Source of the DNA: Hemerocallis citrina
Taxonomy: Eukaryota > Streptophyta > Magnoliopsida > Asparagales > Asphodelaceae
Reading direction: 5' to 3'
NCBI GenBank assembly: GCA_017893485.1
Contig: CM030368.1
Coordinates: 107,329,549 to 107,393,548, forward strand
Length of the DNA: 64,000 nucleotides
Position numbers and translations under genes: made by a program. The notes beneath the pieces were generated by a model that was not told the DNA's origin, made no database searches, and was given only the letters and a program-made list of their open reading frames with translations. Numbering within the stretch: position 1 is the stretch's first letter; every line of letters starts with the position of its first letter. This document shows, piece after piece, positions 1 through 64,000 of the stretch.

Positions 1-1015
1 TGATGTAGGAATCGGATGATTCGTGTACCTGTTTGATTCATAAACCTGTTTCCTGTTTCTGTTTTCCTGATCCCTGAGTACACGGCCCTATGGACTCCAC
101 TATGAAATCTAAAGCGAAACTGTTTGTTGTAGCAACCATGTGTTATAATATGGGGCACATGAAGTGCTACCTAGATTGTAATAACTACAAGACTTGATAC
201 ATGACACTTGAACATGATACATGCTTACTTGATACTTGATTACATTATACATGAGACTTGATGCTTGAATATAATACTTGACACTTGTACTTGACTACTT
301 GACACTTGATACTTGATTACATGTACACGATACTTGATACTTACTACTTGTACTTGATACTTGACACCTGTTACCTATTTACCTGCTTGCTCGATACTTA
401 TTGCTTGTTTACATGATACTTGTTTACTTAACACTTGTATATGTTACCTAACCTGTTAGTATATTCTGTTACTTGATTCTGTTTATGATTTATGTTAGTT
501 GTTCTATTTTTTTATTATGACTATTCCATGGTATTAGTTAGTTTTTCCCATGTACTTGTATCCTGCATTACAAGCGGCCCGTAACTTGGAATTGACGGGT
601 ACTTGTTTTCTCTTTTCCTCTTCCCTGCAATTGTTAAATTGCAGATTTTAGAGAACAGGTCCCAGATGGTATCGGTGACATGAGTTATTAGTGCTGGATC
701 TTGTTATTATTATTTCTTATACCTTGCATGAACACTTGTATTTGATACTTGGATTTATTTGTATTTGGGCAATGTGACCCAGGATTTTGACTTATTCAGA
801 TCATGACTATTTGAGATTAATGTATATGGTTTCAAGTATTCTTGTTGGTATTTTGGTTCATATGTGCATGTTGGTTGATACTTTTGCTTCCGACTATGAT
901 GATTCTTGTGAAATTTTTAAAGATTCTTGAACAGCTTATGGATGATGAAAATCATTCGCTGGGCTTTTTCGCATGTCCGTATTCCGTATTCTCTTTTGGG
1001 AAGCGGGGCGTGACA
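1..1015 (+). repeat. 3' part of a long gypsy LTR (copy I), plus sense
   Basis: This is the reverse complement of the LTR starts seen at 7868, 16235, 47388 and 61926. The right edge reads GGAAGCGGGGCGTGACA, the sense-strand 3' end of this LTR family, and ends at 1015. It carries the family landmarks in reverse order: the degenerate ACTTGATAC array, the stretch around 540-620 matching the copies' segment near the LTR edge, and the last 60 bases with the paired GTCCGTATTCCGTATTC motif. The 5' part lies outside the window. No short duplication can be tested because the other edge is not visible. There is no coding potential beyond chance reading frames. Confidence 0.85.
185..465 (+). repeat. degenerate ACTTGATAC minisatellite inside LTR I
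   Basis: Repeated ACTTGATAC / ACTTGACAC / ACATGATAC words run head to tail. The same block appears as CAAGTATC / CAAGTGTC on the other strand in every minus-sense LTR of the family (8440-8840, 16800-17210, 57600-58150, 62480-62940), so it is an LTR component, not an independent locus. Confidence 0.8.
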
Positions 1016-2323
1016 TATTTATAGGCCTGAGAAAAAGTTAAGAGATCGATATGAATTCATTATCTCCTTTTGATTCTCCCCTTTAAAAGATAGACTATCT
1101 TGTTTGGGGATAAGAGATTTGATTTACAACCATCATGGGCTGGATTCCTATCCTAGTGGGCCTAGTTGCTTTTAATGAGCTTGAAAACAACCAATGTCTT
1201 GTAGATTAGCCTGAAGAAGGCCCGAACATTTTAAAGAGGCCTATTATGGTTAACTTTCCTGTAGAAGTTTTAAGATATGAGCTGGAATCGTACAACCCTA
1301 ATTTGCTACAGTTTCTACCATTATCATTGATCTTAGAAGGGAATTTGGAGCTAGGCTCTTGGATGTTCACGTCATTGATGATATTGAGCTTCTTTCTAAG
1401 GTACCTCATTATAAAATTGTTGAAGACTTCTTTGAATTTTAATTTTTTTAAGGTTAATTGTTTGTTCTCTCAATTATCATTTGGTGTAAATCAACTTGCA
1501 TCATTTACCAATTTTCAAAATTTATTTGCAATTACCCTATATTTTAAGAGACTGAAATCATTTCGTAATTGAAGACCTTGCTTTGTAGTTTTATTATTAT
1601 AAACTTTTAAGGATATTAATTTTATAACAAAAAAATGGTTTATTCTTGCTAATCATGTTTGATTTGTTTCCATTAGGTTTATGCAGATCTCACAGCAGAA
1701 GTGGCAATTTCTTATAGGTATTTTACATTTTTTTCCTTTCCTTTTTTATTTTATTAATTGATCGATTGTCTATTACAATTTGTTTAATTTTTTCATGTAT
1801 TTACTGTTTGAATAGAGAATGATGCCCTCTATATGTTCTTACTTACTTAGATTTATAGTTGACTTTTGTATTTTTTTAAACTGAAATTTGCTAAGTTCTT
1901 AAGATCTTCATTCATTTTTACCAAAGCCTCATAATTATTTCGGTCTGTGCAATCTTGCACAGGGGATAGACTAGCATAATAATTTTTGTCATACTTTTCT
2001 CATCGCATTGTACCATTCATTCGAATCTCATTTCCACATGTCCAAGGTGCGTATGAACAATTTGATTGGTACTGCAGCCCCACAAATATCTAAGCAACTA
2101 TAAACAACCATGCATGTAATGAACTCTGCTAGATTCGCTATGAATCAAAACGAATTAGATCAAAATAGAAAGATTATGGATTACCTCTCAGCGATGCCAA
2201 AAACTACTTCACGGTGGTTTCAACAATGAGATGCCCAAGTGTCCGTCCTCTAACAGTGATCCACGCCAAACCTTTCTTGACATACTATCGTCCGCTCTCT
2301 CTAACTCTCTTTTGATTAGTATG
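1016..2323. other. AT-rich sequence outside recognisable transposons
   Basis: No LTR, pol or tandem repeat is recognised here. It is the only stretch longer than 1 kb that I could not tie to a mobile element. Two short segments look like plant exons (separate entry). The rest is AT-rich with poly-T tracts typical of plant introns or intergenic DNA. It may be a captured or decayed gene fragment between two LTR insertions. Confidence 0.5.
1312..1717 (+). pseudogene. possible fragment of a plant gene: two exon-like segments
   Basis: Segment 1312-1400 follows a CAG acceptor-like site and ends at AAG before GTACCT, a good donor. It translates in one open phase as STIIIDLRREFGARLLDVHV then IDDIELLSK. 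Segment 1677-1717 follows ATTAG and ends before GTATTT. It continues the phase as VYADLTAEVAISY. The intervening 276 bases are T-rich like a plant intron, and the phases are compatible across the junction. I do not recognise the protein. No further exons, start codon or terminator were found, and the flanks are LTR sequence, so at best this is a gene scrap. Chance is a real alternative. Confidence 0.25.
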
Positions 2324-2760
2324 TGTAATGCCCTAGAAATTTTAAATATAATATTTTTAATTAATAAAGAATTTTTAAATTAATTTATCTAACTATTTTG
2401 AATTTTTGTGAAATTATTGTTTGACACGTGAAAAACACGTGTAAATATTTTTCAAATGCAAGTTTTAAAATTTTGAGTTCCTAAATTAATTGCCTTATTA
2501 TAATTGGATATATTTTATTTTTTTGAGACTTTTTTCTGAATAATAAAAACTACTTTTGGAAATATTTTAAAAGAATGGGACATATACAAAGTACAATATC
2601 GATAACGTGAAAATATTTTAAAAAGTCATATTATTTTAGGAATGAATATCATGGTCAAACTAGTCGTTATAGCTAGTTAGATTAAAGTAACAATTTTAAT
2701 TATATTTAACCATGACTAAATATGGACTAGTCATGACTAAATATTTTAAAAGAATGGGAA
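2324..2760. repeat. AT-rich patchwork, possibly an LTR start (TGTAATGCCC)
   Basis: TGTAATGCCCTAG at 2324 resembles the TGTAACRCCC start of plant chromovirus LTRs, but no matching end or second copy is present. Words are reused at short range: an AAATATTTTAAAAGAATGGG block near 2560 recurs near 2738, and a block starting CATATACAAAGTACAATA near 2581 recurs near 2838. This looks like filler DNA copied from nearby during break repair. Confidence 0.35.
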
Positions 2761-5612
2761 AATATTTTAAAATGAAATAATGTAAAACATAATATCCAAC
2801 ATCAGGGATCAAAACAAACTTCGGGTCAACAAAGCCCATATACAAAGTACAATAACGATAACAATGTCCAAAGGAAAAATACCATAAAAGATAATTCAAG
2901 CAGTCTATTTTTACGCTCCATCCTCTAAAATTGTTGCTCACCAAGTCCTTCTTGTATTACTCATTCGGTACGTGTAAACTCGTGATCTAAAAATAGAGAA
3001 ATAATGTCCGTTAGAGCAAGTCATGGGCGGCAAGAAGCGGGAAACAGAGAACAAAAGAAAGCATGGTAAATCAAGATAAAGGAATGGATCAAAGTCAAGA
3101 ACAAAAAAAAAAGATTGGTAATAAATGTCAAGGGTTTATATTCAATTATGCAATAATCACTAGTTACAATTCATGATCAATAACGATGACAATAACAGGA
3201 TCGAGCATACAATGTTGATTTGGGGTTATTATTCATTTTATTAGCCTATAAATTGCACGTAGTATTGTGTCCCATACCACAGGTTTGGTGCATGCAAAGA
3301 GTGATCGTTTAGAATGTGATGGTGAACTCAACAGATCATGTACTCGAATAACACGATAACATGATAACATGATTAACAATCGATACTCCACGTTCCATGA
3401 CAATAAACATGTAAACACAAAAAGCCCTACTGAGTACAGTCTCCGATTGTTCACTACCAAGTCAACCCATAATATCCCGACTTGTTAATATATCATATAT
3501 GAGCATGCAAGAAGATGTCAACGTTGTGTAATGCAAGGAGTGACTAATTCTACTCATTACATGCAAGGCAAAAAGCATTTATACTAAATCAATGCAAATC
3601 ATACAATCTGGATAGCAGGATGTTACTGTACAAAAACAGGTATTCCCGCTGCTATGGAAGGAGAATATGGATCCGTCAGAAGTTCTAGAAACTAGACTCT
3701 CTGCCGGTTCCATCGTATATACATAAGACATATAAAAATCACAGAAACCACGTTCAAATTCTTATTCTTTACAGATTTTATGTTCAGACAGCAGGTTATA
3801 AATTATGTTCACATATACATATCGGTTCTGAAACTTATCAATTAATTTCAAAAAAAAATTGGGGTGATTAGTACGCATGTCTAGTCTTAGCCAAATTAAT
3901 TTAACATTTTAATTTTACTGTTAATATGTTCTTTTTATTAATAAATCAGGGTGATACACATATAATTACTAATCTGGAAATCGAGACCTAGCAGTACTAA
4001 AAGTCATATATCTTATAACTCAGAATTCAAATCCGTCGAATGTTCTAGAAAGTAGACTCACAGAGGTACAATTCATGTTTACAAAGTTCATTCAAATTAA
4101 TAGAGAAACAGGTTTGAAAGTTTAATACAAAAAGAGGTAGACAGCAGGCCAGAAAATAAATTAACATGATACACAAGCATGCAATCTTATGGTAATTAAT
4201 TAACAAAAGTTCTATTTAGTTATTAGAATGCAATTTCAATATTAACGAGACATTTTTACAATCATGGAAATTAATTCATAGAAATCATATTCAATCGAAA
4301 ACATTCCAATCATCAATCAATTCTATAGCATGGATCTAATTGTTTTCATGTATCATGAGCATATGCAATGTGCAATAGTGACTAGGGTTTGAATCAAAGA
4401 TAATGGCACGAAAAGAGATTTATCATCTGGTTTCGCTGATGAATCTATGATAAACTCTTGAACAAATATCAACAAATACAGATATGAATATTGGGATATG
4501 AGCTACTTGCAGGAATTAATGAAAATTCTTGAACGCGAATAACAAAAGGGTTCAAGAAGACTTGCCTTTATATGATTAGTCCGAATATAATAGAATAAAA
4601 GGATTAGGATCCCGACGGCGACAGTACATGTGCAAGCTACTATGGCCAACACACATGCAAAGCACATAATAGCAATCACAGTAAAAGCTCCAAATATCAA
4701 CCTCAGCCAATCACAGACAACAGCAACTTTGGTGAAGCAACACAATAGCCAAAGCATCAACTAGCAATGGCAATAGCAGCGATGTTGTCTGCGGCGGTGC
4801 AGTGGTGATCGACGGCAGCGAAAGGGACCTGCATGGTGGTGCAGTCGACTGTGGACTGCAGTGTACGAGGCTTCAGCAGTCGACAGCACAGGGGATGAGG
4901 GCGATGGCGGTGTGCAGTGGTCGGGATGATGAAGAAGAATGCGATGACAGGGTGGTGGTGCACGAGGTTGGATGCAGGCGGTGAAGACGAGGAGAGGGTG
5001 ATGGGATGGTGGAGCTCGACGGTCGATGGGTCGCGATGGGTGCAAGGGCGAGGATGGAGGGAAGTCAATGGGGATGGGGCATCGACGAGGTGGATGAAGG
5101 GTGATGAGAAGGGTTCCGAAGTCAACCAGGGGAGAGAAGAGAGACGGGGTGGAGGAGATGGTGAAGTTGAAGAGGGGGGGTTGCGGCTGTAGGGTTAGGA
5201 GAGATGATTAGGTGATAGTCATTAGGGTTAGGCTAATGGTAAATATATAGGATTAGAGTTAGGGTTAAGTGGTGGGTCTGTGGGTTTTTGGATAATGGGT
5301 ATATTGTCAAAATTCAATAGGAATGGGTATTGGGTTTTGGGATTAAAATTCAGTAGGGGAAGAGAACAAGTAAATAGATAAGGATTTATAATAAGATTAA
5401 ATTGGGGATATCAATATGCAAAAATTTGATTATGATGAACAACAAAAATTTCAGCCGAAAAATTAAACAGACTGGGAGACAAAAATAGAGTTAGAAGCAA
5501 ATAATAAATTGTATTATTAGATAATCAAATTACAAGGGCTTAGAAGCGACGATGAAGAAAACAATAAATAATAATACTAAGAAAAATACAATAACTGAAA
5601 ACAGGAGTTACA
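2760..5612 (-). repeat. truncated gypsy LTR (copy H), minus sense
   Basis: The right edge GAAAACAGGAGTTACA (ends 5612) matches the TTACA edge of the LTRs at 11309, 43134 and 50849. Family landmarks follow in order: the TTAGAGCAAGTCATGG segment near 3010, the GGATCCGTC...TTCTAGAAA...AGACT block near 3670, a GC-rich block at 4780-5190, and a TATA/telo-box promoter near 5241. The TGTCA edge is missing. Similarity to A's LTR becomes recognisable only from about 2760-2800. It is probably an old solo or truncated LTR. Reading frames in the GC-rich block look non-genic. Confidence 0.7.
5213..5268 (-). promoter_or_regulatory. LTR H promoter module: TATA box with flanking telo-boxes
   Basis: On the minus strand a CTATATATTT box (5241-5250) sits between AACCCTAA-type telo-box motifs at 5222-5230 and 5259-5266. 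The same arrangement occurs in the other LTRs of this family. A transcription start is expected roughly 30 bases downstream on the minus strand. Confidence 0.5.
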
Positions 5613-7494
5613 TGTATAGTACCCGGGTTTACACAGTGCAAATCCGAGCGCTATGCAGACCCAGGTTGCAGTTTTGAAGGGTTTCGACCAGATTTAAGGC
5701 TTGAATTTTGAGGCATGTGTAGGGGTTTTGATTGTGCACTAGGGTTGCAATCCTAGTGTATATATGTGGGGATGTATATATATGTTAAATCAAGCAATTG
5801 TATGAAGTATAATTGACATTAAAGATCAAGTTTCGAATGTGCCAATTTTGAGGGTGCAAATCTATATTTATGTGGGTAGCATTCTCAGTTTTGAGGGAAT
5901 GTATGCTTCAATTTTGAAAAACATAAACTTTGAATTATAAGGGGTTTATTTTCAGTTTCTAAAGAGGTAAAATTTCATTTTTTTAGAACTAAAGAATTTC
6001 ATATTTTAGCGATGAGATCCCAAACAATAAAGAGACTTGTTTCAGTTTAAATTGATATGAATTCTAGAGAAATTTATTGAGTTTTATGTATGTATGGAAA
6101 GTGAGATTTAAAAGTTGAATTTAATGGATTTTTGTTGATTGGATTTTGTTCCATATAAGAAATAGTCTTCTATCGCAGTGACGGTTTATTAAATGAAATG
6201 AGAATAATGAAGAGATTTGTGGATATACAAATGAATTATCTCTGGAATGAAGTATTTCTCTTTTGAGATTTTGAATCACAACCGTGGTGTTGTGGGAAAG
6301 TGTTGTTTTCAGGAAAGAGAAAATAAAGAGTATTTTGATGATTGAACCAAGTGGGTTCTTGATTGCAATTAGGGTTATTGTGTGAACCGTAGATGGATGC
6401 TTGAGGCATTGAGATTATGAGCACTAGAGACTGAGAGAACCCTAAAGTATTGGCAGTGCATATTATGATTGTAGGAAATAAGCCGGGGGGGTAGTGTTCC
6501 TGGTTTGGCAAGTGAAGTCCGGTTGGGTGGTGCTAGTTTTAGGTTTCTCAAGTTACCACTATTACAAACATAAGGACATTCACTAGTTGGAGTTGTGATG
6601 AAACAAGGGCAAACATGAGTATGAGGGCCTTATCTGGTCTGTGGTGTAGGATGGTCCCCAAAATTATTGAGTTGTGAGTGGAAGTGTCTCCAGCTTATTT
6701 GCGGTGTGGGATTAATCTTCGGAATTATCGGGATCGAGGAGACTTTCATGGGAATTTGTGTGTGGTGAGGCGCCATGACTTGCTATGTGGGATTGAATCC
6801 CCGGAATTATTGAGATGTCAATGGAAGTATCTCCAGCTCGTCTGTGGTGTGGGATTAATCCCCAGAATTATCGGGGCGTGGGCTAGGTACTCACAAATTG
6901 TCTAAATCCTGTAGTAGTCACATGTGTAAGTTTGCATGGCAAGGGATCAAACCCTAAATGAGGTGAACGTAAGGGCTTGCCTTCGGACCTACGTAGTATG
7001 GGATGAACAAAATCCGAACAAGTATGCATTAGTGTGCATCGTGTGCATTGTGTTTTTTAGAACTTTGTTTTGATGCATATTTCTTTGTTTTCTTTACACA
7101 CTTATTCTATTGAGTTTAGTAGCACTGTTGATTTATAAATCTTTTATTGTTGTTTTATTTTATCTTATGCGACAAGTTTGTGATTGTGAGACTTTGGAGG
7201 GTTACTATTATTATAGTATTACGTCAGTTGTATTCAATCGACTTGCCCACTTTTTGGTCAGTTTTACAAGATTGGCAAGTAAGTTTCTTGAGGAATGTTA
7301 AAGCTTGGACTTTGAGATGACTGGAGTTTAAATGTGGAGGCATGTTATAATAAATGTGTTTAATTTTTCGCTGTGCATTGTAATAAAGAACTGTTGTAAT
7401 GAAAAGTAGTAAATTTCCATGTAATTGTACGATGTTTGGTTTCCATTTGAAGTAAAGATTTTGTATTTTCGTCCTGGAAATTCGGGGCGCTACA
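5613..7494 (+). repeat. gypsy LTR (copy J), plus sense, apparently solo
   Basis: It begins TGTATAGTACCCGG immediately after LTR H ends and finishes with GGAAATTCGGGGCGCTACA. That edge is nearly the same as the G element's 3' LTR edge at 27614. Shared features with the LTRs of G and C include the AAGGGCTTGC...GGACCTACGTAGTATGGGATG segment and the TTAATTTTTCGCTGTGCATTGTAATAAAG polyadenylation-like region near 7360. No internal sequence follows; copia LTR sequence starts within four bases. The 5-base flanks (TTACA left, GTATG right) do not match, so this is not a clean solo LTR, or its edges have been altered. Confidence 0.65.
6610..6890 (+). repeat. imperfect tandem repeats within LTR J
   Basis: Three or four degenerate units share GTCTCCAGCTNRTYTG, GGTGTGGGATTAATC and CCCAGAATTATCGGG words. 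The G and C LTRs have their own repeats at the equivalent position (G: 23224-23440), so this LTR zone expands repeatedly by local duplication. Confidence 0.6.
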
Positions 7495-7497
7495 GTA

Positions 7498-7867
7498 TGA
7501 GAATGATTATCAATCTTCTATTTTTTTCTTGCACAGAATAATAATACTTCTACCCTATTTATAGGGGATTAGAGGCAATATCTTTATAGGGTTTGTAATC
7601 ATTTTTCATATTAAAATATATTCACAAAATATGTGTCAATATAATTATTAACCATAATGAGATATCATCATATCTCTCAGTTAAGATATTATATCATCTC
7701 AAATATTTATTACTTATGAATTCAAAGATTCCAACTATTGAAATATTCTAGAAAGAGAGTATTCATCATTTAATCATGATGAACAAAATTTATTTATCTC
7801 ATTTACAAATCGACAGCCATATGACATTCCGTGTTAGTAAAACTATTTGTCACATTTAATATGTCTT
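7498..7867 (-). repeat. copia 3' LTR, distal part (split by element F)
   Basis: This is the left piece of a Ty1/copia LTR read on the minus strand. Its other piece is 19657-20699. A TG dinucleotide at 7498 marks the sense-strand CA end. The piece contains a TATAAATAGG-type box in sense (plus TCTACCCTATTTATAGG near 7550). It ends at the GTCTT target of element F. Joined across F, it forms one LTR of about 1.4 kb. Confidence 0.6.
7863..7867. repeat. target-site duplication of element F, left copy (GTCTT)
   Basis: GTCTT directly precedes the TGTCA edge at 7868. An identical GTCTT follows the TTACA edge at 19652-19656. A 5-bp duplication is normal for Ty3/gypsy integrase. Confidence 0.92.
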
Positions 7868-8439
7868 TGTCATGCCCCGCTTTCCAAAAAGAATACGGAA
7901 TACGGATACGCAACAAAAGCCTAGCGAATGATTTTCATCATGTTTAAGAAATCTTTACAATATTCTCAAGAATCATTAGAGTCGGAAGGAAAAGAATCAA
8001 CCACATGCACATAATGAGCCAAAATACCAACAAGAATACTTGAAACCAAATATATAAATCTCAAATAGTCATGATCTGAATAAACAAATGGCTTGGGTCA
8101 CATCGTCCAAATACAAGAATAAATCCAAGTCTCAAAATAAAATATTGTTTAAGCAAGCTACAAGAAATAATATTAATAAAATGCAGCACTAATACTTCAT
8201 GTCTCTGATACCATCTGGAACCTGTTCTCCAAAATCTGCAATTCAAAGAATGCAGGAAAGAGGAAAAGAGAAAAACAAGTACCTGTCAATTGTATGTTAC
8301 GGGCCACTTACAATGTAGGATACAAGCACATGGGGAAACTAACTAGCAACATGGTATAAGCAAGATGTCAACATAAACAACTAGCATGGTAAAGTGAACA
8401 AGTGTAAATGGCAGGAATCAAGTGTCAAGTGATCAAGTA

Positions 8440-8840
8440 TCATGTAAACATGCATCAAGTGTCAAGTATCATGTAATCTTGTATCAAGTGTTAAATTTCA
8501 AGTCTCATAAACAAGTCTCATGTATCGTGTAATCAAGTGTCAAGCAAGCATGTATCATGTTCAAGTATCAAGTTCAAGTATCATGTATCAAGTCTCGTAG
8601 TGATTACTATATAGGTAGCACTTCATGCAGCCCACCTTACATGGTTGCTACAGCAAACAGTTTCGCTTTAAATTTCATAGTGGACCATAGAGAGCAGTAT
8701 ACTCGGGGACAAGTCAAGTAATCAAGCTCCAAGCTCCAAGTATCATGTATCATGTAATCACTTGTCAAGTTGTGCAAGTGGCAAGTATCGTGTCTTGCGT
8801 GCAAGTATCAAGTAATCACGTGTCAAGTATCATGTCTCAT
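8440..8840 (-). repeat. CAAGTATC/CAAGTGTC minisatellite in LTR F
   Basis: Words of 9-12 bases (CAAGTATCATGT, CAAGTGTCAAG) are repeated head to tail, interrupted by the conserved segment with CTAGGTAGCACTTCATGC and the GGACCATAGA word. The right LTR (16800-17210) has the same array with small length differences. Confidence 0.8.
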
Positions 8841-10382
8841 GTAATCACGTACGATCAGTGGATTCCCTTCCGAGTACACATTTCTGAATTATCCACTGTT
8901 AGATCTGTCCCTTGAACCCCATTTTGGTTATTTATTATTAATGTCAAACAAACATGTATATGTGCAAAATATATCAAGAATAGCATGGCATGATTATGTG
9001 ACAAGTGCAAGTTGTAAGATAGACATGTACGAGTGCAAGATATCTCATAAAAGAATAAAATAACCAAATCTCAAATTCAGGATAGCAAGACCATAATGTA
9101 GTAAAACAGTGATTCCCAGTGTTACAAACATCCAAATCTGGATCCGTCGAAGGATCTGGAAAATAGACTTCCACACGATTCCAGCGAATATAATTAAGTC
9201 ATATATTAATTCACAAAAACATAGCTCAAAATAGATTTGAATACAGAAAATAGTTTCAGCCAGAAATCAGGAACAATGAATTCAAGAACAGGAAAATAGA
9301 ATGAAAACACATTAAATAAATCCACAAAAAATCTAGGGTATTCCTTATATGTACAATATCTAAATATGAAGTTTCAGAGTTTTCCAGTAAAAGGAGATCA
9401 GTCAACAAAATAAGAAAACATCAATAAACGAGAGTTTGGCAAATCTAGAATTCCCATCACTGCTGTACGAAAACTATGATATCTCGCAACCAGTGAAACG
9501 AAAACCAATTCCGCCAAAGGGATATGAAAATAGATAGAATATATTAACTTTCATATTTTACAAACATTTTTCATACAGTAAAAGGAACCATAGTGAAAAT
9601 AAGGTTCTTTACAGAACAGTGGGTAAAATACAACAAGTATAGTTTTCATAAACGAGCATGAAACAACAAATTAAACTTATCAATAAAATTTACCAAAATT
9701 CTGGTTAATCCCTAACTAGATAAAGAAACACTGACCAATGTTTTGGATCAAAATAATATATGTAGCATCAGTATCAAAATCATTTAGTCATCAAAAACAT
9801 CGGAGAACGAAATCTGGAAAAGATCTACTCCTCTGTAGTAAAACAGTCGAAACTCACTCATACGAAAACGAAATCAAGTAAGGTGAGAGGGGTTTGAAAA
9901 TAGATGAAATTCTCTAAAACTCATGTTTTATACCAAAATTAAGATACTTACTTTAGAATAATCCAAAATAGCAAACAAAACAGATCAGCGACAAAATACA
10001 GATTTTTCCCTTTAACAACAACCCAACATATATCATACAAAACTTGTCCAAAACACAACCAAACATGAATTCGAGTTTACCAAGTATCGAAACATCATGA
10101 ATTAGGGTATCTAGTATGTCCACACAAAAAATATCACATGGGTCTCAACCAAGACACGAGTTCTCACAAAAGTCTCACATACATGATCAAAATCAAGAAC
10201 AGGTAAAACCTAAGTTAATTCATGTCCAAATTATGTCGTGAGTCATCTATGGTCAAATTTCACAATAGAGACAAAACCCATCAAACATAACACAAACAAG
10301 AGTCGTCTCTACACCCAAATACACTATAGGTGGTATTTTTGACTTGTATCAAACAAATGAATTGGAGTACAAGTTACTTACC

Positions 10383-10679
10383 TTAACCAAAGACGAAGAA
10401 TGACGAAAACCAAGAGTAACGAGCAAAATCCACGAACGAAAATCCATGAACCAACGAATCCAAGCGGACTAGCGCAAAAATCTCCACACGAACAAAAACT
10501 CCAAAAGCGAGAGATGACGGCTGTGGTGGCTTGCGGCCACGAGAGAACACCAAGAAAGGGAGTCGAGGGATTATATAGTCGTGCGAGGTGGTCGGGATGG
10601 CCAAGGAGGTAGTTGGCCAAGGTGGGGTTAGGCCAATCGGGGTAGGGTGAGGAGTTTCGGCTGTTGGGGGTGTGCACAC
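10383..10679 (-). other. LTR-borne open frame of 98 codons, F left LTR
   Basis: The frame starts MCTPPTAETPHPTP and ends FSSFFVFG, in the GC-rich block just downstream of the LTR TATA box. The counterpart at 18725-19021 in the other LTR is also open, with the same length and only substitutions. It is proline/serine-rich at the start and aromatic-rich at the end, with no domain I know. Openness in both LTRs could simply reflect recent shared descent. Coding is unproven. Confidence 0.3.
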
Positions 10680-10813
10680 AGGCCGGGGGAGGTGGTCGGC
10701 TGGCTGTGGGGTGAGGCCGGCCTGGGTTGCTCAGGTTCCTATGTGCGGCGCAAATAAGGAGGGGAGAGAGGGAGAGAGGGAGAGAAGGAGGCCAGGTGTG
10801 CTAGAAGTTATGG

Positions 10814-10863
10814 TTAGGGTTTGTGACGGAGATTTGAGTATATATATAAGGGGATTAGGGTTT
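10814..10863 (-). promoter_or_regulatory. element F 3' LTR promoter module (TATA plus telo-boxes)
   Basis: In sense, a CTTATATATATAC box (10838-10850) is flanked by AAACCCTAA at 10814-10822 (downstream) and AAACCCTAA at 10855-10863 (upstream). The spacing is kept in the 5' LTR. Confidence 0.55.
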
Positions 10864-11309
10864 GGAAATATGAGTTGGGTTAATGGGTTTTTGGGTTGTG
10901 GGTAATTAGGACTAGTAATAGGATTTGTTTAATTTGGCTTTAATTAGGATACAAATTGTATAGGATATCAAATAGGATTGAGGATTTAATTTGACTTTGA
11001 AAATCTTATTAGGGATCAAATAATAGGATTGGGAAAAGGATCACAACCAAATAACCACCACCACAAACACCCAAAAAAAATAAAACATAAAAATAAAAAA
11101 AAAAGAACGAGCCCAAATAAAAGAAAGATCAAAATAATGAAGAACGAACCCAAAGAGACAACAAATCAAAAACAAAGAGCTCAAAATGAAATAAAACGAA
11201 TATATATTGAAAACAACTCAAATATACGGTTTAGAAAAAAAAAGAGAGAAAATACACCAAAACGAAAAATTCACTCTAAAAATACACAAAATGAAAAACA
11301 GGGGTTACA

Positions 11310-11326
11310 ATCCTACCCACCCAACA
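11310..11326 (-). other. polypurine tract of element F
   Basis: In sense, GTTGGGTGGGTAGGAT immediately precedes the TGTAACC edge of the 3' LTR. This purine-rich run is where plus-strand DNA synthesis would be primed. Elements A (43135) and B (50850) have the same GGTAGGAT ending. Confidence 0.75.
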
Positions 11327-11399
11327 AGAAGAATTTCGTCCTCAAAATTCAAAAAGAAGATACATCAGGTAACCTCAAAACAACCAAAAGAACAAAACA

Positions 11400-11949
11400 A
11401 AAAATACTCAAACAAATGAGGAAACTTCTGCTGAATCTCCTCCTCCAGCTCCCAATTCGACTCACCAGGCGAGTGAGGATTCAAAGCAACACGAACCAAC
11501 TTGACGACCTTGTTCTTAAGCACTTTCTCCTGCCGATCCACAATAGCAACTGGCGGAATCTAACAAGTCAAATCCGGCCGAATTGTCAACTCAGAATATT
11601 CGATCATGTGGCTCTTATCTCGGATATATCTCCTGAGTTGTGAGACATGGAAAACATCGTGCACTCCTGATAAAGCTGGTGGCAATGCAAGACGATAGAC
11701 CACCTTGCCTACTCGCTCCAAAATCTCAAACGTTCCAATAAATCTAGGGCTAAGTTTGCCCCCACCACCGAACCGAATGACACCGCGCCATGGCAATACC
11801 TTTAGGAAAAGATGGTCGCCAACACCAAACTCTAAAGCTCTCCGATAGACATCGGCCCATTGCTTCTGCCTGTCCTGAGCTGCCAGCAAGTGTTTCCTGA
11901 TCTGAACCACTGCATCAACTGTCTTGGTGATCAACTCCGAATCCAACAA
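11400..11949 (-). pseudogene. pol: element F integrase C-terminal domain and chromodomain-like tail
   Basis: In sense, the frame from about 11949 carries the integrase GPY/F-type module: AQDRQKQWADVYRRALEF, VGDHLFLKV, GKLSPRFIGTFEILERVG, YRLALPPALSGVHDVFHVSQ. After a stop near 11560 the tail continues as PVAIVDRQEKVLKNKVVKLV ... ESNWELEEEIQQKFPHLFE. In plant chromoviruses this tail is the chromodomain that directs integration into methylated-histone heterochromatin. The GPF of the canonical module is GTF here. The stop (in DLTC*) and lost continuity with the core mark it as inactive. Element B has the same region uninterrupted (50950-51643). Confidence 0.85.
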
Positions 11950-11985
11950 CTTCCTCTCACCAATGTCAGCCTAGCACACTGGTGG

Positions 11986-12975
11986 TCAGCACTTCCGCCC
12001 ATAGAGTGCCTCGAACGGAGCAACTTTAATATTGGCTTGAAAGCTGTTATTGTACGAGAACTCCACGAGATGCAAATGATCCTCCCAAGATCCACCAAAC
12101 TGAAGCATACAGGACCTCAACATGTCCTCAAGAATCTGAATAGTCTGCTCTGACTGTCCATCTGTCTGGGGATGAAAAGTTGTACTGTACTTTAATTTAC
12201 TCCCTAAACTGTTTTGAAGACTCTCCCAGAACTGAGATCTGAATCTTGTATCCCTGTCGAATACAATACTGAATGGAACCCCATGAAGTCTAATAATCTT
12301 TTGCATATACCTCTCAGCTAGGCTCTCAGCAGATTGCCCGACAAGAAAAGGAATGAAGGGAGTAATCTTCGTTAAACGGTCGACAATCACCCAAATGGCA
12401 TTATGACCCTTAGGACTCCTCGGCAAAGCGGCCACAAAATCCATAGTGATATGTTCCCACTTCCACTCTGGAATAGGAAGCGGTTGAAGAAGTCCAGCGG
12501 TTCTCTGATGCTCTGCCTTAACCTGCTGGCAGATCAAACATTGAGCAACAAACTGAGCCACAGCCCTTTTCATACCCTGCCACTAGAAATGAAGCTTCAA
12601 ATCTCGCTACATCTTAGTACCACCAGGATGGATAGAATACGAAGAGTGATGGGCTTCCTCAAGCAACCTCTGACGAACTTCACCTTCCGGGACATATAAC
12701 CTGGACACAAAACGAAGCGATCCATCCGAATGATTAACCAAGTCCGTCCTGGACCCAGACTCAACCTCAGCTCGAAATCTCTGTAGCTGTGCATCACTAG
12801 CCTGCGCCTCTTTAATCTGATCAAGAAGAGACGACTGCTGTTGAAGCACCAAAAAACTCTGATTAGAACTTGGCAACAAAACTTCCAACTCCAATCTCCT
12901 CATCTGCTCAATCAGATCCCTCTGCTGAGTCAAGAACATAACTACCGGTCTCCTGCTCAAAGCATCTGGCACCAA
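11986..12975 (-). pseudogene. pol: element F integrase: zinc-binding and catalytic core
   Basis: The upstream part (12975-12600) has the linker VPDALSRRP and a basic stretch ending EEAHHSSYSIHPGGTKM, which gives the first histidines of the HHCC zinc-binding domain. A stop near 12600 separates it from the core starting MKRAVAQFVAQCLICQQVKA, which supplies the two cysteines. The core shows the DDE triad context: TMDFVAALP, then [13 protein letters not shown], then [24 protein letters not shown] replaces the usual SIVSDRD. The frame stops after LYGRKC, before the usual RSP. It normally joins element DNA to the host chromosome. The protein is fragmented, so no activity is expected. Confidence 0.88.
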
Positions 12976-14464
12976 GTTTACTTTACCAGGATGGTATTAC
13001 AAACTAATGTCATAATCGGCCAAAAGCTCCAACTAACACCTTTGCCTCATGTTTAACTCTTTTTGGGTGAAGACGTCCTTGAGAATTTTGTGGTCTGTAA
13101 AGAGCTCCACTCGGTCTCCAAATAAATAATGTCTCTACAGCTTCAAAGCAAAAATCACTGTCGCTAACTCCAAGTCATGAGTAGGATAGTTCTTCTCATG
13201 CGGCCTCAACTACCTCAATGCATACGCAATGACTCGGCCCTTCTGTATAGAATCTGACACCAAGACCCTAACTAGAAGCATCACAGTGAATTACAAATCT
13301 GCCTGAACCATCGGGAATAGTCAACACAGGCGCTCACGTCAATCTGTTCTTCAACTCAATAAAAGCTCCATTACACTCCTCAGACAAACCGAACTTCTGA
13401 TCCTTCCCAGTCAACTTATTCAACGGTCCTTCTATCTTTGAAAAATCTTGGACGAACTTCCGATAATAGCCAGCCAAACCGAGAAAACTCCTGACTTCTG
13501 AAACTGACTTGGGAATAGGCCAATCCTTCACAGCCTCAACCTTGGCAGGATCCACAGAAATACCATCGCCTGAGATAATGTGCCCCAAGAATGATATCCT
13601 GTCGAGCCAAAACTCGCACTTGCTGAGTTTTCCATAGAACTGATTCTCTCTCAAAGTCTGCAGAACCACTCTAAGATGCTCAGCATGATCTTCTTGATTC
13701 CAAGAATACACCAAAATATCATCAATGAAGACCACCACAAATCTATCCAAGAACTGAGAGAAGACCCAGTTCATAAGACTCATGAATACAGCCGACGTGT
13801 TCGTAACTCCGAACGGCATCACAAGATACTCATAGTGCCTGTATCTAGTCCTGAAAGCAGTCTTCTGTATATCTGTAGCCTTCACCTTGACTTGGTGATA
13901 CCCAGAACGAAGATCCAACTTCGAGAAAATAGCAGCCCCACTCAAGTGATCAAACAAATCATCGATCCTGGGCAACAGATATTGATTCTTCACAGTAACT
14001 CTTTTCAGTTCTCGATAATCCATGCACAGTCGACGACCACCATCCTTCCTATCGATAAAAAGGACCGGAGCACCCCAAGGCGAAACACTAGGTGTGATGA
14101 AACCCAAATCAAGCAACTACTGAATCTGCACCTTAAGCTCTGCTAGCTCAACCGGTGCCATCCTATAGGGACTCTTCGATATCGGCGCAGTTCTAGGCTG
14201 AACATCAATACCGAATTCTACATCCCTATTAGGGGGTAAGCCAGGCAACTCATCTGGAAAAACATCCAAGAAATTCCGAACTACTAGAGGTGCAGGCTCA
14301 CGGCCTAAATGCAACTCCATCGCACAAATCTCCCGATCAACTGCAGCTCGGCCAAGGGAAGACTCCCCGGCATGGAACTCAAACTCTGTGCGATCTAAAA
14401 TTCGGAACACAACTTTCTTGGCACAGCAATCAATAATGGCATGGGTTTCACCCAACCAATCCAA
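12976..14464 (-). pseudogene. pol: element F reverse transcriptase and RNase H, broken
   Basis: From 14464 the frame has the protease-RT linker with [19 protein letters not shown]. After a stop at 14117 (QIQ* where QIQEL is expected) the RT fingers/palm follow: [70 protein letters not shown] and the catalytic [11 protein letters not shown]. The connection domain [20 protein letters not shown] and [20 protein letters not shown] are readable to 13334. RNase H (13330-12976) shows FVIHCDAS but is shifted and interrupted. The RT catalytic aspartates remain. The breaks, not the active site, disable it. Confidence 0.9.
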
Positions 14465-14529
14465 ACCCAGAATAACGTCGAATACCGAATTCCCAATTAC
14501 AATCAGATTGACTTTGAAATCTGCGCTGC

Positions 14530-14760
14530 CAATAATTACGGGACACTGCCTGCACTCTCGGGAACAAATGACAACTCAACCATCTCATAATGTTCTAAGC
14601 CTCTGACATGTTGCTACACTCCAACTGATTGCAAGCGACAAATCGAGAGGAGACAAAAGAATGGGTTGCCCCATAATCAAACAGAACATGAGCAGGGAAA
14701 GAGCACACAAGCACAATACCTAAGATAGAGAAATCAAAAGAGACAAGGAAAAGAAGGGTT
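14530..14760 (-). pseudogene. pro: element F aspartic protease remnant
   Basis: In sense the frame reads AHVLFDYGATHSFVSSRFVA near 14690-14625. Retroviral-type proteases of this group have LFDSGATHSF, where D-S/T-G is the catalytic loop. Here the serine is tyrosine (DYG), a change expected to cripple the enzyme. The downstream HAIIDCCAKKVVFRI segment (from 14464) matches the end of this region in related elements. Upstream, between 14760 and 14929, the frame is low-complexity and probably corrupted. Confidence 0.75.
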
Positions 14761-14928
14761 GAACAGGGTGAGGAAAACAAAATGCAGAAGACAATAGAAA
14801 GAAATAAAGCAAGGAAAATGGAGAAAAACAAAAAGAAACAACAAATAATAAAACAATAAAGCAAAAGATATCTGCAACCACACACTCAGCTGACTCAGCA
14901 TCTGCAGCAGTCATGTTGACAGCCTACC

Positions 14929-16067
14929 TCACCTGGGAGCAGTGATCCGCTGACCGACAATCTGATGCTGCGGGGGAAGCGGTGGTCTAACTGGACCACG
15001 AGCTGCGGCAACTAGCTGAATAGGATCCTTGGCTGGAGGAGCCAACCACGGGCAGTCCTGCACCGAGTGATCAGCAGCACCACATCGAAAACAGCGACGA
15101 TTGGCACATTGACAATCCTTGCGCTCATGCTCTGGGAGACGGCAAAAGTCACAGAAACCAACTCTCGGAGGATCCGCAGAAGAGTAAGGAGCTGCCCTGA
15201 CTGGAGGGGCTAGAACAGGTCTCCGAATAGGCCCACTAGAAGACCTAGCAACTGAGTGCGAAATAGTCCGCTGAGAAGGAGCCAAACCACCACGAGCCTG
15301 CACCTAGGCCCTAGCTGCCTCAAGAGCCTTAGCGTAGGTATGCAAGCGAAGAGAGACAAGCTGCACCTTGATGTCTCGCTCAAGCCCCAAAATGAACCTA
15401 CGAGCCGTATCCTCTTCGTTCGCTACAAGAACGGTTGCGAAGCGGCTAAGTCTCGTAAACTTAGCTGCGTACTCGTCTACAGACCTAGAGCCCTGTTTCA
15501 AGAAAGTCTTATGTCACAACATTGCATGAACAATATGTAACAAAATTCCATTAGTCAAAATAACGACCAACATGTTTCGGGGCTAAGAATTGTTGCTCCA
15601 TCTCAACTCTGGTGCTGCTAGGAAAGAACTTTTCCAAGAAGCTCCTAGTGAAAATGGCCCCAAGTGATCGGTCTTTCGAGTCTTTCTGACTCGGACCTCC
15701 ACCAGATATAAGCCAAGTCCACCAACTAGATAGTAACCACATCCACACGATCTGCATCAGCAACTCTATCTGCTAAAAGCAGTTGCTCTGTCCTAATCAA
15801 CCACTGTTCAGCCTCCAAGGGTGTTTCAGTGCCTGAAAACCTATCGGGATGCAGCTTCATAAAGTCCGTGACCGTTCCCGGACGGGGAGGAAGAACATCC
15901 TGCCTAGGCGCAACAGGCGGAGTAACTCGAGCGGCTTCCAAAGTAGCCATCACCAAATCACTATGGTTCTGCTGATGATTAAACAAGTGCTCAAGCACCG
16001 CAGTGACCGCCTCAATCGGGTCACTCTGCGACTGAGAAGTAGAACCTCTGCGAGCCATAGTCTGCAC
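14929..16067 (-). pseudogene. gag: element F gag (capsid/nucleocapsid), broken
   Basis: The probable start is MQTMARRGSTSQSQ at 16067, 167 bases inside the 5' LTR. The capsid-type core follows: FMKLHPDRFSGTETPLEAEQW, then in a shifted frame FTRSFLEKFFPSSTRVEMEQQ (15640-15560), then MKQGSRSVDEYAAKFTRLSR and EDTARRFILGLERDIKVQL (15501-15304). The nucleocapsid at 15303-14929 has two CX2CX4HX4C zinc knuckles, CDFCRLPEHERKDC and CFRCGAADHSVQDC. Gag would form the particle and bind genomic RNA. At least two frame changes and several stops break it. This is the only recognisable minus-strand gag in the window; A and B lack it. Confidence 0.88.
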
Positions 16068-16148
16068 AAAACCAAAAACAATTAGTATTCAGATCAATGT
16101 TGATAATATTTGATTCATTTATGCATGCATGGTTAGTGAAATATTGCG

Positions 16149-16218
16149 CAGAGCCCAGTTCGAGCCAAGCTTGTCTAATATATTAGGCAACTAAAATATT
16201 AGCCAAACCTGGGCTCTG
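16149..16218 (-). other. inverted repeat that could fold over the primer site of element F
   Basis: CAGAGCCCAG at 16149-16158 is the exact reverse complement of CTGGGCTCTG at 16209-16218, which overlaps the primer-binding site. The leader RNA could form a 10-bp stem with a 50-base loop that occupies part of the primer site. Confidence 0.6.
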
Positions 16219-16224
16219 ATACCA
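16211..16224 (-). other. primer-binding site of element F (initiator tRNA-Met)
   Basis: In sense TGGTATCAGAGCCC is complementary to the 3' end of plant initiator tRNA-Met (...GGCUCUGAUACCA). It lies 10 bases inside the 5' LTR edge at 16235 and primes minus-strand cDNA. Confidence 0.9.
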
Positions 16225-18724
16225 CTAAAAATTCTGTCACACCCCACTTCCCAAAAAGAATACGGAATACGGATACGCAACAAAAGCCCAGCGAATAATT
16301 TTCATCATCCATAAGCTGTTCAAGAAATCTTTACAATATTCTCAAGAATCATCAGAGTCGAAAGCAAAAGAATCAACCACATGCACATAATGAGCCAAAA
16401 TACCAACAAGAATACTTGAAACCAAATATATAAATATCAAATAGTCATGATCTGAATAAACAAATGTCTTGGGTCACATCGCTCAAATACAAGAATAAAT
16501 CCAAGTCTCAAAATACAATATTGTTCAAGCAAGCTACAAGAAATAATATTAATAAAATGCAGCACTAATACTTCATGTCTCCGATACCATCCGGAACCTG
16601 TTCTCCAAAATATGCAATTCAACGAATGCAGGAAAAAGGAAAAGAGAAAAACAAGTACCCGTCAATTGCAAGTTATGAGCCACTTATAATGTAGGATACA
16701 AACACATGGAGAAACTAACTAGCAATATGGTATAAGCATGATGTCAACATAAACAACTAGCATGGTAAAATGAACAAATATAAATGGCATGAATCAAGTG
16801 TCAAGTAATCAAGTATCATGTAAACATGCATCAAGTGTCAAGTATATGTAATCTTGTATCAAGTATTAAGTTTCAAATCTTATGTAAATAAGTCTCATGT
16901 ATCATGTAATCAAGTGTCAAGCAAGCATGTATCATGTTCAAGTATCAAGTTCAAGTATCATGTATCAAGTCTTGCAGTGATTACTATATAGGTAGCACTT
17001 CATGCAGCCCACCTTACATGGTTTCTACAGCAAATAGTTTCACTTTAGATTTCATAGTGGACCATAGAGGGCAGTATACTTGGGGACAAGTCAAGTAATC
17101 GAGCTCCAAGCTCCAAGTATCATGTATCATTTAATCACGTGTCAAGTTATGCAAGTGGTAAGTATCAAGTAATCACGTGTCAAGTATCATGTCTCAAGTA
17201 ATCACGTAGGATCAGTGGATCCCCTTCCAAGTACACATTTCTGAATTATCTACTATTAGATCTGTCCCTTGAACCCCATTTTGGTTATTTATTATTAATG
17301 TCAAACAAACATGAATATGTGCAAAATATATCAAGAATAACATGGCATAATCAAGTGACAAGTGCAAGTTGTAAGATAGACATGTACGAGTGCAAGATAT
17401 CTCATAAAAGAATAAAATAGCCAAATCTCATGTTCAGGACAGCAAGACCATACTGTAGTAGAACAGTGATTCCCAGTGTTACAAACATCCAAATCTAGAT
17501 CCGTAGAAGGATCTGGAAAATAGACTTCCACACGATTCCAGCGAATATAACTAAGTCATATATTAATTCACAAAAACATAGCTCAAAACTGATTTGAATA
17601 CAGAAAATAGGTTCAGCAAGAAATCAGGAAAAATGAATTCAGGAACAGGAAAACAGAATGAAAACACATTAAACAAATCCACAAAAAATCTGGGGTATTC
17701 CCCTACATGTACAGTATCTAAATACGAAGTTTCAGAATTTTTCAGTAAAAGTATATCATTCAACAAAATAAGAAAACATCAATAAACGAGAGTTTGGTAA
17801 ATCTGGAATTCCCAACACTGCTGTACGAAAACTATGATATCTTGCAACCAGTGAAACGAAATCCAATTCCACCAAAGGGGCATGAAAATAGATTAAATAT
17901 AATAACTTTCATATTTTGCAAATATTTTTCATACAGTAAAAGGAACCATAGTGAAAATAAGGTTCTTTACAGAACAGCGGGTAAAATACAGCAAGTATAA
18001 TTTTCATAAACAAGCATGAAACAACACATAAAACTCATCAATAAAATTCACCAAAATTCTGGGTAATCCCTAACTAGATAAAGAAACACTGACCAAAGTT
18101 TTGGATCAAAATAATATATGTAGCATCAGTATCACAATCATTTAGTCATCAAAAACATCGAAAAACAAAATCTGGAAAAGATCTACACCTCTGTAGTAAA
18201 ACAGTCATAACTCACTCATACAAAAACGAAATCGAGCAAAGTCAGAGGGATTCGAAAATAGACGAAATTCTCTAAAACTCATGTTTTATACCGAAATTAT
18301 GATACTGACTTTAGAACAGTTCAAAACAGCAAACAAAACAGATCAGACAAAATACAAATTTTTTCCTTTAACAACAACCTAACATATATCATACAAAACT
18401 TGTTCAAAAAACAACCAAACATGAATTCGAGTCTACCAAGTGTCCAAACATCATGAATTAGGGTATCTAGCATGTCCACACAAAAAATAACACATGGACC
18501 AAAACACGAGTTCTCACAAAAGTCTCACATACATGATCAAAATCAAGAACGGGTAAAACCTAAGTTAATTCATGTCCAGATTGTGTCGTGAGTCATCTAT
18601 GCTCAAATTTTCACAATACAAACAAAACCCATCAAACATAACACAAACAAGAGTCGTCTCTAGACCTATAGGTGGTATTTTTGACTTATATCAAACAAAT
18701 GAATTGAACTACAAGTTACTTGCC

Positions 18725-19021
18725 TTAACCGAAGATGAAGAACGAAGAAAACCAAGAGTAACGAGCAGAATCTACGAACGAAAATCCACGAACCAACAAA
18801 TCCAAGCAAACTAGCGTAAAAATCTCCACACGAAAAAAAACTCCAAAAGTGAGAGATGACGGCAGTGGTGGCTTGCGGCCACGAGAGAACACCAAGAAAG
18901 GGATTCGAGGGATTATATGGTGGTGCGAGGTGGTCGGGATGGCCAAGGAGGTAGTCGGCCAAGGTGGGGTTAGGCTGATCAGGGTAGGGTGAGGAGTTTC
19001 GGCTGTTGGGGGTGTGCACAC
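18725..19021 (-). other. LTR-borne open frame of 98 codons, F right LTR
   Basis: This is the partner of 10383-10679. It has the same start (MCTPPTAETPHPT), the same length and the same ending region (YSWFSSFF). Changes are substitutions only, so the frame has stayed open since the two LTRs diverged. No recognised domain. Confidence 0.3.
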
Positions 19022-19148
19022 AGGCCGGGGAGGTGGTCGGCTGGTTGTGGGGTGAGGCCGGCCTGGGCTACTCGGGTTCCTGTGTGCGGCACAAACAAGG
19101 AGGGGAGAGAGGGACAGAGGGAGAGAGGGAGGCCGGGTGTGCTAGAAG

Positions 19149-19204
19149 TTAGGGTTAGGGTTTGTGAGGGAGATTAGAGTAAATATATAAGGGGATTAGG
19201 GTTT
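19149..19204 (-). promoter_or_regulatory. element F 5' LTR promoter module
   Basis: TATA-like box 19181-19192, tandem AAACCCTAACCCTAAC downstream (19149-19163 read on minus) and a telo-box upstream (19195-19204). This LTR would drive the genomic RNA of F. Confidence 0.55.
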
Positions 19205-19651
19205 AGAAATATGACTTGGGTTAATGGATATTTGGGTTGTGGGTAATTAGGAGTAGTAATAGGATTTGTTTAATTTGGCTTTAATTAGGATACAAATTGT
19301 TTATGATATCAAATAGGATTGGGAATTTAATTTGGCTTTGGAAATCTTATTAAGGATCAAATAATAGGTTTGGGAATAGGATCACAACCAGAACACCACA
19401 ACCACAAAGACCCAAAATAATTAAAAAATAGAAATAAAAAAAGAACGAGCCCAAATAAAAGAAAGATCAAAATAATGAAGAACGAACCCAAAGAGACAAC
19501 AAATCAAAAACAAAGAGCTCAAAATGAAATAAAACAAATATATATTGAAAACAACTCCAATATACGGTTCAAAAAAAAAAAACAAGAGAGAAAATTCACC
19601 AAAACATAAAATACACTCCAAAAATACACAAAATAAAAAACAGGGATTACA

Positions 19652-19656
19652 GTCTT
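19652..19656. repeat. target-site duplication of element F, right copy (GTCTT)
   Basis: Identical to 7863-7867; immediately follows the TTACA edge of the right LTR. Confidence 0.92.
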
Positions 19657-20699
19657 CATATATCAAATTATTCACTTTCGAATTTTATCAAATAAAATTT
19701 CAAATTGAATTTTTCAAAAAAAAAAACTTGCATTGAGTGTGACCCATTGGGCCTCACATTAAGCCTGTAGTGAAGATATTAAACTTCTTTATTTCCTTAC
19801 AAGTCATGCGTGACTTCTAGCAAAATATCGTGACTATCCCGATAATGTGAGTTTGATTACTGAAATCAATTGTATCCTTTAGTGATTAGTTTATGTACAA
19901 TTAAATTCCGTGATCATACAATATCTTGAAAAAGCTTAGGTACAGATTAATGTTAAACCATAACCACTTAATCACATGTGTCTGATATTTTAGTGATTGT
20001 CTCAGATGAATATTTAAAAACTCATTTCTAAAATTCATTTCGTTATGGCCATTGAGTTCCGAGTCAACACTTTATAGAATCACGCAGGTCATTATTATTT
20101 TCTAATAGAAGTGATCCTTTATTGATTTCTCACCCATTTCCATGAAAGCCTGACTATGCCAGAATATCCTACACATGTCTTAGAATGTCTGGCTAAGAAA
20201 TAAACCAACTCACATATTGATAGACAAAAAATGCTATAACAATCTCATGTCTTAGAATTACTTGTATCCATTATCCCACAAGGAATTATCTGTTGACATT
20301 CATTAAGAATTTTCGTTAGATATTCATTTTAGTGAGTCAGTTCAATGAACTAAACTCTTTAGCACTTACACTAATGACTCAGTTGTCCATTAAATTAGAT
20401 CATATAACTAATATAGTCTTACCAAATTACCAATGTCCAATCTCAGTAATCCTATGAGTAGGAACATTTTAAATTAATTATATTATGTTTCGGTCTCAAT
20501 AGCATGATCTCAACATGGTCACAAACACATTTAATTAATCCATGAACTTCATTAAAACAATAAATAAAATACATATATGAGGATAAGCAACATATCATGA
20601 ATAAAACGTCTCAAATAACTTTATCAATCTTGAATAATGTTTATTAAAGAATTTCCAATTGCATCTCTTGCGATTGACTGTATGGCACATTCCTAACAA
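19657..20699 (-). repeat. copia 3' LTR, proximal part
   Basis: In sense it begins TGTTAGGAATGTGCC (plus edge 20699), the classic copia LTR start, preceded by GCAAGTGAGAAAT, a copia-type polypurine tract (20700-20714). It runs to the GTCTT site where element F is inserted and continues at 7498-7867. Confidence 0.75.
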
Positions 20700-20719
20700 T
20701 TTCTCACTTGCACTAAAGC

Positions 20720-21654
20720 CAATCGCCCCTATATTTAACATCCATGATATGAAGAAGACGATCAAACTACTAGTCTGTCATTGCCTTAGTGAAAGGATCT
20801 GCTGTGTTGTTTGTTTTATAGACTTGTTCTATACTGACATCACCCCTCCCAATGATTTCCTTTATTTGGTGATATCGCTAAAGGATGTGCTTGGATCTTT
20901 GATAAGATCTGGGCTCTAGAGCTTGGAAAACAGTTCAATGTTGTTGCAATATGAAGGAATCGACTGATTTACCTCCTGAACCATTCCCACCCCAGTTTTG
21001 AACATCTTCATCCTCACCGCTTCTTTAGCAGTTTCGCTTCCAACAACATACTCTGCTTCAGTGACTGGATCAACTACTGTTTGCTGCTTGGAACTCTTCC
21101 AACTTACTGCACCACCATTTAGGGTAAACACATACCCCGCAATGCATTTACTATCATCTGGATTTGACTGAAAACTAGAATCGGTATAGCCTTCCAATTT
21201 CAAGTTAGACCCGCCATATATCAGAAAAAACATCTCTCATCCTTCTCAAGTACTTGAGAATGTTCTTCCCCTCTCTCCAGTGTTCCTCACCAGGATCTAT
21301 CTGATCTATCTAGAATCTGCTTACAATACCAAAGCATATGCAACATGAGATCTGCTACATAGCATAGCATACATGATCGACCCAATGGCCGACACATAAG
21401 GGATGACTTTTATCCTCTCTTTTTCCTCAAGTGTCCTTGGAGAAATCCTCTGTGAAAGATATATAACATGTCTTACTGGTAAGTAACCTCTTTTACTATC
21501 TTCCATGCCAAACTTTTTTAACACGGTGTCTATGTAGCTGGACTGATAACCCTAGCAATCTTTTAGGCCTATCCGTATATATCCTTATTCCTAGAATATA
21601 GGATGCTTCTCCCAAGTCCTTCATGGAGAAATTTGTGGAAAGCCAAGCCTAGAT
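20720..21654 (-). pseudogene. pol: Ty1/copia pol 3' end: RT C-terminus and RNase H
   Basis: In sense, from 21654: the MKDLGEAS segment of copia RT, FGMEDSKRGYLPVRHVIYLS, IPYVSAIGSIMYAMLCSRSH, then after an interruption RNase H with YGGSNLKLEGYTDSSFQSNP, GYVFTLNGGAVSWKSSKQQT and VVDPVTEAEYVVGSETAKEA. In another frame the C-terminus reads RSYQRSKHIL then RYHQIKEIIGRGDVSIEQVY and NNTADPFTKAMT (20905-20770), followed by the polypurine tract. WKSSKQQTV and TEAEY are RNase H signatures. The upstream part (integrase, protease, gag) is missing because element G begins at 21655. Frameshifts make it a pseudogene. Confidence 0.85.
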
Positions 21655-22408
21655 TGTAGTGCCTCGAATCCCTATATTGGAGATTCGTGACACAAACCAG
21701 AATATTTCCTTCAAGCAGTTACAAACACAGTAAAATATAGGAAAATTTAAAACTTTTTAGTTGATAAAATGTTTACAAGTCTCAAGTGTTACCATGTTTC
21801 CAAAAGATACAAATTAAAGTGTACAAAAATTAAATAATGTACATTTGACACTGCCACATGGACGCTCCATCTGGCTGGAGCTCTCTTGTTCTTGCAGATC
21901 GACATCCAGTACCTAATATAGTGGGCACGTCAGTACATATACTGACGCAAAGCTGATAATATTTGCAATCTTCAACTTACAACAAGAATTGATGCAACAA
22001 GAAAAGTGTATCTAGTTCTAGTGTCCGTGTATGACATGACCCAGTAGTCTAATGCACAGGTCAATACTGCACTTATTCTAATGCAGGAAAGACTTTGGAA
22101 ACGCATGCATCCCACATTACATACGCCCCAAATCAAGTCATTGTCTCCAAGTTCAGGGTTTCGAACCCTCGCCATGCATCATACTCTTCTACTCATCCTA
22201 TTCCTGACAGACACAACGTGGTTGATGAGGTGCAGATATACAGTCCAACCCATTACTGCAGTCACCTAGTGGTGTCCCTAATTTTCACTAGTGCCCGGTG
22301 CCCGGATCTCACTCAAAGCCGTGACGAACATATAAGTATACTGCAGCATACCCAAGGATGACAGTATCAGTCGAAATGTACATGAATATTAAAGCTTTCT
22401 TTTTCAAA

Positions 22409-22535
22409 GGATGACAGTCGTCGTCGAGTTTTTGTACTAAAAATGACAGTCGACTGTCAATTAGTTGGTTTTGGAATTTTTGAGTGTCGGTCGACCGACG
22501 TCCTTTGCACTAGTTCTGGCGGTCGACTGTCAGTC
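22409..22535 (+). promoter_or_regulatory. cluster of GTCGAC-centred palindromes in LTR G
   Basis: A perfect 16-base palindrome TGACAGTCGACTGTCA (22444-22459) and a perfect 14-base palindrome GTCGGTCGACCGAC (22486-22499) lie close together. A third related site GGCGGTCGACTGTC lies near 22519, and a half-site GACAGTCG near 22407. Position in the first third of the LTR suggests U3, where enhancers lie. A regulatory role is inference. Confidence 0.5.
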
Positions 22536-23223
22536 TTCTTGCTGATTGTTTCTTGAGTTTTTCTTCGAGTTTTTTTGAACGATTGTTTCTTCGATATCAC
22601 GGATTATTGATGTACTGTTTTAGAGGATGTTTTTACTATAGATTATAGTATTTTACAAAGAGTTACATTTAGATTAAAATAGAATTTAAAATGTATTTCT
22701 TTGACTTTATAAAGTTAAATATATGTAGTTTTCGAAGTAATTGATGTTTCGTGATATTCTATGACTACAAAATATGATTCTCAGTTATTTAATGGGTTTA
22801 ATATTTATACTCAGATCTAAAATTTATGAGTACATTGAATAAACTTGGATTTTGTTGATTTAAGAAGTTTTCTTAACATAAACGTTTGATGATAGAATTG
22901 AGAGTTTTATTGAAAGTTTTGGTGTTGATATTTGTTTGTGATTCTCTAGGAGTTCATTGGGAGTTCTGTGAACCGGTAGATGAGATTTTGTGAATATTGA
23001 CCAGTTGGGTCTTGGGGTTGTTGTTGTGGAATTAAGTCCGGCAGGATATACTAACTCTAGAGAAGGGGATTTGTTTTTTTAATTATAACCAGCTTAAGGA
23101 CAGGCACTAATGGAGATGTGATAGAACTTGGAAAACATAAGTAAATGCTCTAGGGGTCTAGTCCAACGGATGTGTTTCAGGACTGTGTGTTGTTCTATAT
23201 CGAGATGACATTTGGTATGTTCG

Positions 23224-23440
23224 CGTGTCGAGGGTATGCAGGCCTATTTATGGAGCATACAGGTACATTCGCGTGTCGAGGGTCGGCGGGCCTATTCACG
23301 GGATGTACTAGTGTATCTGCATGTCGAGGGTCTCGCAAACCTATTCATGGAGTACACGTCAGGGAGGTGATTTCTTCCTGGGGTCAGAGCTATTCTTACA
23401 TGATGCTTACGCATCGAGGGTTGTGATGCCTATTCGCGGA
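23224..23440 (+). repeat. short tandem repeat in LTR G (about 50-bp unit)
   Basis: Units share CGTGTCGAGGGT followed by GGCCTATTCATGGAG-like words at about 23224, 23271 and 23320, with a diverged fourth near 23411. Confidence 0.7.
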
Positions 23441-24123
23441 GTATTCTGGATCTTGTTTCTATCACCGTAGTAGAATTAGTTGCATAACGAGGGATTGAAC
23501 CATATAAAGTGAAGAACAATAAGGGCTTGCACCGAACCTATGTTGAATGGAATGCATAGAATCTGACAAGTTTGCATTAGAGAGTCATCATCCTGCATTT
23601 GTGTTTTCTTGACTTGGTTTTTACATGATGTTTTTCTATTGTCTTACACTTGACACTTAGTCTAGTTTCACTTGATGTTTTCATATTTTATTTATTGTTT
23701 TTTATCTTCCATTTGTTTTTACTATTGGTATGTGTTGATATTGATTTTATTCTTTATGTTTTATTCATGTTGTATTTATTTTGATGTCACTCACACCGTT
23801 ATGGCTGACCCCTGTAGTTTTTGGGATTAGGGTTATCTCCAGCCTCATGTTTTATAGGTAGGTACCTATAGCATTGGGATTTGGATGCATGTGGTAGAAT
23901 GATAATGTGGCTTATAAGAATTTGTAAAGGAAAGTGTTGTAAAAGAAAAAAATGTAATTCAAGGTGTTTAATTTTCCGCTGTGCTTTGTAAAGAATTGAT
24001 GTAATAAAAGTTGCAAATTTGTCTGTGTTTTGGCTATGTTTACAATTACATTGAGTTTGATGATGGAAATTATGCCCCGAATTCCTGATATATTATATTG
24101 GTAATTCGGAGGGCTACAAAGAT

Positions 24124-24134
24124 TGGTATCAGAG
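24124..24134 (+). other. primer-binding site of element G (initiator tRNA-Met)
   Basis: TGGTATCAGAG five bases after the LTR edge; complementary to the initiator tRNA-Met 3' end for 11 bases, then diverges. Confidence 0.85.
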
Positions 24135-24357
24135 TATGCTTCAGTAGTAATAATAAACATGGTATAAAAAATAACCCTAGGTGTGGACATTAGAGAGTGT
24201 GTACCTAGGTGTGGACATTAGAGTGTGAGTATCACATAGAATTAAAAAAAGATGTTATGGTTTGAGGTATGATTAGGGTTTTGCCATGAAGTATTGATGT
24301 GAATATGAATTGTGTTGTGATTCTCTAACTTTTTCCTCATTTTGCAGTATTCAGTAT

Positions 24358-25370
24358 AATGGCAGGACCCAGGACTAGGAATGGTGGAAATGGTGATGGG
24401 GCTGAAGGTTGCCATGGGGCAGGACTTGATCTTGAGACTGAGATTTTCAGGGTGTATCAGACCTTGAACACATTCATGGCAGCTAACATGGCACAAAATT
24501 AGAATCACAATCAAGGGGCTAGACCAGTGTTTATTAATGTTGATCCGATTAAGTAGGTCGAGTCATTCAAGTGGATGAAGTTGCCTATTTTTTAGGGGCA
24601 GTCTAATCCAAAAGAGGCTGATAATTCGATTAGATAGATGGAGATGGTCTTTGAAGTCATGGAAACTCCGGTAGTCAATAAGGTGAAGTTAGCTACCATG
24701 CAGTTAGAGTAGGACGCTAGCGTCTTGTGGCAGTCAGTGAAATGGACTTTTGGGGATCAACTGGTGATTTGGGAGGCATTCCTGGATGAGTTCAGGGATC
24801 ATTTCTTTCCTCTAGATATTCAGGAGAAGAAGGCAATGAAATTCTTGAATCTGCAGCAAGGCTGCATGTCAGTGCGCGAATAAGAGACCAAGTTTGCCCA
24901 GCTGTCAAGGTATGCACCTGAGCTGATTGTTGATGAGGTGAAGAAGAATGAGAAATTCGAGCAGGGCTTAAGGTCGAATTGGAGGTCGCAGATGATACTG
25001 TTGGGCATAGGGAGTTTTATAAGCTGGTCAGGAGAGCAGCAATGACAGAGGAAGATATGGATCTATTCTAGAAGAAGAAGGGGACCTGGAATAGGAACAA
25101 TAGGCCAGCAGTCTGTCAGAGTGGGAAAAGGTTCCCTGTGAAGCAGGGCAGGTTTAGTAGGCCAGAGCAGAAGGCACCAGCTATTCAAGGCGTGACCTGT
25201 TTCAATTGTGGGGAAGCAGGCCACTAACAGTCAGCATTCACCAAGCCACTTAAGGCGCGGGTTTGTTATCAGTGTGGTCGTGAATGACATGTCAGACCAA
25301 ATTGTCCATAGTTGATGAAGGATGGTGCAGGCAGAGGTAGGGGCGAGTGTTCGCAATAACTGAAGAGGAT
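24358..25370 (+). pseudogene. gag: element G gag, broken by stops
   Basis: The start MAGPRTRNGGNGDG is at 24358. The capsid core has LNTFMAANMAQN, VESFKWMKLPIF, TFGDQLVIWEAFLDEFRDHF, FAQLSRYAPELIVDEVKKNE and FEQGLRSNWRSQM. After a frameshift near 24985 it continues REFYKLVRRAAMTEEDMDLF. Nucleocapsid zinc knuckles are CFNCGEAGH (25198) and CYQCGRE...CP (25268). In-frame stops occur where glutamine is expected, nearly all TAG in place of CAG. No start-to-end frame remains. Confidence 0.85.
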
Positions 25371-25384
25371 GTGGGCAACTCAGA

Positions 25385-27250
25385 GGATGTGATCTAGGGA
25401 TTTGTATCGATTAATGGAATAAAAGCAGAAGTTTTATTTGATACTGGTTCTTCGCATACATTTGTGTTTCCCCATTTTGCTAAAGCTTTAGGTGTGGAAC
25501 CTAAGGTGTTTCCAGGCAGTCTTGTCGGTGGCAACACCATCAGGGGAGGAATTGATTGCTGGTCGATATTATGAGGGCTGTGATATCGAGATTGGTGGGA
25601 GATTATTTGGCATTGATCTTATTGAGCTGCAAGTCATGGGGGTGGATGTGATCGTAAGCATTGATTGGATGGCAATATATGATGCCACAATTGAATGCAA
25701 GAAGAAAGTAGTGTTAGTGAAAGCACCAGGAGGTCCCACAGTGACTTTTCAAGGGAAGAGGAAGGACCCGAAAGTGACTGCATTGGTATCTAAGTTGATG
25801 ATTCCAGATGAAGCCAAAGGCATTCCAGTTATCCGGGATTTTTCTACGATATTCTTGGAAGATTTGCCGGGATTGCCGCCGCAACGAGATGTTAAGTTCT
25901 GTATTAATGTTCAGCCTGGAAGTGCTCCGATTTCTCAGGTTCCGTACTGGATGGCACCTGTAGAGCAGGATGAGGTTAAGAAGCAGATTGAGGAATTGCT
26001 GGGTAAGGGATTCATCAGACCAAGTTCTTCACTGTGGGGAGCACCAGTGTTTTTAGTGAAGAAGAAGGATGGGTCAATAAGGATGTGCAATGATTATTGG
26101 AAGTTGAACAGGGTGACTATTCAGAACAAGTATCCACTTCCACGGATTGCTGATCTGTTTGATAGGCATCGAGGAGCAGCTGTGTTTTCAAAGATTGATC
26201 TGCGATCAGGGTATCATCAGGTTTGAGTCAATGAGAAAGATGTGAGTAAAACAGCTTTCAGGACTCATCATGGATTATATGAGTTTTTGGTAATGCCATT
26301 CAGAGTGACGAATGCGCCGGCAGTATTCATGGATATGATGAATCGGATTTTGAAGCCATTTATTGATTCCTTCGTGGTGGTTTTCATAGATGATATTTTG
26401 GTGTATTCAAAGTCGTAGGAAGAGCACTCTAAGCTCTTGACAGAGGTATTGAAGAAGTTGCAGGAGCATAACTTGTATGCCAAGCTGTCAAAGTATGAGT
26501 TTTGGAAGTTTGAGGTAGCTTTCCTTGGCCATATCCTTTCTAAGGAGGGAGTGGCCACTGATCCTCAAAAGGTTGAAGCAGTGAAGAATTGGCCCAGGCC
26601 AACGATAATGAAGGAAGTCAGAGTTTCTTGGGTTTGGTTGCGTACTACGGGATATTCATTCAGGGCTATGCACAGATTGCAGTTCCTTTGAATGGATTAA
26701 CTCAGAAGAATATGGCAATCACTTGGACTGATAAGTGTGAGACGAGTTTTCTTGGTGTGAAGGAGAGGTTGACAACTGCGCCTATCTTAGCTTGGCCACA
26801 AGCTGGGAAGGATTATGATATTTTCAGTGATGCATCTCTCAGAGGTTTGGGGTGTGTCTCGATGCAGGAAAGGGAGGTTATTGCATATGGTTCGAGACAG
26901 TTGCGTCTGCATGAGAAGAAGATGCATGATTTGAAGTTAGCATCTATTATCTTTGCCTTGAAGCAGTGGAGGCATTATGCATATTGTGAAAAGTTCAACA
27001 TGTATACTGACCACAAGTGCCTGAAGTATATTTATCAGCAGAGGAATCTAAATCTTCGGCAGAGAAGGTGGTTAGAAGTGTTGGAAGACATTCGTACTAA
27101 GATCAAGTATAATCTAGGCAAGGCGAATGTGGTATCTGATGGGCTTAGTTGGAAGAGCAATTTGTCGAGTTTGATAACTACTCAGAGAGAGTTGGCAGCC
27201 GAGTTTGACCAGGCAGGTATCGAGGTAGTACTGCAGAGTTTGGGAGCATC
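25385..27250 (+). pseudogene. pol: element G protease, RT and RNase H
   Basis: The protease motif EVLFDTGSSHTFVFPHFA lies at about 25430-25480, with DTG intact. A frameshift leads into 25492-26226, with [20 protein letters not shown], the RT start [40 protein letters not shown] and [13 protein letters not shown] before TGA (from CGA). RT resumes with [19 protein letters not shown] and the catalytic [13 protein letters not shown] near 26370-26410, then [20 protein letters not shown]. RNase H (26589-27250) has DIFSDASLRGLG, AYGSRQLRLHEKK and YTDHKCLKYIYQQRNLNLRQ. The connector typical before integrase ends abruptly at LQSLGAS, where LTR sequence follows. In the [11 protein letters not shown] replaces the common DYRELNKV. 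Confidence 0.88.
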
Positions 27251-27254
27251 TTTT

Positions 27255-27614
27255 GTTTTATTCATGTTATATTTCTTTTGATGTCACTCACATCGTTACG
27301 GCTGACCCCTGTAGTTTTGGGGGTTAGGGTTATCTCTAGCCTCATGTTTTACAAGTAGGTACCTATAGAACATTGGGATATGGATGCATGTGGTAGAATG
27401 ATAATGTGGTTTATGAAAATTTGTAAAAGAAAGTGTTGTAAAAGAAAGAATTGTAATTTAAGGTGTTTAATTTTTCGATGTGCTTTGTAAAGAATTGATG
27501 TAATAAAAGTTGCAAATTTATCTGTGTTTTGGCCATGTTTACTATTACATTGAGGATGCTGGGAATTGTGCCACGCATTTCTGAGATATTATACTGGAAA
27601 TTCGGGGCGCTACA
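27255..27614 (+). repeat. element G 3' LTR, last 360 bases
   Basis: It aligns with 23758-24118 from GTTTTATTCATG to GGGGCGCTACA. The join to RNase H at about 27250-27255 is a deletion junction in a T-rich microhomology. Confidence 0.85.
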
Positions 27615-27903
27615 ATCTCATCTCGCTGGTGCTCAATTCCTGCAAAAAGGGAAGTCTAGGGACGTCCACCCACAGGAAGGGACTCCTCTAACCGCCAAAA
27701 ACAACAGGGGTCAGCCAGTACTGGTGTTAATATAATCTATTAGGTTAGTTACAAAACGAAAATCATATAAAAGAAATTTAAAAAACTTACTAATATGTTT
27801 ATAAATGAATATATCCTGAAATTAAGTATTAAAAGATAATGAAAAAAAACTTTTTAATTCAGAAGATGTAATTACTAGTCTATAACCGATTTACCATATC
27901 AAC
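27615..27903. other. unassigned sequence between element G and the satellite
   Basis: The first 100 bases are GC-moderate (ATCTCATCTCGCTGGTGC ... AACCGCC); then AT-rich DNA runs to the first satellite unit. No gene, LTR or repeat was recognised. It is not copia sequence, so it does not continue the left flank of G. Confidence 0.4.
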
Positions 27904-28861
27904 ACCACACCCGATCTACCGTGGAGTCGTGCTGAGGCAGGTAGTTCACACCATTTCCATAGAAATAGTTGGTAGAAGTTTCTTGCACGATACCAAGGTA
28001 AGAATACTTGCATTTCATCCCTACACTTTCACCATATATTTACCATATACTAACCATTATTTCAACGTAATAAATAACAATGCACTCCAAACATAGTTTG
28101 GGTAATATAACACTGCACCCCAGATAAACTGGGAAATACAAATATATCACCGCACTCCAGATAAACTGGGTAATTAATACCACACCCAATCTACCGAGGA
28201 GTCATGCTGAGGCAGGTAGTTCCCACCATTTCCATTGAAATAGTGGGCAGAAGTTCCTTGACACGATACCAAGGTAAAAATACTTGTGTTCCATCACTAC
28301 ACTTACTTTCACCATATATTTACCATATACTAACCATTATTTCAACGTAATAAATAAAATCGCACCCCAAACTTAGTTTGGTTAATATAACACCGCACCA
28401 CACATAAACTAGGTAATACATATATATCACCGCACCCCAGATAAACTGGATAATAAATACCACACCCAATCTACCGAGGAGTTGTGCCGAGGTAGGTAGT
28501 TCCCACCATTTCCATAGAAATAGTGGGCAAAAGTTCCTTGACACGATACGCAGGTAAAAATACTTGCATTCCATCACTACACTTACTTTCACCATATGTT
28601 TACCATATACTAACCATTATTTCAACGTAATAAATAACACCACACCCCAAACATAGTTTGGGTAATATAACACCGAATCACAGATAAACTAGGTAATACA
28701 TATATATCACCGCACCCAGATAAATTGGGTAATAAATACCACACCCAATCTACCATGGAGTCGTGCTGAGACAGGTAGTTCCCACTATTTCCATAGAAAT
28801 AGCTGGTGGAAGTTCCTTGACACGATACCAAGGTAAAAATACTTGCATTCCATCACTACAC
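27904..28861. repeat. tandem satellite, about 280-bp unit, left part
   Basis: Units start at 27904, 28179, 28459 and 28738 (spacing 275, 280, 279), each with ACCACACCCRATCTACCRNGG. The fourth unit is cut by element A at 28861. Each unit is a chain of short inverted repeats: CTACC...GGTAG; CCCACYATTTC-CATA-GAAATAGTGGG; CCTTG...CAAGG; CCCAAAC-ATA-GTTTGGG; and CCCAG-ATAAA-CTGGG twice. They are separated by GTAATA-type spacers ending CACCGCAC. The array resumes at 61127. No coding potential. Confidence 0.88.
28857..28861. repeat. target-site duplication of element A, left copy (TACAC)
   Basis: TACAC in satellite sequence before the TGTCA edge at 28862; identical TACAC at 61127-61131 follows the TTACA edge at 61126. 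The satellite word ACTACACTTACTTTCACC is restored by removing A. Confidence 0.93.
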
Positions 28862-29471
28862 TGTCATGCCCCGCTTCCCAAAAATACGGAATACGAGCAC
28901 GTAACATTGGCCCAACGAACGACAAACGTCATCCATAAGCTGTTTATCTGATCAACTCAATAATATAATCAATATAGAACAATTGCACAGGCAATGATAA
29001 TAATCTCATAAACAATAATGCTTGGAACAAACAACGTGAAATATCCAAATACAATAATAATCCAATATCTGGAACAATAATAGCAATATTCGGATCAAAA
29101 GCCAACAATACAATGAAATAACAATAGTTCAATAATTAAGTCTTCATGATAAAATAGTAATTTATTAAGCGGCAATGCTATCAATTTCTTCACCAATGTT
29201 GTTCTCCCAATCCATCAGGCAATTTCCATTAACACATGTAAACACTTCATCTAAAAAGAGGAGAAAATTTGTCCTTAGAGCAAGTCATGGATAGCAAGTA
29301 CAGAAAGCAGTAAACAATGGAATAACAATATAAAAATGAATCAATGGATCTATATGAATAAATAACATGGCACAATAATCAATAATCAATATCACAGCAA
29401 TCCATGTAATGGCTATAAACAATGTTTCAATATTCGGTAACAATAATCAATGATCAATAATGATAACACTT
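28862..29471 (-). repeat. element A left LTR, first segment
   Basis: It starts TGTCATGCCCCGCTTCCC and aligns base by base with 43794 onwards, including CTGATCAACTCAAYAATATAATC. It is interrupted after AACACTT by element C. It resumes at 40326 with AGCCAATATTCGATATCAAT, matching 44391 in the right LTR. Confidence 0.92.
29467..29471. repeat. target-site duplication of element C, left copy (CACTT)
   Basis: CACTT precedes TGTAACAACC at 29472; an identical CACTT at 40321-40325 follows the right LTR of C. The uninterrupted right LTR of A has AACACTTAGCC once (about 44385). Confidence 0.93.
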
Positions 29472-32400
29472 TGTAACAACCCTGATTTTTGACGAACGTG
29501 TCTTATAAATGAACTGAGATCTACTAGTTATGAAAATCATATTTTTTTGGTTAAAGAAATTATTTTCTTAGTAATAACCTACAAATATGCATATGAATGT
29601 GTATACGAACATATATACATACATGTACATGTTGAATTGGACTTGTGATCCCAAATGAAACCAAACAAACCCACAGCACTTGAACCAAACCAATATGGGT
29701 CAAGCACATAGGGTTGGCTGGCCACTATATGGAGGAAAAAAAAGAGAGTGGGAAAATGAGGCTAGGGTTTCTTAGGATTTTGAACAAAAGAACACCATGA
29801 TGAGTTTTTGTAAGAGACCATCACATCACCACCCACAAGAGCCAACCTCTTGCTTGATGAGACACTTCTCCTCTTCCCCATGGGTTGAAATCCGGCCACC
29901 CCCTCTCCCTTGCTCTTCTCTTTTTGTTTTAAAACCCCATCCCTTCTACAACTCTCTCCTACTACTCTTACTCTCTTCCTATACGTCCAAAATCCTTTCC
30001 TAATACACTTAGCTAATGATTTGGGGTGATACGAAGAAGGAAAGAAAAGGAGAAGAAGAACAAGGAGCCCAAAGCAAAGGAAAGGAAGCAAGGAGCTAGA
30101 AGAGCCAAGGAGGGCCTTCAAGCAAGAACAAGCTACTCACAAGGTGGGTGTTTCCAATCTCTTGTTTAGTTTTTGGGATGGTTGAATGGTGTTTGATGCA
30201 TGAAAAGTGACATGCATGCCCTAGGAATGAACTTAAACAACTTGTTTTGTGCTAAGTAGACCAAACAAGAAATCTTGTTAAAAAGACTAAATTTTTGTTG
30301 TCAGTCCGTAGCTCAATGCATGAACACCACTTAGAATTTTGATCTGAAACTTTTTAGAGGATGATCATATAGGTGTCGTACCTTTCAGTAATTTTTATGG
30401 ACTTTTATGATTTTTCCTGCTATTAAAATAAATTACAAACTTTCATACTGGTCAGAATAGAAAGAAGCAGTTTTTATTGTTACTGTTGTGAAAAGAATGA
30501 CTTGTATCTCACTGCATGCTTATGGGAATGATCTGAAAATTTAGTATGTCATTATTGGTTGTATCTAAGACTTACGTTTCAAATTTCATGATATTTGGAC
30601 TACTGTAGTTATGTCAATAAAATTATGCAAACTGAGATGGATATTTTATTGAACAGATCTGCTGTTGTTACTGCCCTGTTTTTGGATCACATTCAAAAGG
30701 ACATAATTGAAAATATACTTGGTGGAATCACCTGATTTTTGAGAGTGTTGTAACATCATGTGTTAGGAACTAGATTCTAAAATTTCATGATGATCTGACA
30801 CTGTGTACTATTTTAATCTGATTTTACCCCATGACTGTGTTGACATGATGTTCTGTTCTGAGATTCTGTATACTTGTTAAAGATGAGCCCTCAAGACTAT
30901 GTAAACAACCTTGTATGAAGGAACTTGAAAATAAGATGTTTTAGTAGTCACTTAGACCTTTCGGGAATGATCAACAAATCCAGAATTGGACAAGTATTCA
31001 ATTTTATATGATTTTTATAAGTGACGACAGAAACACAGTAAATCTTAGAGCTTACTGTTTTGCACCATGATCATTGAGATGAGTTTAAACTTGTATCTTG
31101 TTGGCTTAGAGTTGTTGTTTGAGGTCAAGACTCATGTTATAGATGTGTACTTGGGTTAGGACTTAAGTGATCTAAAGTTTCTTGCTAAGAGTATCCCATA
31201 GTTGCTTGTAGACCCCAATGTAGACAACAGTGTTCAATGTTTGAAGTGGAAATTGTATTGGACGTTGCAGTATTATTGTAGGACACTTTGGGATGAGATT
31301 CATGCCATTGTGTGCTTGTGCTTGTTGTCTACTTTGAGTAGAAGCATAGGGAGCGACCGATCACGTTTCCTCATGGGAACGGGACCGGGAATTACTCTGT
31401 TTTGGCATGAACGCCAAGTGTGTGCTTGCTGTTTGGAAACTTAAATTATTGTTTTTAGGACTCTTAGAACCCCGTTTTGTGGATTCATGGGTTAGGACTT
31501 ACTCCTAGTGTAGTGCACCTTGTTGGGATACATTGGTTAAGTTGAGACCCTAAGATTTAGTCGTGTTGACAAATCTAGACGGGTGGAATGTACATCGAAT
31601 GCGTTGAAGGAGATGACTCGTGCACCGACGTACTCACCATGCATGGATGGATTCCATTGTCTGTAATTGGAGCTAGCACTTGTCGAGGACCATGGAGCGT
31701 TAAGTTTAGTGGGAGCTACGTGTTGGTCGGGCCGAGGTTGCGATCGAACTCCCAGCGCAGATGATGGTTGCGGCGATCGACGGAGTCGATTCGTTGTGGT
31801 TTGTGCCAACTCTTGGCCGGACTAGAAGGCTAGTTGAGTCCTAGTGTGAAATGGGTTGAGATCTAATTTTGAGTAAAGGTGGCTGATTAGGGAGGGTCTA
31901 CTAAAGGAATTGAACTAGTTGATCATGGCAAGCAAGTTAATTTTCGAGATAGGGATTGGTTAAGGTAGATAGATCGCCTAACTAAGAGAAATGTGTAGCA
32001 TGGATACTTGGGTAGGACTAGATCGAGTCTTGTTGGAATGTAAGGACAGGCACTAGCAAGGGTGTTCGCTTGTCAGGGTGACGCATGGCGTCATCGCCCC
32101 CGACCAAATCCTAGGTTCGTTTAATGCGGACAGGGACCCCGAGCTACCCTGGGAGTGGTGATAACTTTGTTGGGGGCTCTGCTATCTCCGCAAAAATGCC
32201 TTAATGATCTGTAACAATCTTTGAAGAGGTTTGAAGTGTTGACGTCGTCCCGAATGTAAGTTCTATTCTAGTGTAAGGACGAGCGTAGCGGAGCTGGGGA
32301 AACCTTATTTCTGTCAGGTCCTTTGTCGATCAATGTGGACAGACGGATTAGACGATGTCCCGAAGAGTTAGACTCCATCCCTATCTGGAGTTGCTCTAAT

Positions 32401-33206
32401 CACTCGGTAATGGAGCCCTTGTACCCATATATCGGCTTTTGGTGAGGTCCGAGGAGACGTGGATACAACAGCATATTGGGTAAGCCGATTTAATTACAGT
32501 CACAGGGTAAGCCTGCGACTGGAATCCCGGGCATAGTGGATAAAACTAAGAGGATTGGACACCACTATTAACAGCAGTGACTGGAAGTCACCCAGGGTCT
32601 GTAGCCTCACCATCACTAGAATCAGAAACAGGTGAGAGCACAAGGTTAGGATGCATAGCGGGGGATCAAGCCCCATTAAATTGAAGAACGTCGTTTGGTT
32701 GGGGGTGTGTAGTATGGGATGCATATCTTTCAACCAAGCGTGCATTAGCTTTAGGAGCATGAGTGCATAGTGTGCGTTAGATTAGGTCATGACATACAAC
32801 GACACTTGTTTGACATCACCTTTTTCTTTGCATCAAATATTATTATTTGTGGTTGTTGAGGTTGGAATCGTTATACTATGGCGTAGAGAGGATAACCGGG
32901 TATAGCATTTCGTTATTTGTAATCAACTGACATGCCCACAGTTATCAGTGTAGGACTGTCGAGTTGGGAGCACGGGAAAGCAGAAGCAGGGGAAAGCATC
33001 CAATTGGAAGTTACCGTCCAAATTTTTATTGTATATTCTTGTTGTAACAATTAATTTGTAATTGTTGTAATCATAGGACATTGTAATAACAATTTGATGT
33101 AATAAAAGTTTTTAACTTCCTGTGATTTTTGTTGTGTTGTGACTCATTTGAAGGAAGATCCTGGAGAGTGTCACGAGTCCCTATACTAGGAATTTAGGGT
33201 ACTACA
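29472..33206 (+). repeat. element C 5' LTR
   Basis: TGTAACAACCCTGATTTTTG to GGGTACTACA. It is colinear with 36569-40320. An open frame of 68 codons (29797-30003, starting MMSFCKRPSHHHPQEPTSCL) has a near-identical start in the other LTR (36892). Late landmarks such as GTGTAGTATGGGATGCATAT (32707) are shared loosely with J and G. Confidence 0.9.
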
Positions 33207-33210
33207 GAGT

Positions 33211-33222
33211 TGGTATCAAAGC
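33211..33222 (+). other. primer-binding site of element C
   Basis: TGGTATCAAAGC, four bases after the LTR edge; one mismatch (A for G) to the initiator tRNA-Met complement. Confidence 0.8.
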
Positions 33223-33700
33223 TTACTTCAAATTGTAGTCCAACACCATAGGAGATTAGATTTGGATGCCCCAGCCAGAGTCAGGGTTTGTTTTGACAGT
33301 GGGATGATCGTAAATCATATTGTTGCACTTTTGTAACTTATGTTTACGAATTTTTCCTATGTCTCACCTAACCCCACTGCAATTTTTCTTTTACTAACTT
33401 TTATGATTGAACTAGATGTCGAGGAGGCGAATCTGCCGCCTGATGTCCAGGAGGCAAATATGCAGCCGGGCGTCGATAAAGGAGAGCCCACGATGCAAGA
33501 GTTGAGGAAGAAAGCGGAGGAGCCAACGGCGGTGACCTCAATGTCGAGGTGAGAATTCAACAAGATGTCCAAGCACAATGTTTACATTGACTGTAAAGAG
33601 AAGAAGGTTACCTTAGCCATGCCCGAGAAACCAAAGATCGTGTTTCAAGGGAAGAAGAAAAACGGAAAGATTTTGGCGGCTACAGCCGGGATTAAGGTGC
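33223..33700 (+). pseudogene. element C leader with gag-start and protease-end remnants
   Basis: A frame with DVEEANLPPDVQEANMQ and KAEEPTAVTSMSR (33416-33550) looks like the acidic start of a gag. After TGA the same frame continues NVYIDCKEKKVTLAMPEKPK and VFQGKKKNGKILAATAGIKV, which is the end of a protease-RT spacer in related elements (compare [11 protein letters not shown]...VTFQGKRK in G). The capsid, zinc knuckles and protease active site are absent. An internal deletion of about 1.5 kb (inferred from element G) therefore fused gag start to protease end. Confidence 0.65.
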
Positions 33701-33711
33701 CATAGGAAGTC

Positions 33712-34560
33712 AAGGGGATACCCATTGTACAAGACTTTCCACTCGTATTTTTGGAGGAGTTACTAGAATTACCCCCACCAAGAAATGTGGAGTTCAATAT
33801 CGTGACCCAGCCAGGCAGCGCGCCCGTATTGAAAGCGTCGTATCATATGGCACCGGTGGAACAGAATGAAGTCAAGAACCAAGTAGAGGAATTGCTGCAG
33901 AAGGGACTCATCAGGCCTAGTGCCTCTCCTTAGGGAGCACCGGTACTATTGGTCAAGAAGAAGGAAGGGTCATCAAGGATGTGTATTGATTATCAGGAAT
34001 TTAACAAAGTCACAGTCCAAAACAAATATCCAATTCCCCGGATCGACGACTTGTTCGATCAGCTACAAGGAGTCGCAGTATTCTCTAAGATAGATCTACG
34101 GTCAGGTTACCATCAGGTCCGTGTCAAGGAGGAAGACATACCCAGGACAGCTTTCAGAACACGGCATGGGCACTATGAGTTTCTGGTGATGCCATTTGGA
34201 GTGACCAATGCTCCAGCCGTCTTAATAGATTTGATGAATCTAGTCCTATGGGCATTCATCGACTCTTTTGTGGTGGTCGTCGTAGAAGACATTTTGGTGT
34301 ACTCAAAGACTAAGGAAGATCATGCCAAGCATTTGTCTACAGTTTTGAGCAAGCTTCAAGAGCAAGAGTTGTACGCGAACCTTTCCAAGTGCGAATTCTA
34401 GATGATGGAAGTAGCTTTCCTTGGCCATGTCCTTTCTATGGAGGGAGTGGCCACTGACCCACAAAGATAGAGGCAGTGCAGGAATGGCCTCAGCCAGGGA
34501 CAGTGAAGAAAGTTAGGAGCTTTTTGGGTTTGACCGCGTACTATAGGAAGTTCATAAGGA
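33712..34560 (+). pseudogene. pol: element C reverse transcriptase, catalytic motif changed
   Basis: It runs GIPIVQDFPLVFLEELLELP, then the MAPVEQNEVKNQVEELLQKG thumb-proximal segment, then a TAG in place of the W of SPWGAP. It continues [40 protein letters not shown] and [18 protein letters not shown]. The catalytic [13 protein letters not shown] of relatives reads [13 protein letters not shown], so the first catalytic aspartate is glutamate and the preceding FI is VV. A stop follows SKCEF (TAG for W). A frameshift near 34465 shifts the connection domain. Confidence 0.9.
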
Positions 34561-35168
34561 TCAGCATCGGTTTTGGTCTTACCTCTACCAGATAAAGGGT
34601 ATGTGATCTACAGCAATGCATCTCACTTGGGTTTCAGATGCGTTCTGATGCAAGAAGGAAAGGTCATTACCTATGGGTCAAGGCAGCTCCGACCACTTCA
34701 GAAGAACTATCCAACTCATGACTTAGAGCTAGCTGCTATCATCTTTGCCTTGAAGATATGGAGACATTAAATCTACAGAGAAAAGGTGGAGATGTACACA
34801 GACCACAAGAGCTTAAAGTATATCTATCAGCAGAAGGACTTAAATCTGAGGCTGAAGCGATGGTTAGAAGTGTTGGAAGATATCAGACCGGAGATTTTGT
34901 ACCATCAAGGTAAGGCCAACGTTGTGGCAGATGCACTGAGCAGGAAGAGGAGCATTTCCATGCTAAGAACTATAAGGAAGGAGTTAGAAGAAGAGAAGAG
35001 GAGAGCCGGTATCGAATTGGATTCTCAAGGGTTGAGTGCTATGTTAGCTCGATTAGAACTCCAACAAAGTCTGAAGGACCGAGTAAAGAGGAGTCAAGAT
35101 GGCGATGCGGAGACACAGTTACTCAAGGAGCAAGTGAACGAAGGGAAACTTCCTAAGTTCAATGTTTA
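34561..35168 (+). pseudogene. pol: element C RNase H and linker
   Basis: [20 protein letters not shown]: the first RNase H catalytic aspartate (SDAS in relatives) is asparagine, and LG is [22 protein letters not shown] and [13 protein letters not shown] end at TAA where Y is expected, then [20 protein letters not shown] and VVADALSRK. The linker to integrase follows with a charged helix (RKELEEEKRRAGIELDSQGL), ending KLPKFNV and TAG. Confidence 0.88.
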
Positions 35169-36048
35169 GGAAGGAGTGCTATGGTTTGGAGACCGGTTGT
35201 GTGTGCCAAAGGCGGGGGATCTTAGGGAGGAGATCATGAAGGAAGCAAACACCACCTTACTGGCAGTTCGTCAAGGGAGCACGAAGATGTATCAAGATGT
35301 GAAGCCAATCTATTGGTGGGCCGAAATGAAGCAAGATATAGCGGAGTTTGTGGCAAGACGTCTCACTTGTCAGAGGGTAAAGGTAGAAAATCAGAGGCTC
35401 GAAGGGTTACTACAGCCCTTGCCTATTCCAGTATGGAAGTGGGAGGACATCAGCATGGATTTCGTTACAGGATTACTAAGGAGTCCCCGAAGAAATGATT
35501 CCATTTGGGTGGTTGTGGATCGGTTAACGAAATCAGCACAATTTATACCGGTGAAGACGACCAGGTCTTTGGAAAAGTTGGCAGAAGTCTACCTTCAGGA
35601 GATCGTGAAACTACATGGTGTACCAGTATCTATAGTTTCCGACAGAAATGCGAGGTTTAACTCACAATTTTGGAAGAGTCTACAAACAGCGTTTGGGACA
35701 AGGACATATTTCAGTACTGCTTTTCACCCATAGACCGATGGACAAACAGAAAGGGTGAACAGAATTCTGGAGGATATGCTCCGAGCATGCATCTTGGACT
35801 TCGGAGGGAGTTGGGAGAAGCATCAGCGCTGGTTGAATTTGCTTACAACAATAGCTACCAGTCTAGTATCGGGATGGCTCCATTAAAAGCAATGTACGGG
35901 AGGAAGTGTAGGACACCCGTATACTGGTATGAAGTAGGCGAGAGGCAGATATTCGGATCAAAAATTGTACAGCAGACTTCGAAGAAGGTTGAATTGGTAA
36001 GAAACATGCTACGGATCGCACAAAGAAGGTAGAAGAGCTATGCCAACA
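35169..36048 (+). pseudogene. pol: element C integrase core, with stops and a frameshift
   Basis: The zinc-binding part reads LAVRQGSTKMYQDVKPIYWW ... LTCQRV: the second histidine is altered and one cysteine is replaced (CQRV for CQQC-type). The catalytic core has MDFVTGLLRSPRRNDSIWVV, VSIVSDRNARFNSQFWKS and [18 protein letters not shown], with TAG for CAG. SDRN replaces SDRD beside the second catalytic aspartate. A frameshift near 35820 leads to [20 protein letters not shown] and MYGRKCRTPVYWYEVGE. A TAG after RIAQRR again replaces CAG. Confidence 0.88.
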
Positions 36049-36490
36049 CCCGTCGTAGAGAGCTCGAATTTGAGGAAGGAGATTCCGTATTCTTGAAGGT
36101 CTTGCCGACCAAAGGCATAGTTAGATTTGGAAGGGGTGGCAAGCTGGTCCCAAGGTACATTGGACCATATAAAATCTTGAAGAGGAATGGGAAAGCCGCC
36201 TACAGGTTGAAACTAGCCCCTGAGTTAGCCCAGGTGCATAATGTTTTCCACGTCTCCATACTGAGGAAGTACGTGCCAGACCCGAGTCATTAACTACCCG
36301 AAATTCTAGAAGACTTGCAAGTGGATCTCTCCTACAAGGAACAACCTGTGCAAATAATAGATCGTCAGGAGAAGGTGCTAGAAACAAGATCATTCCGATG
36401 GTCAAGGTTCTCTGGAAGAATCAATTCATCGAAGAAGCTACTTGGGAGCCTGAGAGCCGATTGCAGGAGACTCACCCGGAGTTATTTGTG
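36049..36490 (+). pseudogene. pol: element C integrase C-terminal domain and chromodomain-like tail
   Basis: ELEFEEGDSVFLKVLPTKGI, GKLVPRYIGPYKILKRNG (GPY module intact) and LAPELAQVHNVFHVSILRKY, then a stop after PDPSH. The next frame has VQIIDRQEKVLETRSF, and in a shifted frame EEATWEPESRLQETHPELFV, the ending typical of Tekay-like chromodomains. It would guide insertion into heterochromatin. Two breaks prevent a continuous protein. Confidence 0.85.
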
Positions 36491-36555
36491 TAAAATTTTT
36501 ATTTTTCTTTTCTGTTTTCTCCCACTAAGTGTAGTTCTGAGGACATAACTATTCT

Positions 36556-36568
36556 AAGGAGGGAGTGA
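36556..36568 (+). other. polypurine tract of element C
   Basis: AAGGAGGGAGTGA directly precedes the 3' LTR edge at 36569. Confidence 0.85.
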
Positions 36569-39500
36569 TGTAACAACCCTGATTTTTGACGAATGCGTCT
36601 TGTAAACGAACTGAGAGCTGCTAGTTATGGAAATTATATTTTTTGGTTAAAGAAATTATTTTCTTAGTAATAACCGACAATTATGCATATGAATGTGTAT
36701 ATGAACATATATACATACATGTACATGTTGAATCGGACTTGTGAACCCAAATGAAACTAAACAAACCCACAACACTTGAACCAAACAAATATGGGTCAAG
36801 CTCATAGGGTTGGTCGGCCACTATATGGAGGGAAAAAAGTGAGTGGGAAAATGAGGCTAGGGTTTCATAGAATTTTGAACAAAAGAACACCATGACGAGT
36901 TTTTGTAAGAGACCATCACATCACCACCCACAAGAGCCAACCTCTTGCTTGATGAGACACTTCTCTTCTTCCCCATGGGTTGAAATCCGGCCACCCCCTC
37001 TCTCCCTCTCTTCTCTTTTTGTTTTAAAACGCCATCCCTTCCACATCTCTCCTACTAGTCTTACTCTCTTCCTATACGTCCAAACTCCATTCCTAATACA
37101 CTTAGCTACTGATTTGGGGTGAGAAGAAGAAGGAAAGCAAATGAGAAGAAGAACAAGGAGCCCAAAGCAAAGGAAAGGAAGCAAGGACCTAGAAGAGTCA
37201 AGAAGGAGGGCCATCAAGCAAGAACAAGCTACTAACAAGATGGGTGTTTTTAATCTCTTGTTTTGTTTTTGGGATGGTTGAATGGTGTTTGATGACTGAA
37301 AAAGTGACATGCATGCCCTAGAAATGAACTTAAACAACTTGTTTTGTGTTAAGTAGATCAAACTAGAAATCCTGTTAAAAAGAATGAATTTTTGTTGTCA
37401 GTCCGTAGCTGATAGCGTGAGCACCACTTGGAATTTTGATCTGAAATTTTTAGAGTATGATAATATAGGTTTCTTACACCTTCAGTAAATTTTATGGATT
37501 TTTTTGATTTTTCCTACTATTAAAATAAACTACGAACTTGCATAGTGGCCAGAATAGAAAGAAGCAGTTTTTATTGTTACTGTTGTGGAAAGATTGACTT
37601 GTATCTCACTGCATGCTTATGGGAATGAACTGAAATTTTAGTATGTCAGTTATGGATGTATCTAAGACCTACATTTCAAATTTCATAAGATTTGGACCAA
37701 TGTAGTTATGTCAATAAAATCATGCAAACTGAGCTAGATATTTTAGTGAACAGATCTGCTGTTGTTACTGCCCTATTTTTGGATGACATTCAAAAGGACA
37801 TAATTAAAAATCTACTGTGTGGAATAACTTGATTTTTGAGAGTGTTGTAACATCATGTGTCAAGAACTAGATTATAAAGTTTCATGATGATCTGACACCG
37901 TTTACTATTTTAATCTGATTTTACCCCATGACTGTGTTGACATGATGTTCTGTTGTGAGATTCTGTACACTTGTGAAAGATGAGCCCTTAAGACTGCGTA
38001 AACGACAATTTATGAAGGAACTTGAAACTAAAAAGTTTTAGTAGACACTTAGACCTTTCTGGAATGACCAGTAAATCCTGATTTGGATAAGTATTCGATT
38101 TTATATGATTTTTACAAGTGACGACAGAAACACAGTAAATCTTAGAGCTTACTGTTTTGCACCATGATCATTGAGATGAGTTTAGACTTGTATCTTGTTA
38201 GCTTAGATTTGCTGTTTGAGGTCAAGACTCATGTTATAGATGTGTACTTGGGTTAGGACTTGAGTGATCTAAAGTTTCTTGCTAAGAGTAGTCCATAGTT
38301 GCTTGTAGACCCCAATATAGACAATGGTGTTCAATGTTTGAAGCGAAAATTGTATTGGGCATTGGGGTATTATTGTAGGCCATTTTGGGATGAGATTCAT
38401 GCCCATTGTGTGCTTGTGCTTGTTGTCTACTTTGAGTAGAAGCATGGGGAGCGAACGATCACATTTCCTCAAGGGAACGAGACCGAATAACTCCATTTTG
38501 GCATGAACACTAAGTGTGTGCTTGCTGTTTGGAAACTTAAATTATTGTTTCTTGGACTCTTAGAACCCCGTTTTGTGGATTCATGAGTTAGGACTTATTC
38601 CTAGTGTAGTGCACCTTGTTGGGGTACATTGGTTAAGTTGAGACCCTAAGATTTAGTCTTGTTGACAAATCTAGTTGGGTGGAATGTACATCAAATGTGT
38701 TGGAGGAGATGACTCGTGCACCGACGTACTCATCGTGCATGGATGGATTCCATGGTTTGTGATTGGAGCTAGCACTTGGCGAGGACCATAGAGCTTTAAG
38801 TTTAGCGGGAGCTACGTGTTGGTCGGGCCAAGGTTGCGATCGAACTCCAACCATAGATGACGATTGCGGCAATCGACGTAGTCAGTTTGTCGTGGTTCGT
38901 GCCAAGTGTCAGCCGAGGCAGGTCAACTCTTGGGCCGGACTAGAGGGCTAGTTGAGTCCTAGTGTGAAATGGGTTGAGATCTAATTTTGGGTAAAGGTGA
39001 CTGACTAGGGAGAGTCTACTAAAGGAATTGAACTAGTTGATCAAGGCAAGCAAGTTGATTATCGAGATAGGGATTGGTTATGGTAGATAGATCGCCTAAG
39101 GGAAAGGTGTAGCATGGATACTTGGGTAGGACTAGATCGAGTCTTGTTGGAATGTAAGGACAGGCACTAGCGAGGGTGTTCTCCTGTCAGGGAGATGCAT
39201 GGCATCATCGCCCCCGACCGAATTCTAGGTTCGTTTAATGCAGACAGGGACCTTGTGCTGCCGTGGGAGTGGTGATGACTCTGTTGGGGGCTCCGCTGTC
39301 TCGGCAGAAATGCCTATATGATCCGTAACAATCTTTGAGGAGGCTTGGAGTGTTGACGTCGTCTCGACTGCAAGTTCTATTCTAGTGTAAGGACGAGCAT
39401 AACGGAGTTGGGGAAACCCGATATCCGTCAGGTCCTTTGTCAATCAATGTGGACAGACGGATTAGACAATGTTCCGGAGAGTTAGACTCCATCTCTATCG

Positions 39501-40320
39501 GGATTTGCTCTAATCACTCGGTAATGGAGCCCTTGTGCCCATATATCAGCTTTTGGTAAGGTCTGGGGAGACATGGATACAGCAACATATCGGGTAAGCC
39601 AATTTAATTACAGTCACAGGGTAAGCATGCGACTGGGATCCCGGGCATAGTGGATAAAACTAAGGATTGGACACCACTATTAACAGCAGTGACTGGAAGT
39701 CACCTAGGGGCCTGCAGCCTCACCATCACTGGAATCAGAAACAGGAGAGAACACAAGGTTAGGATGCATAACGGGGGATCGAGCCCCATTAAATTGAAGA
39801 ACATCATGTGGTTGGGGGTTGTGTAGAATGGGATGCATATCTTTTAACCAAGCGTGCATTAGCTTTAAGAGCATGAGTGCATAGTGTGCATTAGATTAGG
39901 TCATGGCATATACCGATACTTGTTTGACATCAACTTTTTCTTTGCATCAAATATTATTATTTGTGGTTGTTGAGGTTGGAATTGTTATACTATACCATAG
40001 AGAGGATAGCCGGATATAGTATTTTGTCAGTTGTAAATAACTGACGTGCCCACAGTTATCAGTGCAGGATTGCCGAGTTGGGAGCACGGTAAAGCGGAAG
40101 TAGGGGAAAGCATCCAATTGGAAGTTACCGTCCAAATTTTTATTGTATATTCTTGTTGTAACAATTAATTTGTAATTGTTGTAATCATTGGACATTGTAA
40201 TAACAATTTGATGTAATAGGAGTTTTTAATTTCTTGTGATTTTTGTTGTGTTGTGACTCATTTGAAGGAAGATCCTAGAGAGTGCAACGAGTTCCTATGT
40301 TAGGAATTCGGGGCGTTACG
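36569..40320 (+). repeat. element C 3' LTR
   Basis: Starts TGTAACAACCCTGATTTTTG, ends GAATTCGGGGCGTTACG. It is colinear with the 5' LTR with scattered substitutions. The terminal base is mutated (G for A). The 36892-37122 frame repeats the start of the 5' LTR frame, then diverges by indel. Confidence 0.92.
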
Positions 40321-40325
40321 CACTT
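40321..40325. repeat. target-site duplication of element C, right copy (CACTT)
   Basis: Identical to 29467-29471. Confidence 0.93.
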
Positions 40326-43134
40326 AGCCAATATTCGATATCAATAGGAACAATGACGAACAATATGTCGTGTCGATGTCGTGTGATTCTTTTGTCTATT
40401 AATCATTTTAATCTTAACTAATGTAGTGCTTCATGCATCCCATTTATATACCACATGGTTGCTACATACAAACAAGTTACGTTTAGACTTAGTGTTAGAT
40501 TTTATAGTTCATGTACTCAAGAAACAGTATATGCGATTCTCTTCAGTATTCAGTTATTCAGTCATTGAGTCATTCAGTTATATAGTATCAATGTCTGTGG
40601 AACAATATGCAGTTATCCAGTTTTTCAGTCATTCAGTCATTCAGTAATTGTAGGGAAACCATGAGCTCCCTTTCGAGTACAGTCTCTATATTGTCCACTT
40701 CTTAGGTCAACCCTTAAACCCCAACTTGTTAACCATTTTTATCGATGCAACAATACAATACAATATGCAATCTAGAGACATTAGATGAACGATAGTAAGG
40801 GGAACAATAGGACGATAACCTAAATAGGATAGTTAGAATGATGACAATAGGACACTAGGATCATGCCATGCAACATATACACTTCAATTCATGCAACACA
40901 ATGATATAGGATAATTAAACTATTAAAAACTGGAATATAAAATTCTGGAAAATAAGAGTAGTCTGTACAAAAATACAGTTCCCCACTGTTTCAGAACTCA
41001 AAAACAGAAACCGTTAGAGATTCTAGAAATTAGACTTCCACACGGTTCCAACACATATTTAAGTTTCAAATTCCAACAACAGTAGCTAGGTCAATCACTT
41101 TGTTCATTACAAATTTCATGTCCAAGCAGAATTTCGACATCATGTTATTTTATTTTTAGAATCAGCAAAAACTCAATAATAAAATCATAAAAAATATTTT
41201 CTAAACTCTTAAACATGTTAAGCAACAATCTGTAAATCTTCAGAGCAAAATTTAAATATTTGATCCGCCATTTTACTGTTTAAGCATGCAAAATACAAGA
41301 ATCCGAAAATCTGAAAGTAAAAAACATAGTTGTAGTAAAACGGGCATAACTTTTGCTACAAAACTCAGAATTAAGAAATTCAAGATGTTATGGAAACTAA
41401 AAAGATAGGGCAACAACTCTTATTCAGAGTATTTCATTTTAAGATCATTTACTGGTTCAAAAATAGCAGTCAACATACAGGCCAGCAAGCAAGATACAGG
41501 TTTTAGGGTATTTTCATGAAATAAATTAATTAAACATGACGAGTATCAATTATATTAGTTGATAAACTATAGAATCAGCATGATGGGTGCAAAAACAATA
41601 TGAATAAAATTAGAACACACACATACATCAGTTTATCATCAACCAACAACAATCAATCAACCAAACATACAGCCTAACAATTATTTCTACAATAATTTAT
41701 TTGTGTTACAATTATATGAACAACCCTATTATCAATTCTATATGCACTCATGAAAGATTCAATCTTTGGAGTATAAAGTGGCATGATATCAAGAATATTG
41801 GGGTTAGCTCGTGTAAACCCTCACCAAACCCAACGAAGATAACCAATACAGCGATATGATAACAAATGGGATCTACTTGCAAGAATTTCAATTAAACTTG
41901 ATTTTTGATACAATGTACAATTCAAAAGTAAAGTGACTTGCCTTATAAACGGTGAAAACGAATACCAAGAATAACGGGAAAGGATCTCGAAGCAACGAAC
42001 ACACGAACACACAAAATACACGTGCAATATATGTGTTAAAGAGAACCCAAACAAAACACAACACAAAGAGATAGCAATGGTACCAACAGCACTAAGGGAG
42101 GCTCGATGGCGGCATGGCTGATGGTGAGCGGGGCGGCGTCGACGGGGATGGCGAATGGGGACGTCGCCAGAGGTCGAGGGCAGTGCCGGAGTGGGGGTTC
42201 TGGTCTGGCGTCGCTGAAATCGATGGGAAGGAGGAGATAGTCAAGGGTCGGGTGTGGTGGCGCGCGTCAGGGGGTGGTGCGACGGCGACGGCCTGCGGGG
42301 GGGAGGGGGGGGGTCGCCAAAGGGATGGTCGGAGATAAGCCAGGGAAGAAGCACAGTGAGTTGGGCGGGATTCCAATCGGGGAGAGAGAAAATTAGGAGA
42401 GAGGAAGAGGAGGGAGAAATTGTGACGGCTAGGAATTGTATTTTTGGGTTTTTAGGGTTTATATTAGGGCTGTATTTATAGGGTACAATTAGGATATTAG
42501 GTTAGTGGTTTCGGATCCAATAATAGCAGGTTTGGTTTGAGAACAAACTGCAATTTGGTTTTAGGGTTCAATAAGAGATTGGTTTGAAGATAATAGGGTT
42601 CAAACAAAACACCCGCAATCCAATAAAATAAAATCCACAAGATATATAGCCCAACAAAAAGAGAAAATAGTTCATGAACGAAAATTTAAATCAAATAAAT
42701 AAATAAATAATACAAAGGAATAAAATATAAATTGGGGCTTGAAAATAAATTTGGAATTCACCATTGAAATTAGATCCAGTACAATAATAAAATAATTCAA
42801 TATATGAATTTTAATTAAATAATTAATAAATAACAATTAATAATTTTAATCATAATAAAATAAAATTATATAACTATTTAATATTTAGTTTTAACAATTT
42901 ATTAATATAATCCAATAATAATAATATATTTGTTTTCGGATTCAAATATAAATTGTCGATCAATAAGATATATAAAATACGATCAAAATACCCTGTTATT
43001 TGAAATGACTAAAATTTTCGATTAGGAAATACCTTAATACAAGATCCGAAAAGAATTTAGCACAAAATAATTTTATAAAAATCAAATTATAGAAAATATA
43101 CAGAAAATACTTATTAGCGAAAATGGGGGTTACA
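40326..43134 (-). repeat. element A left LTR, second segment
   Basis: It continues 29471 after removal of C and matches 44391-46199 and the later pieces of the right LTR. It ends AAATGGGGGTTACA at 43134. It includes a CATTCAGT/TATTCAGT short repeat (40545-40650), a GC-rich block (42100-42420) and a promoter with TATTTATAG at 42473-42481 and AAACCCTAA at 42452-42460 (minus sense). The 94-codon frame in the GC-rich block (42092-42376) is compositionally biased and probably not coding. Confidence 0.92.
42452..42484 (-). promoter_or_regulatory. element A LTR promoter (TATA and telo-box)
   Basis: In sense CCCTATAAATACAGCCC, with AAACCCTAAAAACCC about 12 bases downstream. The right LTR copy is weaker (CCTATAAACACA at 56811-56820, telo-box mutated to AACCTTAA). 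Confidence 0.6.
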
Positions 43135-43383
43135 ATCCTACCCATCTTACAACAAAATTTCGTCCTTAGGCGGTATATAGGACCAAAACAAAAGCAACTT
43201 GTGGATAACAAAATTGGGAATTAAAAGGAAAAGAGGCAAATTTGTGGCTACACCAGAATTAGAAAGAACATGAATAAGAATGGAGTGATCAAGAATGATG
43301 TTCAATAAAAATTCAATGAAAGATGACAAATGCAAATGAATGAATAAGGACGTAAACAATGCATAGAAGGAGAAACAACAAGA

Positions 43384-43439
43384 GAATCCTGGGACCTGTA
43401 GGTTATGGGTCAACCACGTTTCCGTTACGCTACTCTGAT
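43384..43439 (-). pseudogene. tRNA-Met(initiator)-like 5' fragment in element A
   Basis: On the minus strand it starts ATCAGAGTAGCG and ends CAGGTCCCAGGATTC. It follows the plant initiator tRNA-Met from base 1 through the D arm, the anticodon arm (CCATAACC with CAT anticodon) and the 5' T-stem. About ten changes separate it from the tRNA, more than in the B copies. The T-loop, 3' T-stem and 3' acceptor strand are absent, so it cannot make a tRNA. Confidence 0.75.
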
Positions 43440-43770
43440 GGTGAAGCTCCAAGCTGTAGACATGTCGTTGCAGATCAAGCGATGCCGATCGACGGACCAA
43501 GTAGGAAGAAGAAGAACGGATGCCACCAGAATCAAAAGAATATGGGTATGAAAAGAATGAAATCATACCCAATAAGGAATCAATGAATGGGGACAAAAGA
43601 GAAATCAAATAAGACTAGTTTCCAGATTGTTGGTTATCAATTGTTCATGTGAATCCTGTATTGCACATATTGTTTAGTTAAACCGATAAAACCCAAATCC
43701 GGCTAATATATAAATCAAAGCCAAACTTCCTTTCAGTAGTCATGTTTGATAGATAGATTATCCAAACCCA

Positions 43771-43783
43771 GGTTCTGATACCA
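43771..43783 (-). other. primer-binding site of element A
   Basis: In sense TGGTATCAGAACC; matches the initiator tRNA-Met complement except one base (A for G). Ten bases inside the LTR edge at 43794. Confidence 0.85.
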
Positions 43784-43793
43784 CTAAAATCCT

Positions 43794-46202
43794 AGTCACG
43801 CCCCGCTTCCCAAAAATACGGAATACAGGCACGTAACATTGGCCCAGCGAATGACTAGTTGTTTATCCGATCAACTCAACAATATAATCAATACTGAACA
43901 ATTGCGCAGGCAATAATAATAATCTCATAAATAATAATACTTGGAATAAACAATATGAAATATCCAAATACAATAATAATCCAACATCTGGAACAATAAT
44001 AGCAATATTCGGGTCAAAAGACAACAATACATTGAAATAACAATAGTTCAATAATTAAGTCTTCATGATAAAATAATAATTTATTAAGTGGCAATGCTAT
44101 CAATTTCTTCAACAATGTTGTTCTCCCAATCCATAAGGCAATTCTCCATCAACACCTGTAAACACTTCATCTAAAAAGAGGAGAAAAATTGTCCTTAGAG
44201 CAAGTCATGGATAACAAGTACAGATAGCAGTGAACAATGAAATAACGGTATAACAATGAATCAATGGATCAATAGAAATAAATAACATGGCACAATAATG
44301 AATAATCAATATCATGGTAATCGATGCAATGGCTATAAACAATGTTTCAATATTCGGTAACAATAATCAATGATAATTAACGGTAACACTTAGCCAATAT
44401 TTGATATCAATCGGAACAATAAGGAACAATATGCAGTGTTGATGTCATGTGATTCTTAAGTCTATTAATTACTTTAATCCTAACTAATGTAGCACTTAAT
44501 GCTTCCTATTTATTCACCACATGGTTTCTACATACAAACAAGTTACTTTTAGACTAAGTGGTGGATTTTATAGTTCATGTACTCGGGAAATGGTATAAAC
44601 AATTCTCTTCAGTATTCAGTTATTCACTCATTTAGTCATTCAGTTATTCAGTATTAATGTCCATGGAACAATATGCAGTTATCTAGTTATTCAGTCATTC
44701 TGTAATTCAGTAATTGTTGGGAAACCATGAGCTACCTTCCGAGTACAGTCTCTATTTTGTCCACTACTTAGGTCAAACCTTAAACTCCGGCTTGTTAACA
44801 ATTTTTATCGATGCAACAATACAATACAATATGCAATCTAAAGACATTAGATGAACGATAGCAACAATAGGGGAATAATAGGACGATAACATAGATAGGA
44901 CAATTAGAATGATGACAATAGGATACTAGGATCATGCAATGCAACATATACACTTCAATTCATGTAGTACAATGATATAGGATAAATAAACAATTAAAAC
45001 TGGAATATAAAATTTGGACAGCAAGAGTGGTCTGTACAAAATGGAGTTTCCCGCTATTCCAGAACTTGAAAACTAAATCTATCAGAAATTATAGAAATTA
45101 GAATTTCACACGGTTCCATCACATTTTTAAAGTTCAAATTTCGACAACAGTAGCTAGGTCAATCACATTGTTCTTTACAGATTTCATGTTTAGGCAGGAT
45201 TTCGACATCATGTTATTTTATTTTTAGAATCAGCAAAAACTCAATAATAAATTCATTAAAAAAAATTCTAAACTCCTAAACATGTTAAGCAACGATCTGA
45301 AAATTTTTAGACCAAAATTTTAATATTTGTTCAGCTTTTTCACTGTTTAAGCATGCAAGATACAAGAATCTGAAAATCTGAAAGTAAAAACACAATTGTA
45401 GTAAAACGGGCATAACATTTGCTACAAAACACAAAATGAAGAAATTCAAGATATTCTGGAAACTAGAAATATAAGCCTACAACTCTTATTCAGAAATTAT
45501 TTCATTTTGAGATCGTTTACTAGTTCAAAAATAGCAGTCAACATACAGGCCAGCAAGTAAGATATAGGTTTTAGGGTATTTTCATGAAAGAAATTAATTA
45601 AACGTGATGGGTATCAATTCTATTAGTCGATAAACTGTATAATCTGCATGATGGGTGCAAAAATAATATGAATAAAATTAGAACACACTCATACATCAAC
45701 TTATCATCAACCAACAACAATCAATCAACCAAACATACAACCTAACAATTATTTCTACAATAATTTATTTGTGTGATAATTATATGAACAACCCTATTAT
45801 CAATTCTATATGCATTCATGAAAGATTCAATCTTTGGAGTAAAAAGTGGCATGACGTCAAGAATATTGGGGTTAGCTCATGTAAACCCTTAATAGACCCA
45901 ACGAAGATAACTAATACAACGATATGATAACTAATGTGATCTACTTGCAAGAATTTCAATGAAAGTTGAATTTCATACAATGTACAATTCAAGGGGAAAG
46001 TGACTTGCCTTATAAACGGTGAAAATGAATACCAAGAATTACAGGATAAGGATCCCGAAGCAATGAACACACGAACACACAAGATAACACGTGCAATGTA
46101 TGTGTTAAAGAGAACCCAAACAAAACACAGCACAAAGAGACAGCAATGGTAGCAACAGCACTAGGGGAGGCTCGACGGCGGCCTGGTTGACGGCGAGCGG
46201 GT
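43794..46202 (-). repeat. element A right LTR, first segment
   Basis: It begins AGTCACGCCCCGC; the expected first T is A. It follows the left LTR without the C insertion. It stops at GACGGCGAGCGG near 46200, where sequence of complex B begins with GCCAAAACTCACAC. Confidence 0.9.
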
Positions 46203-46905
46203 GCGCCAAAACTCACACTTGCTCAGCTTCCCATAGAGCTTATGCTCTCTCATAGTCTGCAGAACCACTCTAAGATGCTCAGCATGATCTTCCCGATTCT
46301 TAGAATACACCAAAATATCATCGATAAAGACCACCACGAACTTATCCAAATACTGCGAGAACACCCGGTTCATAAGACTCATGAACACAGCCGGCGTGTT
46401 AGTAACTCCGAACGGCATCACGAGATACTCATAGTGCCCGTATCTAGTCCTAAAAGCAGCCTTCGGTACGTCTGCAGCCTTCACCTTAACTTGGTGATAT
46501 CCAGAACGAAGATCCAACTTTGAGAAAACAGAAGCCCCACTCAGCTGATCAAACAAATCATCAATCCTGGGCAACGGATACCGATTCTTCACCGTAACTC
46601 TGTTCAGCTCTCGGTAATCCATGCACATCCGACGATTACCATCCTTCTTATCAACAAAAAGGACCGAAGCACCCCATGGCGAAAAACTAGGTCTGATGAA
46701 ACCCAAATCAAGCAACTCCTGAATCTGCACCGTAAGCTCTGCCAGCTCAACTGGTGCCATCCTGTAGGGCGCCTTCGATATCGGTTCTGGTCCAGGATGA
46801 ACATCAATACCAAATTCTACATCCCTATCAGGGGGTAAGCCAGGCAATTCATCTGGAAAAACATCCAAGAAATTCCGCACTACGAGAGTATCACCCAGCT
46901 GTTCG
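46203..46905 (-). pseudogene. pol: complex B internal region 1: N-terminal half of RT
   Basis: The open frame 46967-46161 begins in the leader, enters RT at [20 protein letters not shown], and contains [40 protein letters not shown] and the catalytic [15 protein letters not shown]. It ends at [11 protein letters not shown], where A's LTR takes over and gives an unrelated tail ([14 protein letters not shown]). The RT palm is intact, but the thumb, RNase H and integrase are cut off. Unlike region 2, there is no frameshift at DELPGLPP. Confidence 0.88.
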
Positions 46906-46970
46906 GTTGCGCCTCTTATAGTTGAGATGGAGGAATCCAAAACAATGCAAGGAAGGAGAAACAACAAAAG

Positions 46971-47025
46971 GATCCTGGGACCTGTGGGTTATGGACCCAC
47001 CACGCTTCCGCTGTGCCACTCTGAT
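46971..47025 (-). pseudogene. tRNA-Met(initiator)-like 5' fragment, complex B copy 1
   Basis: A 55-base sense match on the minus strand: ATCAGAGTGGCACAGCGG ... GTGGGTCCATAACCCAC ... AGGTCCCAGGATC. It comprises acceptor 5' strand, D arm with A-box, complete anticodon arm with CAT, variable loop and the start of the T arm. Against the plant initiator tRNA as I recall it, two bases differ. The B-box and 3' half are missing and CTTTTG follows, so it is neither a full tRNA nor a Pol III gene. Confidence 0.85.
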
Positions 47026-47059
47026 CGGGGAAGACTCCAATAGCATCCAGCGATGCCAA

Positions 47060-47117
47060 CCGACGAACCAAGCAGAAAGAAAGGAATGGACGACACCAGA
47101 ATCAAGGAATATGGGTA
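47060..47117 (-). pseudogene. protease active-site remnant, complex B copy 1
   Basis: In sense the bases encode IFLDSGVVHSFLSAWFVG. This aligns with LFDYGATHSFVSSRFVA of element F at both protein and DNA level; D-S-G is intact. It lies within a 79-codon frame (47130-46891) that runs on through the tRNA-like segment. Confidence 0.6.
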
Positions 47118-47364
47118 TGAAAGAATGCATTCATACCCCAGAAGAAATCAACAAAGAGGACGACGGAAAAAGACAGAAGAAGCAAGGAATCAAGAGAAAT
47201 GAATAAGAAGGGATCAAGATGGATGGAATAAGACTAGTATCCAGATCTGAGTTGGTAATAATTGATTCATTTATGCATGTATGGTTGGTGAAGTGTTGTG
47301 CAGATCCCAGTTAGAGCCAAGCTTGTCTAGTATATTAGTTGCCTAATACATTAGCCAAACCTGA

Positions 47365-47377
47365 GGCTCTGATACCA
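47365..47377 (-). other. primer-binding site, complex B internal region 1
   Basis: In sense TGGTATCAGAGCC, ten bases inside the LTR edge at 47388; perfect to the initiator tRNA-Met 3' end. Confidence 0.9.
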
Positions 47378-48295
47378 CAGAAAACCCTGTCACGCCCCGC
47401 TTCCCAAAAATACAGAATACGAGTGCGTAACAAAAGCCCAGCGAATGATTATAATCATCCTTAAGCTGTTTCAAGAAATCTTTACAACATATCACAAAGT
47501 TTAACAGAGTTGGAAGCAAAAGTGGAACCAACATGCACCATCGAATTAAATTTACCAACAGAAATTACTTGAAATCAAATACCATGTTCTCAAATAAACA
47601 GAGTCTGGAAAAACAAATATCTTGGGTCACATTGCCCAAGTACAAAATAATAACCAAGTCTCAAAACTCGAGAATACTACAAGTCTCACAAATACAATAT
47701 AATGTTCTAGCATGAAACATAAATAATAATAATAATCTAGAAGCAACTACTACTGCAAGTCTCCAGCATCACCTTGAACCTGTTCGCCATAATCTGCAAA
47801 TCATAGAATGCAGGAAAGGAGAAAGAGAAAACACAAGTACCTGTCAATGGCAAGTCCGGGTCACAAAATAGAGTAGGATACAAGCACATGGAATGGGATA
47901 ATTAACTAGCACATGCTATAGGTATGAAGTCAACTTAGACAAACTAGCAAGGTAAAAGTGTCAAAGGTCACGACATAAATCATGTATCCTATAAACCTGC
48001 ATCAAGTGTCAAGTGTCGTGTAAACTTGTATCAGGTATCATGTTTCATGTAGTTCATGTCTCATACATCATGTCTCATGTATCATGTAGTCAAGTATCTA
48101 GCAAGCAGGTTTCATGTTCAAGTATCTTATTCAAGTATCATGTTCGAGTATTAAGTTCAAGTCTTGTGTGGTTACTATCTAGGTAGCACGACATGCAACC
48201 CATTCTACATGGTTGCTATAACACAGCAGTTTCACTTTAGATTTTATAGAGGACCATGCAGGGCAGTATACTCAGGTACAAGCTCCAAGTATCAT

Positions 48296-48460
48296 GTAAA
48301 CAAGCTCCAACCCCAAACACACCAAATATCATGTAAACAAGCTCCAACCCCAAACACACCAAATATCATGTAACGAGCTCCAACCCCAAACACACCAAAT
48401 ATCATGTAACGAGCTCCAACCCCAAACACACCAAATATCATGTAAACAAGCTCCAATATA
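48296..48460 (-). repeat. 36-base minisatellite, four units, in LTR B (left)
   Basis: The unit core is CTCCAACCCCAAACACACC followed by AAATATCATGTAA. Two units have AACAAG before CTCC and two have CGAG. The right LTR has three units (55247-55365). The array follows the CAAGTATC-rich segment. Confidence 0.9.
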
Positions 48461-50393
48461 CCCACTACTACACATTTCTGCACTATCCACTACTAGATCT
48501 GTCCCATATACCCCGGCTTGATCACTTTTAGTTATTAATGTCCAACATGCATGAATACGTGTAAACTAGTGTCAAATAAGCATTGTGGGATCAGGTACAA
48601 GTTCAGGTTATCAAATCAGCATGCAAGGGTATTATAGGTTCACATATACGAGCAAAATATACAAGATTCATAATCAGGACAGCAGGACTATACAGCACTA
48701 AATTAGCAATTCCAAGAACTACAGACATGCAAATCATGATCCTTCAAATGATCTGGAATCTAGACATCCACACGCTTGTAACGGGTATAATAAAGACCTA
48801 TACTAGTACACAACATTTCAGTTTAAAAGTCAATTCAACACAGGTTTACGGTACAGCTAGAAAACAGGGGAATGACTTCCAACACATATAAAAAGCATGA
48901 AAATTCATCAAATAAATCCATAAAAATTCTGGGGTAATCCCCTACATATGTGGACTCAAAATAATAATTTTCATAATTTTCCATAAAGTATAGATATGTT
49001 AACAAAATGAAAAGTAACACAAAACATGGTTTTGATGGACCTGGAATTTCTCAACACTGCTGTACAAAATCAAGCATATCTTGCAAACAGTGCATTGAAA
49101 ATCACTTCCGCCAAAACGGGGTGAAAGTAGATAAAATTCTCCAACTTTCATATCTCACATAATATTTCCATACAGTAAATAAAAATAGGGTGAACACAGC
49201 ATTCAACTTAGAGCAACACGTAGTTTATAGCAAAAGTGCATTATAGAAAAGGGTATAAGACATCGCTCAAAACTTATCTTTAAAATACCACATAAATCTG
49301 GGAACTACCTAATATCATGGAAAAACACTGGGCAAAGTATTATGGCATGGTATCATGTATAACTTGGATCTTGAAAATAAATAGATGATAAAATCTACCC
49401 CGAACTGAATCTGGAAACTACCGATATGCAGTCACTAAAATAATCATAACTAATTTGTACGAACTCCAAACTGGATGAAACCAGTGGGGTCAGAAAATAA
49501 GTTCAATCCTCTACAATTTACTCAGAAATGTCCATGTTGATATTCGGACTCTAACTCAGGTAAAAACAGCAATCAATTCAGTACAGCCCGAATTTCCAGA
49601 TTTCACAACTAAACTTCAAAACGTCATAACTTCTACAAAAATGAACGAAACTCATCCAAATTTGAAACGCAGCCTAACCATTGTCTAAATATCATGTCTA
49701 AGGGTTTCTAACATGTCAAAACCTAATATTTTCATATGGGCAATCAATCAAACATGGTTCATGTGCTATTTGACCTATGCGATCAAAATCGCGCTTTGGG
49801 TGAAACCTACGGCATAACCTTATCAAAATTCATATTCTAAGTCATCTATGGCCTGTTTTGAACAATAGAGACGAAACCCACAAATAAAAATCTAATCTTT
49901 GGCCGTCTCTAGTCTCAAACTACCCTATATGTGAACTTTCGACTTGTATCAACCTAAGAAAATTATGTACAAGTTACTTGCCTCTTTTTGACGATTAACG
50001 TGACCAAACGCAGCCAAGCAATGAAACCCACGAGCGAGAGGCCTTTCCACGTGATTCCACGTGAACCCACGAGCCGAAACGCGCCTATGATCGACTCCTT
50101 GATGCACGAACTCAAAGTGGGCGATACCCACTTCTCCAAATCGGCGAAGAGAGGTGTAGGGGCTGTTTTGAGATGGATGGGTGTTGTTTTGGTGAAGGGC
50201 CGACCACAAGGAGCGCAAGGAAAAGAAGGGTTTTGTAGTACGGAGTTGTAGTATGGTGGAGGGATTTGATTGTGGTGATCGGCAATGGCTTGGGAAAGGA
50301 AAGAGAGGGTCGGCCTGGGGTATAATATGCAGGCCGGGAGAGAATGAGAAGGAGGGGAGGCCGGTTGGAATAGGAGAGGGTAAGAGAGTAAAT

Positions 50394-50430
50394 TAGGGTT
50401 AGGGATTAATTAGTGTTAGGGGTATATATA
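50394..50430 (-). promoter_or_regulatory. LTR B promoter module
   Basis: In sense CCCTATATATACCCC (50421-50433) with CCCTAACCCTAA downstream (50394-50405). Absent from the right LTR because of its internal deletion. Confidence 0.6.
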
Positions 50431-50849
50431 GGGGATCAAATGTGGGTTAATGGGTAGTGGATATCAATAGGATTAAATGGATGTACAATTGGGTAATGGA
50501 TATTGGGTAGATTTCAAATGGGCATACAAGATGCAATGAACCCTATGGCTCCTAACAATCTCCTTAAGGGCCAAAAATCTCAAATTGACCAAAACTCCTC
50601 TAAAAGTCCACCATGACCCAAAAATAATATTTAAACATGAACAGGACCAAGAAAATGAGAAAAATATCTCAAAATGGCGAAAAAACGGACGATCGGTGCA
50701 CAAACAGCACACGGAGATCAAAATGCCAGAAAAATAATATAAAATAAAAATAATTAAATATATTGTTCCGAAAAATACAATGGAATATAATAATCCACAA
50801 AAGAAAAAAATATTCTCAAAAATACCAAAAGTGAAAAACAGAGGTTACA

Positions 50850-50862
50850 ATCCTACCTCCCT
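50850..50862 (-). other. polypurine tract, complex B
   Basis: In sense GGGAGGTAGGAT next to the TGTAACC edge. Confidence 0.8.
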
Positions 50863-50949
50863 ACAAGAAAATTTCGTCCTCGAAATTAAAAAGAAAGGTA
50901 CATAGGATAACCCCAAGAAAAATCAAAACCACCAAAACAAAACAACCAA

Positions 50950-51643
50950 CTACTCAAACAAGTGAGGAAACTTCTGCTGAATTTCCTCCTCCAACTCCCA
51001 TGTCGACTCACCAGGCGAGTGAGGATTCCAAGCGACACGGACCAACTTAATGACCTTGTTCTTAAGCACTTTCTCCCGCCGATCCACAATAGCAACAGGC
51101 AGAATCTCACAAGTCAAATCCGGCCGTACGGTCAACTCTGAATAGTCGATCACGTGGCTCTCATCTCGGATATACCTCCTGAGTTGTGAGACATGGAAAA
51201 CATCGTGCACTCCCGATAAAGCTGGCGGCAATGCGAGACGATAGGCCACCTTGCCTACTCGCTCCAAGATCTCAAACGGTCCAATAAATCTTGGGCTAAG
51301 CTTGCCCCCGCCACCGAACCGAATGACACCGCGGCACGGCGATACCTTGAGAAAAACATGGTCACCAACTGCGAACTCCAACGCCCTGCGATGAACATCA
51401 GCCCACCGCCTCTGCCTGTCCTGAGCTGCCTGCAAGTGCTTCCTGATCTGAACCACTGCCTCCACTGTCTTGGTGATCAACTCTGGACCCAACAACTGCC
51501 TCTCGCCAACATCATCCCAACAAACTGGCGATCTACACTTCCGCCCATAGAGTGCCTCAAACAGAGCAGCTTTAATACTCGCCTGAAAGCTATTATTGTA
51601 CGAGAACTCCACAAGATGCAAGTGATCCTCCCAAGACCCACCA
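50950..51643 (-). pseudogene. pol: complex B integrase C-terminal half and chromodomain-like tail
   Basis: The frame runs from just after a stop (ML*FGGSW, TAG for CAG, 51646) to the natural end. It contains HLVEFSYNNSFQASIKAALF, ALYGRKCRSPVCWDDVGERQ, the GPF module GKLSPRFIGPFEILERVG, PPALSGVHDVFHVSQLRRYI, then EILPVAIVDRREKVLKNKVI and STWELEEEIQQKFPHLFE. This is the most complete C-terminal region in the window and fits Tekay-type chromoviruses. It is separated from the catalytic core by a stop. Confidence 0.9.
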
Positions 51644-51645
51644 AA

Positions 51646-52579
51646 CTAAAGCATGCAGGACCTCAACATGTCCTCGAGAATCTGAATAGTCCGCTCTGAC
51701 TGTCCATCAGTCTGGGGATGAAAAGCTGTACTGTACTTTAATTTGCTCCCCAAACATCTCTGAAGACTCTCCCAAAACTGAGATCTGAATCTCGTATCCC
51801 TATCAGATACAATGCTAACTGGGACCCCATGAAGCCTAACAATCTCTTGCATATACCTCTCAGCAAGGCTCTCAGTAGATTGACCGACACGAAAAAGGAA
51901 TGAAGTGAGCACTCTTCGTCAAACGGTCCACAATCACCCAAATAGCATTATGACCCTTCGGACTCCTTGGCAAAGCGGTCACAAAATCCATGGTGATGTG
52001 TTCCCACTTCCACTCTGGAATAGGAAGCGATTGAAGAAGTCCAGCGATCCTCTGATGCTCTGCCTTAACCTGCTGGCAGACTAAACACTGAGCAACATAC
52101 TGAGCCACAGCCCTCTTCATACCTTGCCACCAGAAATGAAGCTTCAAATCCCGATACATCTTTGTACCGCCAGGATGGATAGAATACGAAGACTGGTGAG
52201 CTTCTTTAAGTAACCTCTGACGAGCTTCACCCTCCGGGACACATAACCGGGAACCAAAACGAAGGGAGCCATCTGCATGAATAACTATGTCCGTCCTAGA
52301 CCCAGACTCAACCTCAGCCCGAAACTTCTGCAACTGTGCATCACTAGCCTGCGCCTCCTTAATCTGCTCGACAAGAGACGACTACAACTGGAGCGCCAAA
52401 CAACTCCGACCAGAACTCGGCAACACTATCTCAAGCTCTAACCTCCTCATCTGCTCAATGAGATCTCTCTGCTGAGTAAGAAATGAAACTGCTGGTCTCC
52501 TACTCAAAGCATCAGGCACCAAGTTTACTTTACCAAGATGGTATTGCAAACTGATGTCATACTCGGCCATAAGTTCCAA
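51646..52579 (-). pseudogene. pol: complex B integrase zinc-binding domain and core, frameshifted
   Basis: 52579-52382 holds the RNase H end ([29 protein letters not shown]) and linker. 52333-51872 has the HHCC motif in HQSSYSIHPGGTKMYRDLKL and YVAQCLVCQQVKAEHQ, then TMDFVTALPRSPKGHNAIWV. A frameshift near 51890 follows KSAHFIPF. The core resumes as [20 protein letters not shown] and [20 protein letters not shown], so all three DDE residues are present, but in two frames. Confidence 0.88.
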
Positions 52580-52588
52580 CCAACGCCT

Positions 52589-53812
52589 TTACCTCATGTT
52601 TAACTCCTTCTGGGTGAAGACGTACTTGAGACTTTTGTGGTCTGTAAAGATCTCCACTCGGTCTCCAAGCAAATAATGTCTCCACAGCTTCAAAGCAAAA
52701 ATCACTACCGCTAACTCAAAGTCATGAGTAGGATAGTTCTTCTCATGCGGCCTCAACTGCCTCGATGCATACGCAACAACGCGGCCCTTCTGCATAAGAA
52801 CTGCTCCAAGACCCTTACCAGAAGCATCACAGTGAACCACAAATCCGCCTGAACCATCTGGAATAGTCAACACAGGCGCTGACGTCAGTCTATCCTTCAA
52901 CTCAACGAATGCCACATTGCACTCATCCGACCAACAAAATTTCTGATCCTTCCCAGTCAATTTAGTCAAAGGTCCTGCTATCTTCGAAAAATCCTGAACG
53001 AACTTTCGATAATAGCTAGCCAAACCCAGAAAACTCCTGACTTCTGAAACTAACTTGGGAATAAGCCAATCCTTCACAGCGTCAATCTTGGCAGGATCCA
53101 CAGAAATACCATTGCCAGAAACAATATGCCCCAAGAAAGAAATTCTGTCGAGCCAAAACTCACACTTGCTCAGCTTCCTATAGAGCTTATGCTCTCTCAT
53201 AGTCTGCAGAACCACTCTAAGATGCTCAGCATGATCTTCCCGATTCTTAGAATACACCAAAATATCATCGATAAAGACCACCACGAACTTATCCAAATAC
53301 TGCGAGAACACCCGGTTCATAAGACTCATGAACACAACCAGCGCGTTAGTAACTCCCAACGGCATCACGAGATAGTTATAGTGCCCGTATCTAGTCCTGA
53401 AAGCAGCCTTCGGTATGTCTGCAACCTTCACCTTAACTTGGTGATATCCAGAACGAAGATCCAACTTTGAGAAAACAGAAGCCCCACTCAGCTGATCAAA
53501 CAAATCATCAATTCTGGGCAACGGATACCGATTCTTCACCGTAACTCTGTTCAGCTCTCGGTAATCCATGCACATCCGACGACTACCATCCTTCTTATCA
53601 ACAAAAAGGACCGGAGCACCCCATGGCGAAACACTAGGTCTGATGAAACCCAAATCAAGCAACTCCTGAATCTGCACCTTAAGCTCTGCCAGCTCAACTG
53701 GTGCCATCCTGTAGGGAGCCTTCAATATCGATTCTGTTCCAGGCTGAACATCAATACCAAATTCTACTTTCCTATCAGGGGGTAAGCCAGGCAAATTCAT
53801 CTGGAAAAACAT
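52589..53812 (-). pseudogene. pol: complex B reverse transcriptase and RNase H, 407-codon frame
   Basis: This is the longest pol frame in the window. It starts [20 protein letters not shown] only because one extra A near 53795 shifts DELPGLPP out of the upstream frame. It carries [60 protein letters not shown], catalytic [35 protein letters not shown], then RNase H with [40 protein letters not shown] and [19 protein letters not shown] before a stop (Q expected). RT and RNase H catalytic residues look intact. Gag and protease are absent upstream. Confidence 0.9.
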
Positions 53813-53918
53813 CCATGAAATCCCGCACTACGAAAGTATCACCCAGCTGTTCGGCTGCGCCTCTTGTAGTTAAAATGGAGGAATCCAAAACAATGCAAGG
53901 AAGGAGAAACAACAAAAG

Positions 53919-53973
53919 GATCCTGGGACCTGTGGGTTATGGACCCACCACGCTTCCGCTGCGCCACTCTGAT
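53919..53973 (-). pseudogene. tRNA-Met(initiator)-like 5' fragment, complex B copy 2
   Basis: The same 55 bases as 46971-47025 but with GGCGCAGCGG in the D arm, as in the tRNA. By my recollection of the plant initiator tRNA-Met it differs at a single base (T for C at the 3' edge of the anticodon 5' stem). The A-box is intact and the B-box truncated. It lies between the protease remnant and RT. Confidence 0.87.
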
Positions 53974-54004
53974 CGGGGAAGACTCCAATAGCATCCAGCG
54001 ATGC

Positions 54005-54067
54005 CAACCGACGAACCAAGCAGAAAGAAAGGAATGGACGACACCAGAATCAAGGAATATGGGTATG
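54005..54067 (-). pseudogene. protease active-site remnant, complex B copy 2
   Basis: Identical to 47060-47117: encodes FLDSGVVHSFLSAWFVG in the frame 54078-53839. Confidence 0.6.
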
Positions 54068-54312
54068 AAAGAATGCATTCATACCCCAGAAGAAATCAAC
54101 AAAGAGGACGACGGAAAAAGACAGAAGAAGCAAGGAATCAAGAGAAATGAATAAGAAGGGATCAAGATGGATGGAATAAGACTAGTATCCAGATCTGAGT
54201 TGGTAATAATTGATTCATTTATGCATGTATGGTTGGTGAAGTGTTGTGCAGATCCCAGTTAGAGCCAAGCTTGTCTAGTATATTAGTTGCCTAATACATT
54301 AGCCAAACCTGA

Positions 54313-54325
54313 GGCTCTGATACCA
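54313..54325 (-). other. primer-binding site, complex B internal region 2
   Basis: TGGTATCAGAGCC in sense, ten bases inside the LTR edge at 54336. Confidence 0.9.
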
Positions 54326-54335
54326 CAGAAAACCC

Positions 54336-56617
54336 TGTCACGCCCCGCTTCCCAAAAATACAGAATACGAGTGCGTAACAAAAGCCCAGCGAATGATTAT
54401 AATCATCCTTAAGCTGTTTCAAGAAATCTTTACAACATATCACAAAGTTTAACAGAGTTGGAAGCAAAAGTGGAACCAACATGCAACATCGAATTAAATT
54501 TACCAACAGAAATTACTTGAAATCAAATACCATGTTCTCAAATAAACAGAGTCTGGAAAAACAAATATCTTGGGTCACATCGCCCAAGTACAAAATAATA
54601 ACCAAGTCTCAAAACTCGAGAATACTACAAGTCTCACAAATACAATATAATGCTCTAGCATGAAACATAAATAATAATAATAATCTAGAAGCAACTACTA
54701 CTGCAAGTCTCCAGCATCACCTTGAACCTGTTCGCCATAATCTGCAAATCATAGAATGCAGGAAAGGAGAAAGAGAAAACACAAGTACCTGTCAATGGCA
54801 AGTCCGGGTCACAAAATAGAGTAGGATACAAGCACATGGAATGGGATAATTAACTAGCACATGCTATAGGTATGAAGTCAACTTAGACAAACTAGCAAGG
54901 TAAAAGTGTCAAAGGTCACGACATAAATCATGTATCCTATAAACCTGCATCAAGTGTCAAGTGTCGTGTAAACTTGTATCAGGTATCATGTTTCATGTAG
55001 TTCATGTCTCATACATCATGTCTCATGTATCATGTAGTCAAGTATCTAGCAAGCAGGTTTCATGTTCAAGTATCTTATTCAAGTATCATGTTCGAGTATT
55101 AAGTTCAAGTCTTGTGTGGTTACTATCTAGGTAGCACGACATGCAACCCATTCTACATGGTTGCTATAACACAGCAGTTTCGCTTTAGATTTTATAGGGG
55201 ACCATGCAGGGCAGTATACTCAGGTACAAGCTCCAAGTATCATGTAAACAAGCTCCAACCCCAAACACACCAAATATCATGTAAACAAGCTCCAACCCCA
55301 AACACACCAAATATCATGTAACGAGCTCCAACCCCAAACACACCAAATATCATGTAAACAAGCTCCAAACCAAACCAGGTTCTTCCGAGTACACATTTCT
55401 GCACTATCCACTACTAGATCTGTCCCATATACCCCGGCTTGATCACTTTTAGTTATTAATGTCCAACATGCATGAATACGTGTAAACTAGTGTCAAATAA
55501 GCATTGTGGGATCAGGTACAAGTTCAGGTTATCAAATCAGCGTGCAAGGGTATTATAGGTTCACATATACGAGCAAAATATACAAGATTCATAATCAGGA
55601 CAGCAGGACTATACAGCACTAAATCAGCGATTCCAAGCACTACAGACATGCAAATCATGATCCTTCAAAGGATCTGGAATCTAGACATCCACACGCTTCT
55701 AATGAGTATAATAAAGACCTATACTAGTTCACAACATTTCAGTTTAAAAGTCAATTCAACACAAATTTACGGTACAGCCAGAAAACAGGGGAATGACTTC
55801 CAACACATATAAAAAGCATGAAAATTCATCAAATAAATCCATAAAATTCTGGGGTAATCCCCTACATATGTGGACTCAAAATAATAATTTTCATAATTTT
55901 CAGAAAGTATAGATATGTTAACAAAAAATGAAAAGTAACACAAAACATGGTTTTGATGGACCTGGAATTTCTCAACACTGCTGTACAAAATCAAGCATAT
56001 CTTGCAAACAGTGAATTAAAAATCACTTCCGCCAAAATGGGGTGAAAGTAGATAAAATTCTCAAACTTTCATATCTCACATAATATTTCCATACAGTAAA
56101 TAAAAATAGGGTGAACACAGCATTCAACATAGAGCAACACGCAGTTTACAGCAAAAGTGCATTATAGAAAAGGGTATAAGACATCGCTCAAAACTTATCT
56201 TTAAAATACCACATAAATCTGAAAACTACCTAACATCATGGGGAAACACTGGGCAAAGTATCATGGCATGGTATCATGTATAACTTGGATCTTGAAAATA
56301 AATAGATGATAAAATCTACCCCGAACTGAATCTGGAAACTACCGATATGCAGTCACTAAAATAATCATAACTAATTCATACGAAATCCAAAAATAATATT
56401 TAAACATGAACGGGACCAAGAAAATGAGAAAAATATCTCAAAATGGCGAAAAACGGACGATCGGCGCACAAACAGCACACGGAGATCAAAATGCCAGAAA
56501 AATAATATAAAATAAAAATAATTAAATATATTGTTCCGAAAAAAACAATGGAATATAATAATCCACAAAAGAAAAAAATATTCTCAAAAATACCAAAAGT
56601 GAAAAACAGAGGTTACA
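54336..56617 (-). repeat. complex B LTR, right copy, with internal deletion
   Basis: TGTCACGCCCCGC to CAGAGGTTACA, only 2.28 kb. A deletion of about 1.15 kb at 56385 joins the CGAAATCC segment (like 49466) to AAAAATAATATTTAAACATG (like 50614), removing the promoter and GC-rich block. Three 36-base minisatellite units (55247-55365) instead of four. The following bases GGGTG start A's LTR again. Confidence 0.92.
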
Positions 56618-57051
56618 GGGTGACGCGACGGTAACGGCCTGCGGGGGGGGTCGCCGGAGGGATGGTCGGAGATAGGCCGGGAAAGAAGCATAGTGAGTTT
56701 GGTGGGATTCCAATTGGGGAGAGAGAAATTAAGGAGAGCGGAAGAGGAGAGAGAAATTGAGACGGCTAGGAATTGTATTTTTTGGGTTTTTAAGGTTTGT
56801 ATTAGGATTGTGTTTATAGGGTACAATTAGGATATTGGGTTACTGGTTTCGGATCCAACAATAGCAGGTTTGAGTTGAGAACAAACTACAATTGGGTTTT
56901 TGGGTTCAAGAAGAGATGGGTTTGAAGACAATAAGGTTCAAATAAAATACCCGCAATCCAATAAAATAAAATCCACAAGATATATAGCCCAACAAAAAGA
57001 AAAAATAGTTCATGAACGAAAATTTAAATCAATTGAATACTTAAATTATAC
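56618..57051 (-). repeat. element A right LTR, second segment
   Basis: GGGTGACGCGACGGTAACGG aligns with 42272 onwards of the left LTR, through ATAGCCCAACAAAAAG and GTTCATGAACGAAAATTTAA to 57051. About 140 bases equivalent to 42132-42271 are missing at the B junction. Confidence 0.9.
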
Positions 57052-57599
57052 TGTCACGCACCGCTTTCCAAAAGAGAATACGGAACATGGATACGCGACA
57101 AAAGCCCAACGAATAATTTTCATCATCCATAAGCTGTTCAAGATTCTTTACAACATTTCACAAGAATTCTCAGAGTCGGAAGCAAAAGAATCAACCAAGT
57201 ATGCATAATCGAATCAAATATACCAACCGAAATACTTGAAACCAAAATATTATAATCTCAAATAATTCAGATCTGAATAAGTCAATATCCTGGGTCACAT
57301 TGTCCAAATACAAATAAATCCAAGTACAAGATACATCGTTGTTCAAATAGCAACAAGAAATAATAATAGCAAAATCCAACAGCTAGTATCTCATCTCGCC
57401 AACATCATCTGGTACCTGCTCTCCAAAATTTGCAATTTAACAATTGCAGGAATAGGAAAAAAACAAACTCCCGTCAATGCAATTTACGAGCCGCTTGTAA
57501 TGCAGGATACAAGTATATGGAAAAAACTAACTAATAACATAGAATAGGCATGATAACAAAATATAACAACTAGCATGGCAATATGAACAAGTGTAAGTG

Positions 57600-58150
57600 G
57601 CATGTATCAAGTATCATGTAAACAAGTATCATGTAAACAAGTACCATGTAAACAAGCAACAATTGTCGAGCAAGCAGGTAAATAGGTAACAGGTTTTAAG
57701 TATCAAGTACAAGTAGCAAGTATCAAGTATCAAGTGAACAAGTATCAGACATCATGTATCATGTACAAGTAATCAAGTATCAAGTGTCAAGTTATCATGT
57801 TTAAGTCTTGTATTATTACTATCTAGGTAGGAATTCATGCATCCATACTTTTACTACGTGGCAGTCAACAGAGTTTTGTTTTAGATTTTATAGTGGACCA
57901 TAGAGGACAGTGTACTCAGGGACAAGCCTTAAAAAATCAAGTATCAAGTATCAAGCCTCAAGTATCAAGTAAACAAGCCTCAAGAGTAAAGTATCAAGCC
58001 TCAAGTAGTGAAATATCAAGCCTCAAGTAAAATATCAAGCCAAGTGAAATATCAAGCCTCAAGTATCAAGTATCAAGCCAGGTGAAATATCAAGCCTCAA
58101 GTATCATATATCAAGCCAAGTCTCAAGTATCAAGTATCAAGCCAAGTATC
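57600..58150 (-). repeat. expanded CAAGTATC / CAAGCCTCAAG minisatellite in LTR D
   Basis: CAAGTATCAAGT words are followed by a denser array of CAAGCCTCAAGTATCAAG-type units from 57925 to 58145, longer than in F or A. Confidence 0.85.
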
Positions 58151-59819
58151 ACATAGGATCAATAGATCCTCTTCCGAGTACACGTTTCTGTATTTTCCAC
58201 TATTAGATCCGTCACTTTAAACCCGGCTTGGTTATTTTATTATTAATGTCAAACAAGCATGTACGTGTCACGAAACAGGGTAATTATATCATGGTATGAT
58301 CAAGTAACAAATTCAAGTTGAAAGATAAACATGTATGGGTGACAGATAACACACAAAAGGATAAAATAACCAAATTTTTAGGCCAGGATAGCAAGACCAA
58401 ACTGTAGTAAAACTTAGATTTCTGTTGTTACAAAAATGCAAATCTGAATCCGTCGAAAGGTCTAGAAAATAGACTCCCGGCCGAATCCAGCAAACATATA
58501 TAAGTCAAATAGTATTTCACAAAAAATATAACTCAAAACTGATTTGATTCCAGAAAACGCGTTCAGCCAGAAATCAGAAGTTGGATTCAAGAACAAGAAA
58601 ACAGCATGAAAACTCATTAAATAATTTCACGAAAAATTTGGGGTATTCCCCTATATGTATAGTAACAGAAAATCAAGTTTCATAATTTTTCAACAAAAAT
58701 AGAGTAGTCAAGTAAAATCAGAAAACATCAAGAAACAGTAGTTTTGAAAATCTGGAATTGTAAATACTGCAGTACGAAAATTGCAATATCTCACAAACCA
58801 CAATTCGAAATTCAATTCCGCCAAAAGGGTAATAAAATAGATATAGTAGGCTAACTTTCATATTCACAAATATTTTTGAAACAGCAAGTAGAAATAGGTC
58901 GAAAATCAAGTTCTTTACTGAACAGTAGTAAAATTCTGCATGTAAACTCTTTATTTGCAAGCATAAAAAGGTTCGTAAAACTCCTTAAATAAATTCACCA
59001 AAATTCTGGGTAAACCCCAATCAAGTCTAGAAATACTGAGCAAAATTTCAGATCAGAATAATAATTTTAACACCAAAATAAAAATAGATTACTCTTCAGA
59101 ATTCATAGGAAACAAAATCTGGAAATCTTTCGACACCACAGTAGTAAAATCGACATAACTCACAAACTGAGGTTCAAAACTGAGATCCGTGAAAAGGGTT
59201 AGAAAATAGACAGAATTCTCTACAAATCATGTTCACAAAATATTTTTAAATACTGACCTTATTAGGGTCTAAAATACTGATCAAAACGGGACGGCAAAAC
59301 TGAAAATATCACATAAGCACAAAATTCACTAGTTCACATAGAACTCATCCAAAACACAACCCAACATGAAATATAGTACACTAGATGTCCAAAAAACATG
59401 GAATAGGGTATTTCAAAAGTCCACAATATGTCTACCACGAATAACACGAACGAGCACAAGATATCACATGAACAACACGCATATATGCAAGAAGATGCGG
59501 TCAATCCTAGGTTATATCATGTCATGTATGTCGTGAGGCAACTATGGTCAATCATCATTATATAGACAACATCAACAAGGGGATTCACACACGAATTGTC
59601 TCTAGAACCCAACTACACCACAAGCGGTATTTAATACTTGTAATTGTAAAAGAATTTAATACAAGTTACTTGCCTGAGCGACGACGAAGGGAACGGCACA
59701 AAAGCAATAATAATAGGAACGGATTTCCGGGCACGAACACAACAAACGGATCACGAACCAATCACGATCACACGAACAATGAACAAGATGAAGACGATCG
59801 AGATAACGAACACAATCGG

Positions 59820-60112
59820 ATGGCTGAGATCGAAGATCAAGATCAAGATGATCAGATCAGATCGGGCGGTCAGATCTCTTGATGATGAAGATAATGATGA
59901 TGATCAAGATCGATCGACCGAATGGCTACGATCAAAGGAAGTTGATGATCATCATGATCGTGACGGTCAAGAAGAGATCGGACGGCTAGGATCTAATCGG
60001 ATGATCAAGAGGAGATCGACGGCCCACATCCAATCAAGCATGATGCTTATGATCCAACGGACGGCCAAGATCATCGCAATGGTGATGATCAAGATGAAAT
60101 CAACGGACGGCT
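59820..60112 (-). repeat. GATC-rich low-complexity block in LTR D
   Basis: GATC occurs very often within 300 bases, in words such as GATCAAGAT, GATCGGACGGCTA and ATGATGATC. It lies where other LTR copies have their GC-rich block downstream of the TATA region. The two overlapping frames (59544-59882 and 59779-60114, plus strand) encode biased D/N/R-rich peptides and are unlikely genes. Confidence 0.75.
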
Positions 60113-60705
60113 AGGAATTAATAGGTGGGGGTATAGTTTAGGGTTTAGGTTAGGGGTGCATGGGTTGGAGTAAGTAACTGGGTAGATTAGGTTAACGGGT
60201 TGGGGTTTTATTTGGGTATTGGGTAGGGTTATAAATGGGTATAGGGTTTAAAAGTTATTAAATAGAATATAGGGTAGTTGGGTTAAAGATCCATTAGGGT
60301 TTTGAAAATTCATTAAGAAAATAAAATAACAAATAAAAAGATTGTTTATAATAAAAATGTAATTTGCATTACAAAAATAGAATTTATTTAAAATAGATAC
60401 AAATACAATTAGCACGTAGAAATGGATTTTCAATAACCAGCCAAAATTAATAATAATAATAACAATAATAATAGTAATAATAATAATAAGAGTAATAATA
60501 AAAAAAATAAGAATTGTATTTCATTATAAAATCATAGAAAATAGTTACAATTAAAATTATTGATCGAAAACAGGTTTTAATAGGAGATCCAACAATACAT
60601 TTAGATATAAGAATTTGAAAAACAGAAAAAGAATAATTTGCAAAAATTTTAAATACAAAAATACACAAAAATACATTTTTTTGGGAAAACATGGGTGAAA
60701 ACTAC

Positions 60706-61126
60706 AAATGAATAAAATATAAATTGGGGCTTGAAAATAAATTTGGAATTCGCCAATGAAATCAGATCCAGTACAATAATAAAATAATTTAATAGATGAA
60801 TTTTAATTAAATAATTAAGAAATAACAATTAATAAATTTAATCATAATAAAATAAAATTATATAAAAATTTAATAATTGGGTTTAACAGTTTATTAAAAT
60901 AATCCAATAATAATTATATATTTGTTATCATACTCAATTATAAATAGTCGATCAATAAGATATAGAAAATACGATCAAAATACCCCGTTATTCGAAATGA
61001 TTAAAATCTTCGATTAGGAAATACTTTAATTCAAGATCCGAATAGAATTTAGCACAAAATATATTTATAAAAATCAAATTATAGAAAATACACGAATAAT
61101 ATTTATTAGCGGAAATGGCGGTTACA
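60706..61126 (-). repeat. element A right LTR, last segment
   Basis: AATTGGGGCTTGAAAATAAA to GCGGTTACA, matching 42730-43134. Ends at the TACAC duplication. Confidence 0.9.
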
Positions 61127-61131
61127 TACAC
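61127..61131. repeat. target-site duplication of element A, right copy (TACAC)
   Basis: Identical to 28857-28861. Confidence 0.93.
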
Positions 61132-61925
61132 TTACTTTCACCATTTACTTACCATACACTAACCATTACTTCAGGGTAATATATGACACCGCACCCCAAA
61201 CATAGTTTGGGTAATATAACACTGCACCCCAGATAAAATGGGTAATATATATAATACCACACCCCAGAGAAACTGGGTAATAAATACCACACTCAACATA
61301 TTTTCTTTTACTTTATCTTCACTAATTTGATATATACATGAGCATCACCAATTCCCTTATCCTGAATATATTATCCTTTCCTCTTCCTTTTATAAATCTC
61401 ATATAATCTTTGTTCTTACTTTAATATTTATGATCATCTCTTAATATAACTTACCTTTTGAAATTTCCAATTTTCTCAGATAAATACTCATTTTATTAAT
61501 TGATCGATCAGTGCCAACATCATCACCAAACTGAAGCCGACAGTCTAGTAAAATAAACACGCGGATCGATGCTCACACAGATTCTTACGCGTCCAAGGCT
61601 ACGTCTTCCTCCTGGACCTATCTCAGCAAGGGAATACACTGCATCCCAAGTGAAACTTGGCTAATATACAGCGCACCCCAAATAAACTGGGTAATTACAC
61701 CGCACCTAAAACGTAGTTTGGGTAATATACACCGCACCCCAAGCCGATAACTTGGGCAATATATAACACCCTACCCCAATCCGATAACTTGGGTAATTAC
61801 ACTGCACCCCAGATAAACTGGGTAATTACACTGCATCCCAGATAAATTGGGTAATTACACCGCACCCCAAACATAGTTTGGGTAATATACACCGCACCCC
61901 AAGCCGATAACTTAGGTATTATGAG
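61127..61925. repeat. tandem satellite, right part (continuation)
   Basis: It resumes the unit cut at 28861 with CTTACTTTCACCATTTACTT. It then has hairpin blocks: CCCAAAC-ATA-GTTTGGG (61194-61211), CCCAGAG-type, CCAAG-TGAAA-CTTGG (61646-61660), CCCAAG-CCGATAA-CTTGGG (61737-61756), and several CCCAG-ATAAA-CTGGG, each followed by GTAAT and CACCGCA. A non-repetitive insert lies at about 61310-61620. Element E cuts the array at 61925. Confidence 0.85.
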
Positions 61926-64000
61926 TGTCACGCACCGCTTCCCAAAAAGAGAATACGGAATACGGATACGAGACTAAGCCCAGCGAATGATTTTCATCAT
62001 CCTTAACCTGTCAGGATCTTTACAATATTTAACAAAAATAATCAGAGTCGGAAGCAAGAGAAGTCAACCACGCATGCATAACTGAATCAAAATACCAACA
62101 GGATTTAGTTGAAACAAAATATATTAATCTCAAATAAACCAGATCTGAATAAGTCAATAATCATGTATCGCATTGCCCAAACAAAATAATCCGAGTAACC
62201 AAGTACAATTATTCAAGATAAGCAACAAGAAATAATAATAATAGCAAGAACTCCAGCCAACTAGAATCTCATATCACCCACACCATCTGGCAGATGATCT
62301 CCAAAATATGCAATTTAGCAAATTACAGGTAGAGGAAAAGAAAAAAAAAATGCCCGTCAATGCAAGTTACAGGATGCTTGTAGTGCAGGCACAAGTACAG
62401 GAAAAAGGGTAAACAAATAACATGGAATAGACATGATAATAAAATAGAACAACTAGTATGGCAAGATGAACAAGTGCAAGGGGCATGTATCAAGTTTCAA
62501 GTAAACAAGTATCATATAAACAAGTATCGAGTAACGAGTGTCAAGTAAACAAGTACAAGTATCGGGTAACAAGTGTCAAGTATCAAGTATCATGTAAACA
62601 AGTAACAAGTAACAAGTGTCAAGTGAATATGTTCTAGTCTTGTATTTATTACTTTCTAGGTAGCACTTCATGCGTCTCAGGTTTTTACCATATGGTTGCT
62701 ACATTCAAACAGTTTCACTTTAGATTTCATAGTGGATCATAGAGGGTAGTGTACTCAGGGTCAAGTATCATGTTATCAAGTATCAAGCCTTAAGTATGAA
62801 GTATCAAGCCTCAAGTGTGAAGTATCAAGCCTCGAGTATGAAATATCAAGCCTTAAGTATGAAGTATCAAGCCTCAAGTGTGAAATATCAAGCCTCAAGT
62901 GTGAAGTATCAAGCCTCAAGTGTTAAGTATCAAGTAATCACGTAGGATTTATAAATTTCTTTCTGAGTACATGTTTCTGTATTTTCCACTATTAGATCTT
63001 TCCCTTAAATCCCGGCTTGGTTATTTATTATTATTATCAAATAAGCATGTATGTGTCACAAATAGGGCAAGAATAACATGGCATAAACATGTAACAGGTT
63101 CAGGTTGAAAGATAAACATGCACAAATAAAAGACAACTCATAAAAAAAATAGAACAACGAAAATTCTGGTTCAGGACAGCAAGACAGTATTGCACTAAAT
63201 CTAGAATTTCCGTTGTTACAAACCTGCAAACCTAGATCCGTCAGAAGATCTATAAAATGCACTGCCGGCCGAATCCAACGAATATATATAAGTTATATGG
63301 TATTTCACAAAAACAAGTCTCAAAACAGAATTGAACAGAAAACATGTTCACCCAGAAATCACAAGTTTGTATTCATAATCAGGAAAACGTCATAAAAACT
63401 TACTGATTAAATCCACAAAAAACCTGGGTTATTCCCTAGTATGTTTAGTAATAGAAAATAAAGTTTCATAATTTTTCAACATAGATATAATAGTCAAGTA
63501 AAATCAGAAAGCAACAAGATACAGTAGTTTTGTAAATCTGGAATCATAAACACTGCATTACTAAAACAACAATATCTCACAAAATATAAATCTAAATCCA
63601 GATCCGTAAAAGGGTGATAAAATAGATACAGTACGCTATAATTTATATTCAAAAAATTTTTAGAGACAACAAGTGGAATTAGGTCGAAATTATGTATCTT
63701 TACTGAACAGAAAGAAAATTCTACAAGTATAGTAGTTATTTACAAGTATAGAATAGTTTGTAAAAGGCATCAATTAAATCCAAAAAAAATTAGTGGTTAA
63801 TCCCAAACAAGTCTAGTTGAAATCACCAAAATATTGGATCAAAATATGATCTTTAGCATCAGTAGAAAAATAGATTACTATACAGAATTCATATAAAAAC
63901 TGGATCTGGAATTTTAAACATATCTGTAGTAAAATAGTCATAACTCGTAAATCATAAATCGAAACTGAGATCTGTCTGAAAATCTGGAAAGTAGACAGAA
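61926..64000 (-). repeat. gypsy LTR E, minus sense, runs off the window
   Basis: It starts TGTCACGCACCGC at 61926 in the satellite (left flank ATGAG) and follows the family layout as far as the window goes. The array at 62776-62930 has about eight 20-21-base units AGTATCAAGCCTCAAGTGTG. Whether it is solo or part of an element cannot be seen. Confidence 0.88.
62776..62930 (-). repeat. 21-base minisatellite in LTR E
   Basis: Units of AGTATCAAGCCTCAAGTGTG with changes (TTAAG, CGAG, GAAATA). D has an irregular version of the same word set at 57925-58145. Confidence 0.85.

Follow-up and report, generated by a model that had tools for sequence, protein, structure and literature searches.

An LTR retrotransposon of Hemerocallis citrina carries, in its internal region, a sense copy of nucleotides (nt) 1-55 of initiator tRNA-Met (tRNA-iMet), the same tRNA to whose 3' end its primer-binding site (PBS) is complementary. 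The sequence suggests an element that imitates its own primer.

The tRNA segment and its elements in the window

The window, as the whole stretch of 64,000 nucleotides analysed is called here, contains three copies of the segment. The best preserved of these (copy B), on the minus strand at 53973-53919, reads ATCAGAGTGGCGCAGCGGAAGCGTGGTGGGTCCATAACCCACAGGTCCCAGGATC and differs from nt 1-55 of the host initiator tRNA-Met at a single position, C31 to T; the host reference is a 71-nt tRNA-iMet found exactly in 12 of the 20 loci that were fetched with the tRNA 3' part, three more of which (L062, L065 and L073) are one base off and stand in a gene-like setting. The comparison with host genes bears out the preliminary description, which had read this strand as initiator tRNA-Met from base 1 into the T-stem with one base different, and the CAT anticodon and perfect 5-bp anticodon stem that it named are both there, within complete D arm and anticodon arm sequences. 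Box B, the 3' half of the T arm and the 3' strand of the acceptor stem are missing from copy B: after nt 55 the host tRNA goes on as GAAACCTGGCTCTGAT and the element has a pyrimidine-rich tail instead. The features to which the text refers are as follows, all on the minus strand.

53919..53973, minus: copy B, sense tRNA-iMet nt 1-55 with C31T (sequence, Infernal, BLAST, host genes)
53888..53915, minus: pyrimidine-rich tail, conserved with the tRNA segment in most subfamilies (locus comparisons)
54313..54325, minus: PBS of copy B, TGGTATCAGAGCC, complement of the tRNA-iMet 3' end, 352 nt upstream of the segment
54336..56617, minus: 5' LTR of element B, on its upstream side, TG...CA; the partner LTR is about 1.2 kb longer
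52589..53812, minus: open frame for reverse transcriptase (RT) and RNase H, downstream of the segment (RVT_1, RT_RNaseH_2, RT_RNaseH)
50950..52333, minus: integrase remnants (H2C2, SH3_Tf2-1, chromodomain below cut-off)
50850..50862, minus: candidate polypurine tract before the downstream LTR (by reading)
47388..50849, minus: LTR shared in the tandem, downstream LTR for B and upstream LTR for A
47365..47377, minus: PBS of copy A
46971..47025, minus: copy A, the same segment in a second element (BLAST, 98.2% to copy B)
43386..43439, minus: third copy of the segment, worn (BLAST, 85%, E 1.5e-7)

Copy B is not a tRNA gene. ARAGORN called no tRNA in the window or in the further loci L018 and L055, and Rfam at its gathering threshold gave no match in any of the three; for the window, the lack of a gene call is explained by the absence of box B and of the 3' third. 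The covariance model, whose silence was to have counted against the tRNA identity according to the preliminary description, does match the segment (RF00005 at 53973-53910), but at 17.4 bits and an E value of 0.45 it stays below the gathering cut-off of 29; that objection therefore holds in part, and it is an unfair test for a fragment.

The region 46205-56617 is a tandem of the form LTR-internal-LTR-internal, in which element A follows element B. Element B may belong to the Tekay/Del clade; its chromodomain scores 21 bits against a cut-off of 25.1. The LTRs contain a 36-37-bp tandem repeat (48263-48492 and 55211-55404), the copy number of which differs between the two. The segment had been said to have the same polarity as the genomic RNA, and this proved correct, as it is sense and the PBS for the same tRNA lies upstream of it in the same orientation. 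It had also been placed between a protease remnant and RT. RT indeed lies downstream, but the arrangement is not that of a standard element with the segment between these two domains; it is a leader-derived module in the place of gag and protease. This assignment follows from a related element at 19654-7868 of the window, which has gag-like open frames in that place, the first about 170 nt past the LTR, and no tRNA. The gag-like frames of this relative include a zinc-knuckle motif recognised by eye and have no Pfam match, and a protein search with its RT returned reverse transcriptases with about 43-74% identity among the matches listed, the named sources being plausibly plants.

Copies across the genome and their conservation

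The genome searched, a single one, comprises 3.78 Gb in 701 contigs. Nucleotides 1-30 of the tRNA occur with at most two mismatches at 4,994 places (2549+2445), a count that takes in real tRNA genes and some copies of a second family described below, and the reversed control pattern at none (0+0); together with the BLAST E values obtained with copy B within the window (3e-27 for itself, 7e-25 for copy A and 1.5e-7 for the third copy), this indicates that the matches are not due to chance. The 3' part of the tRNA is found at 69 places, 37 of them exact, and of 88 exact 55-mers 26 coincide in place with a match to the 3' part and 62 do not. When loci were picked by the tail alone, 19 of 20 carried the tRNA segment, and the tRNA together with about 30 nt after it is common to subfamilies that differ in their leaders and downstream parts.

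For locus comparison and PBS counting three rows were dropped (L034, a real gene; L037, of the second family; L044, the same place as L003), leaving 57 first-family loci. A PBS in the same orientation, with at most one mismatch, lies upstream of the segment in 43 of the 57 (29/30 in the first set and 14/27 in the second, whose stretches include only 1.5 kb upstream, so that its 13 misses are undecided), at a distance of 346-358, 389, 715 or 1349-1434 nt. No antisense PBS upstream and no PBS of any kind downstream was found in these 57 loci. The genome matches and the PBS count make the segment a retroelement feature genome-wide and not merely an unrelated repeat outside retroelements, and the primer site in the same orientation, for which the preliminary description proposed a count, recurs among the carriers. 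The CAT anticodon is intact in 53/57 loci and so are all five anticodon-stem pairs, also in 53/57, the 5' strand of this stem having belonged to the search pattern for 27 of them. An empty site, taken as one leader type (head B) followed by the tail within 25 nt and without the tRNA, had no exact match genome-wide, a weak test that required exact flanks; two exact patterns had no match in the collection viral_contigs, which is not plant DNA and says little. Five carriers spaced by about 3.9-5.5 kb lie within 21 kb at G000:C11:114685782-114706773 (L018-L022, L103, L104) in an apparent tandem array. In L035 and L055, about 1 kb of extra sequence, with low-complexity and microsatellite-like stretches in it, stands between leader and segment and is absent from the 350-nt leaders elsewhere.

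L055, the single carrier examined at full length, is a non-coding, LARD-like element. Its LTRs of about 3 kb are 94% identical and enclose an internal region of about 3.07 kb; the longest listed open reading frame in the 3,030 bases searched, frames running off the ends being excluded, encodes 118 amino acids of low complexity. As one example, L055 thus combines the long LTRs, long internal domain and lack of coding capacity by which LARDs are defined. Its leader type stands just before the tRNA in 18 of the 20 tail-anchored loci, as judged by eye. Element B of the window is not a LARD, as it retains remnants from RT to integrase.

The segment is conserved between subfamilies and wears normally within them. 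When subfamily A (25 loci) is compared with 18 tail-anchored loci, which had been chosen regardless of the tRNA, net divergence is 0.006 in the tRNA against 0.264-0.275 in the preceding 80 nt; the homology of the two leader types involved (head A and head B) is uncertain over their full length, which makes the leader comparison below the safer one. Within the same two groups the divergence of the tRNA (0.069 in A and 0.122 in the tail-anchored loci) is as high as that of the preceding 80 nt (0.035-0.039 and 0.094-0.112), indicating that the mutation rate is not lower in the segment. Subfamily A stands here without L018-L022, and the tail-anchored group without L082 (no tRNA) and L098 (head A).

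Among groups A-E the net divergence of nt 31-55 is below that of the leader in 10/10 pairs, on average 0.018 against 0.091; groups B-F were hand-picked by leader type (19 of the 27 set-2 loci) and contain loci chosen by an exact match to nt 1-30, so only nt 31-55 are unbiased, and the leader comparison does not include L060, one of three loci in group E, whose stretch contains no PBS. The tail lies outside the tRNA sequence and averages 0.017 in groups A-E, about equal to nt 31-55, although in pair A-C it is conserved no more strongly than the leader (0.032 against 0.031), and in group F it has diverged (net 0.085-0.129) and the tRNA has not. For the 110 nt that begin at +90, net divergence is -0.014 in pair B-C and 0.03-0.25 in the other A-E pairs. 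In a sliding-window scan, which omitted L017-L022 from group A, none of 293 windows fell below the tRNA window for A-D and C-D, a result biased by the choice on nt 1-30, and 9/396 were as low as the tRNA window or lower for A-C; L018, L020 and L022 were counted in group C, and L019 and L021 in neither group. Near-zero net divergence together with normal wear indicates that the active lineages kept the segment, either by selection or by rewriting from the primer, and conservation of the tail in A-E goes beyond what rewriting from a tRNA explains.

Individual loci differ from the host tRNA at 0-5 positions in set 1 (30 loci) and at 2-7 among the 19 tail-anchored carriers, and C>T or G>A changes at CpG account for 21/63 and 20/74 of the changes, respectively. 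Inherited variants are present in both, C31T in 15/30 set-1 loci and G10T in 7/19 tail-anchored carriers, implying that the exact sequence of the segment is not indispensable.

The idea of a folded tRNA mimic is unsupported so far. The same folding program that returns the cloverleaf for the full host tRNA gave, for 14 copies in their context, a D-stem pairing probability of at most 0.15 and mostly 0, and values from 0 to 0.99 for the anticodon stem; some minimum-energy folds pair tRNA nt 4-21 with the tail. That the tail completes a tRNA fold was considered and rejected: with the tRNA held fixed and 300 shuffles by each of two methods in 23 copies, the real tails were on average no better than shuffled ones (mean z +0.43, and +0.77 with dinucleotide shuffling), with L060 as an exception (z -3.0 and -1.8).

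Origin, a second family and competing explanations

The 5' boundary of the segment is exactly nt 1 of the tRNA, and no trace of a tRNA-gene flank precedes it; the bases before nt 1 are CACC or CCCG, and genuine genes have AACAATA or similar there. CCA is not known to be encoded in nuclear tRNA genes. An encoded CCA is found in 5/20 loci fetched by the tRNA 3' part (L063, L064, L074, L078 and L079), and a 25-nt pattern that includes CCA occurs at 27 places with at most one mismatch. Directly beside the CCA, L063 and L078 have an LTR-like end in antisense orientation, and in L064, L074 and L079 no match to the families compared was found there. L078 is a recombinant (1458-1532): the leader and segment of the first family are followed by the 3' end of the primer itself with its CCA, and then by an LTR end in antisense. 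This orientation of the LTR-like ends is the one expected if RT copies the primer; the CCA-bearing copies indicate that RT copied mature primer, and were probably left where it read on well past the stretch that usually serves as PBS. In L043 and L049, two of the 19 first-family loci shown, a 19-nt PBS corresponds to nt 57-75; as the segment takes up nt 1-55, the split between the two falls at position 58 of the tRNA, presumably the m1A58 modification site of tRNA-iMet, which would adjoin the 3' boundary of the segment. Other members differ from these two loci by a few bases just before AGGTTT, and their complementarity to the primer may be bipartite. Two origins had been offered in the preliminary description. 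Of these, template switching onto the primer is favoured by the CCA copies, the boundary at nt 1 and the 3' boundary near m1A58, and capture of a tRNA gene fares worse for lack of a gene flank. RT copying of the mature primer is the most likely source of the segment, and we infer the exact sequence of jumps.

We tentatively propose, as an explanation that falls a little short of an even chance, that in a chromovirus-like, largely non-autonomous Ty3/gypsy lineage the 5' two-thirds of primer tRNA-iMet were captured by an RT template switch and have since been retained as a cis-acting block of the leader. RT would have switched template onto the mature primer tRNA-iMet just 5' of the m1A58 block and would then have run to the tRNA 5' end, yielding a copy of nt 1-55; within the genomic-RNA leader this copy would since have been kept, together with about 30 nt more, as a cis-acting block. 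That this particular segment arose by the template switch is our inference, as is each functional step. The block may serve in packaging, in dimerisation or in tRNA mimicry, the roles named in the preliminary description. A sense copy can pair with the primer only through its acceptor and T-stem bases.

A second family, first noticed as L037 (1501-1553) and present at 337 places with at most two mismatches to a 26-nt anchor, carries another derivative of tRNA-iMet. Its segment consists of GGT, tRNA nt 1-30 and a stretch, TTTGAACCTACATTCATGATACC, that resembles the T loop, the 3' strand of the T-stem and the acceptor 3' end (alignment by eye); Rfam did not recognise it as tRNA. Its predicted fold has three arms, the first a long acceptor-like stem and the second D-like. 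Of the pair cells in 35 copies, 95.8% are standard; shifting the partner by 1-3 columns lowers this to 20-54%. The stems lie partly inside the search anchor, which leaves only the acceptor strands largely independent of the selection, and a double change was seen just once. A PBS with at most two mismatches lies upstream in 9/10 copies, at 168 or 257-262 nt, after LTR-end-like sequence. Both families may descend from one common capture. It is conceivable, at perhaps one chance in a few, that a primer became a genomic cis-element at least twice, once in the lineage with nt 1-55 split from a PBS for nt 57-75 at the m1A58 block and once in a lineage with a shortened tRNA and an extended acceptor stem, the latter known from its PBS and LTR-like end; both would lie in sense orientation past the PBS, where non-coding elements would use them to select primer or RNA.

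Retention as a cis-acting block has to be weighed against concerted rewriting, in which the segment would have no function of its own and would be reset to the host tRNA by occasional RT switches between primer and site. The recombinant in L078 is what such switches might leave, the CCA-bearing copies suggest that RT goes past its usual stop on the primer, and group F keeps the tRNA and not the tail. Yet C31T and G10T have been inherited by many copies, so rewriting is not regular; the tail too is conserved in most A-E pairs; and CCA-bearing tRNA 3' copies are rare at their 27 places. We regard concerted rewriting as unlikely, though less so than any of the explanations that follow.

A role at the DNA stage is improbable. 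What is sense in the RNA is antisense in the minus strand, where nt 1-55 could pair with the 5' part of the attached primer and aid its unfolding, its removal or strand transfer. The argument is one of geometry only, joined by the recombinant in L078 and by the fact that nt 1-30 and nt 31-55 are both kept and not the stems alone; the distance to the PBS is variable (346 to 1434 nt), however, and no precedent was found in the open-licence PMC literature searched. Capture as DNA of a tRNA gene or of the head of a SINE, later trimmed and merely carried along, is given little credence. A DNA route of tRNA sequence into retroelements is conceivable, and Kojima proposes a SINE insertion for Helenus (PMC10886601), but CACC and CCCG before nt 1 are unlike genuine gene flanks, and neutral carriage contradicts the near-zero net divergence. 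A decoy for 3' tRNA fragments is very unlikely: nt 1-7 and 48-52 would base-pair with the 3' strands of the acceptor stem and T-stem, either in the primer or in 3'-tRFs that otherwise block the PBS, as 3'-tRFs do in mouse (PMC7472051), and such complementarity follows from the tRNA fold, but conservation is not visibly confined to the pairing bases and the whole of nt 31-55 is kept. Capture of a Pol III promoter, as in Cassandra or Helenus, is disfavoured most strongly, for although the box A region is intact by reading, box B is cut (GGATCGAAACC reads GGATCCTTTTG or GGATCATATTG), the segment is internal and outside the LTRs in the window and L055, and ARAGORN and Rfam at gathering were silent in the loci named above.

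Significance and relation to known systems

To our knowledge, how plant non-coding LTR elements are chosen for packaging and priming is largely open. A primer-tRNA copy kept amid changing surroundings offers a sharply delimited candidate signal, 55 to 85 nt long and open to deletion or exchange. The copies are also a natural record of RT copying a modified primer tRNA, and fragments of this sort, present in thousands, could interfere with tRNA annotation and with the mapping of small RNAs in such genomes.

That small-RNA sequences occur in LTR elements is already known from Cassandra and Helenus, in which they lie in the LTRs and have Pol III boxes. These two were found in the open-licence PMC literature, where no description of an internal primer-tRNA copy turned up, which does not prove that none exists; the screen by Kojima covered LTR sequences and TRIMs below 1000 bp only (PMC10886601), which an internal primer-tRNA type would escape. 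Helenus (TRIMp3; Kojima 2024) is likewise a non-autonomous LTR element with tRNA-derived sequence; it has the tRNA in the LTR, conserved boxes A and B and a length below 1000 bp, and occurs in one plant species (Selaginella) (PMC10886601). In the elements described here the segment is internal, following the PBS in 43/57 loci and lying outside the LTRs in the window and L055; box B is interrupted and gone, the elements span many kb, and the tRNA is their own primer. Cassandra, with the PBS TGGTATCAGAGC, is a plant non-autonomous LTR element in which a small-RNA sequence has become fixed; there it is 5S rRNA, located in the LTR and with Pol III boxes (PMC7215508).

LARDs (Kalendar et al. 2004) resemble the non-coding carrier in their long LTRs, PBS and internal domain without protein products, and are said to specify conserved RNA secondary structure; the part of the source used here does not mention tRNA sequence for them (PMC7215508). 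Ty3 is also primed by tRNA-iMet, and tRNA 5' ends help to dimerise its initiation complex, but there palindromes of the bound tRNA are used, and a tRNA copy in the element is not mentioned in the portion of that source consulted (PMC5371799). In HIV-1, a tRNA-like element of the genomic RNA near the PBS mimics the anticodon arm of the primer tRNA (PMC8473020); here the actual primer sequence is carried. With the plant elements it can be tested whether mimicry of a tRNA close to the PBS, as known in HIV-1, arose independently in plants.
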